Assembly: GCA_002897115.2 (NCBI GenBank)
Contig: BCIH01000002.1
Span: forward strand, 2,139,762-2,203,761
Reading direction: 5' to 3'
Source: Prototheca cutis
Lineage: Eukaryota > Chlorophyta > Trebouxiophyceae > Chlorellales > Chlorellaceae
Length of the DNA: 64,000 nucleotides
The notes under the pieces are model-generated. The model did no database searches. It saw only the letters and a program-made list of their open reading frames with translations, and was not told where the DNA came from. The translations under genes were made by a program, and so were the position numbers. Below are positions 1 through 64,000 of the stretch, piece by piece. Numbering within the stretch: the first letter of the stretch is position 1; every line of letters starts with the position of its first letter.

Positions 1-1110
1 CCGGCCTCAGAGTCGCCCGAGCCACGGCGGCACAGTGCCAGCGCGCTGGGGAAGCGCGGCGGCGCGGCGGCCGCCGGCCGCGCGGGTGGTGCGGCCCTGC
101 CGCGCACCGTCTCCGAGCCCTTCTTCGTCAAGCAGGAGGATGGCGGCGGGTGGGGCTGGCCTAGTGCGGGTCCACTGCACACCGCACCGCTGCTGGGCCC
201 GCTGGGTGAGGTCACGGACCTCCTGTTTGATCAGGACTTTTTCGGGCTCGACCTGTGCTCCCCCAGCGAGTCCCCGCCCCTGAGCGGTGGTGATGGTGCG
301 GGTGGTGGCAGCATGATGAGTGGCGGCATGATCGCAACGCAAGGTGCGTCCGCCGACACTTCCGCGACGGGTGCTGACGTGGCGTCTTCGCGGCTGCGGC
401 GCACCGAGGCGGATCTGGATGCGGAGACGTCGATGCTCCTGGACTTTATCAAGGGCATGCCAGACGTCGCCAGCGCCGCGAGCCTGGGCAAGAGCCGGTC
501 GGCGCTGGACCTGGCCGGCTGGCCCGGCTCGTGGTCCGACCCGGAAGCTGACGCCGGTGTCGCCGGTGCGCTGAGCGACGATGCCGGCGCCGGCGCCGAC
601 AACGACAACGGCGGCGACTACGACGCGCTGGGCGGTGCCGCCTGCTGGCGCGACGACGCACGGCCGCGCAAGATGAGCCGCAGCGCGTCGATGGGCAACC
701 TGGGCGGTGGCGGCGTGGGCATGTTTGGCGACCGCGAGCGGCTGGGGCCGCTGGGCCGTCCCATCCGCCGGGTCAACACCTTCACCAAGCGCCTGCCCAC
801 CTGCGACGAAGTGGCCGAGGAGCGCGGGCTCGAGGGCGAATGCGTTGATACAGCCTCGCCCCGGCGATCGGGCCTCATTCCCGACGGTGTGTGGATTGCT
901 TTAGTTGGCTGATTTTTGACAGGGTGCCTGGCACGTGCAGTAGCAAGGGGATGCTGAGCAGCAGCAGCAGCACGTGCGCCACAAGACAGCAAAGGCAAGG
1001 CCACGCCAAGCCCCAAACGAATTGCAGACGACTTGATGAGCCATCTGCTGGACGCCAATGTCGTTGCGGAGACTGACCAGGAGTTTGACCTCGATTTGAG
1101 CGCAGCCTGA
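1..1110 (+). CDS. Unknown low-complexity protein, 5' end cut by window
   Basis: Function not recognised. The reading frame is open from base 1, so the start lies outside the window. Exon 1 runs to about 886 (donor GTGTGT, phase 1); a short exon follows at about 986-1110 and ends in TGA. Together they give about 336 residues. The protein is rich in Gly, Ala, Ser and Asp. It has a Ser/Arg-rich stretch around SRSASMGNLGGG, a conserved-looking basic stretch RRVNTFTKRLPTCDEVAEER and an acidic C-terminus ending in FDLDLSAA. The acidic tail and basic patches would suit a nuclear regulator, but no DNA-binding domain is visible in this part. The splice acceptor (ACAAG) is the weakest point of the model. 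Confidence 0.5.
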
Positions 1111-2103
1111 AAATGCGGCCGTTTCTTCTCATCCCTACGACCGACGGCGCTCTGCCGACCTCCTCTGTCCAAGGCACGTTTCCCCGCCACCACTGGACGT
1201 GCATGAACCTTCCAAATTTCACATCAGACGCGTATCCTTCCCTGCCGCGCGCCCGTGCACCATCGCAGCAGGCTGGCAAGCCGGCTGGCACACCGTTGCA
1301 TCGGCGCTTGCCATCCCGGTCGCAGGCGCTCGCTTGGTTTTGGACCGGTGGGATTCTGGGGGCTCTGGGCACAATCCAGACCCATTTTTAATGAAGAACT
1401 CACGCAGGCTCTTGGGCCTAGCCCAACCCACCCACGCACCTCTTTCCCAACACCTCATGTCCCATGACCAGCCCACACCTGGGCACGCGTCGTCACTTGC
1501 TTTTCTGACATTTGTTTTTGCTTCTATGTCAGCCCACCCCCCATGTGGGCGCTGGGGAGATTGCCCGGGCAGCCGTCCTTTGAAATCTGTTCGAATCCGC
1601 CCCGCCCTCCCTGTCCAAAGGCCTCCCTTCCCCCCAATCGCACCTAACCTCCCCATGGGCCCCTCAGATCGTCGCACCATATACTACTATGCCACAAACC
1701 CGGTCCGACGTGTCAGCTGCCGAAAGGCCCCAGCGTCCCCCCCCCCCCCAATCTGCTGGGTGTCCTCGAGGGGCTTTCCCTGGCACCTTGCCGTGCTCAA
1801 GCACGCAGGACCCGGGGGGGGACATCGTGCGAGGCACACTGGCCATGTCGCGGCCCATTTCTTCCCCTTTCCGACCATACCAAAAAAACCGGTGCCTTTG
1901 AGAATGAGCCCCTTTTTCTTCTGTGCCTGCCTGCCTTGAATGTCTGCTGCCAATTTTGCTCCGGGGGCACATCACACATGCATGTTGACCTAGCAATAAA
2001 GTGTCCCTCGTAGCAGGTTCAGCCAGGGAACCCAGGGCATGTCCAGCAAGGGCATGGAAAGAGGATCACCAAAAAGGATGCCATGCCCAGACCAGTCAGG
2101 CAC
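1111..2103. other. Intergenic, no gene seen
   Basis: About 1 kb between convergent genes. It has several open frames but none with splice logic or a recognisable domain. An AATAAA lies near 1994. It probably holds both 3' UTRs. Confidence 0.5.
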
Positions 2104-2505
2104 TCAGTGGCTGGCGCTCGTCTTGGATGCCACGGCAGCCCGCGCCTGTGAACATCACATGAACGGAGGGATGGGATACTAACGCATCATGGGAATCAAT
2201 GCAACACCCCAGTGGCACTGGCATACACTCAACTCGGCCCCTCCCCTGCACAGGCAAGCTCACCTTGTAAGCGGCAAGCTTGACAGAGCCGTACACCAGC
2301 CCCAGGCCAAAGGCGCCCACCCGCAGGGCCTGTGTGATGGCGTTGTTATTGATGAGTCTGAGGTGCGTTCCAGTGATAGTAGGGTGGTGCCTGCCAGGCG
2401 GGCGGGGCCTCCTCAGGCCCCCCGGCGTCGTGGCGCAACCCCGAGGCCCTTCCCCCGACTGGCGCGCACCTTGGCCAGAGAGGAAGTCCCAGAGTAGGGG
2501 TTCAT
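2104..2505 (-). CDS. Mitochondrial ATP synthase subunit e (plant 6-kDa type)
   Basis: A 47-residue protein encoded by three tiny exons on the minus strand: 2470-2505, 2264-2329 and 2104-2145, all joined in phase 0 with GT-AG borders. It starts MNPYSGTSSLAK and continues ALRVGAFGLGLVYGSVKL, matching the short plant membrane protein annotated as ATP synthase subunit e (N-terminal PYSGxSxLA, one hydrophobic helix with a GxxxG-like LGLVYG, then a basic Lys/Ala tail). Subunit e sits in the inner-membrane Fo sector, where its glycine-rich helix helps ATP synthase dimerise. Each exon alone is too short for ORF finders. The match to the plant family is from memory of its motifs. Confidence 0.82.
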
Positions 2506-3115
2506 GACTCTTGTTTTTCTGGCTTAGAGACCCGTGCGAGGCCTTGCAACGAACGCCCAAGCGCGACTGGCCGGGGAAGACGGGCCACGGACTGCTGCTG
2601 GCGCACTGGATCACGGGCTGTGCGCTGCTTTCTCCAAAAAGGCAATGAACAACTGAGAGGCGAAAGGGTTCCGTTGATGAGACCGGCAGGAACTGGGGGG
2701 CCGAGAGAGCCGGGGCTCTCACCTCTGCACATTAGTCACTTTTCCCGCTCTCGCCTCGGCTCGATTGGGACCGCCGTGAGGGAGGGGCCCCCTCTGCGCA
2801 GGAACAACCCATAGTCCCAATGCCGGATCGATGAGCGCGCGGCAGACGCCGGGATTTGTGGCCTCAAAGCAATGCCGAATGATCGTTGAATTGCAAGAGT
2901 GCCATTGCCCATGGAGGTGTGCGTTGACCTGGGATTCTCAGGCGAGCAAACTCGCAGTGCAGCAAGGAGCTTAACTCGCTCGGCGAGCGCACGTCTTTCC
3001 TGACAGTGGGTGACTCGAGGAAACCTCCTGGTGGCATATACACAATAAACCGTCCATCTCACGATTGGATGTGCTGATTCCGCCCTGTGGGAGAACAGGG
3101 AGCGGTTGACGGGCG
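2506..3115. promoter_or_regulatory. Divergent intergenic region, two promoters
   Basis: About 0.6 kb between the minus-strand subunit e gene and the plus-strand FtsH-like gene. Both 5' ends face it, so it should hold both promoters. No TATA-like or other clear element was found. Confidence 0.4.
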
Positions 3116-6100
3116 ATGGAGCTGGCAACCCTGCTGGGCCCAGCGGCCTTGCCCAGGACAGCCTGGTTCCGCACCTCGCCCCGGGTCCCCCGCGGTCCTA
3201 CCAGGCGCTCCCGCATCAATGCCACGGTGCGCGCAGTATGCTTGCTGGGGGGAGTAGCATGCTGTTCGTGAGTGCATGAGAGTGTGTCTTGTTGCATAGG
3301 GTTGGGCTGGGCTGGGCTGGCTGGCTGGGTGGCGATGGCATGCAATTGTGACAATGAACAGTTGTTGGCAGCCTTCCTTGGCCAGCAATCCGCCAGTGCT
3401 GCTACTGGCACATGGCGAAATGTCCCCCCCCCCCAACCCCAACCCCATCCCCACACATCTGCCACAGCGGACGACGCTGGAACCCAAGCGGTTCACGGCC
3501 TCGGACCTGGACCGCATCAGGCGCCAGGGCCCCAGCCTGGAGGATGTCACATGCACCATCCCCGACGACAAGGCCCGGGACGGGCTGCAGCTGGACTACA
3601 GCTTTATTCCCGCGGACGTGCTGCATGCCCCGGCATACAGCTCCGAGCCGCGGTGGCGGCGCCTGCCGCGCATGAGCTACATGGAGCTGTACGACGGGCT
3701 GCAGCGGCGCAACTGGACGAGTGGCCGGTATGACGCGGCCCTGCCGCCGTGGCACCTGGCCTTTTACATCGACGGCGGGCGCACGCTGCGAGTGCCGTTT
3801 TCGGGCTACCGGGTGTTGGTGAGCTGTCCGGCCGAGGGCTGGCAGCGTTGGGTTGATTTGGACCGTGCGGGCGCCGATGCATTTTTGCGCGACTACTCGG
3901 GCGGCGGCCTGGGCGGGGCGGTGCACCGGCCCAAGCGTGCCCCGCAGCCGCTGGGCTCTCCGTCCCAGTACGGCTACAACCAGGTGTTTGAGCAGCTGTT
4001 CCAGGCGTACGAGGAGCGGTTGAGTGACGCCCAGCTGGGCGAGGTGTTTGCTCGGGGCTTTGCGCGGCGCAGCGAGGGCAGCTACGCGTGCCCCGGCGAA
4101 CAGCTGTTGCCGCTGAGCTTTCACATCACCACGCCCGAGACGGCGCTGTCGTGGCTGTCGGCCATCCCGTCGCTGCTGGTCATGGCCGGAATCCTGGGGT
4201 TCCTGGGCGCCATCTTTGGCCTGGGCATCTTCCGTCCCCGGCGCCAGATGCCCATCGACCTGTTCATGGCCCTGGAGTTTGCGCAGTCCAAGGGCCAGGC
4301 CAAGAAGGACGGGCGCACCGGGGTCAAGTTTGCTGACGTCGGCGGCCTGGGTCAGGCGGTGCACGACCTGCAGGACCTCGTCGAATTCTTAAAGTCACCC
4401 AGCCAGTACATGGCGCTGCAGGCGCGGCCGCCACGCGGCGTGTTGCTCGAGGGGGACCCCGGCACGGGCAAGACGCTCGTAGCAAAGGCCGTCGCGGGGG
4501 AGGCCGGGGTCTCGTTCTACGAGATGGCCGGTTCGGAGTTTGTCGAGGGCATCGTGGGTGTCGGCGCGGCGCGGGTGAGGGATCTCTTCAAGCGCGCCCT
4601 GGTCAATGCCCCCTGCATCATATTCGTCGATGAGATTGATGCGCTTGGCATCCGGCGTGCGGACGCGGGCGTGGGGACCAATGAGGAGCGGGAGCAGACG
4701 CTGAACCAGCTGCTGAGCGAGATGGACGGCTTCTCGCCAGCTTCCGGCGTCGTCTTCATGGGCGCCACAAACCGCGCCGACTTGCTGGACCCGGCGCTGC
4801 TGCGGCCGGGGCGGTTCGACCGCCGCATCCGCATCAACCGCCCCGATGAAGCCGGGCGCCTGGAGATTTTGAACATCCACGCGGGCCGCGCGAAATTTGA
4901 CCCGCGCGTCGACCTCGTCCAGCTGGCCCGCGATCTCCCCGGGCTCACGGGCGCGCAGCTGGGCAACGTGATCAACGAAGCGGTGCTGGAGGCCGTCCGC
5001 CGGCGTGGGAGCTCCGTCACCCAGCGCGACGTCGATGCCGGCGTCGACCGCGTCGTGCAGGGCATGCGCCGGCCGCCGCTGCCGCGGGGCTACGACATTC
5101 GACGGACCCTCGCCGCGCACGAGGCGGGGGCGGCGCTGGCCAGCACGGTGCTTGCGGCCGCGCGGGGCCACGTCGAGCGCGTGGAGCGAGTCTCCATCGT
5201 CGCCCGTGGCCACGACTGGTCTCGCACCGTCGTTGCACGGGGCCGGGATGAGGATTACCTGCTCGTCACGCGAGGACGCATGCTCGACCGCCTGCGTGTC
5301 ATCCTGGCGGGTCGAGCCGCGGAGCACGTCCTCCGAGGCCAGCCCTCCACCTACGCCAACGACGACCTCCAGGTTGGTGCACGAGTTTGGCCTTATGCAT
5401 TGCTTGACTACTCGGTTGCTTGTCTGCTCACACCCACTCATTGTTATCGTCGTCGTCACCATGATCGTCAACATTCCAACAACAATCGATCAATCACTAG
5501 GCGGCGCGGCGGCTGGCGATGGGAGCGGTGACAGCGTATGGGCTGAGCGAGCTGGGGCTCACGACGTACACCCCACCCCCCTCTCCCTCCAAGGAAACCG
5601 TGTTTTACTCGTTCGAAGTCAATCCTGACCGGCTGGACGATAACCTGTTCCGGCACGCGCTGCCAGGCGGCGGGTTCCAGCCCACCGACGCCAGCTGGAA
5701 CCGCGTGGTCCAAGCTGCCCGGCGCATGATCCTGCGGGCCTACCGAGCCGAGCTGGTGCAGATGCGGGCACATCGTGACGCACTGACGGCCATCGTCGAG
5801 GCTCTGCTTGACCGGGAGGCGTTGTCGGGCGCTGAGATTGATGCCATACTGGCGTTGTACCCGCCGACGATGACCGAGGACCAGGTGCTTGAAGAAGCAG
5901 AGGCCGAGCAGGATCATCCCGAGGATTTCAGTGCCCTGGGAGGCACGCTGGAGATGCTTCGGGGGCAGCGCGCCGCGGATGCCACGTGGTTTGCGGAAAA
6001 GGAGAGTCGAGAGGAAGCTGAGATTGCAGAGCTCATCGCTTCAGCGCCCGACCCTAGTGATCGACCGGATGCTCGGGCCGTCGTCGTTCAGCAAGACTAA
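3116..6100 (+). CDS. FtsH-like AAA protein, protease-dead (FtsHi), plastid
   Basis: Three exons (3116-3226, 3468-5372, 5501-6100), all phase 0, give 871 residues. Exon 1 encodes a basic, Ser/Thr/Arg-rich leader (MELATLLGPAALPRTAWF...) typical of a chloroplast transit peptide. A hydrophobic segment (ALSWLSAIPSLLVMAGILGF) precedes the AAA module. That module has Walker A GDPGTGKT, Walker B IIFVDEIDALG and the second region of homology (TNRADLLDPALLRPGRFDRR). The M41 zinc site that should read HExxH reads HEAGA (about 5116), so the metalloprotease is predicted dead. This defines the FtsHi class, which in plants forms an import-motor or chaperone complex at the inner envelope. The C-terminal helical domain after the site is retained. 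Intron 1 carries a C-run before its acceptor. Confidence 0.9.
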
Positions 6101-6258
6101 GAGCCTTGCCGGTTGTTTCTCGTCACCGGTGCTGCTCCTGTCTGTCCTTCCCTTTGTAATGAGTGTCAGTGGCGCATTCATCTGCTGCACATGCTCCCTG
6201 GCAATATGCATGGCTGGAAAGACACGGCAGATGGAGCAACAATGAAGACATGGGTTCC

Positions 6259-7138
6259 TCAGATCGAGGGCAGGCCTAGGGTGCGGGCCAGGCCCTGCAT
6301 CTTCTCTTGCATGCCCTTGACGCTGGCCGCATGCGCCTCCTGCGCCGCCTCTAGGACGGCCTCACTCAGCTTCTGCAGTGGGGGAGGAGATTCCAGGATG
6401 GAAATGGTGGTGGTCGTGGCATAGCCAGGTCTTCCCACGTCGAACGAAGCATGTGCCGGGCGTGCGCCACAGCCCAAGTTGACGAACAGCCAGTGCGATT
6501 GCTGCGGTGCCTAGGAACAAAACGCCCTGGTCAACCATCCAAAGCACCCCATCACACCTCGGGTCCTGCGTCGTAGGCTTCCTCCGTGATGTCCACGGTC
6601 TTGGGTCGCTGGTTTCCATACACCACCACCCGGACCGTCTCGTCCTCGGAGAACCCCTCAAATTCCATGCTGTATTTATGTGCGTGTGTATGTGTGTGTT
6701 TGGGTTGAGGGAGGGGGGTTGGGTGTGTAATGCATCCACCCATGAGGCCGTCATCCCTGTTTCGTCCACCAACGCTGTCGCCGTTCAAACTGCTTGCCAC
6801 AATTCACCCGCAACCAAGCCACCAAACAAGCGCACTCTGCGAGTTCTGCCTGGAGTTTTGCAGTCTCGGTGCGGACCAGGATCTGAGCGTCTCTGAGCTT
6901 TTCCATCATGTTGCTGAAGTTGCCCATTGGGTTGCTGCCGCCGCCGGCCGTGTCCTGTGGGGTTTGGCGAGTTTGAGCTTTTTTGCGTCAGCTACTCCAA
7001 ACCCAGAGCATGGTGTGCCTTCGGCCCAAAGTTAACACGTGTCCCCCCCTGCACACAGGCAATCCTGGCGCAACGATCAAACTTGCCTCCTTCCTGCCAC
7101 CAAACAGTCCGCGCGGAACCAGCCTTGAAGAACTGCCC
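6259..7138 (-). CDS. YbaB/EbfC family protein, plastid (STIC2-like)
   Basis: Four exons recognised on the minus strand: 7087-7138, 6836-6954, 6558-6669 and 6259-6372. Phases join correctly; the first visible intron has a GC donor (GAG|GCAAGT). The protein reads ...GLFGGRKE, then MGNFSNMMEKLRDAQILVRT, MEFEGFSEDETVRVVVYGN and a C-terminal KLSEAVLEAAQEAH ... LARTLGLPSI. This is the small YbaB fold: an N-terminal helix, a beta meander carrying a G/N turn, and a C-terminal helix. The LFGG(R/K)KE motif is typical of the plant plastid version (STIC2), implicated in thylakoid protein biogenesis or nucleoid binding. The first exon, with the start codon and the rest of the transit peptide, lies upstream and was not located. 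Confidence 0.8.
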
Positions 7139-7779
7139 CTGTGAAAAATAACAAGAAGGGCAGAATAAAATCTTAAATGACGAAAGGCATATTGAGTGCA
7201 CGAATTGCACACGCATGCACCCAGAATAGAGGGGGTTGGCGGCTCATCACCTGCTGTTGGTCATGCTCGGTGGCCGAGTGCACCTGCGGAAGCAGCCCAT
7301 GAGCGGCACGGAGGCCGGTGCCACAGTCCGATGTACAGACAGAACCATCGTGTCAAAGGATGTGGGATAACAGAAACGAGTTCAAATAACTCCGGTTTGA
7401 GGTTCTGTTGTTTGCCAGCGGATATGATCGGGCCCGGCATCACTCTCCGGGATTGGGCTTGCCGAGCACCGAGCATTCATCCAAAAATCTGCGCGTCACG
7501 TAGCCCGGACAGGAGGCTTTTGCAGCCCGTTCCTGTCACACTGCACACATAGATAGCCTTGGAACACATTGTCAAACATATAATATTCATTGAAATCAAT
7601 TGCATTAGATCCTGCCCGTCTGGGCGCTGCCGCTGCACCGCGCATTGCCGGGTGGTGGTTGTGATATCGGTCTGGCCGTCGCACGCGGTTGGTGACAGGG
7701 CCCTGATCTGTTGACCACACCACACCTGCATTCGATTAATTTGTGATAATTTGATTTTATTATTAGATACGCGACTTGA
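7139..7779. promoter_or_regulatory. Divergent intergenic region; likely holds missing first exon
   Basis: About 0.64 kb, AT-richer than its surroundings, between the YbaB-type gene (minus) and the prolyl hydroxylase (plus). It should contain the missing first exon of the former and both promoters. No other feature seen. Confidence 0.35.
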
Positions 7780-9363
7780 ATGAAGGCTACAAGACTGTTG
7801 ATCGCGGTATGCGTGGGCGCACTGTTGGCCGGAGGCAGCGCCATGGTGCGGGAGGACGACGCGCTGATCGGGTGGAGCGAGGACTACACCTCCGCGCCAG
7901 ATGCCATGGCCAAGAAGCCCAAGATCCATGTGCTCAGTTGGGAGCCCAGAATCTTCCTGCTGGAGAACATCCTCACAGATGGTGTGTTTTGAGTGGTGGC
8001 TGGTTGTGGGGTGAGAGGCACCTGTGATGTACATCCAGTCAGGTTCTTTCGTGCAGTGAATGCCCCCGGCGGTTGTTGCATCCCACAGCCCCCCCCCCCC
8101 CCCAAAAAAAAACCCATACAATCACAGAGGAGTGCGACACAATCATCCGGGACGCCACCCCCCGGCTGGAGCGGAGTGGGGTGGTGGAGGTTGAAGGCCG
8201 GGGTCGGGATGCCATCTCCGATGTCAGGACGTCTTATGGCATGTTTTTTGAGCGCGGTGAGAACGAGGTGCTGCGCCGGGTCGAGGGCCGGCTGAGCGCG
8301 GCAACCATGATCCCGGTGGGACACGGTGAGGGCATCCAGGTCCTGCGCTACCAGAATGGCCAGGAATATAAGCCCCACTTTGACTACTTTTTCCGTGAGT
8401 TTTTTTGGTGAGAATTGGGTGTTTTATGGGGTGGGGGTGGATGATCTGTACCCCCAGCCAGACCGCCACTCCCACGCATCCACCTAATCACCCCCCCCCC
8501 CCCCCCCCCCCCCCCCCACACACACACATGCCCGCCAAGCCAATGAGCTCATTCGACCCAACCTGCAGATGAGGCTGGCATTGATAATGGTGGCAACCGG
8601 CTTGCAACGGTGCTCATGTACCTGTCGGATGTGGAATCGGGCGGGGAGACGGTGTTTCCAAATGCCCCTGTGCCGCCCACCCAGACGATTGAAGCAGGGT
8701 ACACCGAGTGTGCGATGCATGGGCTTGCACAAAAGCCACGCAAGGGCAGCGCGGTGGTGTTTTGGAGCCTGCGCACCGATGGCACCCTGGATAAGGGCGC
8801 GCTGCACGGCTCCTGCCCCGTAGTCAAGGGCACCAAGTGGGCCGCCACCAAATGGTCCGTAGTTTGCAAAAAAAATTGTGGCTCTTTTGGGAATTTTCTG
8901 TCATTTGTTTTTTTATCTCCATTATTTATTTATTTATTTATTGTTGGAGGGATCGGTGGATGCGGTTTGGGTGTGCTAGGGAAGCCAAGGCGAGGAGTTG
9001 TCAAGTACCCCCCAAAAAGAGGCTGGTCTTGCCATCGGGACGACACACAAATAGTGCCGCCGAATCATATCCACACGCAGCCCCTCTTATCAACAACACC
9101 TCCCCAGGTACCACGTGGGCCACTTTGCGATGGGTAACGAGCAGGCAGAGACTATTCGGCACGTGGTGTACCAGCCGCCGCCGCCGCCCACCCCGCCAGG
9201 GTGCAAGGATCTGAACAAGTCGTGCCCAGACTGGGCCCAAGGCGGCGAGTGCGAGTCCAACCCAGGGTTCATGATTGGTCAGCACGGCCAACCGGGCTCG
9301 TGCCTGCTGTCCTGCAATCGATGCGACCTCATGTTAAAGCAGGCCCGCAGGTCACTGGCCTGA
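7780..9363 (+). CDS. Prolyl 4-hydroxylase with C-terminal ShK domain
   Basis: Four exons (7780-7981, 8128-8394, 8569-8854, 9108-9363) give 336 residues. An N-terminal signal peptide (MKATRLLIAVCVGALLAGG) sends it to the secretory pathway. The 2-oxoglutarate/Fe(II) double-stranded beta helix shows HFDYFH (His-x-Asp iron ligands), YLSDVESGGETVFP, the distal His in GALHGSCPV and the 2-oxoglutarate Lys in KGTKW, ending WYHVGHF. After a short proline run comes a six-cysteine ShK module (CKDLNKSCPDWAQGGECESN ... CLLSCNRC), the usual companion of algal and plant P4Hs. Substrate: proline in cell-wall or extracellular hydroxyproline-rich proteins, such as the one encoded at 50.7-52 kb. Intron 2 contains a 27-base C-run. 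All exon phases agree. Confidence 0.93.
8491..8517 (+). repeat. C27 homopolymer in P4H intron 2
   Basis: Twenty-seven consecutive C followed by a short CA repeat, about 50 bases before the exon 3 acceptor. Length is probably unstable or approximate in the assembly. Confidence 0.9.
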
Positions 9364-9768
9364 GTGGCTGAGGTCTCACGTGTGTTGTGAGTTTTCTCAG
9401 TGAATATTTACTCCATGGGGAGCCGGGTCCTGATTATCTGCAAGGACGATGGGCCAACGCTCACTCTCACTGCGCCGCAAGGCACGACGGGTGGAGGGGG
9501 CTCTCCCCACAGCTCAGCAGGGCATCAGAGCCGCACCCTCTGCCCACGTCACATGATAAAGGAGGACGACGATTGGCTGCATACGCGCCCAGTGCTTGTT
9601 GCTCTGTCGATTCATAGGGGAGGAACCTTTCTCGACCAACCACCCTCCTCAGTTGCTGTAAGAGCACCAGTCAACCACGATGAGATGCTTTTAACAGAAC
9701 CAAGTTTTGCATCAGAAGCCGTGTCAGTCATGCGGCTGACACAAAAATGAAACGAGAATTTTTCTCCG
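9364..9768. other. Convergent 3' intergenic region
   Basis: About 0.4 kb between the stop codons of P4H (plus) and the JMJD6-like gene (minus); presumably 3' UTRs. No gene seen. Confidence 0.4.
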
Positions 9769-11206
9769 TCACAAGGATTTTGTTTGTTGTGCCGAGAGAC
9801 CACATCTCCTCTCAGCACAGACTTCCTCTTCTTGCGGCGCCGGGACTGGTCCATCGGCATCCAATCTCTGCCTCTTGGCCTTGCCTTCTCTCTCGCCCTT
9901 GGACGCCACTTCCTCCTCCTCCTCATCAGAGCTGCTCCTGCTGCTGCTGCTCCCATCACTAGATGATGATGAAGAGCTCGACGACGAGGAAGAGGAGCTT
10001 GACGACGCGGAGGTCTCACCTCGCGGCTGCTGCTCGATGGCGTCGATGACAGCGGCGAGGTCGGGTCGGACGACTGCCAACACACCCCGCCACTTTTGAC
10101 TCATCTTGGGCCTGCCCCGGCGCGCATGGCGCCACACGGAGGGGAACCCCGTGGTACTGCAGCAGTTTTGGGTGACAGCCAACGTGTCGTCCAGATTCAG
10201 TACCGCATGCCACCAACCGCGGGGCACAAAGATTGTGTCCCCGGGACCCTGCACGCAGTGCAGCGGCCTCGGTAAGCTAGTGCTGGAGCGGGGTTGGCAG
10301 GTGTCCTGGTGGCCGAAGGAGTCATCACGTGCTGTGGCAGGTCCATCACGTGACGGCTCTGCAGCTGCCTCTCGCTCCTCCTCTTCATGCACCATGCGGC
10401 GGAACAAGGTGTCAAACCAGACAGCAGCCTCGCGCTCCGCATCCGGTGGCCGAACGGCCTCCCGGACCGTGTCTGGCGGGAACAGCGCCCAGCGCTTGTG
10501 CCCCCGCAGCAGCGAGTTCCAGGCCGATGTGGCCAGCGGGTCGACGTGCACGCCCGAACCACTCCGGGCGGGACCCGCCACGATCCAGCGGTATGGCGGC
10601 CGCCGGCGCTCACCTGCATGCTGGAGCAAGTCCTCCGCGAAGAAAGCGGGAACGGTGTAGTCACACGCCATCGCGCGGCTGCCGCGGCGCGAGGCAAATG
10701 ACCCATCAAAAATATAGAGAGGCGAGTCGTCGGCTTTCCCGTGTGCACTGCTGGACTTGTAGTACAAGAAATCACGAAAGGTCAGCCGCACCGCGTAGCC
10801 GTCGTCGTCAGAGCCCACTTTGAACCGGTGGTCGCCATAGTGCGATAGAAGGTACTCGTCACTCCATCGCTTTGCCGCGGGCCAGTCGTCTGTCAGGCCG
10901 GTAATGATGACAGGGACGCCGGGGGCCTCAAAGCGTGCCACAAACTCCTCGTGGGTGAGATCTGTGGCAGCCACGCGGGGCACCTCCTGCGGATAGCCAT
11001 CACCCACAGATAGCACATCCGATGCTGCCAAGCCATGCTTGCGCCACTCGCCTTTCGTCACGCTCAGTTCGCTGCGTGCCGCCCGCTTGGCGTGCCGAAT
11101 GGTGCGCTCCACGTCAGAGCTGGTGGATGGGAAGAATGGCGGTGGATGGTGGGTGGGACGCAATGAGTGAGTGACAGCACCTTCCAGTTCTACTGTTCCA
11201 CGTCAT
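9769..11206 (-). CDS. JMJD6: JMJD6-like JmjC oxygenase
   Basis: Two exons: 11181-11206 (MTWNSRTG plus two bases, phase 2) and 9769-11119; 458 residues. The order matches JMJD6: helix RTIRHAKRAARSEL, the motif DDSPLYIFDGSF, RRPPYRWIVAGPARSGSGVH, the Fe(II) ligands in HVDPLATSAWN and the distal His in PRGWWHAVLNLDDTLAVTQN. JMJD6 is a nuclear Fe(II)/2-oxoglutarate lysyl hydroxylase (also proposed as an arginine demethylase) acting on splicing factors and histones. The C-terminal third is a serine run followed by an acidic run and then a basic cluster (KAKRQR). Human JMJD6 likewise has a poly-Ser C-terminal region. The 26-base first exon was chosen because its phase matches and it supplies the only ATG. 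Confidence 0.9.
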
Positions 11207-11556
11207 GTTCTACCGACATCCACAATGAATACATCGTTCATACGCCCAACCCGACAACGCACTCATAGTCGAATGCCGGCACGCCATCCTCGGGCTGCTT
11301 TGCCGGGGAGGATGGGGCAGCCTCCCGGCTGTGTGGGCACATTGGCAGGCCAATGCCGGCGGCGCGATCCTCACACAGTCACGCAGTGAAAGTGGTTCAA
11401 TGTTCGATCACATGTTTCATAAAAATCCATTTGCAACCAAGGTTTGCACGTCGGTCTGAGCGACGTCTGTCCTCTTCTTAAAAAGGATGCAAGCTTTGCG
11501 TGCGTCGCGTGTTTGTTTGAAAGCGGCAGAGATGTTCGCCGTCCATGACCACTGTG
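11207..11556. other. Intergenic, upstream of the JMJD6-like gene
   Basis: About 350 bases between the 5' end of the JMJD6-like gene and the inverted-repeat element; should hold the promoter of that gene. No gene seen. Confidence 0.35.
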
Positions 11557-12157
11557 TACCATGCAGGGCAAAAATGATGACACCTTTCCGAGATCCGTCG
11601 ACTCCCACCTACACAGCAAGGGCATGGGTTCCAAACAAAATGCCTGTTTGCCCCCCGCATTCCCTGGGCGCATCGTTCAGAGAATGGGTTGGGTTCCTTC
11701 TGATAGCAGGACAGGTCGGGCAGGCAGCAGACTCCCACGGTGCAGTGTCACAGGCTGCCGTGCTGCACCAACGAGGAGTGCCGGCCCCCAAACAGCGAGC
11801 ATCGTCTCTGGAACGCAGACTTGATGGCGTGTCTGAACATGAGGCACATTGTGCAGAGCCTGTGGGAGACTGGCCAGCGACTGAAGTGCTTCCAGCACCG
11901 CAGTACTGATGAGCATACATCCATCCATCCTGGGGGGTTATAGCCTTTCCAACAGGGGATCGGAATCCCCGGGGCTCCTTCCCTCTCCCGGAAAGGGAAA
12001 AACAGCCCCGGAGGTGGTCCGTCATTGAGGTGGTCCACCTTCCTCTTGCCCTGTGGGGGGTGACAATTCACAGCCATCAGTGATGCCCAGCAACCCCGAG
12101 GGCGATGTGACGCTGTTGCTGGCTGAGCTGGTTGCATTATTTTTGCCCTGCATGGTA
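11557..12157 (+). mobile_element. 0.6 kb terminal-inverted-repeat element, copy 1
   Basis: Bounded by perfect 19-base terminal inverted repeats: it opens TACCATGCAGGGCAAAAAT and closes with the reverse complement. The whole unit recurs in opposite orientation at 53209-53804 with high similarity, including short conserved peptides readable in both copies (for example EPNPFSERC on the copy 1 minus strand, and NSQPSVMPSNP near one end). At 601 bases it cannot encode a transposase, so it is probably a non-autonomous DNA transposon (MITE-like). Flanks are TG...TG at most, so no convincing target-site duplication was seen. It sits in the 3' flank of riboflavin synthase. Confidence 0.78.
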
Positions 12158-12316
12158 TGTTCACGAGGCTTCTCATTACCCGAGATATTCATTGTGCAGC
12201 TCGCTCATGGCAAGAGTGTTGTGCCCCTGAGCAACGCGGTTCAAGAGTGCACAACAGTCTCAAGCAACAGTGTACTATGAGGAAACTCTTCCGGACTCCA
12301 GCAGTGCCCTGCCTGG

Positions 12317-13552
12317 TCACTGCTGAAGCGGAGGCCGTGCTGCAGCGGGTCCTAGGTAGTGCTGCAGCGTCCGCTCCACTGTGTCCACGATCGACTGCGT
12401 CTGGGCATCAACCTCGATGTTCACTTCGTCCCCAACCGACTTGTGCCCAAGAACGGTAATCCTGTTTTGCTAGGGGATAGGATCTTCGGTCTCGGTGCAA
12501 GGAGTTCATGCCCAAACTGCACGGTGGATCCCCTGCCCCCCGGCAACCTCCCTTTTCCCTCTTGCTTCCAACTCCATGCCCACCAATTCAAGCCACGCAA
12601 CAAATCCAAGCCCTCTCTCTGACCTCAGTGTCTCTGGGATGAGGTAGATTGAAAAGCTTGTCTTGGTCACCTCTCCCACCGTCAGGCTGCTGCCGTCCAC
12701 GCTGACAAAGCCCTTGGGCAAGATGTATTTGATCCAGGCAGGATCATGCAACTGAATTTTGGGAGTTTGGAGTCGGGTCGGATCACAGGCTCCAAACAGC
12801 ATCACACCTTCCTTCTTTTGTAAGAACTCCACCCACCCTTGTTCCACGCCCCAAGTGAACATGCCCTCCCTCCCGACAAAGCACACCCAAACCCCTCCAT
12901 CCTCACCCACCTCCAGCTCCATCCTGCGGTTATGCTCTGATACGGCATCAGTAGTGATTCGTGCTGTAGTGCACACATGACCCGACATGTGGTGTCCACC
13001 TATTTCATCACCAAAGCGTGCGGCTCGCTCGTAGTTCACGGGCTGACCGGGCTGCAAGGCCCCCAGGTTTGTCCGGTCCAGAGTCTCGCTCACGACATCG
13101 AATCGTGCCGCATCAGGCCCAAACTCGGTCACGGTCAGGCACGTGCCGTTGACAGCGATGCTCCCACCAACAGCAACGCCATCCAGTGCGCCGGCGGGGA
13201 AGCGCAGTGTCAACGTCCTAAACGCCGGTGCCGTCTCCACGCGTTCAACCTGGGCCTGACCCTGCACGATGCCTGTGATTGTGGACAAGCACAGGCATGC
13301 GGGTGGGTGAGCGTGGTGGTGGTGGGTGGGGGGGAGATGGGTATGGGCAGCCCAATCCCACGACACCACCGGCACCACTGTTCTCCAAGGGGCAGCCCAC
13401 CAGCAATGCCTATCCGACGTGCCTGTGAACACGCGTGCAGGGCGAGCACGCAAGGCACGGCGAGCACGAGGGTTGATGGACGCGCTAATCGGAACAAAAG
13501 GCTTGCAGTCGCCCCTGCTGACCCATGTCTGATGGGACACGGTGGACTGCAT
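12317..13552 (-). CDS. Riboflavin synthase, plastid-targeted
   Basis: Four exons (13423-13552, 12911-13272, 12624-12751, 12317-12461) give 254 residues. The enzyme dismutates two molecules of 6,7-dimethyl-8-ribityllumazine into riboflavin, the last step of the pathway, in pl, astids in algae and plants. Exon 1 encodes a transit peptide ([15 protein letters not shown]...) ending VFTG, the start of the mature enzyme. The two lumazine-binding barrels follow: [12 protein letters not shown] ... [14 protein letters not shown] in the first, and [31 protein letters not shown] ... IPETLR and [17 protein letters not shown] in the second. Intron 1 has a GC donor (ACAG|GCACGT), the only choice that keeps [10 protein letters not shown] in frame. 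A continuous open frame crosses introns 1 and 2 but includes non-homologous residues, so the spliced form is preferred. Confidence 0.92.
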
Positions 13553-14264
13553 AGCAGCAGCACGGTTGCAGCGGGTGAGGCTCGTTACTGCTGCCACCTG
13601 TAATGTAAATCCACGCCAATGTTCAGATAATGATCAGGTGCACAATTCTCCGAGCTGGGGATGCATAGCGTTGTGTGGGGTTACATCCCTCATCGGAGGT
13701 GGTAGTGGTCACTGCGATCACGACTCGCCTAGCCCAGGACACCCGAGACATCGGGCCCAACCGCGATGTGCACGCCGGTAGACCTCCCGGAACTTGGCTG
13801 ATGGCGCCCATGCGAGGCGATTCATGCAGCTGCCCAATACGAAGCAACATTCAATACATTGTTCAAGCATGTCGTTGGGCCGGTTTAGCGACCTCGGCTG
13901 TGCAGCGAGATCACTCGGCGGTTGCTGCATTGGGAAGAGGACCCCCGAGGAGCTTGCCGAGGTTTGGCTTATCACCGCGTCCTAATTTCATTACTGAAAC
14001 CGGAATCGCTGCTTGCAACGAGACTAGAGTGAGGCAGCCCTGAAAAGGTCGGTGGGCGCTGGGATGTGGGGCTTGCGGACCCCGGTAGCAGTTGGGCAAG
14101 GCTATCCAGCGCTGTGACCTGTCCCCTAGAGGGTTCTGTTGCTGGGTTACAACGCCTAACCAGGCGTGCATCGTCATGGGATTCGGGTTGCAGAACAAGC
14201 ATCCTGTGCTCTATCATCCCTGGTTACAGGCTGAGCAGCACCACTACAAGGGAGGGGGCCGGCC
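13553..14264. promoter_or_regulatory. Divergent intergenic region
   Basis: About 0.7 kb between riboflavin synthase (minus) and the FZR1-type gene (plus). Both 5' ends face it. No additional exon or motif could be supported. Confidence 0.4.
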
Positions 14265-16328
14265 ATGGAGAATGGGTCGTCCCAGCACAGCCAGCCGGGT
14301 CCCAGCTCGCCACTGCGGATGACTCCGTCCAATGCTGCTCCTTACAGGTATGCAGAGTGGTGCTGGGATGCCTGATGGCATCAGTGGTGCAGGTCTATGT
14401 CGTGGCTGGTGTGTGGACCCATGTCCGAGGGTGCTCCTACTGGATGAGGACGCCGAATGCCGTCAACCAAAGAGCCTTGGCCATCAGAGGTGGTCAGTCC
14501 TGGCAACCCGGCTCATTTTCCCCCTTTCTTTTCCACAAACTCACAGGAGCCCCAAGGCCAGGGTTGTGTACAGCGACCGCTTCATTCCTTCCCGCGTTCC
14601 CTCTGCTCGGCTGAATTACTCGATGCTGGAGCGGGACGCGCTGGACGATCCTCCCTTCAAGCCCGGGGCCACGACTTCCAATGACCCCGACGATGCCACC
14701 GGCGTGGAGCCCAGTGCCAGCAGCAACCAGAGCTCTGGGTCAGGGGCGTACACGACGCTGCTGCGAACACAGCTGCTGGGCTGTGTGGCAGGAAGCTCCG
14801 GGAGAGGGAGCGTGGGGTCGGCGGGCGGCGGCGGCGGCGCCACGTTCCCGCCCCAGTCACCGACGCGCAGCCCCGCGCGGAAGCTGTTCCGCTTCATGGC
14901 CGGCGGCGCAGATACGCCGCTGAACGGGGCTCCGCCTGCGTCACCCTTTGCCCGGGGTCCTTTAGGGGAAGACCCAACGCTGCCGCCGGCGGGCGGCACC
15001 GGCAGCGGAGGGCAACGCCGCATCCCCCGCACGCCGTTCAAGGTCCTGGATGCACCGGCGCTGTCTGACGATTTCTACCTGAATCTCGTCGACTGGAGCA
15101 GCGCCAACGTGCTGGCCGTGGGACTGGGCCATGCCGTCTACCTCTGGAGTGCGCACACCAGCAAAGTGACGTGCCTGGTGGACTTGGGTGGCGATGCGGG
15201 ACGCCATGTCACCTCGGTGTGCTGGAGCGCACGCGGGACCTGCCTGGCCATCGGTGTCGACGACGGCACCGTCCAAATCTGGGATATCGTCAGCCAGACC
15301 AAGTGAGGTGGCTGGGTTTTGTTGTGGGAGTGCGGGAGTTGTTTTTGCCGCTGTCGTTTTCTTTAGCGGGGTGGGGGGGGTTTTGCAAATGTTCTGAACA
15401 CGCACTGGCGCATGACTATTGACCAACAGGCGAGCAGACGCATGCATTTCAAGAAACTCTAAAAACCCCTGCCCACCCACCAACCGACGGATACCACCGA
15501 CACCTACACAGACTGCGGACGATGGCCGGACACAGTGCCCGCGTAGCGTGCATGTCGTGGGGCGGAAGCTCGGCGACGTTGGCGACCGGGTCGCGTGATG
15601 CGAGCATACTCCTGCGCGATCCGCGCGAGCCCGATGACTACAGTTCGCGCCTGTGCCTGCACCGGTCAGAGGTCTGCGGCCTGCGATGGGCGCCCGACGG
15701 CCGGCAGCTGGCCTCAGGCGGCAACGACAACATGCTCTGCGTCTGGGACGCCCGATGGGCTGCCGGCGGTGGCAGCGGCGATGGCGCAAGCAACTTGACA
15801 CCGATGACGTCATCCTCTGCTGCCACCAGGCGGGGTTCCGGTTCCACACAAGGGCTAGGTGTGACCGCTGAACCGGTGTACCGATGGACGGAGCACCACG
15901 CGGCGGTCAAGGCGCTGGCGTGGTCGCCGCACGCGCACGGTCTGCTGGCTTCGGGGGGCGGCTCCGCGGACCGCATGCTCCGGGTGTGGAACACGGCCAC
16001 CGGCTCCTGCGTCGCGACGACAGACACGGGGTCCCAGGTCTGCTGCCTGGTCTGGAGCAAGAACGCCAATGAACTCGTATCCACACACGGTTACTCTCAA
16101 AACGCCGTCGCCCTGTGGCGCTACCCGGGGCTGACGCGCGTCGCAACGCTGACGGGGCACGCCATGCGGGTGCTCTACCTTGCAGCTTCCCCCGATGGCC
16201 AGACCATCGTCACGGGCGCCGGGGACGAAACACTGCGGTTCTGGAACGTGTTCCCAGAGGCCAGAGGCCGGGGCAGCGCGGTTGCTGGTGCGAGCATCGG
16301 TGCCCACTCCCGCGCAAGCATCCGCTGA
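14265..16328 (+). CDS. FZR1: APC/C co-activator, CDH1/FZR1 (plant CCS52) type
   Basis: Three exons (14265-14347, 14547-15302, 15512-16328) give 551 residues. Near the N-terminus is the C-box DRFIPSR, which docks on the anaphase-promoting complex. A low-complexity linker leads to RTPFKVLDAPALSDDFYLNL, the typical run-in to the seven WD40 blades. Blades show GHSARVACMSW, SGGNDNMLCVWD, LASGGGSADRMLRVWN and the very C-terminus ends in Ile-Arg, the IR tail. C-box plus IR tail identify an APC/C activator; the linker and blade sequences fit CDH1/CCS52 better than CDC20. In algae and plants this class drives cyclin degradation at mitotic exit and in G1. The proline-rich segment around PSTPxxP-like sites suggests CDK control. 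Confidence 0.92.
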
Positions 16329-16988
16329 CCACCAGAGAAGCCGGGGCCCAGTACTCCTGACGCCTCCTTGACGAGTTTCCTCCCACGCATCGGACTGCAC
16401 GCACTGACGCCCGTGACTGCATGCACCTGCACGTAAACCCCGATGAGCACACCACAACCATGATTGCAGTGCGCTGACCCCTGCAAAAACATGTTGATTC
16501 AACGTGACGTCCTAGGAAACGCCCTGTACTCAGCGACCTGCGGCAGTGATGGTGACTCTGCCCACACCTCGCATGATAATACCTCCTGGCGGTGGCTGGC
16601 TTCACACACCATGCGATGCCCGAGGGCGCAAGGGTTCCGCCACGCACGCACGATCCAAAAATGAAAGAGCAGTTCTTCAAGTCCCGGTTAGGCAGTCGTT
16701 TGGGGTCCGGGCACAGGACAAGGGTGCACAGGAAGGAAAAGGCCCCTGATCGAGCATCAGCCGGCACACGGGCACGCGCGCGCTGAAGGTCCAGGGGCGC
16801 TCACAGCCGGGTGGCGCATCACGTCAAGCGCGCGCGCGCGGGGGGGGGGGGGTTACATATTGTGTCGTTCAGTCATTCGTGCAAGGACGGATGGGTGGAG
16901 GGCCAGGACCAGCTCAACGGCCACTATACCGGGCGCTCTTCAAAAAAGAAAGACAAACGCAGCGACGGGTGATGTCGCGCTTGGAACT
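16329..16988. other. Convergent 3' intergenic region with CG and G runs
   Basis: About 0.66 kb between the FZR1-type stop and the sirtuin stop. It contains an alternating CG run followed by a G13 tract around 16826-16853. No gene seen. Confidence 0.45.
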
Positions 16989-19253
16989 TTACTCGTCGTC
17001 CGATCCATTGCAATGAGGAGCGTGGAGACGGGCTCGGGAAGGCCGATGCCGCGGCACGCGATGTGTTGTCGCCTTTGCCGGCGCACCGCCGTCAGCTTGT
17101 TCCCGCTTCTCGACGTCTCGGACGACGGTCTTCCACCCGCCGGCAGCGGCGAGGCCGACCACCGCCGCCAGGACCCTGGTCGTGTCCCTGTCGCCATCCC
17201 GACGCACACCTGGTCCCGGCCCCGAACTCTCGCAGTCGTCCTCGGGCCCAGGCTGCGTGGTCAGCGGCGATGACAGCGTGCTGGACGAATCCGAGCACAC
17301 CGAGCACGCCGAGAATCCGCGCCGCTGCTGCTGCTGCTGCTGCATGGTCGGCAGGGTGCCGTCATCGGGCTCCTCCTCCACCACTGCAGCCAATGAAGAG
17401 GGGCTGCCGAGCGCGTCGGGAGGAACCGCTCTTGCCGGCGGCGTCGACACGGCATCGACTTCGGCGTCCATCGAGCCCTCCTCTCCACTGCAGACCTTTT
17501 GCTTCGTTCCAGCTTTCGCAGCACCATCGTCGTCCGGCCCCGCCGCCCCGGCCCGACTCAGCGCCACGCGTGCGGCTAGCGCCGGCAGCACCTCGTCAGA
17601 GGTACCCAGTACTTCCAGCACATCCAGTTCCGCTGCATTTTTTTTTGAAAGGGGGGGCTTTCAAACACACATGCTCAACAGAGACCACAACGCGATGTCC
17701 CTGCTCGCGGACGCAACGCAGCCACGATCCAACACGCTCGCCCCCAGGAAATAAACAGACAAAAAAGGAAAAAACTGTTCACCTAGGTTGGAGGAGGCGG
17801 TGCGCAGGTTCCAGAGAGCCTCGTCGCTGGGGTTGACGACGGCCTGCAGGCAGTCGCTGCTGCGACCCGCCTCGGCCAGCCATCGCCGCACGGACCGAAA
17901 GTACTGCGTGGAGGCAGACTGCTGGAAGGAAATGCCAACCCAGATGATGGCGTCGGCTGCCTTGACATCCGCCTCCATCTGGTCCATGACGCTGTCGGGT
18001 GTGATGCACTCGCCTGTGAAGAGAGGGGGGTTTGTTGTTCATGAACCGGCCACCTGGCAAGGTTTGAAACGACCGGCTGGCTCATGACTAGACACACGGG
18101 ATTCTTCGACATCCTCCTCTGCGTCACATGCATGTAGGGCATGCGGGCCATTGCACGAGGATCATCGCCAGGGTTTGCTCACCGCTCCACCCACCCGACA
18201 CACACACACACCGTCGGCGTCCTCATAGAGCATGACGCGAAAGCGCAGTCCTCCCGGCTCCCCGCAGGGACACGCCAACGTCTGCTCGGCCCGCAACGCG
18301 GCCAAGGTCTCGGCGGTTACGGACGTGCAGGCATGGCAGCCCTTGCACACGAGCGAATGGATGTTTCCATGCAGCTCCACCAGCTGACCTGTAACGATGA
18401 GGACATGTACATGCACAGACGCTTAGAAAAACCACCACCAATACCACCATCAGAGGTTGCCGACCCATGCTATTGCCCCCCCCCCCCCAAAAAAAAGCCC
18501 CATACTCCTTTCAACCCAAGCCACACACCATCAGGGTTGCGCTCGGGGTGCCACACATCCGCGCCAGTGTCAAAGGACGCCGCCGCCCGCTGCGCCAGTC
18601 CGTCGATGTTCAGCGTGTAGTGCCGAGAAAGCGAGCCCAGAGACGAAAGCAGGGCCAGGGCGTAGTGCCCCGGCGCGGGGTTTGCCAGGACGGCCTCGTC
18701 GTGAATCTCCGCCAAGAACGCCTGGGCAGACGCCGGATTGCGTGCATAAAAGGTGTATGTGAACAGCGATTTGCCATCAGCTACACGAAAGCGCTTTTGT
18801 GCGCGCTCGTACAGGCCGCCGGCTGTGCTGAACGTGGACATGCCTGCAGGTAGGATCCCAATGCAAAGACTTGAGCCTTTTTGCACGATAACATCCTTGT
18901 AATGCAGCAGCTGGTCTCTCTGTGTTCAGGACGAAAGCCACTGACACCCCCCCAATGCACCCACGCCACCTAGGCACCATCATGAGCATTGTTAAGAACA
19001 GCACAACCATAGTCAACTGACCGGAGGTTGCCGACAGGCCACTGCCTGAGAAGATGACAATCCTTTTCTTGCCATCGATGGCATTCTCCAGGAGGGTGCG
19101 GCCATCGGGAGTTGACACCAAGCTGCACAAGGTTTCATGTGGCAGGGCCTGAGTTTTGTCGGGAAGGGGCCAGCCCAGGGGACCGGCAGCAACTGCAGGA
19201 GAGGTCGCGCTCAATCGCAGCCCTGGAGCCTCCTGCGACACCTTGCAGCCCAT
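16989..19253 (-). CDS. Divergent SIR2-family deacylase with long C-terminal tail
   Basis: Five exons (19022-19253, 18529-18843, 18212-18388, 17783-18013, 16989-17632) give 532 residues with consistent phase 1 joins. Sirtuin core: the NAD loop reads GSGLSATSG instead of GAGxSxxSG; PDFR is replaced by STFS; TQNID reads TLNIDGL; the catalytic His is kept in ELHGNIH; zinc cysteines are CKGCHAC ... CPC; and IIWVGISFQQSAS fits the late NAD-binding strand. The last exon adds about 200 residues: Ser-rich, a glutamine run, and a hydrophobic stretch (TTRVLAAVVGLAAAGGW) near the end that could be a membrane anchor. Family membership is clear; substitutions at NAD-contact positions make activity uncertain. 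The start is the ATG giving MGCKVSQEAPG, but an upstream exon cannot be excluded. Confidence 0.82.
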
Positions 19254-20249
19254 ACATACTCTGGAGTGGACCGCCGCTTTCGTAGCGCATACGCTCGAGG
19301 CCTGAAATCTGGTTCGACAGCCATGCACAGTCTCGACTGTCGGGATCCCGTTCGGGCGCCTACACAGGCCTACGCCGCCCAACAAAGCCTTTGAAACATC
19401 ATTATAATATTTATATACACAATACACTGGTCGCGGGGGCGTTCAGTGGGATGCGAAAAAGAAAATGATGTCGGCCGCGCCGGGCCCGGCCTCTCACCTA
19501 AGAACAGCGCACGAATTCGGGCTGCTGGCACGGACACGCTATTGGGGGCAAGAAAGCAGGAACAGATGCCCGACAGCGCGTTGACCCCATCAAACCCTGT
19601 CCTCATCGACGCCATTGTGGCCTCCCTGCTTTGTTCGAACGTCAATTTACACGGATTCATCCTTTGATGGGGAGACGAAACGCCTGCTGGAGGAGGTGCG
19701 CTGGTCCGGTTCCAATGTTTCGACCCGGGAGACTACATTCTTCCTGGTTGCCCTGGTGGCGGGGGTTTCATCAAAATTTGGAAGATAATAGTAGTCCATC
19801 GCGCAATAGAGGAAAAAAACAGTTCCTGGTTGATCACATGGAACATAAGCGCACAGATGGCCTGCAAACATGTGCGCGCGTGTGTCGGCGAGGCAAAGCC
19901 TACTGGTGCGGCTATTCAGGGTGGGAATTAGAAAAAGGTAAGCGCCTTGCGGCAAGAACATTGTCCCCTCCTGACATCAGCCACCCCGGTGGTGTCACTA
20001 GCAGATGCCACGCGACCTTGGGTGGGACAGGGTACATCAGTGCGACAGAGGATGAAGGGGTCTATAGTACCTGCGTGACGTCGTCAGAGAGAGGGCGCCG
20101 GACGCAGATGCCTGTTCCTGAATGCATGCACGAGATTTCATGGGGTTGTTGCCAGTCGAGCGGATGCTATCAGGCATAGCTGGGGCAGGTGCTTAACCCC
20201 AGCCAATGGTCCCAAGCCACCAGCTATGCTGAAGACTGGACTCGGTCTG
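19254..20249. other. Intergenic, about 1 kb
   Basis: Separates the sirtuin 5' end from the phototropin 3' end, both minus strand. Should hold the sirtuin promoter and phototropin 3' UTR. No gene seen. Confidence 0.45.
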
Positions 20250-23200
20250 TCACGCGGTCTTGGGGTCGGACCAGAGCGCCGCCAGCTCAGCGTGGGGCGC
20301 ATGCCGCAGGAACGCCCAGGCCAACCCGGCAAACCAGGGATGTGCCTTGACTTCCTCCGCGCCAGCCCGGGAACCCAGGCGCTGTTCCGGGTCCTGCGGG
20401 TGTGTTTTGGGGGTAACGGTGCAGGGGGGGTTTACTGCGTCCCCTTGATACCAGGCCCAGTTTTGCCACCAACGGAGAGACATGACGCCCTGCACAGCCC
20501 ATCCGGACCTTGTTCAGCAGGCGCTCCACAAAGTCGCGAGCTTCCGCTGAAATGGCGTTGGCACTTCCGGTGTTATTACCTCCTGCACCAGCACCAGCAC
20601 CACCGGCAGCGCCGCCCTCAGCACCGCCCACGTCGCTCGGCCACACAACACTAGCCATCACGATGTTTCGAAAGGTGTCGTCGCGGCGGTGGCCCAGAAA
20701 CGGTGTGTGGCCGACCAGGAGCTCATAGACCATCACGCCCAGCGACCACCAGTCCACTGCGGCATCATGGCCCCTGCCAAGAATGATCTCGGGGGCAATG
20801 TACTCCTCCGTACCCACAAACGAATTCGTCCGGCCCCGCGGCAGCACAGAGATGAGACGCTTGGTCGATGGTGGTGTTCGAGTTGTGGTTGTCGTTGTCG
20901 TGGCGGCGCCGCCGCCCGACGACAGGGAGGCTGGACGAGTAATCGACTCTCCTTCCCCGCTGCCCCCCGCCTTTGAAACTTGCTGCTGTTGCTGTTCCTT
21001 CAGAGATTTCGGTGGTATGGCTTGCTCAGCGTCGCTGGTCGAGCCAGCACCGAATGATGCCCCCCTCGCCTGTTGCGTGTCCCCAGTGCCAGTGCCAGCA
21101 TCGGTGCCAAGCACACCAGCGCCCAATCCAGTCGAATCTCCCAGCATGAGCAGCGCCACATCAGTGGACGGCATGCAGGCCGCCAAGTCAAAGTCTGCGA
21201 GGCAGATGCACCCTTTCCTGTGCAGCAGCACGTTCTCCGGCTTGAGGTCGCGGTAGACCACGCCTTTCAGGTGCAGCGCCTGCAGCGCCTCCACCAGTTG
21301 CGCGGCGCAGGTCCGGGCGCCGGGCTCATGCAGCCGCCTTCCCGGCAGTTTCCCCAGCGCGCCGTGCAGCTCCCCGCCCTCGCAGGCGTCCAGCAGAAAG
21401 TGGATGTGCGTGTCGCTCTGAAGCGTCGCAAACAGCGACACGACAAAAGGGCTGTCCAGGCACTGCAGTACCTTGAGCTCCGTCAGTATCCGACCATACT
21501 GTCGGTGGTGGGTGGGTGGGTGGGTGGGAGGGTCACCGCCTTCAGGAATTTGATCCACTCACAAATTCAAGACCATTTAATAACGACTGAAGACCATTTG
21601 ACTACAGCACAACACCTTGTTGCGCCGGAGCATGGCGTGCTTTCCAAGGCTCTTGAGCGCAAACTTCTGCTGCGTACCAACCAGCTCCACGAGGTCGACG
21701 GTGCCCACGTCGCCGACGCCCAGATGCCGCAGACGTTTGAATAATCGCAGGCGCAGGCCCCCAGCGGACCCGACAGCATCTCGTAACGCTGCGGCCTTGG
21801 TGGCCAGACGCGCATCCGCAGACGCATGCGGCCCCAGCGTGTGCACACGGTCACCGAATCGCTGCCAGGGGTCGCCCTGCACTCCCTGCCATCTCATGTG
21901 ACCCAGCGCCAACCTCACATCATCTGCCGCCGTGTGGCCTGCAGCGTCAACCCCCACAGCTGTAGCATATCCACCAGCGTCCTCTGTCCCCCGACGCCCG
22001 GCTTCTGCGCTTTCCACCTCGCCCGTAACGTCGACTTGGACACCAACGAGAAACCGCTCGCCGTCGCCAGGCCCATGGACGGGGGCAACAGTCAGCTGAT
22101 TCCAAAAGGGTGTGCCCCCCTTGCGGTAGTTGAGCAGGCACGCAGTCGTCTCGTGCCCGGCGTGCACTGCCTCCTCGAGTGCCGCGACCGCGGCGGTGTC
22201 CGTGCCAGGCCCCTGGAGGAACCGGGGGTTGCGGCCCAGCACTTCGCCCCGGCCGTACCCCGTCAGGTCCAAAAAGCCATCGGATGCAAAGATAATGGGG
22301 CAGTCGGGGAGCGAGGGGTCGGCGATCACAAATGCAAACCGGATGCGTTCCACAGTTGTCGCAAGATCCATCGCCACGCGTGGGACACTGGGAGTTGGTG
22401 GTGGCGGGGCAGTGGCCAGCGATCCCAGCGACGGCGTCGTTGGAACGGTGCCACGAGCTCCAGCAGCATCCGCCAACGATGCACCTGTCTCCGTGTCTCC
22501 TGCAGATGATGGCAGCGGGCCTGCAGCCACGCTGGACTGGTCTTTCAGCGTCTTGATGTCCGTCACACAGTCATCCAACTCGGGCGTCTGGCCTAGCCCC
22601 AGCGGGGGCGCTCGGCCGCCGCCACCCTCTTCCACCGCTTCCAGGACCTGTGACATCGTTGGCTCTGCCAGCGACCGCCGGAGCCGGTCGTCATAATCAA
22701 TCAGCGACGGTGGCGGCGGGCCCGGGGTCGCGTGACCCGCAACCTGGTGCGGGGCCCCAACAGGGCCAACCTGCACCCGGCTCGTGACGTCCAGCTGAAC
22801 TCCCACAAATTTTATCACGCGGCCTGTAGCGTCGTGGACAGGGGTCATAGTCAGCAGGTTCCAGAAGGGTGTGCCGTCTTTTCTGTAATTCAGCAGCCGC
22901 GTGCAGATGGGCCGGCCGCGCTTCAGCGCCTCGTGCAGTCGGCCCACCGTCGCCGGGTCTGTGTCCTCTCCCTGCAAGAACCGGCTGTTGTGGCATGGAG
23001 AAGCACAGGAAAGGGTGGGTGTTGGAGAAGAGAGGGGGGGGCCTGAAGGCAGCCACCTGACCGACGGCCCGTTGCGCCAAGACCTACCAGTTCTTGCCCA
23101 AGATTTCCTCCCTGCTGTAGCCAGTCAGCTCGCAAAACCTGCACGGGATTATTCAAGTAGAGATTCGCCCAATGGCACCGATAACTGGGTGAACACGAGG

Positions 23201-23590
23201 GGTGGACAAAGGCAATACCGAGTTGCCATCATCAAGCAGGGAATCACCCCAAACCCTAAACCAGTCACTTGTTCCGTGGGCAGCGACGCACGACCCGGTT
23301 CCGTGTGTGCCATCGCAAGAGCTGTCAAAGGACCGTTTCATGCGCCACCCATCGTACCCATCGCTGGCAAACATGAGCGGCAGATCGGGCAACGTGGCGT
23401 CCGCGACCACAAAGGTGTGCCGGACCGCCGACAGCACGCCGGCCAGACTTTCGGCCACAGGCGGCATCTGTGCGGCGGGCCAGCATCGCGGAACGTTCGA
23501 TTAGGATTGGGGTTTAGATCATATGAACATCGGACATGGACCGACACCCGCTCACGGCCGCCTTGCTCGAACCTGCGCCATGTGGGCCAT
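20250..23590 (-). CDS. PHOT: Phototropin (LOV1-LOV2-AGC kinase), LOV2 lacks its cysteine
   Basis: Six exons (23573-23590, 23358-23467, 23088-23138, 21616-22984, 20509-21498, 20250-20393) give 893 residues. Start MAHMAQ then VRHTFVVADATLPDLPLMFASDG. LOV1 has the photoactive motif NCRFLQG; its Cys codon is split by an intron (23089/22984). LOV2 (FVIADPSLPDCPIIFASDGF) reads NPRFLQG: the Cys codon is CCC for Pro at 22225-22227. The kinase shows GVGDVG, the ATP Lys in FALKSL, YRDLKPEN, the phototropin-type DFD (instead of DFG), a roughly 100-residue Gln/Thr/Gly-rich activation insertion, then GTEEYIAPEII and HPWFAGL. Phototropin is a plasma-membrane or eyespot-associated blue-light receptor kinase. 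The LOV2 change should abolish adduct formation in the domain that normally controls the kinase. Confidence 0.95.
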
Positions 23591-24074
23591 GCTTGTTCCG
23601 GCGGCCTTGGCCTCCGGGGGCCGATGTTGGTGCTGCTCCTAAGAACGGCGCTGATGATAGGAGATAAAATGAATTTGGGTTTTAATCATATTTGTCGACT
23701 GTGCCAAGAAATGCCGCGCCTGACGTTTGGCCCCGGACAAAAATGGATCGAACTGATCGTGCGTCCTTGCGCGCTCCACAGCGACGAGGACCATCTTGAA
23801 CGCCACGCAGCGCTCGTGGATCACATCATTGCGCACTGTACCCAGTGCCTGCAATGACATAGCCTTTCATTATCGGGATTCTTCATGGTATCCGAATGGA
23901 GCGGAAGCTGGGGTGGATGTGAGGCGGTGTCCCACGAGCCGCGGTGTCAGCGGGCTGTGCTCCCAGCCCAGATCACGACACGGGGCCTGCACGGGTCCCT
24001 GTCTCAGCGTGCCTGGAGCACAGTTCCAGGTTGCATTTCACACTTGTGCAAGCATTACCTGTGAAAGCCCGAGC
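23591..24074. promoter_or_regulatory. Divergent promoter region, phototropin / MMAA
   Basis: About 0.48 kb between the two start codons. Should hold both promoters. No specific element recognised. Confidence 0.4.
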
Positions 24075-25555
24075 ATGATCTCGAGACACCTGGGACGCGT
24101 GCTTGACTGCACTGCGGCGAGCCCTGCCTTGGTGAGGGCCTACTCCTCCGCAAGTGAGCCTGGTGCATGGCATGCGGCCTTGAGTATAATCATGGTGCAC
24201 TACCTTTTGGACGGTCTATGTGAATTTATTCAGACCAAAACCACCCTGTTGATGACTCCCACTGCACAGTGGCGGCGGCAGCAGCACGGCTCCAGGACTT
24301 GTACAACTCGGCTGATGTGGCGAGCCTCGTGCAAGGCATCCGGGAAGGGAAGCGCGTTGCCCTAAGTCGGGCCATCACCCTCGTGGAAAGTTCCAAGCCA
24401 GAGCACAAGGATGCGGTGAGGGGAGCATGGGACACTGGGGCTTGCACCGGCGGATTGCGCTGGTGGTAATGGTGCTGTACTGTCTGTGCTGCTCGGGGGG
24501 TCGTGTGTCTACGTCGAGAGCCCAAGCACCTGCCAACTCCTTTATTGACTCCAGGCAGCGGCTCTCTTGGCACAGCTGACCGAAGACAAAGCGGCAGCAC
24601 CCAGAAAGGGCGGCTTCCTCAGGGTCGGGGTCAGCGGCCCCCCGGGAGCCGGAAAGTCCAGCCTGATGGAGGCGTTGGGCTGTGCGCTCGTGGAAGCTGG
24701 CGAGAAAGTGGCCGTCCTGGCCATCGACCCCTCCTCCGCCCAAACAGGTGGCTCCATCCTCGGTGACAAGACTCGGATGGCCAAGTGAGTGCATGGACAT
24801 GGATCTGTTGGCACTTCTGTTTGGGGGATTTTGGGGGGCCCACTTTTGTCAGCCCCTCACATCACCACCACCATCATCACCACCCCAGACTGAGCTCTCT
24901 GGATAATGCATTTGTGAGGCCGACGGCGACGAGGGGAACATTAGGTGGCGTGGCCCGGGCGACGGCTGATGCGGTGACGCTGTGTGAGGCCGCAGGCGCG
25001 GGGTGGATGCTGATCGAGACGGTGGGTGTCGGTCAAAGTGAAGTCGCAGTCGCACAGCTGTGCGACTGCATGCTGCTTGTGATGCCCCCCGTGGGCGGGG
25101 ACGAGCTCCAGGTGATCAAGCGTGGGATCATGGAAATGGCTGACGTCGTGTTTGTCAACAAGGCCGACGGGTCAACGGCGCTCCCTGCCAAACGAGCTGC
25201 CGCGGCGCTGCGCGGGACCATCCATTTCCACCGGCCGCGCCGGCGCGGCTGGGCCGTGAAGGTCATGACGGGGTCCGCCCTTACGGGGAGCAACGTCGAT
25301 ACGCTGCAACAGACGCTGCGGGAGTACCGCGACGCCATCGCTGAATCGGGTGAGCTCCAAGAGGTCCGGAAACAGCAGGCCGTGGAGCTGACCTGGAAGG
25401 CAGCGGAGGAAGGCGCGCTGGAGATGCTGCGGCAAAGCCAAGGCGTGAAGGCCACGCTGCGCGCGCTGAGGCCCCGGGTCGAGGCGGGGGAGCTGGGCGT
25501 CCGCCCCGCCGCTGAAGCCCTCCTCGCAGCCCTGCGCGTGGACTGGGAAGAGTAG
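24075..25555 (+). CDS. MMAA: MMAA/MeaB GTPase, methylmalonyl-CoA mutase chaperone
   Basis: Four exons (24075-24153, 24270-24415, 24555-24784, 24889-25555) give 373 residues. The leader [26 protein letters not shown] is a mitochondrial presequence. The G3E GTPase core follows: P-loop [49 protein letters not shown], the switch [10 protein letters not shown], and NKAD for guanine. The C-terminal helical arm ([15 protein letters not shown]...) is complete. MeaB/MMAA loads and protects adenosylcobalamin on methylmalonyl-CoA mutase, so the alga should have, or once had, a B12-dependent propionate/methylmalonate route. The first exon was chosen because its phase reconstitutes the codon at the junction and it supplies a targeting peptide. 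Confidence 0.92.
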
Positions 25556-26206
25556 GGGCCAGTGTTGACAGGATTCTCCCAAGTCGACGCGACGACAGCG
25601 ATCTCGTCGTGCAATGAGAACAGTGAGCTCTTTATGCCCGTCGCTCACTCGCTGTTACGGCCGGGCGCGCATGGTTTTTACAACTAGGGGGAGGGTGACG
25701 TTTCAGGAATTGGTGTACGTCCGTCAGGACAGGTGTCGTCAGGTGCTGTGACGCCGTGAAAGGCGGAGTGGAAGGAGGTGTCCCGTTGGGGCCAGCCGCG
25801 GCCTGGGCCTGGGTACAACACTCCAGAAAAGGGAAGGCGGCGGGTGAATGGAATGCAGGGGGCAGCCGGTCTGGAAAACGAAGAGTGGAGCGGAAACAAA
25901 GCTGCGGTCATCTGGTCGGGCTCCAGGTCGCCGGGCGCCCATGGGCATCGGCACCGTGAACTGGTCGGCTCAAACACGGTGTCGCGTGTTGATACTGTCA
26001 GCGAAAACTGGGCCCCAGGTTTCTGGTGTGGATGCCAGAGTCGAGGAGGGGCCATCCATCAATTGCAGAGGTCCAGGACTGGAGAGTGGCTGGGCTGTCA
26101 GTGGTGCAAACACTGACAGCAAGGCGCGCTTGTGCCTCTCCCCAGGCCCCAAGCAGCAGCGTCGTCGTCGTGGGTCGCTTGTGCGCGGGGTCATCGAGCG
26201 AGCACG
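25556..26206. other. Convergent 3' intergenic region
   Basis: About 0.65 kb between the MMAA and LIN37 stop codons. Only low-quality open frames; no gene supported. Confidence 0.4.
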
Positions 26207-27342
26207 TCATGTCTCCATCGGGGCCCCGGGGCTTGGCGCCTCTGCCCCCGATTCGGGCTTGGGCACCTCTGCCGGGCTGTCGGCCGGCGCAAGGCACCGC
26301 TGCACCTCCTCCCGGCTCCGGATCAGCGCGTTCAGGTACTCGATGCTCGCGGCAGGCAGCTTGCCAGCACGCCGCCGTCGCTCCAGTCGCAGCTCCCGGC
26401 AGGCTTTCCAGTGCTCCAAGTTGTGCTTCAGCAGCTCTTCCACGCTGGGTGCAGGGTCTGACGGACCCAGCTCCAGGGGGGGNGGGGGGGGGTAGTCTGG
26501 CACGCCCCGTGCCGAAGGCCCATCGACGGCCTCATCCCACCGTCGGCCGCTTGGCTGAACAACGTACGGCTGCAGGATGATTGGGAGTGTAGGCATTGTA
26601 TCAACTTTGCCGTCGACCCTCTTTTCATTAGTCGGTGTTCCTCGGGTTGGAGGAACCACTGCTCAACCACTTTCCCAACAGCGCACACATCTGCATATCC
26701 CCACCCCCACAAGAAAGCACCCAGGGGCTCACCTCCTGGACGTAGGGAATGTCGGGGGCGTTGCGGACCCAGGCACGCATGAGTGCGTAGAGGGACGGTG
26801 TCTCCGTACCCGGGGGGGGCAACCGCACCCGTCGGTCCGAGATGGTCACCACATTGGCGTCGGTGCCGGAGCCATCCAAGTACCCACCGACTTGCACCCA
26901 CGGTGGTCTTGCCGGCAATGGCGAGACCGCCATAGGAGTGCTGTGCCTGGACTGTCCCAATGCCCTGCAGCAACGTGCATGGGTAATCACCACTTGTGAA
27001 CAGCTGCGCGCTCTGCGCTGGATCTGTGGATGCAGGGTGTAGCTGGCACCAGCCACCCTCCCATTGCATGTCGCCGGCACTGTGCGGACCTCACGCACCA
27101 GAGTCAATCTGGGGCTGGATACCCGCGCATAGACTCGCCTCCATGACCCCAGTCCCGGAACGAGCCCCACCCAACCGACCCAGCTCCGGCACCCCGGATC
27201 CCTGCCTGCTCGCGTCCTGCAAGCTGGACGCCTGTTGATTGAGAGGATCCCTCGCATTTGGCAGCACTGAATTGTCAGGCGCACCGTCCTCCCGCTTCAC
27301 CGCCTGGGAAGACGAGGCGTTTGCCGTCTCGAGAGCGGCCAT
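26207..27342 (-). CDS. LIN37: LIN37 homologue, MuvB/DREAM complex subunit
   Basis: Minus strand. Exon 1 starts at 27342 (MAALETANASSSQAVKRE...) and ends near 27110-27160; the middle exon ends at 26733 (start near 26940, border not resolved); the last exon is 26207-26569. Two blocks match LIN37: VVTISDRRVRLPPPGTETPS followed by LYALMRAWVRN, like the metazoan segment LYPICRAWMRN, and the C-terminal helix ELLKHNLEHWKACRELRLE plus YLNALIRS. LIN37 is a scaffold of the MuvB core, which with Rb/E2F or Myb represses or activates cell-cycle genes. An n lies in a G-run at about 26483 inside the last exon and may hide an indel. The overall family call is good; the exon 1/2 junction is not. Confidence 0.72.
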
Positions 27343-27779
27343 TCAGCGACCAGGTCGTTGGGTCAGGGGTCCCTACATCCCCCTCGGCGTCACTGCTTTT
27401 GTCATGAACGCGTCAACAATTCGGTGATTAAAAACTGCGGCATGCCCACAGGACCGCAAGACTGCTCTGAGGTGTTTGGGAGTTGCAGACGTGCCCCTCG
27501 ATTTCCCGATGCTCAGTGCGCCGGCTCGCATTTCGCAACGCAAAGGGTCACGGGCGTTTGTTGTGTTGCACACAGGAGCCCGCCTGTTCTCTGCTCAGAC
27601 ATTCTCATCTGACAGAATTCGGATTCATTACAAAACTTCTTTTTTAGGAAAATAGATCCTCAAAACTGTTCATATCAGATAGAAGTGATGCGCTGGGGCC
27701 AGGGGAACAATATGCGAGGCCTGCCCGGAAACACGAGGTGCTTGCTTGCTTGCGTGGTTTGTGCAACGACAATCCCTGC
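27343..27779. other. Intergenic
   Basis: About 0.44 kb between the LIN37 start and the stop of the fusion oxidoreductase, both minus strand. It is AT-richer and should hold the LIN37 promoter. No gene seen. Confidence 0.4.
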
Positions 27780-30408
27780 TCACAGCTTGGCATCGGCCGC
27801 CGGCACGGTATCCTTGCTGATGCGCACGCACACCTGCGTTTGGTATTGGAGTGGATCGGGTGTGAGGCCGTTGGTTCTCTTCCCGCAACCCACCCCATGA
27901 TGATAACATCTACCAGTAGTAGAAGAACAAAGAAAGTACCACCGACGACACCACCATTCTCCTACCTTGCCGACAGAGTTGCCGCTCTGAAGGCGGTCAA
28001 CAGCGTCCGGAACGGCCTCCAGACCGACGTATTCCGGTTCGTCCATGATGATGCGCAGCTTGCCCGCGGCATGCAGGGCCACGAGCTTGTCCAGGTGCGC
28101 CTTGAACTGTTTGCCGTACTGCACGAGGAAAAACCCGGTCACGGAGGCGGAGCGGGCGAGGAGTTTCTCCGGCAGACCGATGTGGGGTTGGGGCTTCCAG
28201 CCGCCCTCGGCCTTGTACTGGCTCATGGCGCCGATAACCAGGAGCCGACCCTTGGGGGCCAGGGCGTTGACGCAGGTGGTGAACCAGTCGCCGCCGATCG
28301 ACTCCCACACGACGTCCACGCCCTTTGGGTACTCACGGCGCAGGACGGTTTTCAGGTCTTCCTTGCGGTAGTTGATCACACGATGGGCCCCCAGCGAGCG
28401 CACCAGCTCCGCCTTGTCCTCGCCACCGACCGTGGCGATGACGTGGCACCCGGCCATGGCCGCCAGCTGGACGCAAAACTGGCCCGCGCCGCCTGCAGCG
28501 GCAGTAATCAGGACCGTCTCGCCCTTGCGCATGTGCCCGGCTTCTTCCAGCCCGATGCTGGCCGTCAGGCCCGAGGTCAGCAGCGCGACGTACTGCGCCA
28601 GCGGCGCGGGGAGCGGGAGCAGCGCGCTGGCTGGGCGCACGGTCAGCTCAGCAAAGCTCCCGGCCGTCATCGTCGCAACGGCCTGCCCAGGGACGTAGCC
28701 CCGGACCCCCCGACCCACCGCGGCAATCACGCTCACCGCCTCGAATCCCGCGGCATAAGGCAGCTGCGACGCCGCTTCGGCCACGGAGGAGTGGTACCGC
28801 CCGCTGGTGTAGTTGACGTCGCTGGCATTGATCCCGGCGTACACCGTCCGCAGCAGGACCTGGCCCTCGCCAAGCGGCTGCGTGGCCAGCGGCCAGTCGG
28901 AGAGCAGGGCCGTCGCGGCACGGAACTTGTTGCTCAACTGCTGCACTGCCACCGCCCGTGTCGTGGATGGCAGGGTAGAACCACCGGAGGGGAAGCCGGC
29001 GCGCGCCCAGTCGCGCCACGCCGCGGGCGCCACGGGGGCGCTGCTCTTCGCCACGTTCCTGTTTGTCGCGTAGGGCCCAGGGTTTTAGGTTTTGGAGCTG
29101 GGCTCATACTGCGGTCTACTGCTGTGCTGAGGCTTATTCCTTTTCTTTGACCCAGGAATATTGTTTTTTGTTGTTGGTAACGTGCTTGAGAGAACGCTGC
29201 CCTTGAGGGCAACCGCCAACCGTCACCAAAACCATACCTGAGGATGAGGGAGGCGGAGATGGGCTGCTGCCACTCACCCGTGAGACGGATGACAAGGCAC
29301 TGCCCATTGCGGCGCGGTTCGAGGATGAGGGCCACGGCGCCCTCGGCCACGTTCTCCGCGGTCAGCATGCGCTTGTTGGCCGGATCAAACAGGGCCGAGG
29401 CAAAAGCGTCGCCCTTGGCACGCACGTTCCGGACCAGGGGTGTGTCAGCAAACTCCGGGCACAGCGCGGACACACGGATGTTGTAGCGGGAGAGCATGGG
29501 GCCAGACAGCGAACGTGTCATGTGCACGACGCCGGCCTTGGCCGCGCCGTAGACAGGGCTGGGGGGCATGGGGAAGAAGCCACCCGCGCTGGCGACAGAC
29601 ACAATCACGCCCTGCGACGCGCGCCGAGTCCCGCCGGGGGCCATGGCCTGCGTGCACACGCGCACGCCGTCAAGCACCGCCGTCAGGTCAATGTCCAGCG
29701 TCGCCCGCCAGCTGTCATCCTTGGCCGTCAAAAGGTCACCTTCAGAATTTTGGGGGTTTTTGGGGGAGCTCTTCGGGGGAGTTTTGGGGTGGGGATTTGG
29801 AATTTTGAGCAGTGGAGGGGGTCGAGCGAGACGCACACCCACCTTATCAAAGGCATCCAGAAACCCTCATTAAGACACCCCCCAACCCCCCCACCCAAAC
29901 ATACCGCGCTCGGCGATGCCGGCGTTGAGGACGGCAATGTCCAGGCCGCCGCAGCGGCGCACGTGGTCGGCCACCGTCGCCTCTTGCGAGGCAGGCGAGG
30001 TGACATCGCAGCGGACAGCTGTCGCCAGGGGACCCGCCATCCGGGCCGTCTCCTCTGCGCCCTTGACGTCCACATCAGCCACCTGGGTGAATGGAGGATG
30101 GTTGTTTGCTTTAGGGGGTGCGCGGGCGGGTGACCGGGAGTGCTTTCCAGGCAAGCGGGGCTGCTGGGGTGATGAAGGGAGTACCAGCCTCCCCAGCCAA
30201 CCCACCTCCTATAACCCACCAGAAAGAAGGCCCCTGCACCAGCCGACAGTCAGGTCCACGAGTAAAGCCCCAAGCATGCAGTATTGAACTACGTTCACAT
30301 GCTCACCGTGACCTGGCATCCCAGCTTGACCAGGGCAAGGCAGATCGCGCGGCCAATGCCGCTGCCACCCCCCGTCACGAAGGCCGACTGGCCCTTGAGC
30401 GATGCCAT
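27780..30408 (-). CDS. Fused SDR plus PTGR3/ZADH2-like reductase
   Basis: Five exons (30307-30408, 29905-30082, 29239-29739 approximately, 27966-29058, 27780-27833) give one 642-residue frame. Part 1 (about residues 1-265) is a short-chain dehydrogenase: GGGSGIG nucleotide loop, ADVDVKG, NAGIAE, then the Ser-Tyr-Lys site SVASAG ... YGAAKAG. Part 2 is a medium-chain, zinc-free reductase close to PTGR3/ZADH2: GINASDVNYTSGRYH, TAGSFAELTV, ITAAAGGAGQFCVQLA, GVDVVWESIGG, KGRLLVIGAM, SASVTGFFLVQY and a C-terminal SVGK-VCVRI. The joining intron has a textbook donor (CTCAG|GTATGG, phase 2) and an acceptor at 29058 that restores frame, and part 2 has no in-frame ATG of its own before its core. Likely an NAD(P)-linked pair acting on a hydroxy/enone lipid; the substrate is unknown. 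Confidence 0.85.
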
Positions 30409-31412
30409 CGTTCGGCTCTCTCGTGTCGCTTTGCACAAATCTACCTACTTATTGCGTCTAGGATATTGGTAAATGCAAACGGCAGGAATCATCTTGCGGC
30501 ATTTTGTGGATGGCGCCCTTCTCTGGATCATCATAGCCTTTCATAAGCGGGACGTGCGCGTCCGACCTGGCGAATTTCTCCGACACAGCAGCAGCCTTGC
30601 CAGGGGCGACAGATTGGCACCGCCGTTCGGGAACGGTCCTGCAAAATTCATGTCCAAGGGAGAAATCGGCGGACTCATCGCAAAACATTCATTGTTTTTG
30701 TTCGTAGCCTCAAATACGCTCCTGCCTTTGCTGCATGTGGAGCGTTACCCTCTGTTGGCGCCGCAGCTACACCGCCAGGGCGGATGCAGACTACCGGGCT
30801 AACATGAGGCTGTCACGCAGACTGAAGGCGTCACGATCGCGCCAATACAGTGTGTCGATCGGTACATTGCCTTTTGATTTGACACTCGTTGCCGGGCCGA
30901 TACATGGCAAAGTGCAAATACTCGCTGCTGGGAGCACATGCTGCTGGGAGAACAGGGCACACTCCTCTGCTCATTGCTCACAAGCAAAGGCACATCTTGC
31001 TAGTATGTCAGCCGCATCGAACACCACAGTATGAACAGAGGTCAAATTCGCAGGAATGCTGCTAGCACCCTGTAATTAGCCTGAGGGTGGCAGCGTTGAG
31101 CGATATGGGCACAGGGCGATTAACAGCATGACTGCCCGGGGACCATGTGAGAATGTCAAAGGCAACGTTACAGAGCGACAGGACAATCCTGAAAAGCTGA
31201 TGCTCATTCTGTGTTTAATTTATATGTTTGTCTAGTGTATTCGTATAGGTTCGGGGAATCTCCTTTCTCAGGTGCATCGTCCATCCAGCAGGGTCTCCAT
31301 GGCCAGGTAATCTCATGGCGAGACCAGGGGCGGCGGGGCAGCATGCAAGCATCCGATCTGGGATAACCAGAAAATGTAATGAAGGATCTTTCCAATGTTC
31401 ATGACAATGCAG
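30409..31412. other. Intergenic, divergent, about 1 kb
   Basis: Between the fusion oxidoreductase start (minus) and the EndoG-type gene (plus). It should contain both promoters and the still-missing first exon of the nuclease. Base composition is less GC-rich than the flanking genes. Nothing else identified. Confidence 0.4.
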
Positions 31413-32662
31413 CCGCATTGCGATTGGCGCTGCGGCGGGAGCCCTGGTGGGCGGAGCCGGCACAGTCGTCTTCCTTAGGAGCCGGCGACCTGAGTCGGCC
31501 ACTGGTGCGCCATGGGGAGGGTTCCTTAAAGCCGGGGCTGCCGTTTTCATGCCATTGTCCATAACATGTTCAGGTTCATGTGCACGAAACCAACATCAGA
31601 AGACTCCTGCACTGGGCGTTGCAGGTCCTGGCTTTGAGCCGAGTGGGTTGTCGCATGCATGCCTCAAGCATGGTGGGTGTCTGGAGTGCTGCTGCAGTTC
31701 TGCGAGGGTTCTTGCCTGCCGTCTGGTTGCTTGCTGGAGGATGAATGATTTGGAAAGTTCTTGCATCATTCCCCCTGAATCCGTACTTTCTTCCAGGACT
31801 TCCCACGTCTGACCCACTCCGGGTGTACACCAACTTCATCACCAGCTGGGACAGCCGCATGCGCAACCCCAAGTGGGTGATTGAGCACATCACCGAGGAC
31901 AAGCTCAAGGGCGAAGGCACACGGTGGGGTCAGGATACCAGGGAATCTGTGTTTGAGAGCTCGAAGAAGGCGTGTTTTGCTGGCTGGTCGGGCGTCTGCT
32001 GACGTGCATCGCTTGCTTGACCAGGAATGCCATGACCCCTCACGAGCATGCACGTGCTGTGACGCCCCGGCCGCCACAATGCCCAACTCCCCATGGCCAG
32101 GGCATCGTCACAGTTCAGTGAGGATGCCGGGGTTAGTCCCCGGTTCCGGGCCAAGCTGTCGGACTACCGTGGCTCCGGCTACGACCGGGGCCACATGGCG
32201 CCTGCCAGCAACCACAAGCAGAGCCAGCAGACCATGGACGAGACTTTTACTCTGAGCAACATCTCACCCCAGGTTTGTGCGAGCACTGTGGTGTGCGTGT
32301 TTGTAGGATGATGACAGCTGCATGCCTCCCAACTGGTTATGCATATGCAAGCAATGGCATTCATCCATGCTCCCGCTGGTTGGTCTGTCCCATTCTGGTC
32401 TCCCCAGGTCGGTGAGGGTTTCAATCGTGACTACTGGGCACGCTTCGAGCGCTTTGTGCAAGACACGGCCAAGACGTTTGACGACGTCTGGATCGTGACG
32501 GGGCCGCTCTACATCCCGCGCCCTGAGGCCGGTGGCTGGGCCATGCACCACCCCATGCTTGGTGCGGACTGCGGGATGGAGATCCTATTTCCAGGCGTTG
32601 TTTGTTTGTTGTGTTATTCTCTGGTGGTGGCCGTGGTAGCACCTGTGTGTGTGTGTGTGGGT

Positions 32663-32734
<72 letters not shown>

Positions 32735-33553
32735 TCACCAGTCCACACCACCAAAGGCTCCACCGCTCCATCTCCTTCTCTGCAGGAACCCCGCCGCAGT
32801 TGGTGGCGGTGCCGACCCACTATTACAAGGTGGTGCTGGCCGAGGACCAGGGCGGCCGGCGCAGCGCGCTGGGGGCATTTGTGATGCCCAACGCTCCCAT
32901 TGCCACAGGCGCCCCGCTGGCCAGCTTTTGCGTGCCGCTGTCGTCGCTGGAAGAGGTTGCGGGGCTTTCCTTCTTCCCAAAGCTCATGGGCGGCGACAGC
33001 AACCCGGTCCGTGGCACACTGGACAGCGCCGCGCTCAAGTGGCAGTCCCAGGGCCGGGCCGAGGGACGGCGGCCCACGCTGCCCCCACCACCCGCGCTGC
33101 TGCCGCCTCCGAGCTCGGCCAGCGGTGGCAACGGTGCCATCGGCCCCAGGACAGCTGACGCCGTGGTCGCAGGTAGGCGGTTTGTTTGCTGTTTATTTGG
33201 TGGATACTTGCTTGAGAAATTGGAAACTGGTGATTGAGTTCAGTGTGGATCGCGTGTCAGAGACGAGGGACTCGGGGATTCTGCCGAGCGTCATGTCCCA
33301 TGGGCCCTTGCCGGCAGCCCCGACAACACGCCAACACGCAACCCGCGGTGTTCCCGGCCCAAGATAGACACTCGATCCATTGTCGATTGGCAATATTTGT
33401 TCTTCCATTTTATTCCATGCAGGCCATGGTGGGCCGGGGACCGTGCACCTATGCGATGCAGTACAGTGCCGGCTGCCGGTTGAGGAGTTTTGGAAGGTCA
33501 AGCGCGGCGAGGGGCAGCCCAAGTTGCAGCGCAGCAAGAGCTCCAGTTTCTAA
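31413..33553 (+). CDS. EndoG/NUC1-type DNA/RNA non-specific endonuclease
   Basis: Six exons seen: 31413-31573, 31797-31923, 32101-32272, 32408-32561, 32786-33172 and 33423-33553; phases agree. The first visible exon encodes a hydrophobic segment (IGAAAGALVGGAGTVVFL) that would anchor or target the protein to mitochondria. The core shows GLPTSDPLRVYTNFITSWDS, KWVIEHIT, DYRGSGYDRGHMAPASNHKQ with the catalytic His of the DRGH motif, FTLSNISPQVGEGFNRDYW, VWIVTGPLYIP and VAVPTHYYKVV. A His-Me finger, Mg2+-dependent sugar-non-specific nuclease. The C-terminus extends about 80 residues past the core and includes CDAVQCRLPVEEFWKV. The exon with the start codon is upstream and was not found. Intron 4 carries a 70-base G-run. 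Confidence 0.9.
32663..32732 (+). repeat. G70 homopolymer in nuclease intron
   Basis: Seventy uninterrupted G on the sense strand, preceded by a GT repeat and ending about 50 bases before the next acceptor. Exact length is doubtful. Confidence 0.9.
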
Positions 33554-33867
33554 ATTCTGCATTGCTCTCGTGCTTGCATTTCTCAGCGGCCAACGGCTGC
33601 AACAGCGCAACCCGAGCCACTTCCGGTCAGGCACGCGGAAGCTGTCTGTCAGACGGCGTCGCCGCGTTTGGTTTGGTTTGGATATTGGGAAAGAAGGAGT
33701 TTTGCAGGATGCTCTCCACACATGATCCGCCATTTGCGTCGCCCCCTCGGCTTCAAACGAACTCTATTCGAAGCTTGAATTGTTGATCAACAACGTAGAT
33801 ATAATTCTCGTGCACATCCCTCGACGTCTCGATCTCTTCTCGAACTTTGCCCTCCTCCCCTTTGACA

Positions 33868-34676
33868 ATGATGTCCGCCACACGCGCTCTGCTCCTCGTT
33901 CTGGCCTTGGGATGCGCGAGCCAGGCCATGGCTAAGACCAGCCACTGGGTCAAGTGTGGAACTGTGGAGGCCACGGCCACCTGGGAGACCGGTCTGTGCG
34001 CCAAGGTCACTGTGTCCAACCCTGCCAAGACCGCCTCTGTGACCTGGGCCGCTCACCTGAGCGTGTCTGGACTGAACCTGACTACCGGCCCCTCTGGCAT
34101 CGGCGAGGTGGAGAAGGTGCGTGTCGGCGAGTGCGACTATAAGCCCGCCGATTCGCAGACCCCGCTATGCCCTAAAGGCAGCTGCCTGCCGAGTTCTTCC
34201 CGTGGGGCTGCGGCAGCGCGACCCGGGATTTGGAACGGCCCGGATCCGTGCTAACAAGGTCGATGGCGTCCTCGCATGCAGGTTGACAAGGACACCTTCC
34301 TGATTACTCCTCTGGGTACCCAGGGTACCATCGGTGCCCTGTCTCCCCTGACCCTGAGCATGTGCGGCAGCACCGACGCCGTGGAGGAGGCCGTGGTCAG
34401 CATTGCCGCGGTGTTCAGCTACTCCAAGAACTACACCCTCGCCGACGCCGAGGCCCGTCTGTCCGCCGCTTCCTGCCCCTACCTGCCCATTTACAGCCCG
34501 GAGCCTAGCCCGAGCCCAGGTGCGTTCTTGCATGCTGATCGCTGGCGTGGGTGAGGCTCCGTTTGCGATTGAGATTGCCCGGCGGGGGTGCCCCTACCAC
34601 GGAGTCACAACCCCTGATCAGATCACATCATCCCCTCATCCGCGCAGTCGCCCCGGCGCCCGAGGAGTCGTTCTAA
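33868..34676 (+). CDS. Small secreted protein, unknown function
   Basis: Three exons (33868-34116, 34282-34519, 34648-34676) give 171 residues. It starts with a clear signal peptide (MMSATRALLLVLALGCASQAMA, cleavage expected after AMA). The mature part is Thr/Ser/Val-rich and looks all-beta: WVKCGTVEATATWETGLCAKVTVSNP and TWAAHLSVSGLNLTTGPSG resemble a carbohydrate-binding (CBM2-like) sandwich, but this is only a resemblance of pattern. It ends in a proline-serine tail (SPEPSPSPVAPAPEESF). Codon use is strongly biased to C-ending codons (GCC, ACC, CTG), suggesting high expression. Family not identified. Confidence 0.7.
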
Positions 34677-35226
34677 ACGATGAACGACTTGTGAATGGCC
34701 ACTTGCATGGTTATGCAGGAACGCAGGGTGAGGCCCTCTACAACAGAGTTGCATGCCCGCTCATGAACATGTGCCTGCGCCCACCCCATTCACCAAACAG
34801 TGTCCATTTAGGTAGCTGCGATATGCTATTGCCCTTTATCCCTTTTAGTACGTGTGTGTTTGAACGAAACTGTGACCACCATCCCAAAGACCAGGCGACC
34901 GAGGGTGAGGATTGATTGTTGAAAGCGGTGAGAGACCCAAAGACAGTGCGGGAGGGCATGCGGTGGTTGTCGGGACGGTCGGGCGCCCGGCCTGATCAAT
35001 CCAGCGAGTTTTTGGGGCCATAAACTGATCCGGGGCTGGAGGGACGGCGCATGGCATTCTGTATTGTTGTCGAGAACATATCGAAAGAATATTTTGTTCT
35101 TTTAGCTGCGATTCAGGACGATGCAGTTGAAGCGCCTGCCTGGATGCACCGCACAATGATGACGGAGGGCGAGTGGTGCCGACATGGTCGCTGATTAAGG
35201 GTCGCTGTTTATCCCCCACGGCATCA
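34677..35226. other. Intergenic
   Basis: About 0.55 kb between two plus-strand genes. Should hold the 3' UTR of the secreted protein and the cyclin H promoter. No gene seen. Confidence 0.4.
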
Positions 35227-37228
35227 ATGAAGTACGAAGACTCCTCCCAGCGCCAGAGATGGACATTCTCTGCAGAACAACTGGTGCGTGAAGTGCAGCT
35301 GTGTTGCCTGGGCTCCAGGGAAGACAATGAGGGAGGTTGGGACGGGCGCAGGGTTGGGTCACGTGCCTGTTGACGTTGGCAGCGTGCGCAATCAATGCAC
35401 TTGGTGCGTGCACTCTCTTTTAGGCCAAGCGTCGCGAGGAGCTGCTCGGAAAATCCCTCCGAGCTTTCCGTGAGGTGGGTAATGCTTGGGGGTCTGAGGA
35501 GGGATGGGAGGGGCGCCGTTTCATCCCGCCATTCAAAGCGGAATGCTGCCGTGTTTGGCACCTAGCAGACGCCCCAAGTGAACGGTCAGATGATTGGGGG
35601 TTGGGGTTGAACAGCTGTTGTTCGTTCTGTCCCTGCACAGGCCCAGGAGCGGAGCAGGGTGGCAGAGGCAGGGGGCGGCGGCCCTGGCACAGCACCAGCT
35701 TTGGATGACAATCTCTGCATCGATGTGGACGATCAGCGCATGCTCCTACATTTCTATGCCTCCAAGCTCCAAGCGATCAGCACGGAGCTGCGGCTGCCGC
35801 TCAAAGTCCGTGGGACCGCCGTGGCTTATCTGGCCCGATTTTACATGGGCTGCACGGTGCTGGACATGCACCCCGGGACAATCTTCCTCACCTGCCTCTA
35901 CCTGGCCTGCAAGGTGCTGTGGTGGTAGTGGGCGTTGGGGCTGGCCTGGGGATGATGTCTGGAGACCGGGGAAGTGATGCCTGGAGGCACGCCAAGACCG
36001 TGCCTGGTGCTGCATCCGGGTTGAGGCAGCGTGATTTCATCAACCGTGCCTGTGGATGAACCACAACGTGGCCTGGACTGTCTTTCTATCAAACCTCTGC
36101 TCAAGCCCGCATGCAATCAAATCATGCCACTGTTCAGACGGAGGAGAGTTACATCTCGGCGGCGGAATTGGGCCGGCTGTCGGGCTTGCGGGCCGAACTG
36201 GTGCTCAACACGGAGCTTCCGCTGCTCCAAGGGCTGAAGTTTGATCTGGCCGTCATCTCTCCATACCGTGCCGTCGACGGCTTCCTGGAGGTGTGTGTGT
36301 GCAGTGGATGTTTGTGCTGTTATGTTCTGGGGGGAGAAGATCCGGTGCATTACTTTCTGAAGGGGTCATGGGTCGCGCTGTTTCCCAGCCACTGCCACTG
36401 ATTGATAAAAGGGCGTTTCGAGGCTGCAGGACCCTTGATCCTCCACCTCCTCGCGTGATGATGCCCATCCCGCTTCCTGTCCGATTACCAATGCCCAGAC
36501 GATCCAGGAGCTGGCACAGACGCCCGGCGCGGTGGAGCAGGCGCTGCTGGGCCTGCAAGAAAGCACGGCACAAACCGCCCGTGCCGCGGCGCTGGCGGCT
36601 GTCGACGCCCTTCTCCTCACCGATGCGGGCTTGATGTTCTCGCCAGGACAGTTGGCGCTCTGTGCTGTGCGGGCCGGCCTCAGCAAGGTGAGCTGTTTTC
36701 TTTTTTTTCTGTTTGGGCAGAGAGGGGGATTGGGGACTCAGACCACCCAAGTCTACCACAAACGGTGCTGCTTCCAGCTGGGCCTGGTTGGTCCACGTGC
36801 CATTCCTCCCGGTCACAATGACTCAAGAGGGTGGACTTTCTAGCAACGTCGTGCAGATCGTATGCATGCATGGTACCAGCGACGCCTTGCACTGTTGTTT
36901 CATGGCAGCACTTCATTGCCAGGTGAGAACCAGCCGTATCTTGCCCACAGGCCGGGATCAAACTGAACGATCCTGCTGCTCTGGCATTTGAGGACCCGCA
37001 CCAGGCATCGCCCGAGCAGAAGCAGCGGCTGGTGGCGACCATGCGGGAGATTGATGCGCTGGGCACTGCCGGCGCCAAGCCCGTAGACCAGGCCCGCGTG
37101 GCGGTCATCGATAAGAAGATAAAGGCGGCGCGGGCGTTGATGCCGCAGCCCGCCAAGGTGCAGGGCGGCAAGTCTGCAGCAGTCAAGGTATAGCGGTGTG
37201 GGTGGCGTGCCGATGGACCTTGAAAGCA

Positions 37229-37295
<67 letters not shown>

Positions 37296-37459
37296 GAGAT
37301 TGCCTTTTTCAGGGACAAATACACATCGGACCACACCAACTGCACCTGTGTTGCCAGGCCGCCGCGCGAGCTGCAGCAACAAAGGAGAAGAAGGATGAGC
37401 TGCAGTTTGATGACATTCAACCAGCTCCAGCCAAGCGTCCAAAGTCTGAGACGACGTAG
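35227..37459 (+). CDS. CYCH: Cyclin H (CAK / TFIIH subunit)
   Basis: Seven exons (35227-35283, 35424-35474, 35641-35913, 36138-36290, 36499-36687, 36951-37187, 37358-37459), all phase 0, give 353 residues. N-terminus MKYEDSSQRQRWTFSAEQL matches the cyclin H opening (STQRRxWxFS). The first cyclin box shows LPLKVRGTAVAYLARFYMGC, PGTIFLTCLYLACK, then TEESYISAAEL, NTELPLLQGLKFDLAVISPYRA. The second box is degenerate but helical. The C-terminus is Lys/Asp-rich. Cyclin H activates CDK7/CDKD; the complex phosphorylates cell-cycle CDKs and the RNA polymerase II tail within TFIIH. Intron 6 contains a 65-base G-run. Confidence 0.9.
37229..37293 (+). repeat. G65 homopolymer in cyclin H intron 6
   Basis: Sixty-five consecutive G on the sense strand, about 65 bases before the acceptor. 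Length likely imprecise. Confidence 0.9.
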
Positions 37460-37529
37460 TAGCAGGGGGCTTTTGGAAGCCAAGTTTTTTGGATGACCAG
37501 GACGTGTAGCGACGCCGCAAGGGTCTCGT

Positions 37530-38848
37530 TCATGTTCCTGAGTATGTGTTGGGGGGCCGGTCTCCTTTCCGCGCCACAGAGGCATTCACCGGGGTGTAGG
37601 TGAGGCATGGGTGCCAGGCAGAGCCCATGTAAGCCGTGACGAGCGCCCGCCCGTCCTCAGTGAGCGCAGTAAACGCAAGTGGGACTGGTGCCGGGGGGTT
37701 GGGCTGAGGCAGTCGAACGATGCCCCGCGCCGCATTCAGAAGCGCAGTCGCGATGCCGCGCCGTCTCGAATCTGGATGCGTCCAGACCAGCCGGATGCCG
37801 ATGGCTTTCATTACCTGGTCACAAAAAGGGGGGGGGGGCAAGGGGCTGATTGCAGGGCCCAAGGCCGCGAGTGACGTGGCAGTGGCATGGATGCAGCCCA
37901 ACAGACCCTCGGAACACAAGCACAGTGCTTCCTTTCTTTTTGCCGGGGGGGAAGAGTGGTGTGAACGGGAATCAAAGATCCAACTGCCAGCAATAAGAAA
38001 GCTGGTTCCTGGAAACAGCGAAAAGGAGCCCAGTCGCAACCCCGTTTCCCTCACCTTGATGGACTGGGAATCACGGTCATTTTCCATTTCCTCTGTCTTC
38101 TCAAGCCCATCAACAAAAGCGGTGCTGCACACGGGTTCACGCTCTACAAAGGCGCAGCCGCGGATCCTGCGAGGTGAGATGGCATGGGCCACCAGCAGGA
38201 GCGGGCCGCTTCCACCCAGCAGCCAGGTTGGATCCACGTCCATGAACCGCCGCAGCCGCTCCGCAAATGCCTGATTTTTGTTGGAAGGGGGGAGGCAAGG
38301 GGGTGGGGGGGCACAAAGGGAGCCGAATGGAATTTGGGAACAGAATGTGGATGAGTGCCAGGGTATCATCGCGCAGTCAAGTTCCGCTTTCCCAAACAGG
38401 CATCATGCCAGGTTCCACAATCCTGCACCTGGAGGCGCCGGGGGTTGGATGTGTCGATCAGGACAATCTCCGTGCTGCCATCAAGCACTGAGCACTTGAA
38501 TGCGCCATCCCCAGCGCCAGGGGCATAGATCCATGGTTGCTGGATCCTCGCGTGATGCCGCTGATGCAGCTCTTCGTCTTGTGGCAGACCGGGCGCGTAG
38601 GTAAGGCCGCACTCGGGGCACTGCACCAGGTAGAAATTTTTTTGACCCAGGTCCAGAAAGGACTGCCGGTACGCGCGGGGGGGAGGCGGGGAACGCTTGG
38701 CAGCCAGCGGGTCTGCCACCCCAGCAGTTGGCGCCAGGACCAGAGTGCTGGCCACCCTATGGAGGGGATTCCAGGGAACAGAGTCAAACCTGGATGACTC
38801 AAACGGCACATTAAAAGAATTATGATGACTCAAAACCATCCCATCCAT
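37530..38848 (-). CDS. CTF7: Cohesin acetyltransferase ESCO/CTF7 (Eco1)
   Basis: Three exons (38429-38848, 38055-38270, 37530-37814), phase 0, give 306 residues. The order is diagnostic for Eco1: [17 protein letters not shown], the C2H2 finger [11 protein letters not shown] ... HQRHH, then the GNAT domain with [20 protein letters not shown] (acetyl-CoA loop RRRGIA) and [18 protein letters not shown] near the end. Eco1/ESCO acetylates the SMC3 head during S phase to lock sister-chromatid cohesion. The N-terminal extension is short compared with human ESCO1/2, as in yeast and plants. The first ATG is used; an additional upstream exon cannot be ruled out. The gene is tail-to-tail with cyclin H, 70 bases apart. 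Confidence 0.88.
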
Positions 38849-39247
38849 ACAGAAGACAACAAAAATAGGACGCGCACCTCGGCCTCTTCCGTGAGAAGCA
38901 TGGCTGGGGTTCGGAGGTGGGCGACCGGCTCATCGCGCGTGCACGACAATACCACCGATGGTGTCCCCCTTGCGGAAAATCAGAATGTCATGAGGATACC
39001 AATGCGACAGCACACATGCATGCTGTGTTCAAGGGCCATCGCGGGCGCTGGCCGGTGTCGTGATTGTCGCTTGCGTCGCGGAACGCCTGCCATTTCAAAA
39101 AGCGGGCCCTTGGTACTTTTGAAATTGCGGCCACGGAAAACGCCTGCGAGCAGTTTGCTCTTAATCAGGACGCGAATGCCCGTGCGTTTGTCCTGTAAGC
39201 CTGGATTGAAGGCCAATTCTGTGTTCCCGAGGTTGATCAGCCGCAGG
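38849..39247. promoter_or_regulatory. Divergent promoter region, CTF7 / dUTPase
   Basis: About 0.4 kb between two start codons of S-phase genes transcribed away from each other, so it may be a shared regulatory region. No E2F-like site was convincingly identified. Confidence 0.4.
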
Positions 39248-40147
39248 ATGACGTCGGCCTCGCCCCTGAGCCCCATGGCCAACAACGCCAACCTCCCCGA
39301 CATCCCCCCCGCCAAGATGCTCAAGGCCAGCCATGGGCAGACCCTGCTGGTGAAGAAGCTGTCGGAGAACGCCGTGCTCCCAAAGCGCGGTTCCACCGGT
39401 GCAGCCGGTTACGACCTCGCCAGGTGTGCGTGTGTGTGTCTGCCGGGGGGGTGTCCCTTTCCTGCTGGTGTGGTGCTATTGTCGGGGGAGCTGTGCATCC
39501 TGCTGCATTCAGGTCCCAGACCATTCATGTATGCACACAGAACAGGGAGGTGGTGCTTGATGGTAGAATACATGGTGGATTTCATTTTCACCGAGCTGCT
39601 GCACGGCGACAGCCCTCCACTCATGACTCGCGCCATCCTCTACCAATGCAGCGCTGAGGACACGGTGATTCCCGCCCGTGGCAAGGGCATCGTGAAGACG
39701 GACCTGGCCATTGCGACGCCGCCGGGGACGTACGCCCGCGTGGCCCCCCGCTCTGGCCTGGCCGTCAAGCATTTCATCGACACGGGGGCCGGCGTGGTGG
39801 ACGAGGACTACCGCGGCAATGTCGGCGTCGTGCTGTTCAACCACAGCGACCAGGATTTTCAAGGTTGGCGCGCATTTATTGATGGATGGATGGTGCAGCG
39901 CACAGGGTGGAGGGTGGTGGCCCATGTGCATTGCATTGGGGGCCCTGGCCGTGACCGTGAACAACCCCACAGCCACTCTGAAACATCACCACATTCACAC
40001 ACCAATGCAGTCAAGCGCGGCGACCGCGTGGCGCAGCTCATCCTCGAGGTCATCTGCACGCCCGAGGTCGAGGAGGTCCAGGAGCTGCCGGAGACGCTGC
40101 GTGGCGCCGGCGGCTACGGCTCCACCGGCGTCGGCACCGCCTTGTAG
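39248..40147 (+). CDS. DUT: dUTP diphosphatase (dUTPase)
   Basis: Three exons (39248-39423, 39652-39863, 40011-40147) give 174 residues. All trimeric dUTPase motifs are present: [15 protein letters not shown] (motif 1), [11 protein letters not shown] (motif 3 core PRSGLA), [20 protein letters not shown] (with the catalytic Asp), RGDRVAQLI and the flexible Phe-less C-terminal arm [13 protein letters not shown]. The arm normally reads RGxxGFGSTG; here Phe is Tyr, a mild change for the residue that stacks on uracil. The enzyme hydrolyses dUTP to dUMP and PPi to keep uracil out of DNA and feed dTMP synthesis. No organelle leader is obvious ([17 protein letters not shown]). Confidence 0.95.
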
Positions 40148-40655
40148 GCAGGAAGGTGTGGGCATGGGGATGTATGCCCATGCATTCAGCAGCAGCGGCA
40201 GCGGCGGCAGCAACAATTAAGATGGTGGCAGGTGTGGTACGGCTTGCTTTTTAGGTTACATTGGCCGTGGTCTTTCCGGCGACACGCTGCGGTCTACAGG
40301 GACGATGACCCCTATAGGATGATGAAAGGAACAAAACAGTGTGGCGGAGTGCCAAGAGTACAGGACAGTGCTGGGCCACAGAGGTGGCGTGCGTGTGTGT
40401 GTGGAAGGGGGGATGTGCGGCCCTCGGGGTGAGGTTGGACTGCGGATCCACGACCCAGCACGTGGCCGGCCGCAACAGAAAACACATGGGCATAGAGGGG
40501 TTTAATCGATCGAAATGGTAAACGTGCCCGGGGCAACATTTCATGAAATGCGGTGGTCCAGCACCGCGGCATCCATGGCCGTCAGGACGCTTCTGGGGGT
40601 GGGACCGTGGTGGCGAGGGACGGTGCTGCCTAGCCACCCACCATGTCAACTCGTC
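40148..40655. other. Convergent 3' intergenic region
   Basis: About 0.5 kb between the dUTPase and ATG14-like stops; no gene seen. Confidence 0.4.
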
Positions 40656-42865
40656 TCAGCGAAGCCTGGGGAGGACAGTGGTGTCCCAGACGCCACGCAA
40701 CGTGGCTGGCAGCCGGCGCAGTTGCTGTGCCGTGGCGGCAGCCATCTCCTGGATGCGGGCCGTCCCCGTGCCCTGGCCACCACCACCCTGCCGGCCGCTC
40801 TCTTCAGCAAACATGGCTCGGACCCAGTGCTCGACGTCGTCCTCGGCGTTGGGCGGGGGCGGGATGAGCCGGCCAAACGCAGGCAGAGGCAGCACCTCCC
40901 ACTCGTCGCTCCAGGCCATGGAACCGGGGTTGGCACCCCCACGGGCTGTAGACGCCGGGCCGGTGCCATCAACGCCACCGCCCGCACCGTTGCCACGGCC
41001 CCCGTCGCGACGAGACCAGCCGCCGCGGACGACATACAAGCTCTCGGCACCCAGCCCGCCGTGCAGCACGGATTCGGCCATGAGTGAGGCGCTGCCGGCA
41101 TACGCACTGGCCAGCAACACGCTAGATGCCGGGTTGTTCGTCGCAGCGGCGGTTGGGCCCGCTCCTGCAGCACGGTGCCCTGCCGCCACGCCGAGGCACA
41201 GCGTCACCAGACGTTCGATGGGCGGCGAAGACCAGGGCCCAGGCCCGCCTGCGGCCGTGGCCAGGCACCCAGCTGACCGCTCCAGCAGCCGCAAGCCCCG
41301 CCGCAGCGACGTTGCTTGGATGTCCGCTGGCGACGGGCCACCAACCGCAGGCTCCACGCCCGCGGGCTGCTGCGGGCCCAGCAGGTACCGAGGGCAGGCA
41401 CGGGGGGAGATGCCGTTTTCTGTTCCTGACCCAGGAAAACCCTCCACCGCGCCGTCAGCCTCCCAGACCGACGTGGTGGAGCCGCAGATGTGTGCCCGGT
41501 GCAGCAGCGGCAGCCGCAGCACGCGAGCCAGGACCTCCAGCACCGTGCACAGCAGGCCCAGTGCGGCGAATTGCTGTCACGTTTCGTGGAATAAAAAGGA
41601 TGAGGTGGGCAGCTGTGTGGCGGTGATCCACGACAAAACAGGCTGGGCCCAAAGAAAAAGGAACAAAGTTGCCAACAACAATGTCCACCACCACGCACCG
41701 GGCTGCTGGGGATGAGGGCCCCTAGATCGTCGTGCACGTCCGGCAGCGGCAGTGTACAGACGAAAATGGCGGTGGCATGGTGGTCGGTGCCGCCAGGGAC
41801 CGACCCCGGCGTGCCCCCGCCATGCCCCAATTCCAGGTCCAGTTTCTGGAGGGGGAATGCTTCCAGCAGCTGCTGCACTGCCCTGTTAGACGGGTTGATT
41901 GACAGGGGTTGGGGGGGTGACGAAGTGTTTTAAGGTGGTTGAAGAAGGGCTTAGCCTCGGGTGAAGTCGGGAGCTGAGTTCGGATGAGCACATTCGCAAG
42001 GCGCTGGCCCCACCCTCCTTCCGGCCACGACCCAAACTCCTACAGAAACAGAACCACCAGTCTCACATCCGCTGCATGCGCTCGATCTCTGTCTCCTGGA
42101 GCAGGAGGAAGCCGGCATTCTGCTGTAGCACGCGGTGATTATTCTTCCTGGCCAGGCGCTGCAGGGCCTCCGCCAACTGCACAGCAGTGGGAGCGCGAGG
42201 GGGCCGCCTTGAGAGGAGAACATCAACCGCTTGTGCCTCACCCACCCTCAACGCAACAAAGCAATGTCGTCCCAGCTGGCCACCTTGGCCCTGGCGTTTT
42301 CGAGCGACTTGGTGCGTGCCGAAAGGCAGGTTGAGACCGTGGCGTGCCGAGTCTTGGCGACCTCAAGCGCACGCAGGGTCCTGAATCTGGCCGCCCGCAA
42401 CCTGTCCCGTTCCGCACGGAGCTGCTGCAGCGCAAGCGCATGGGCTTGCGCCTGGGCCTGTGTGTGTGGGGTCGGGGCGGGGGGGGCCGCATTTGCGCAA
42501 GACGAAGCTTGGCTACCTGGTTCCCACATCGCACTGCACTTACTTGCTTGGGCACTCCCATCGCATGAGGCACGGCGACATCATTCCCGACGCCCCGGTC
42601 CAGAACCCCTCCATGTCCCAGAAACACCTCCCTCCCGCACCTTTGCCCGAGTGGCTTCCGTCAGGTGCCGGAGCTGGATCTGGCAGTCCTCACGCAGCGT
42701 GGCCAGCTCCTCCCGCCTCGCTTGGAGGTATTCATTGACGTCCGGGGCGCAAATGTACGCCCTCCGCCGTGAATCACCACAGAGCTGGCAGCCCATGGAG
42801 TTCGCTCGCGAACTGTCGCGGCATGGGCACGTCTGCACCCTGTCCGAGCACCTCGGCGGGATCTG
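40656..42865 (-). CDS. ATG14: ATG14/UVRAG-like subunit of the PI3-kinase complex
   Basis: Five exons resolved: 42641-42865, 42284-42457, 42067-42176, 41699-41882 and 40656-41573; phases fit, giving at least 536 residues. The N-terminal part has paired cysteines (TCPC ... CQLC ... YICAPDVNEYLQARREEL) as in ATG14. A long coiled coil follows (ALALQQLRAERDRLRAARFR ... SLENARAKLAEALQRL). The C-terminal half shows LYPLPDVHDDL-type and SLRRGLRLLERSAGCLA motifs shared with plant ATG14. ATG14 directs the Vps34/Beclin-1 lipid kinase to autophagosome initiation sites. A first exon carrying the start codon should lie in 42866-43280. An extended open frame over exon 3 ends in a stop, so the phase-0 donor at 42284 was chosen. 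Confidence 0.78.
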
Positions 42866-43282
42866 CTGCGGGAAAAGAATGGGGTGCGTTAATTCGAATG
42901 CTTGGGCTTCCGGCAGCTGCCTGGGGCCTTTGACGGGCCACGAAGTGGAACCCCGATGTGATGTGGGACGGACTGCTTTCCGGGATGACCGTGCAGATCG
43001 AAATCCGCGATCGATCCCTGCAGACGAGCGGCATGTGGCACGACACATTCCCCTGGAATGCAATGATGTACATCGGGATTGATTTCATGCGTGTCTAGAG
43101 CGCTGTATGTGGCACTGGACTAGCGGCGTTGTGGACACGACGCTGCACAAGGCAAGTCATCGCCGTGGGGGTGTGGTAGGATGGGGCTGTGCGCGGATCG
43201 GCGGACATGGAGGCGCATAAGATGATTCATTGATCTCGATCGGAGTGCAGGATTTTGCTTGAGAGAGGGAAGGGGTCAGGCG
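42866..43282. promoter_or_regulatory. Divergent region; probably includes first exon of ATG14-like gene
   Basis: About 0.4 kb between the ATG14-like gene and USP5. Should hold both promoters and a missing short exon. Confidence 0.35.
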
Positions 43283-46200
43283 ATGGACCCGGCCACACTG
43301 GAGCTGGTCAGGGCGCACCTGCGCTCGGTGCGGGTGCCTGGCCCGGCGGATAAGGTGTACAAGGACGAGTGCGGGTTCAGCTTTTCCCACCCTGAGAGCG
43401 TGGGGGGTCTGTATATCAACCTGAGCACCTGGCAAGCCTACGCAGAGGAATGGGTGGGCCTGGATCATGAGCGAACCGGTCAGGGCCTCTACCTCCACGA
43501 GGTTGGAACAAAGGTGAGCGGCGTTTGAGAATTTCGTCGTTTGTTTTCTGTCAGGTGGGTGCTGTGCATGTGTGCATGGCGTGTGTGGCTTGGATGGGCA
43601 CGGCTAGCGGATTTGCACCGTGGGGCTGCTTGCTCGTGCGGATTGGCCTTGCACCCGGACAGTTGGACCTGGGTCAGGAGGTTGGAGGGGATGCCTCACT
43701 GCTCCCCAACCCATCCTCACGTCCATCATTCGCATCCCCAGATTCCTCGGGGATCGCCTGAAGACGCCGGCACCGAGCCCACGGAGCTTGCAATTGGAAA
43801 GCCCGGCGGCTTTGCGACGGCGCAGGGGCCGCTCTACGACGTGGTCAAAGACCACTCCTTGGTGATACTACCTTCCCGCACATGCGTTTCGCTGCCTTGC
43901 CCCGAGCTGCCCGAGCTTGTGCTCCAGGCGATTTCTGCAATCCAAGTGAGCAGTAGGAGTGGGCGCTGTGCTGTGTCTGTGGGTTGTCTGTGGTCCCTGC
44001 CCCCGACCCCGTTCCTGACTTCCGAGCACACGCACAAAATCCACAGGCACACGAGAGTGCATCCAAGCAGGAGGAGGTGGCGGCGTGGTCGGAGGAGCGG
44101 CAAGTGAGCAAGTACGCGGCGGGGCTGGAACAAATAGATACCGGCCGTCGCATCCCGCAGGACCCGGCGCAGTGGCGCTGCGACGAGACGGGCGTGAGCG
44201 ACAACCTGTGGCTGAATCTGAGCACTGGGTTTATAGGTTCTGGCCGCCCACACTGGGACGGCAGCGGCGGCAACGGCGCCGCGCTGCGGCACTATGAGGC
44301 CACGGGTCGGCGCTACCCGCTGGTGGTCAAACTGGGCACCATCACACCGGCCGGGGCTGACGTGTACAGCTACGCGCCCGAAGAGGACGACATGGTGCAG
44401 GACCCGGACTTGGCAGCACACCTCGCGCACTGGGGCATCAACATCCTTCAGATGTCCAAGACCGAGGCCAGCATGACGGAGCTGCAGATTGCCGCCAACA
44501 AGAGTCTGGAGTTTGAGCGCATGACCGAGGCGGGGCGCCACCTCCGGCCGCTCACGGGGCCGGGGTACATCGGGCTCCGCAATCTGGGCAACTCCTGCTA
44601 CATGAACGCCGTGCTCCAAGTGCTGTGGAGCCTGCCGGAATCCGCACGTAGGTTTTTGACTGGTGTCGATCAAACATTCCGCACCGCACCTCGGGTGCCC
44701 GCTGATGACCTCCTCACCCAGGTGTGGCGTTGGGTTTCGAGGGCCGATTGGTGGTGGTGGATTATTCAGGGGGTGGAGTACTGGTACCAACCAACTGGTG
44801 CAACCCAACCCACCCAGACAAACCCGAAAATGCTTGTCTTTCATTTACAAAAACAAAAACGATGGTGCAGTTTGTCAAAGTTGGGAGGGCGCTGGTGAAG
44901 GGGGCGACGCCGGTGGAGGCCGGGGACAAGGGCGAGGCGCCGGCACCCCTGCCGGCCGTGTCCCCGGCGGCATTCAAGGCCCTCGTCGGGCGCGGGCACC
45001 CCGAATTCTCCACCAACCACCAGCAGGTGAGTGTCTGGTTACGGCTGTGGTGGTGCGGGTCCTCTGAAACCTGGATTGTTTTGGGGGCCTGAGGCTGTAG
45101 TGCTGCGACCAAATAAAGCTCTGTTTTGTGGACTGAGAGATAAGAATTTGGCGTTGTCTTTCCGTTTCCGGAAGGAGAAAACGAGCATGTTGCATCCTCC
45201 CGTTCACCTCATGCACAGGATGCGGAGGAGTTTTGGGGCTACCTGCTCGACAAGCTTGCGCGGGCCGAGCGCGCCGCCGGGCCGGACCGCCTGTCCGGCA
45301 GGGATGCCGCGCCGTCGCTGCAAGAGCTCGTGTCCTTTGCCATTGAGGACCGCATCCAGTGCACAGAAACGGGCAAGGTGATGGCGCAGAGTTTGTGGTT
45401 GAATTGGAAGAGTGCTGAACGGCCCTGAAACTACCTCCCTTTCCCAAACCCGCCCATGCCAACTCACGTAAGCATTAAAATGGACAGGTTTCCTATAAGC
45501 GGAGCAGCGCGTCAACGCTGGGCCTGCACATCCCACTGGATCTGGTGCAAGTCGCCCAGGCGTCGTCGGCGCAGGTCAATGGGGACCGCGAGGTCAAGCG
45601 ACCCCGGACCGAGGGCGCCGGAGAAGCAGGTGGCGGGGCTGGCAATGATGACGACGCCAGCACCGGACCTGGCACCACAGGCACAAGCGCAGCAGCAGAG
45701 CCTGAGCTCCCGCGCATCGGCTTGGGCCCCCTACTGGATTCCTTTTTTGGCGAGACAGAAGTGGAGGGCGTCTGGTCGGCTGCGGCGGCCAGAAACACTA
45801 CGGTGCAGCCGGATACTGTGTTGTGACACTGCCTTTTCCTTGTTCTATCTGGAGGGATGTGCATTACTCGATCGCAATATTGTCCACTACAATCGTCGTC
45901 CATTCCTGAACAGTTGAGCAACCGAAATGCACGATGCTTTTTTCTACAACACACACGCACATGCAGGCGCGGAAGAAGACGCGGCTGGGCAGTTTCCCCG
46001 AGGTACTGCTGGTCCAGTTACGGAGGTACTACGTGGGCGACGATTGGACGCCCCGGAAGCTGGAGGTCGGGGTGGACGTTCCATCCCGACTGGACCTGAG
46101 CGCCTGGCGAGCGACCGGCCCAGCTCCCGACGAACGACTCCAGCCCGAGGGGGGCCCTGGGAGCGACACTGCTGCCAGTGGTGCGGCCACTGGGACCTCC

Positions 46201-47108
46201 CAAGCAACCGCACCACCTCCTCGAGGCCCCGTGCCTGACGAGACACTTGTGGCCTCATTGGTAAGCATGGGCTTTTCGGAGAACGCGGGGCGCCGCGCAG
46301 CGCTGGCCGTGTCCAATGCCGGCCCTGAAGCCGCGATGGATTGGCTGGTGGGGCACCTGGAAGATGCAGACATCAACGACCCGCTGCCTGCTGGAGAGGA
46401 TGGTGCAGTGGGTGCGAGTGGTGGCGCCCCCGCAACACAGATGGACCCCGAGGCCGTGTCCACGCTCACGGCCATGGGCTTTAGCGAGCGCGCTGCAGCA
46501 GCCGCGCTGCGGGCCTGTGCGGGCAACCTCGAGCGCGCCGCGGACTGGCTCTTCAGTCGCATGGACAGCCTCGAAGAGTTGGAGGTGGACGGCAATGCCG
46601 CGGCTGAGGGGGCTGGCGACGGTATGGCGGGGGGGGATGCCCCTGGCGACGGAACCACCCGTGCCGACAGCATGCTGGATGGGTCGGGGGTCTACGAGCT
46701 GGCTGCCTTTATTTGTCACATGGGAGCCAACACAGCCTGCGGACACTACGTCTGCCACATCAAAAAGGCAAGTGTTGTTGCAGGGGTACCTGTCGGTCGC
46801 AGGTTCTCAGACGTGCAAGTGCATGTCTGCAGGGCCAGTGTTGATGCTGGAGTTACGGAGCGCGTTTGCGTGTCGCCGGGTCCATAGTCGATGTGTCCGT
46901 GCGCCGCTGCAGCCGGCTGTGCAAAGGCAGTCTCACCCATGTCTTCTGCTCCACAACACCATCGGCACAGGAGGGACGGTGGGTCTTGTATAACGACGAA
47001 AAGGTGGCGGTGTCAGAGCAGCCCCCGCTGGAGCTGGGATACCTGTACGTCTATCGCCGCGTGCGGAGTGAAGGCGATGCTCCATCCGGCGATGTCATGC
47101 AGGCGTGA
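43283..47108 (+). CDS. UBP14: Ubiquitin-specific protease USP5/UBP14 (isopeptidase T)
   Basis: Eight exons (43283-43513, 43742-43945, 44047-44721, 44871-45026, 45219-45377, 45488-45802, 45967-46767, 46971-47108), all phase 0, give 892 residues. Order: N-terminal cryptic UBP, ZnF-UBP ([14 protein letters not shown] ... [20 protein letters not shown]), Cys box [18 protein letters not shown], two UBA domains ([20 protein letters not shown] and [20 protein letters not shown]) and His box [25 protein letters not shown]. It disassembles free polyubiquitin chains to recycle ubiquitin. The catalytic Cys, His and Asn/Asp boxes are intact, but the ZnF-UBP has lost most zinc ligands (see findings). Intron 7 has a consensus GC donor (AAG|GCAAGT). 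Confidence 0.94.
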
Positions 47109-47483
47109 TGAATGACCGTCCGCATGCCCGCTCAAAATACACTCTTCATCCTTGCAAGCGGTCTGTCTACCCCTTGCCTAGGTCATGCGCGTGTCACCAA
47201 GCCAGCCTGAGTGGAACGGCCTGTGGGACGTTGACCCGGGTGTTTGTGCATTTGCCATGGAGATGAGGCACACAGGAGCTTGCCCGAGTCATGCTCAATG
47301 GCAGAGGGCGCCAGCATGGGCGGCAACGGCGTGGTTGTGGGAAGGAGCGTGGACAAAAACGCTTGCTTCATCAAAGCTCGGCGCAATTCAAAGCCGCCAG
47401 ATCGAGCATTCATTCGTGGGGAGAACATCCCAGTGTCGTGTGCTGCGATCGCTTCTGCAGAAAAGAAGAATCCCCTGTTGTGT
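47109..47483. other. Convergent 3' intergenic region
   Basis: About 0.37 kb between USP5 and HIBADH stop codons; no gene seen. Confidence 0.4.
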
Positions 47484-48968
47484 TTAGGCGATGCCCTGGA
47501 TGGGCTCCGAGGGCAGCTGCTCGGCAGCCACCTCCTCCAGCGACTTGCCGCCGTAGACATACTTGAAAACACCCGAAAAGTCGGTGGCCGGTCCCCCAGC
47601 GGCGGCCAGCTGAGCGTACAGTTCGAGGACCCTCGCCGTGAGGGGCAGCGGCGCGCCGCACTCGCCGGCAGAGTGCAACGCCAAGCCCAGATCCTTTTGC
47701 ATCAGCGCCGCCGCAAAGCCGTTTGTGTAGTCACGCGATGCAGGAACGCCCTCCATCACGCCCTATGGCGTTTGGAGAGGTGGTGGACGGGCTGGATGAA
47801 CCACGCGGGCTCCCTCGCCACTTGTTCCCTGTCCAAAAACACAGACCCACAGAGCGTACAAGCAAAGTTCTCACCCACCCCCTCAAAAAACTGCACCCAA
47901 AGCCACTCACAGGGACGGGGTTGTATGTATCGGAGGACCAGCAGCGCCCCGAGGAGCCGTTGAGCACCTGGCTCAGCGTGCGTGCATCGATGCCGAGGCG
48001 CTGACCCAGGGCCAGGCCCTCGGCAACTGCGGCCATGCTGATGCCCAGGACCAGGTTGTTGCACAGCTTGGCCGCCTGGCCAGCCCCCGCCCCGCCACAA
48101 TGCACCACCGCACGCCCCATGGCCTGCAGCAGGGGGCGCGCCGCGGCAGCCGCCGCGGGACTGCCCCCGACCATGAACGTCAGCGTCCCGGCCGCCGCGC
48201 CCCCCACGCCCCCCGACACCGGCGCATCCAGCACGACTGGTGCGTTGGCGGTGGCAGCAGCACTAGTGCCAGCTGCAGTGTCCCTGGCAGCAGCTACCGC
48301 CGGCACGTCGGGGTGCAGCGCGACCCGAGCAGCGGCATCGGCCAGGTCACGAGAAGTCATCGGGTCGACGGTGCTCGAGTCGACGAACAACGGGGTGCGC
48401 AGCGTGCGTGGCGCCACGCTCAGCATGCCCTGTGCCCCCAGGTAAGTCTCGCGCACCGCTCCAGGGTTGGGCAGCATCGTGATCACTGCGCCGATGCCTG
48501 CGCGGTCATTTTTCAGTTTTCGATATATTTTGTGCGCACGGGTGTGTGGGTGTTGGGGGCGCGGGGATGGGGTCCAGCATCCCGCTGCTGCTGCTCAGGA
48601 CACAAGGATCAAGACATCCCTCTGACCCCAGATCACCTCCCGGACAGTCGTTTGATCAACTGGACCATGCCATACATACCTGGGATGGTGGCCAGCTGGG
48701 CGGGGGTGCTGACGCTGGTGGCTCCTGCAGCCTCCAGAGCCGCCACTGCGGCAGTGGAGCGGTCACACACCACGACACGGTGCCCCGCCTTGAGCAGGTT
48801 CCGGGCCATGGCCCCCTGTAGAATGGAGCGTCGTCATTCCTTGTGAGCATCTTAGAAACAAGAAAGCAAGGATTGTCCACACACTGACGCAACGCCCTGG
48901 CCCAGCCCGTGCGGCCTCCAACGCACCCCCATGTTTCCGATGCCTATGAAACCCACGAGACTCGACAT
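47484..48968 (-). CDS. HIBADH: 3-hydroxyisobutyrate dehydrogenase
   Basis: Four exons (48927-48968, 48680-48815, 47911-48497, 47484-47762) give 347 residues. Start MSSLVGFIGIGNMG-GAMARNLLKAGH carries the NAD loop GxGxMG. Then ITMLPNPGAVRE, FVDSSTVDP, DAPVSGGVGGAAAGTLTFMVGG (the substrate-binding signature), the catalytic Lys in GAGQAAKLCNN, and a C-terminal VPASRDYTNGFAAALMQKDLGLAL. It oxidises 3-hydroxyisobutyrate to methylmalonate semialdehyde in valine breakdown, feeding the propionyl/methylmalonyl-CoA route served by MMAA in this window. No mitochondrial presequence is visible on this start. A loop inserted around PAVAARDTAAGTSAAATA is longer than in typical family members. Confidence 0.93.
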
Positions 48969-49298
48969 GGCCACCAAAATTCTCCGTTCACTGGGCCGAC
49001 CAGCCGCGATCAGTAATCCAGCAAAGCAAACTCAAAATGGAACAGTGTGCTTGATGCAGAAGAAATTACAGGGATGGAGCTCTGGAATGGATATGCAAAA
49101 ATGAGGCGAGAACGCCGCGGGCCACGTGGACTTCGCGGATCTTGTCCCGAGACGATTGTCGGAGCGAGGGCGAGGGCCTCGGGGCTCAGCACAGATCACA
49201 GCCCACACACCCGTTCCAGAATCAATCCGAATCTTTGCCCACATATTTTCTGACGCGACATCACAGAACGTGTCCATTTCCCGCTTTTGTGATTGCAG

Positions 49299-50038
49299 AG
49301 GGGTCTCCCTGGCCGAGAGAGTTTGCCGGCACCACCAACATTCCCGACCACTTGCGCAGCCTCCCTGAGATCATCCAGTCATGCAGGTACTGCACCATTG
49401 GGGCTTTTAGAGGACAAATTACGTTTGGCGCTTTGGGGTGGGTCCGTGGGAAGGGCTAGATCTGGGCGTCCTGGTGCGTGGCCCAAGTGTCGGAATGGCG
49501 CAGGCCGAACCCATGCTCCAAACCGCTCCGCAGCCCTTAAACCCCTACCTCGCAGTTCTCCCACAACACCCCTCGCAAGATCCGAACCCTGTTGACGCGG
49601 GGCAGGGTCCAGCGGTCGAAGCGGGAGGCTCCGCAGCAGGCCGGAACCAGCGAGGCCGACATGGGTGTGGTGATGTCCCCGACCGGGCGGGAGGCCATGG
49701 GCCCTTGGGCCGGTGCGTTTGAGGAGGCATCCTCCATGCCCCCCAGCCCAACGGTCTTCACCGACGGCTTTGGCATCGTTTTTGCAGACCTCGCAGGCTC
49801 CCCCGTGGCCTCCTTCACTGAGGCGCAGGCGCCCGTGGGCTCAGACACCAAGGACGTCATCGAGTTCGACGAGGGTGAGAGCCGCCGCGAGCGCCGCAGG
49901 GCGCGCAGGAGCGCCGGGGGCAAGATGCAGCAGGCACGAGGTCACGGGTGGCTGGACCTCAATGCTCCCCATGGCCATGCCGCTCCCCCGATGCGCAAGA
50001 CGAGGAACATCATGCAGCCCACCCGCGGTCAGACCTGA
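49299..50038 (+). CDS. Unknown protein with basic, possibly nuclear C-terminus
   Basis: Gene model incomplete. A short exon at 49299-49386 (GSPWPREFAGTTNIPDHLRS..., good AG/GT borders) and a large terminal exon from about 49558 to the TAA or TGA at 50036-50038. The terminal exon encodes TPRKIRTLLTRGRVQRSKRE, then FTDGFGIVFADLAGS, an acidic DVIEFDEGES and a strongly basic RRERRRARRS. The phases of the two exons do not match, so an exon or an alternative border between them was missed, and the start codon was not found (it should lie between 49000 and 49290, just beside the divergently transcribed HIBADH). No family was recognised. The charge pattern would fit an RNA-binding or nuclear protein. 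Confidence 0.42.
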
Positions 50039-50665
50039 GATGAAAGGAACTTGGGCGCGGAATGTACATGAAATGAAGTGTCTGCTTTAAGCGTCATGAG
50101 AATGTGTGAACCAAGAATTTTGCCCTATGTCACTGCCCATTGTCCGGCACGTCCCAACGAGAGACTCCTTCCTGCCTGTGCCACCTGTGAAAGAAAAGTT
50201 GTGCTTGTTGCTTTGATCATCCCTGACCCTGGATGTGCACCTGTTCCCCTTCCGCATGTATGATCCCAGGGAAGGCAGTGGGGCTCCCAGCTCTGTAACT
50301 GTCGCTCATGCCCGGCTGGGCAGCACGTGACACCCCGCGCTTCCCGCCTGCCTTTGTAACGATCCACGCCTGGTTGCTGCCCCTGGGCATGATTGGCTGT
50401 CGGCAGGCATACTACAGGTGTACATCAGGTGTGATTGTCGGCGCATACATCGCAAAAGAAGTTGGCCTGGCTCGGAAAGAGGGAGGCCGTCGAAAGAAGA
50501 GGTTGCTTGGCAGGAAGAGGGAATCACAATCAGAGATTTGGAAAGATAGAGAGGGAACTCAGTTTCCACCAGCACCAGGGTCTGACCTTGCGTGGACTTG
50601 GGTCATCGAGAGCAGCGGCCATGGAAGAATGCAATGGTGAACTGTGTACTAGTCAGAGTAAGTTT
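50039..50665. other. Convergent 3' intergenic region
   Basis: About 0.63 kb with no supportable gene. Confidence 0.4.
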
Positions 50666-51966
50666 TCAAAGCTGGACTGTTGAGCAGGAGTGGAAGTGTT
50701 CAGGGACAACGGTCCCAGGGTTCCAGCCGGCAGATTCCATGCACTCGGGGGCTGGGGAGGTTGGCTTCTGCACAGCCTGAGGGCCGGAGCAGCCACACGT
50801 GGAAATTGTCTCCAAGTCATGGAGGAGGTGGGGGGCTCTCCGAGGTGGGGGGCTCTCTGGAGGGGGTGGGGGGCTCTCCGGAGGCGGGGGGTTCTCTGGA
50901 GGGGGNGGGGGGCTGGGGCTTGGTGGGGGAGGCCTGGGTGGTGGGGGAGGCCTTGGTGGTGGCGGAGATGGTGGGGGACTGGGTGGCGGGGATGCGACCT
51001 GACAGTTTATGTCCACTTGAAGACTCCCAGAAATCAAGCCATAAACATTGTCGGTGTATGAAACCACGGCCATCAGGCCGCTGGGCAGGTCGCTGCAGTT
51101 GAGACTGGGGTACCATGTGAGAGGGTCTGGGTTCTTGAATTGCGAGTTTATCTGCTGGCCGATGACATTGTCTGGATCCGTCTGCAACGTGACAGTGTAA
51201 CGCTTGGGGGAAGGCGCAAAGTCAGTAACGACCTTGCACGTAGGTCGGGTCAGCGGGGTCATAGCTGTACAAGTCGCAGAGTCAACGGTCAGCTGGGGCG
51301 GTGGTGGAGGTGATGGGCTCGGAGGGGAGAGGGTGATGGGGGGGGGGGGGAGGGTGGATTAGGGGGTGGGGGTGGCATCTTCTTCTTGGGAGGCAGCGGT
51401 GGCATCTTCTTCTCGGGAGGAGGCGGCGGTGGCATCTTCTTGGGAGGTGGAGGGTGTGGCCGCGGCGGTGGCAGGGGAGCAACCAGATCGACAGTCTGCG
51501 GGCTTGATAGGTCTGTGCACTTCGTCACCTTTTTCGTGTTGTCGAGCTTGTTGCAGTGATTGTAGTTCCCCGTGTTCTTGGTTCCCCAGTTGTTGTTGCC
51601 CACATTCATGTCCCCTGCAGGACAGAAGGGCGTCGTGAGCCATCAGTTTCCCTCTTGAAAGGCAGGTGCGCGCGGCACGGCAACCGCAGCGATGGACACT
51701 GCCACGCACCGACATTGTCGTCGCCCTTGTTGCTCGATCCGTAGTTGTTCTTGCCGCTGTTGTTGGCACCAATGTTGTTATTTTCATCTGGTTCGCATCT
51801 CTGGGAGCTCGTGGTCTGCAGACATTCGATGCCAACCATGGCAGTGCAGGAGCCCTTGTTGCACAGCTCGCGCGTTGACAGGTTGATAGATTGGATGGGC
51901 TTGCCATAGTAGAGACTGGTCAGCGTGGTTGCTTTGAACGAGCCGATGCCGGCCAAGCCCTTGGCC
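50666..51966 (-). CDS. Proline-rich extracellular protein, pherophorin-like, frameshifted
   Basis: Two exons seen (51710-51966 and 50666-51614); the 5' end lies further upstream and was not found. Exon 1 encodes SINLSTRELCNKGSCTAMVG, cysteine pairs and then an Asn/Gly repeat (ENNNIGANNSGKNNYGSSNK) that continues in exon 2 (GNNNWGTKNTGNYN). A proline-rich spacer follows (PPPPKKMPPPPPPEKKM), then a second folded part (CKVVTDFAPSPKRYTVTL, LNCSDLPSGLMAVV) and another SPPPP run. Two cysteine-containing domains around Pro-rich rods are the layout of volvocine pherophorins and other hydroxyproline-rich glycoproteins of the algal wall. The frame breaks at a 13-base homopolymer near 51338-51350; one extra base there would restore it. 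An n near 50906 is also in a G-run. Confidence 0.62.
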
Positions 51967-53208
51967 CTGTCAAGTAGGGAGTTGGACGTGGCAAATGTGC
52001 GTTAAAAATCCGCCCCTTGAATGAACCATGAGGGCAAGGCAGACGGCAAGATGACGATCCAAAACCGGCCGCCAAGGACATGGCGAACTAAACAACCGTC
52101 CCCATTCATACTCGCAGAAGTCGCTCCCACTCCACAGGGACACCGTGCACAGGACACCTTTGTATCTACGCGAGATATTGGGCTTGAAAATGCATTCTCG
52201 ACGATATGCAAGGGCTGGAGCGAGTCGGTTGCGCCTTACGCATGCGACCGCCGCACCAAGGATACGGGGGTCTGCTCCACTGCAGCCCAACTCCGCCACC
52301 CTCGCACCTCACAGTCGGCAGGAAATAGAATCGTGACTCTCAAGCAGTATCCTGCAACCCAGAAGCTTGTATCAAGGTGGATAAGGGTGTCAGAGAACAA
52401 TTCGGCGCCCATACGTGCTCCCGAACCCTCCCACGCACAACTGTCTGAATTTCGGTCGCCAGGGCTAGTGCCACGAGAACATGGAGCCAACCCATCCTGC
52501 CAAATTGGCAAGATGCAGCGTCGAAAAGGAGGCTGGCATTGCCGCCGGCCGATATGGGAAAATGTCACCCTGTATCACAGGGGAAAGAAGCCGAGGAGGG
52601 TACCGGTCCTCCGACTTGCCGGCGTAGGGAATCAAGACGACACTCTTGTGTAATTCCGCTGATTTCTCTTGATGCGTAACAATGATCGACTTATTCGTGT
52701 GGAATTCGTGGGCAATATGTCGTATCATGACAGCAGAGGGATTTGCTCTCTTCCCCAAACTAGGGTTTTCATGATCTCTCGAGCCGGCTGGTACCGGCTT
52801 TTTGGGGCAACAGTGGCCTCGAATGGGAGACCGCAATTCATAGACACCGCCACAGCGCTCTCGTGCCCAGATCCCACGCGCCAAAATACATACAATGCTT
52901 TTACACAGTGTCATCATCAAGAGAGACGGAGTCGAGTGCTTTGGAGCCTTTGCGATGACCCTCGGGCAGGACAGCCAATTGGTCTTTGTCCGGGACAAGT
53001 CCACAATGTGACGCCCCACAGCTGTGAATCTGTTGCTTGATGGACGACACTCAGCAAATGAAGAGCAATACGCGAATGTTCCAATTCGAGTCGGCTCAGT
53101 TCTGCATTGTTCGGCCATGGAGAATTCTTGGCTCGGGAAAATCGCGGCTCGCCGTTTGTTGCCTCCGGACTCCGTTGTGGCTTTTTTTGGGGGGGGCCCG
53201 CCAAGATC
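51967..53208. other. Unassigned 1.2 kb; probable 5' exons of the wall protein
   Basis: Contains long open frames on both strands (for example 52021-52653 plus) with no recognisable domain and mixed composition. It probably includes the missing first exon(s) and promoter of the proline-rich gene. Confidence 0.35.
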
Positions 53209-53804
53209 TACCATGCAGGGCAAAAACAATGTACCCAGCTCAGCCAGCAACAGCGTCACATCACCCCGGGGGTTGCTGGGCATCACTGATGGCTGTGAAT
53301 TCTCACCCCCCACAGGGCAATAGGAAGGTGGACCACCTCAATGATGGACCACCTCCTTTCCCTTTCCGGGCGAAGGGAAGGAGCCCTGGGGGTTCCCACC
53401 CCCAGTTGGAAAGACTGTAACCCCCCATGATAGATGGATGCATGTTCATCAGCACCGTGCTCTTGGGCGCTGGAAGCACTTTGGTCGCTCGCCGGTCTTC
53501 CGCAGGGGTACTGCACGATGTGCCTCATGTTCAGACACGCCATCAAGTCTCTGTTCTAGAGACGATGCTCGCCTTTCGGGGGTGACACTCCTCGTTGGTG
53601 CAGCACCAGCTGATGACACAGCACCGTGGGTGTCTGCTCCCTACACGACCTGTCCTGCTGCCAAGAAGGAGCCCAACCCATTCTCTGAGCGATGCAGCCG
53701 CGGAATGCGGTCCAACAGGCATTTTGTTTGGAAGACATGCCCTTGCTGTGCAGGTGAGAGTCGACAAATCTCGAGAAGGTTTCATCATTTTGCCCTGCAC
53801 GGTA
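53209..53804 (-). mobile_element. 0.6 kb terminal-inverted-repeat element, copy 2
   Basis: Same element as 11557-12157 in opposite orientation, 596 bases. It opens TACCATGCAGGGCAAAA and closes with the reverse complement carrying one mismatch (CACGGTA for CATGGTA). Internal similarity runs the full length with scattered substitutions and small indels. Flanks (ends AGATC left, CATAT right) show no target duplication. It lies between the wall-protein gene and METTL18. Confidence 0.78.
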
Positions 53805-53916
53805 CATATGCCATCCCCCCCCTCGCCAATGCTGCAACCCCTCGCAGGTTTCCCGACAGCATCACATGCAGTATGAGCGTTTTATTGCATCTCCTGCAGA
53901 ACACGCAGTCCCTCGC

Positions 53917-55581
53917 TCAACTCGCAAGCTTACGCAGCATGATGACCTCACGTTGAAGCGAGACGTCATTGCCCTCTACGGCAAAAGTTTGAACCCCGAA
54001 ACAACCCTGCGCCTCCACTTGCTGCTTGAACGCTGTCGTGCTGCCTCCAACTCCGAAATAATATGTTTTGGCTGCAACCAACGCGAGGCCACCAGGTTTG
54101 AGCGCCTGCAGAGGCATGCCAGCTGATTCTGCTTGGGTAGGCCATCATGGCATGTCTATTGTGTCCTTGACCCGTGGCAATGCACAGCATAGGGGAACCT
54201 GGTACGACACGTGCATGCATGCATGGAGTCTGCATCACGCATGACCAGCAGACCCAGCTCCTCGCTCCCCCGGGCTGCACGCACCGTCTTGATGCACGCA
54301 AGGAGGCTGGGCATGCTCTCTAGGCTGTAAATTGTTTCTGACGTCAGGACCAGGTCGTACTTTCCACTAAGACCCTCCCGCTCCAGCAGCCCTGCCAGTG
54401 CCCCCCACGAGCCGGAGAAGCAGCGGCAAGCAGGTGCCACGCCCGGGCTGCACTCACCCCGCGTCTGCCAGGCAGACCAGTTGGCCAGGATATTCGGGAC
54501 AAGCAGCTCCTTCAACACCTCCACATTATAGTCCTGCAGGAAACTATTGGCAGCTTGCGGTGGAAAATATGTGGCAAGGCAAGTCTCTCACACATAAACC
54601 ATGAACGGCAATCAACCGCCGCCGCAAATACCGCCCAGAAACGTAAAAAACGCTCCATCACCCCGTCCCGGGGTCAATACTCGCCTGAAAGTCGACGTGC
54701 GCGCCCTGACTCAGCGCCACGAGCCCGGGAATGCCATGCCCACATCCGAGCTCGAGGGCTCGTTTGCCCTTCAGAGCCGTTCTCGAGTCCCACCGCTCCT
54801 GGTCCAGGCCTGCCTCTGGTGTCGCCATGAATCTGGCCAGGTCGGCGGCCCCCTCCCACAGCTTGAAGCCCCCTGCTCCATAATGGATTGCAGTTGGGTG
54901 GAGACTGCATTCGCCGGTGTCAAAGTGTGCTCGCTTCACCGGCCGCCTGGGAACCGCGTCAGCCTTCGACCTTGGCGATCACCCATGAGCGTTGGCCCAT
55001 GAGTAGCTACCTGAAAACAGCTGTCTCACAATCACATAATCCCCCCCGCCCTCAAACTAGCCGACCACCGCCGCCTCGCCTTCGTATTTTCCTGGAACCA
55101 AGTCGGAACCACTACATGTGGTGTCCTGCATCAGTTTCTCAGCCGCATCCTCCTCGACCGCGCACTGCACAATAGAGAGGGCCATTCATTAAGCAATCTG
55201 GGTCAGGCAGGCAGTGATGGTTCTTGACCGTGGCAGCTGGTAGGGTGGCCAGACCCATCTCATCCCCACAATGATCCCTGGTCATCACCTTGAGCAATGA
55301 CAGGCGATGGTCTATAGGCAGTAACCTAAAGTCGTGCCGTGTTGATGCCTGCAAAGAATGCTGATTGGGTCAATCTCAACAATGGGCCGCAGCTGCATGT
55401 CGCGCTGTCCCACCCTTCCACCAAAACGGGCGTTGGTCGTACATCCCTCCTCCAGTCGCCCCACCTCCTCGATGGAAACCTCATCGGCAGGTGCATTGTA
55501 TATACTGTTGGAAACCGATACAGCGGCATCCTGGGGGCCTTGAGAGTCTTGCTGGACTGTGGCAAAGTTGAACTTGAACAT
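53917..55581 (-). CDS. METTL18: Histidine protein methyltransferase METTL18/HPM1
   Basis: Six exons (55414-55581, 55289-55348, 55080-55164, 54685-54872, 54285-54533, 53917-54105) give 312 residues with every phase consistent. N-terminus MFKFNFATVQQD matches the METTL18 opening (FxFNF). Then SDLVPGKYEG-GFKLWEGAADL, the SAM loop ALELGCGHGIPGLVAL, DYNVEVLKELLVPNILANW, the F-S-G-S-W strand, YDLVLTSETIY and AAKTYYFGVGGST. The YEG|GFKLWEG junction is restored only by splicing exon 3 to exon 4. The enzyme methylates a histidine of ribosomal protein uL3 and affects translation speed. Introns 3 and 4 both have GC donors (GAAG|GCGAGG, CAG|GCGAGT). Confidence 0.9.
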
Positions 55582-56045
55582 GATTGGGGATCCGCTGCCC
55601 TCCACCGGGTCCAAGACCCACACTCTATGCTCCAGCAACGGACGATGACTGAAAAATAGTATTCCAGTATATGGAAATGAATTCTGAGACGCATAAATCA
55701 CGGACCATGCCAGCCCTTGTGCGATTTCTCGCGACTGCATGCCATATGCGAGCGAGGCGCCTATCCCCTCCAGGTGTCCTCGACTCCTCTGTTGACATCC
55801 GCACTACCCATGCGGGATGGCGCAGGAGCATGTCCAGCGAACTGCGCATATCCCATCACTTGCAGCTTTTTTTAAAAAAAAGAATAGATGTGCATGATTT
55901 CAATGCGTCCATCGTGCGAATGAGGGCTGACTGGCAGCCGTCCGCGGCAGGCCAGGATCACTTCTGGCCATCCCTCGGGTGCCGTCTCTGATGTTGTGCT
56001 GCAGAGGCGTGATGATGTAGCCGGTTTACGTCAGAGCGCTGCATC
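55582..56045. promoter_or_regulatory. Divergent promoter region, METTL18 / RAD9
   Basis: About 0.46 kb between two start codons facing apart. No element identified. Confidence 0.4.
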
Positions 56046-57601
56046 ATGGCGGGAATCCTTCGGCTGTCGTTGGTGGATCAGCAGCTCAAGCACTTCAAGT
56101 TGGGCTTGCAAGCTCTGGCCAAAATTGGGACGGAGCTGCTGGTGGAGGCCCTGCCCAACCGCGTAAGTGGGTGGTGATCCGTCTTTGCAGGGCGTTGTTA
56201 CCGGGTTCGTGTCATGACATGACGGATGCGCGGATTTCGGTGGTCCACGGGCCGCTCTGGCATTGAGAAACCGATCCCATTGCTGTGTTCCCTGTCCCGC
56301 AGCTGGTCTTGCGCTGCATCAATGCCACCCAGTCGGCCTACCTCTCCCTGACGTTCCACGCCCGGTACTTTGAGACATATAACGTGTTCAACCAGGATGT
56401 CGTTCAAGCTGGCGTGCTCATGAAGGTTCGCGGCGTTGCGTTGTGCTCGGGGAGGGAGAGAGGGGGCGTGATTTTGGGTGGGGGCCTGCTGCACAACCCA
56501 ATTTCCCGGAAAGGACCTGCATTGCCGACCGCGTTTGGCCCCCACCATCCATCCAACCCTTGCCCACCTTGCAGCAATTCCTGGCTGTCCTGCGGACGCA
56601 GCGCATGAGCCGCTTGAACCTGGACCTGGGCTCGGAGCCTGACTGGCTCGAGGCAGTGGCATTCTGCGACAGCGGTGCGTAGGCATGGAGTGCTGTGTGG
56701 GAGCGCGGGATACTCAGGGTGCCAACGTGCCCAGAACAGCTCTGTGAGCCAAGGCGGAACACGAGGATACATGTCCCGCCCTCCTGGAAAAGCCGCGTCC
56801 AAGCCACCAGCGCTGCAGGTCTTCGGAAGACGTATCGCATGCGGACAACAGAGGCGGACATCCTGCAGGCCACGGTGGACCGGGAGTCCTTTCCCATCCG
56901 TCTCACGGCAGAAGCCCAGGCCTTGAACAGGTCAGACCGACTGCAGTGGCACTCGTGTGCTTTTTTGTGTCTGGATGGTGGGAAGGAGAGGGTTTTGCAC
57001 AGATGTCACCTGTTGGGAGTTCCATGCATACTGGCATGGCAGTCAAGGAGGGTGCGCCGCTGGTGCCGACTGAACCACAAACGCGAGAGCGGGCCGCCCC
57101 CCCCCCCCCCCCCCACCCCTCGCCCCCAAACATGCACAGGCTGCTCCTGAATTTCCAGGGTGACCTGGAGGAGATGACCCTGGTGGCATTCCCCCCAACA
57201 GCAACAGACCTCAGCGGTGCCGTGCAGTTGCACAGCCACTGCGACCCCAGCAGAGGTGAGCGGTGATTTTGTTGCAGGGGCGCTGTGTGTTTGTGAGCTG
57301 GGGGTTGTCGGTGAGAGGCGACTTGAAGGAATTCCGAGACCCGTCCCCACTCCTGCCGGCGCTTTCTACTACGGACAAACGGCGAGGGCTCTGTTCTCTC
57401 CCCTCAATGCCCGAATCTCACTGTCGCAGTGGTGGGGAGCCAATCCCTGCTCGTGACCAAGCTGGCTGTGGATGCCCGCCGTTCCTTCCTGAATTACCAG
57501 CATGCCTCCGGTGTGTGGTGTGCATAGTGGTGGTAGCAGTTGCACTTTTTTTGTGAGTTTGGGGGTGGTGGAGGTGGATGTGTATATGTGTGTGTGTGGG
57601 T

Positions 57602-57676
<75 letters not shown>

Positions 57677-58537
57677 CGAGGCAGGTGTGATTATGGTCCA
57701 AGGGGTCGGATGACGGCAGAGCTGAAAATATTTTCCGGTCCCCCTGCGTGCCCCCCCCCCCCCAAAACACACCCACACCCACACGAGCACAAAAAAGAAA
57801 GCAAAAACTGCCCTGCAGATGGCATGCGCTCGGTGACGTTTAATGTGAAGGACTTTCGGGCAGTGCTGGTGCTGTGTGAGCAACTGGGCCGGCCGCTGAC
57901 GCTGCGGCTGGAGGGTCCCGGGCTGCCCCTGCTGGTGGAGCCCGCTTTCGGTGAAGGCGAGCAGCTCCTGGAGGCACAGCTGGTTTTGGCCACACTGGTG
58001 GAAGCAGCCGTGCCTGAGCCCTTGCCCCCCATGGGCCAGCCGGTCGGCCCCGAAGCGGGGCGCTTTTATGCAGGCGAGGCCGCACGTGCAGTGCCGGCGC
58101 CGGCGAGCGGCGTTCATCCGGCGGAGCGGCCGAGCAGGGCAGAATGGGACGATGCAGGCCTCGGGGGTGCAAACCTGGCCGGGTACGAGTGGGTGTTGAG
58201 CCTGTGGTGTGCCTCATTTGGCGTGTGGACTGATGAGCGAGGCAAAATGTGGGCAGGGGCAGGAGGCACATCAGGGCACACTGCCTGGATCCACTGGATC
58301 ACTGCCTGGTGACACCCTTCCTTGCACTGCTGCAAAGAAAATGGGAAGGTGCGATGTGCCTCAGCCGCTCAGCAGCGTGCCTTGAGCCGTCCGTGCAGGC
58401 GGGATCCCGACAGAGATGTTGCGCTGGCTGGCCGGGAGGGAGAGGAGGAGCAGGAAGTAGGCGGCAGCCAGCCCCTGGATGCTGAGGAAGGGGCCCTGCC
58501 GGGCATGATGACCACCATGCCAGGGGAGATGTGGTGA
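56046..58537 (+). CDS. RAD9: RAD9, 9-1-1 checkpoint clamp subunit
   Basis: Eight exons (56046-56162, 56303-56425, 56575-56674, 56819-56930, 57140-57255, 57430-57510, 57819-58182, 58399-58537) give 383 residues; all phases agree. It opens MAGILRLSLVDQQLKHFKLG and shows the PCNA-like fold: LRCINATQSAYLSLTFHARY and FFETYN-like, LRTQRMSRLNLDL, SFLNYQ, VKDFRAVLVLCEQLGRPLTL and the hallmark GLPLLVEPAF at the end of the second half. A short acidic tail (REGEEEQEVGGS) replaces the long phosphorylated tail of animal RAD9. RAD9 with HUS1 and RAD1 forms the sliding clamp that activates ATR at damaged DNA. Intron 6 contains a 74-base near-pure G-run. Confidence 0.9.
57602..57675 (+). repeat. Near-pure G74 tract in RAD9 intron 6
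   Basis: Seventy-four bases of G on the sense strand with a single T at about 57632, preceded by a GT-rich stretch. Length likely imprecise. Confidence 0.9.
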
Positions 58538-58794
58538 AGGGCGCAGCGGTCCTGAGGCAGCATGCTGCAGGGTGTTCGATGCCTTGGTGACGTGGGCCTT
58601 GTCCGACAAGCGACATTTTACTGGTAATATTACCCAAAGGCATCATTTACAAACAATGTACTCGTGAGATTCTTGCTGAAAAGGCGTGTCCGGAATGGTT
58701 AGGAACAGTGGCCATGGCTCCCAGCCGGCCGGCCAGCAACAAAACGATACAGCTGGCAATGCGGAGCCCCGCGCTGGAAAACAAAGCGTTCAGC

Positions 58795-59138
58795 GGGGTG
58801 GGGTACGATTCCAGACAAACTGGGGCGCACCCCACAAGAGATCCGCGAGGGTTACCCAGAAACAAACTGGCCTCACAGCACGCGTTCAATGGTACTGTTC
58901 CGCGGTGCAGGGCCTGCAGCAATCTTGGTGATCATATCATATCAGGTGGAGCGCCTGGGAGGGGGACATGCAAGGGGGGCGAGCTCGGTTTTGCGATCAA
59001 AAGGCGGCGGTCCTTTGCCGGTCAGGACCAGTCTCTCCCCCAGGTGGCGAATGTTCCATGCCATGTTGACGTCGCGGTTCCACACCACGCCACAACTGTG
59101 GCATTTGATGATGGCGTACTTGTTCCGGGCGGTGCTGC
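58795..59138 (-). pseudogene. Truncated Fanzor relic with conserved right end
   Basis: About 344 bases aligning closely with 62102-62446. On the minus strand it encodes NKYAIIKCHSCGVVWNRDVN followed by MAWNIRHLGERLV, then a stop at 58942. That is the second zinc-finger Cys pair and the RuvC-III Asp of a TnpB/Fanzor nuclease, with the upstream first Cys pair, RuvC-I and RuvC-II absent. Downstream of the coding end, about 90 bases of non-coding sequence including the hairpin at 58798-58835 are also conserved. Sequence beyond both ends is unrelated to the larger copy. It is a 3'-end-only derivative, either a dead fragment or a non-autonomous element that kept its guide-RNA end. Confidence 0.8.
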
Positions 59139-59746
59139 TGTTTGGGTTGCGCGCAGTGCTACTGGATGGGGGCCACCGTCGACTGCGGGGCATCACGTCC
59201 ACCGGCCTCGCCCCGGCCTGGAGCACCTGCTGCGCTTGATGCCGGCGTACCACCTGGGTGGGTGTCTTCTCTTCCCACCCGCGCCGCATCTCGAAGGTGT
59301 GTCTCTTGCACGAGCTTGCCAACCTCAACACCCCTGCGGTGTGCACGTCCCAGGGCAGCCGCCGGTGCAGCCCTCCCTTCGAGGTCGTGCTCACGTGGCA
59401 GCAGTGCATTGTGCGGGGGCAGTCCGGTTCCGACCGGAGATCTGACCCCGGTCCTGCAACAGCCGGCGCATCGACCAGTCCGATGCAGTGGCTGCACTAT
59501 CCATTCCCGTGGTCCGGCTTCAATGCAGGGGGATTAGAAGGTGTTTTGACTGCGGACATCAACCGGCACCAGCCACTACAGCTCCTCAGCCAGACGATGA
59601 ATCCTAGTACATGGAGGACTGGCCCGATCTGAGCCAGCCGGCGGACTGCAACCGGGACAGCCGCCGGCAGCGCCGGGTCAATCCCCGCTACGCTGAGCAG
59701 GATTCACCATGAGATATCCATGCTACCAGATCCCAGCAGGCTGCAG
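59139..59746. other. Unassigned, between Fanzor relic and unknown ORF
   Basis: About 0.6 kb of open frames without recognisable domains. It may be older element sequence. Confidence 0.35.
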
Positions 59747-60171
59747 TGGACAGCCAGCTGGCCTTGCTGAGCCCGAGCGGGGAACCCCAATGTGGGGACG
59801 GTGCTGGACCTTCAACCCCTGCCCCTCGGCACCCCCTGAAAGACCTTGTCATCAGCGGCATGGTGCAGCATTTTATGCTAAAGCACTCAGGCACACCGAA
59901 GGATGACCTTCTTCGATTCACTCGAGGAGCGCTAAGCACCCGCTCCCTGGAACCCGTCGACAAGCAGGCGGCAGAGCTAGAAGAAGAAGGGCTCTGGGCT
60001 GAGATACCTCTCAACTCAGGCTCTGGATCCAAGAAGCGGAAGATCGGGTGGCGGGAACGCAGCTGCCAGAAGTACAAGCGGAGGACCACATCGAGATTAA
60101 ATGCAGCTGCAGAGGCCCAGAAAACGGTGGACATGACATTGCCTGTTGCTGAACTTGAATCTGATCTCTAG
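59747..60171 (+). CDS. Unknown protein fragment with bipartite basic motif
   Basis: An open stretch that follows an acceptor-like CTGCAG at 59741-59746, with no ATG at its start. It encodes about 141 residues: LKDLVISGMVQHFMLKHSGT, then KDDLLRFTRGALS, an acidic AELEEEGLWAE, a bipartite nuclear-localisation-like cluster (SKKRKIGWRERSCQKYKRR) and a short tail ending LESDL. The upstream exon was not identified. It could be a small nuclear gene or part of the element debris around the Fanzor relic. Confidence 0.35.
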
Positions 60172-60813
60172 ATAGATTGACCTGCCTTTGTCTGCACAGT
60201 GCTCCCCTTGATTCGACAAAACAATGGGCAATTGAATCATGATATGGAGGTATAAGACGAGATTTTCTTTTGGAATCAATCCAAACAGCACCGGAAGGCG
60301 CCCCAAACAATGTGTGACCTAAGGCCTTGCCGACCTCAAGGAGCTTGTTTAAAGCCCAGGGCCGCCGAACGAAAAGCCGACATAATCGCGGAGACCCAAC
60401 TCCCATTTGCACCCTCAATCCTTTCATTATCTTGATTTCTGGGGGTTGACAGGCGTTGCAGGGGGCCTACACGCGCGGCTTGGTGGCCTCGTCCTCCATA
60501 GCTGCGCAGCCCCCGAACGTCGAAGGGCGATTGCCCACGAGCGCGCTCCTTTCTGGCCCCACCCTGTTCTCAGACTGGATTTTTGGTGCGGAATAAATAT
60601 TTCCGCGGGGTCGTACGAGGGGGTGCTGCGCGGGTGGTGCACCGGAGGGCCTGGAAGGGATTTGGGGAATCGTTCTATTCCCGCGTTCGACCGTTCGACC
60701 GTCCATCGGAGCAGTTCCATGCAAAGCCCTGCACGCACACTTCCGAGTGTGCTTTATTTTAAGAGTGTTGTAATGTATTTTGGCCAGGATTTTGCACAGT
60801 GACAGTGTGAGAG
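60172..60813. other. Intergenic
   Basis: About 0.64 kb; presumed promoter of the NTF2-fold gene. No gene seen. Confidence 0.35.
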
Positions 60814-61869
60814 ATGTGGATTTTTGAGTGCTGCAGGCCACGCCGGGAGGCAACCCCGCCGCCCGAGCAACCCACCACCACGGCCACTGACAAGGCACCG
60901 GAGCCCAGCACCCCGCCACAGTCTCTGGAACTGATCCGGGCACACAGTCGAGCTGGTTCCAGGATTCTGCAGTCTGCGGACTCTGGGAATGCACGGCTGC
61001 GATCGGGACCGTCTCAGTCGCTGCTGGAGGCCTCGGCCCGGCGACTAGCTTCCGTCGTGGAGGCTGACGTGCCCGATGCAGTGCAGCTGGATGCGGAAGA
61101 TCACGGCATGCCTCGCAAGTTTATCACCGCATACTTTGACGCCATTGTTGCCGAAAATGCCAAGTGGGTTGGATGGGCTTGGTGGGCAGGGGCGGTGTGG
61201 GAGTGGCCTCCTGCCTGGGGGTGTCTGGAGGATCGAACCCTGGTGCTCTCCGGGAGGGCTGCCCGCCTGCAGTGCCCAGCCCAGCCAGGGAGACAACAGA
61301 ATCCCATACACCTCAATACTTGCGTCTGCATTTCATTTCACCAACCCCTGCACCCTTCCAACCCAACTTGCAGGTGGGCCATTGGCAATCCTGAGATCGA
61401 GGATTTGTTCGCGGAGGATGCAAAGATGCTCACGCAAGACAAGCAGGACTTGAGAGGCCGTGCGGCCATCATGCGGCAACTAGAGAAAGGTGCGTGTTTT
61501 TTGGGGGGAGTGCAATGGAGTGCCGGGGTGCACGTGCCAGAGGCCCCGTTTTGGTGAACTCTTGCCCGTCTTCCACCCAGGGATGGTGCACATCACCAGC
61601 AGCACGGTGGAATGCATGCATTAAGTTGATAACCCCCCCCCCCCCCCCCCCCCCCCCCCACACAATAAACAGGTGTGGGCATGCTTATCAAGCTTGGCGG
61701 CAAGTCTGCAGAGCCACCAGAGGTGACGTTGGAGGGCCCTGAGCGGACGCCGGAGAACGTGCACGTGATGAAGTGCAGCATCAAGCGGGGCGTGCGAACC
61801 ACGGTGTTCACCATGGAATTCCACATCGTTGATGGCAAGATTCGGTACCTGAAAAATAGCCGCTCATAG
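60814..61869 (+). CDS. NTF2/SnoaL-fold protein, unknown role
   Basis: Three exons (60814-61163, 61374-61489, 61673-61869) give 220 residues. The first 90 residues are low-complexity. Then comes a compact alpha+beta domain: FITAYFDAIVAENAKWAIGN, EDLFAEDAKMLTQDKQDLRG, RAAIMRQLEKG, VHVMKCSIKRGVRTTVFTME, FHIVDGKIRYLKNSR. The pattern (helix, short strand, -GRaaI-, long bent sheet ending VDGKIRxxxxxR) is that of NTF2-like SnoaL proteins, which are cone-shaped dimers used as enzymes or scaffolds. A short candidate exon at about 61580-61620 was left out because it ends in a stop and its inclusion breaks phase. The start ATG (MWIFECC) is plausible but not certain. Confidence 0.68.
61633..61659 (+). 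repeat. C27 homopolymer in last intron of NTF2-fold gene
   Basis: Twenty-seven consecutive C ending about 13 bases before the acceptor, so it forms the pyrimidine tract of the 3' splice site. Confidence 0.9.
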
Positions 61870-62101
61870 TTCCACCAGGCGGGAGCGCTTGCCAATGCTG
61901 CATTGCATTTCATTTCATTCGATACCTGAGTACTGTACGGTGTTGCAATAGCTTGAAAATTCTTACAGCATTCTAGTCAATTTGCAGCAAATGGGTTGTC
62001 AGCTGGGGAGGCTGCTGAGCGTCAGCGAGAATGGCTGAGTCACGGCCCAGGGTGGGCGATCCTGCCCCTTCCGATGCGTTGGGGAAAGTTCCGTGCGACT
62101 C

Positions 62102-62191
62102 GGGTGGGGTACGATCCCAGAGAACCTGGGGGCGCACCCCACGAGAGATCCGCGAGGGTAATCCAGAAAAAACTGGCCTCACAGCACGCGT
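62102..62191 (-). ncRNA. Candidate guide-RNA scaffold / right end of Fanzor element
   Basis: Ninety non-coding bases immediately 3' of the Fanzor stop codon that are conserved at 58795-58885 beside the truncated copy. They contain a nested stem: GTGGGGT (62104-62110) pairs with ACCCCAC (62136-62142), and inside it CCCAG (62116-62120) pairs with CTGGG (62126-62130). Both stems are kept in the second copy (58798-58804/58829-58835 and 58811-58814/58820-58823). In TnpB and Fanzor systems the omega RNA comes from the 3' end of the gene and the adjoining element end. RNA function here is inferred from position, conservation and structure only. Confidence 0.55.
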
Positions 62192-64000
62192 TCAATGGTG
62201 CTGTTCCGCAGGCCAGAGCCAGCGGAGTGTCTTGGTGATGAAATCATACAAGGTGGAGCGCCTGGGAGGGGGACATGCAGGGGGGGCGAGCTTGGTTTTG
62301 CGGTCAAAAGGCGGCGGTCTTTTGCCGGTCAGGACCAGTCTCTCGCCCAGGTGGCGGATGTTCCGCGCGGCGTTGACGTCGCGGTTCCACACCACGCCAC
62401 AACGGTCGCATTTGAGGATGGCGTACTTGTTCCGGGCGGTGCTGCATCCACCCAGGCGTGCATGCGCCTCGCACGCCGAACAGATCTGCGGTGTTGCGCG
62501 TCTGGGATCGGCGGTGTGGCCGGCAGCCCGTGGACATTGTGCACGTGTGCGTACGTGCACCTGCCCTGCTCCAACCCCCTCTGCACCTGGTCGCCCAGCT
62601 CACGGCGCGCGCCCATCCAACCCGGCCCCCACCCATGCGCAACCACCCCAGCGCGCGCCTGCGACGTGCGGAACTCGTCGACCTCTATCACCAACAGTCC
62701 GTGCGCCTCCCGCATGCGCTTGGCCCAGCGGCGCCACCCCAGGCTCGGAGGATGACCGGGCGAGTTGTGCCTGAAGCTGGCATTGCCCATGAACACGACA
62801 ATCCTGCTGGGCTGGTGCCCTGTGCAGGCAATGACGTCCTTGATGGATTCGTCCATGGCCATGTACCTCATCATGTACACATCAAACGCGGCCTTCCTCC
62901 ATTTGTAGCTGCAGGTGACGTCGAGCAGGGCGTCGAAACGCGTGCACTCGCCGTCAAACGGTTGGAACATGTAGTCGATGTGGTCGCGCACGTCCTGCGC
63001 GTGGCCAGTCGCCAACCACGGCACGTTCCCCACGACGTCCCACAGGTCCTTGTTCTCCCGCAGAAGCCTCAGGTGGGTGTCGCGGTTCTTGTTAAAGTGC
63101 GCATTGTGGCGGAACTCCTTCGTAGTCATGCACACGGTGTCGCCCTTCTGCTCGCCGTAGTTGCAGGTGAGGATGACCTTGCGGCCGGGGTCGATGCCCA
63201 GCGAGCAGCCGCCACTGCCCAGCACCTTCTTCGCATGCTCCGTCTGCCTTCCGCTTGGCTTTCCTCGCGGCCGCCTGGGCTTTCTTTGCGGCCTGCTTGG
63301 CATCCCACGAGGCCTGCTTGGCCTCCTTCACGGCGGCCCGCCTCTGGGCCTTCTTGGCGACGTGCCAGGGAACGCGGCCGCCTTGCTCCCCGTCGCTGCC
63401 GCTCCCTTCGTGCTCCAAGGCCAAGCTCAGTGCCACGCCGTCGGTCGTAGCATNCCCCACAANCCTCTTGCGCCTGCGGCCCCCGCCGCATCGGTCCGAC
63501 GCGAACCACGTGCTGGGAAAGTCGAACAGTCTCTGCCAGCTTTCCGGCCCCCTCGCCCGGAAGGCCTCTCCCGTGCCGACCTCGACACCCGCTTGCTGGC
63601 AGAGAAGCCACAGGGACCTCGCGTCCAGGATGATGTGCCGCGCCGACGAGCGGCACACGGGCAGCACGGTGAACGTCCGCTTCCACCGCCTCGTCCGCCA
63701 CATGAACTTGGAGACCTCGCACAGGAGGCGCAGCTTGTCCGCCTCGGTACTGATCCACATGAGCGCCAAGACAATCGGGCGGATGATCGCGCACCAGTCG
63801 GCCTTGGGCAGCTGCACNGGCCGGCCTGCGTCNNCGCAANGCTTGAAGATCGCCAGCAGCTCGTATGCCAGGCGCACCACGCCATCCGGATCGTGGGTCG
63901 ACAGCATGTCGAGCCCGGGCGGCATGGCCCGTTCCACCTTGCCCGCCGGCCAGTGCAGGCGGCCGTTCCCCTGCCACTCCCCGATCCTCCTCCGGCCAGA
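62192..64000 (-). CDS. Fanzor (eukaryotic TnpB-like RNA-guided nuclease), 5' end cut, one frameshift
   Basis: Minus strand, open to the right edge of the window. Last exon 62192-62485; the preceding coding block starts at 62660; the 174-base intron has a GC donor (CAG|GCGCGC). RuvC motifs: I, SLGIDPGRKVILTCNYG (Asp at 63190-63192); II, LLVIEVDEFRTSQ (Glu at 62684-62686 or 62675-62677); then across the intron the zinc knuckle ICSACEAH ... LKCDRCG; III, NRDVNAARNI (Asp at 62378-62380). The N-terminal 250 residues include a Lys/Ala-rich helix (AKKAQRRAAVKEAKQASWDA), likely nucleic-acid binding. The frame changes once between about 63240 and 63260, and several n lie upstream, so the break could be assembly error or decay. 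Length and intron suggest a eukaryotic Fanzor rather than bacterial contamination. Confidence 0.85.

Follow-up and report, generated by a model that had tools for sequence, protein, structure and literature searches.

The window (the whole 64,000-nucleotide stretch of DNA that was analyzed) very probably ends in one copy, now degraded, of a mobile element of the nucleus; the element carries a Fanzor gene, has a structured right end, and inserts at GNT|CG. The feature located there is the 3′ end of a whole element of about 6 kb with a structured right end, not an open reading frame alone, and, judging from its sequence, this element of Prototheca cutis is nuclear and mobile, with the Fanzor gene at its 3′ end. 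The host is P. cutis JCM 15793, a nonphotosynthetic (colorless) green alga; the earlier note on this DNA had rightly placed the gene in a green alga, and the present analysis adds that the alga is a colorless Prototheca. The same note had described the Fanzor as either domesticated in the algal nucleus or mobile within it. Mobility is borne out by at least dozens of copies, by recognizable element ends, and by target site duplications (TSDs) in the relatives. Domestication of the window copy is unsupported because this copy belongs to a mobile family with at least dozens of members and its frame is broken; it is a decayed member of that family. The frame break lies near 63240, between a lysine-rich linker and RuvC-I, and severs the N-terminal part from RuvC-I, although an assembly error may be an alternative cause. 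The catalytic residues, said earlier to have survived, are indeed present despite this break. It had also been proposed to extend the contig toward the 5′ end of the gene: a run of N begins right after base 64000 and swallows the 5′ part of the window copy. At the other end, the element extends some 90 nt beyond the stop codon and has its boundary at 62103. The parts of this copy, and those of a second copy in the window, are as follows.

62659 to 64000, minus strand: part of Fanzor exon 2 with RuvC-I and RuvC-II; the 5′ part is in the assembly gap after 64000
63178 to 63195, minus strand: RuvC-I motif IDPGRK, with the catalytic Asp and the DPG signature
62662 to 62682, minus strand: VDEFRTS, with the alternative RuvC-II Glu
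62486 to 62658, minus strand: phase-0 GC-AG intron, defined by copy comparison
62192 to 62485, minus strand: Fanzor exon 3, with the C4 zinc finger, the RuvC-III Asp, and the stop codon
62471 to 62482, minus strand: CSAC, first Cys pair of the zinc finger
62399 to 62410, minus strand: CDRC, second Cys pair of the zinc finger (placed by eye)
62369 to 62386, minus strand: NRDVNA, with the RuvC-III Asp (placed by eye)
62192 to 62194, minus strand: Fanzor stop codon
62103 to 62235, minus strand: structured right end, a predicted omegaRNA-like scaffold that overlaps the stop codon and runs to the element boundary (from folding)
62081 to 62102, minus strand: host flank starting with CG, a putative guide
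58797 to 60682, minus strand: second element copy, internally deleted (left end at 60682, right end at 58797)
59713 to 60168, plus strand: open frame on the opposite strand, in the left part of the element

Identification of the nuclease

The reading of the protein as a Fanzor-type nuclease, for which a search with Fanzor/TnpB profiles had been suggested, is upheld by two kinds of comparison. The Pfam domain Cas12f1-like_TNB was detected in the open frame covering the last exon of the window copy (E = 2.2e-9) and in a spliced relative (E = 1.4e-14). A family profile compared with the PDB retrieved the Fanzor1 of Parasitella (rank 1, 3.2e-10), mimivirus L79, a Fanzor2 (rank 2, 2.3e-8), and the Fanzor1 of Spizellomyces (rank 3, 4e-8), with alignments that run through the RuvC and zinc finger motifs. 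Because the profile finds these three proteins, the P. cutis nuclease is assigned by sequence to the Fanzors, probably to the Fanzor1 kind; a best match to an unrelated RuvC or RNase H family, named earlier as the contrary outcome, is contradicted by the same ranking. With a single sequence as the query, L79 came first (0.0014) and the Parasitella Fanzor1 scored 0.033.

The order and spacing of the motifs (RuvC-I, Glu, zinc finger, RuvC-III) also hold as described in the earlier note. On the spliced relative L040 the arrangement is D-X174-TS-XX-C4-X5-RD, which lies within the Fanzor/TnpB motif as published, D-X(125,275)-[TS][TS]XX-C4-X(5,50)-RD. The profile alignment consists of four families from P. 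cutis and two distant proteins (P0001 and P0002); the catalytic Asp, Glu, and Asp and the four Cys residues are invariant in all six proteins, as are D291, P292, G293, and E463. A Glu is present in VDEFRTS, as had been stated, but it needs a correction: from the alignment, DEFRTS appears to hold the RuvC-II Glu at the alternative position of Fanzors. A published figure legend gives both the DPG and the alternative-Glu signatures for Fanzors.

Outside the P. cutis genome, only two Fanzor-like relatives, 25 to 27% identical, were found with the spliced query among the best 8000 candidates scored, and protein searches with an exon fragment or with the frame that reads through the intron retrieved no relatives. 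The PDB matches of the intron-reading frame were discarded, as they involved solely low-complexity glycine stretches. A single-protein scan of viral contigs yielded no relative; a profile scan of the same contigs gave 30 loci, matching only residues 421 to 543 of the query, at its zinc finger end. Together these scans speak neither for nor against viral transfer.

Gene structure

The gene was reconstructed by copy-to-copy comparison on its best-read copy, copy B, where three exons of 355, 468, and 97 codons are separated by phase-0 introns and encode a protein of 920 aa. The first exon, of 355 aa, contains glycine-rich repeats and has an NLS-like start; the protein begins with MVTRKRKRPREE, which looks like a nuclear localization signal. 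Exon 2 (468 codons) has no stop in any of the 4 copies that were cut correctly (one more row was mis-cut), and its dN/dS ranges from 0.39 to 0.75 across 15 pairs, which take in the window copy and also the mis-cut row.

The intron that the earlier note had drawn at 62486 to 62659 is genuine, with a corrected span of 62486 to 62658 on the minus strand and the GC-AG type. Across 18 copies the intron before exon 3 always starts with GC and in 16 ends with AG, and it varies from 170 to 279 nt; in 6 of the 18 its length is not a multiple of three, so that reading through it would break the frame. Three distant paralog families, whose aligned parts are 35 to 44% identical to those of copy B, carry a GT-start intron at the same codon boundary. 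That 18 copies and three paralog families have introns at one position agrees with the nuclear residence proposed earlier.

Several individual loci deserve mention. In L043, a G-rich simple repeat has expanded intron 2 to 279 nt. L018, L026, L028, L027, L032, L033, and L037 represent further Fanzor families of the same genome, or pieces of such families, that have diverged far more strongly, and the first three of these have GT, not GC, at the start of the shared intron. L044 (C5:1141500-1147000) carries 616 bases of the Fanzor gene as a tandem repeat, with 97.6% identity and about 100 bases between the repeats, possibly an assembly artifact.

Element copies and deletion derivatives

Two copies (C8 and C6, each joined from two adjacent pieces) share homology over about 6 kb that stops on both sides. 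The genome searched for element copies and domains comprises 19.9 Mb in 23 scaffolds and contains 97 matches to the TNB domain, 90 of which reach the end of the profile. These matches include all Fanzor families of the genome, and their number is a lower bound; this element is present in at least dozens of copies. Searches with the element ends gave 40 matches out of 40 for the right end (among the best 40 of 92 first-look candidates) and likewise 40 out of 40 for the left end (among the best 40 of 113).

Two subfamilies with internal deletions have been amplified, and both ends are kept in each. In one, the left end to about 317 is joined to 5121 (8 distinct loci); in the other, the left end to 1541 is fused with 5627, at 8 distinct loci and, with junctions close by, at another two. 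The second copy in the window (58797 to 60682, minus strand; about 1.89 kb) is a member of the latter subfamily, whose size is about 1.87 kb, and has lost nearly the whole Fanzor gene while keeping both ends. The opposite-strand frame in the left part of the element is represented by 152 matched pieces genome-wide, several per locus in places. Three versions of it gave no Pfam match at a useful level, and its copies contain indels and a splice-like GTAAG; it could be either a small partner protein or a noncoding remnant. Between the two element copies of the window, a putative small host gene with introns was read by eye at 60814 to 61869 on the plus strand, with SnoaL-like similarity below the cutoff (E = 0.017 for one exon and 0.04 for the joined exons).

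The right end as a candidate guide RNA

Over roughly its final 134 nt, from about 40 nt upstream of the stop codon onward, the element is predicted to form four hairpins, and the terminal one ends at the element boundary. The fold has z scores of −1.9 to −5.6 in all eight copies folded, compared with −1.5 to +1.6 for nine control stretches taken from the window, of which six also lie in copies of the element (P = 4e-5 for right ends versus controls); the two weakest right ends (−1.91 and −1.95) are barely past the best control (−1.54). Covariation gave no support, with two-sided changes in none of the 38 predicted pairs in 18 copies, and an Rfam search of positions 58000 to 64000 of the window returned nothing but one irrelevant subthreshold match. 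The folding results point to an omegaRNA-like guide scaffold as the predicted function of the right end.

Insertion sites and the predicted TAM

Left and right flanks were paired for 16 copies, and an exact stretch of at least 8 bases was counted as a match. Such a stretch is shared by the two flanks of 7 of the 16 copies but only by 11 of 240 mismatched pairings (P = 2e-5). The match of C7, AATGGCAC, was rejected as a TSD, as it is inside the left end of the element and not at the junction. Six clean TSDs of 8 to 11 bp are listed here.

CGCACCTCAG
CGTAGGAA
CGGATCCCTCG
CGTCGCAC
CGAACAATCG
CGTTCGAAAC

All six start with CG and have G-N-T before the left copy. Five have the right copy directly after a recognizable right end; the sixth, L029, has a diverged right end, which was placed by eye on a longer stretch of flank. 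Between the TSD and the left-end core lie anywhere from 4 to 29 nt, so that the right ends are fixed and the left ends ragged. In 9 of the 16 paired copies a TSD could not be recognized, for which age or rearrangement may be responsible. The same preference is seen in larger sets: the first base after the C-run, as read by eye, is G in 16 of 18 right ends (P = 1e-4), and GNTCG was found upstream of 17 of 30 left ends, or 14 of 30 after removal of three hits inside the element. When the five copies that had defined the motif were also removed, 10 of 25 remained, compared with 101 of 1140 background windows (P = 3e-5).

In the Fanzors that have been studied, published accounts place the guide 3′ of the scaffold and the TAM 5′ of the target. 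Because the clean insertions show TSDs after G-N-T|CG and a fixed right end, the predicted guide is host DNA starting with CG just past the right end, and the predicted TAM is GNT or GNTCG. For TnpB of IS607, a fixed nucleotide on the right flank has been described as belonging to the RNA scaffold, and the recurrent CG of the Prototheca element may play the same part.

By analogy with Fanzor and TnpB biology, the structured right-end RNA would act as the guide scaffold and the host flank starting with CG as the guide. Given insertion at G-N-T|CG with duplications of 8 to 11 bp, the match of the guide would lie beside a TAM at the empty site. Once the element has been lost, the nuclease would recognize this match beside GNT or GNTCG and cleave the empty site, and the element would be regained when the break is repaired from an occupied copy.

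Possible modes of mobilization

How the element is moved is a separate matter. No Pfam match to a familiar transposase was found in the spliced Fanzor or in three versions of the left frame, and the reverse transcriptase domain has a single match in the genome. An element of the IS607 type with a Fanzor2 was considered and dropped, as it needs insertion without a TSD (serine recombinase elements, as published, make none) and the six clean insertions carry them. A DDE cut-and-paste transposon with short imperfect inverted repeats, TSDs of 8 to 10 bp, and the Fanzor as cargo, supplied in trans with a transposase that is missing from the assembly or not in Pfam, can be proposed tentatively. An inverted repeat of about GYACGATYCCC, seen by eye near both ends, and the retention of both ends by two amplified deletion subfamilies speak for it, and there is a published precedent in Chloropicon primus, whose Fanzor2 rides a cut-and-paste transposon with terminal inverted repeats (TIRs) and TSDs. 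However, the TSDs vary in length and the left ends are ragged, the MULE domain has no match in the assembled genome, gaps aside, although three control genomes were positive, and the hAT dimerization domain is likewise unmatched, with the control genomes silent too. Rather doubtful is a nonautonomous Helitron2-like element carrying a Fanzor1, on the pattern of CRe-1, CRe-2, and CRe-3 of Chlamydomonas. The published CRe elements vary in their TSDs and at the 5′ end, have a fixed motif upstream, and show internal deletions, a pattern that resembles the TSDs of 8 to 11 bp after T|CG, the strong right-end hairpin, and the ragged left junctions seen here. Yet there is no TTTT target, left ends are about as frequent as right ends (113 versus 92 first-look candidates), unlike the 3′ excess of CRe, and in the window copy, the only copy tested, the hairpin at the left end is no more stable than shuffled sequence. 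Further, Helitron_like_N (PF14214) has no match in the genome, where the control genomes were also silent, and PIF1 has just one. The combination of an abundant Fanzor family, a compact genome, and no recognized transposase of its own could also mean, though this seems unlikely, that the ends and TSDs reflect an undescribed insertion mode, perhaps involving the Fanzor or the opposite-strand product.

Two further readings were weighed. A domesticated host Fanzor gene, with which the retained catalytic residues would agree, is highly improbable, being contradicted by the copy number and the element ends, as well as by the TSDs of the relatives and the frame break. Contamination with a bacterial TnpB would account for the common Pfam domain and is still less credible, given introns at one position in 18 copies and three paralog families, copies on many scaffolds, and the Fanzor signatures. 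The favored reading of the window feature is the one stated at the outset, a decayed Fanzor element that was mobile in the nucleus.

Host genome

For P. cutis JCM 15793, PMC11302234 (Table 1) lists 46 scaffolds and 20.03 Mb, so some small scaffolds are absent from the 23 searched here; it also names a second sequenced strain, 20-25310. PMC12633428 (Table 1) gives a repeat content of 5.84% for P. cutis. No light-harvesting protein exon was found, as expected for a colorless alga. The genus Prototheca takes in human-associated opportunists (PMC7941945); none of the results on the Fanzor element bears on virulence.

Relationship to known Fanzor elements

In the literature library searched, no description of a Prototheca Fanzor element turned up, and PMC12633428 (the same work as PMC12636532) was the only one found to name both Fanzor and Prototheca. 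It reports that the commonest repeat of Auxenochlorella UTEX 250-A, which belongs to a sister genus, is an uncharacterized Fanzor-encoding element. Compared by description alone, that element is like the one in Prototheca in encoding a Fanzor, in being abundant, and in residing in a related alga, and a shared origin of the two is plausible; the passages that describe it do not give its ends, TSD, RNA, or transposase.

The Fanzor1 proteins of Spizellomyces punctatus and Parasitella parasitica (PDB 8gkh and 9cf0) share with the Prototheca protein the RuvC D-E-D residues, with the Glu just before TS-x-x-C, as well as the zinc finger and the RP-x-F tail. However, the similarity is only distant, and the Prototheca protein is 920 aa long with a first exon of 355 aa. 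The TAM of SpuFz1 is reported as CATA (PMC10432273), whereas the one predicted for Prototheca is GNT or GNTCG. CRe-1, CRe-2, and CRe-3 of Chlamydomonas reinhardtii, as described in PMC3627910, have in common with the Prototheca element a multiexon Fanzor gene (Fanzor1 in CRe, probably so in Prototheca), variable TSDs after a fixed motif, and deletion derivatives; they differ in their TTTT target, as opposed to T|CG, and the Prototheca element has no Helitron protein match and no underrepresentation of left ends. The C. primus transposon (PMC10711439) is, likewise, a green algal Fanzor carrier outside the IS607 type with TSDs and degenerate TIRs, but it carries a Fanzor2, whereas the Prototheca profile ranks a Fanzor1 first. 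The nuclease itself is a new addition to a known family, and the superfamily and mechanism of its carrier are the more interesting part.

Bao and Jurka tabulate genomes with 1 to 10 Fanzors each. The 20-Mb Prototheca genome holds at least dozens of independent insertions, each predicted to have its own natural guide, together with deletion derivatives that retain the ends and lose most of the nuclease; the role of Fanzors for transposons can therefore be tested by strain comparison. The predicted TAM, GNT or GNTCG, can be checked in vitro.
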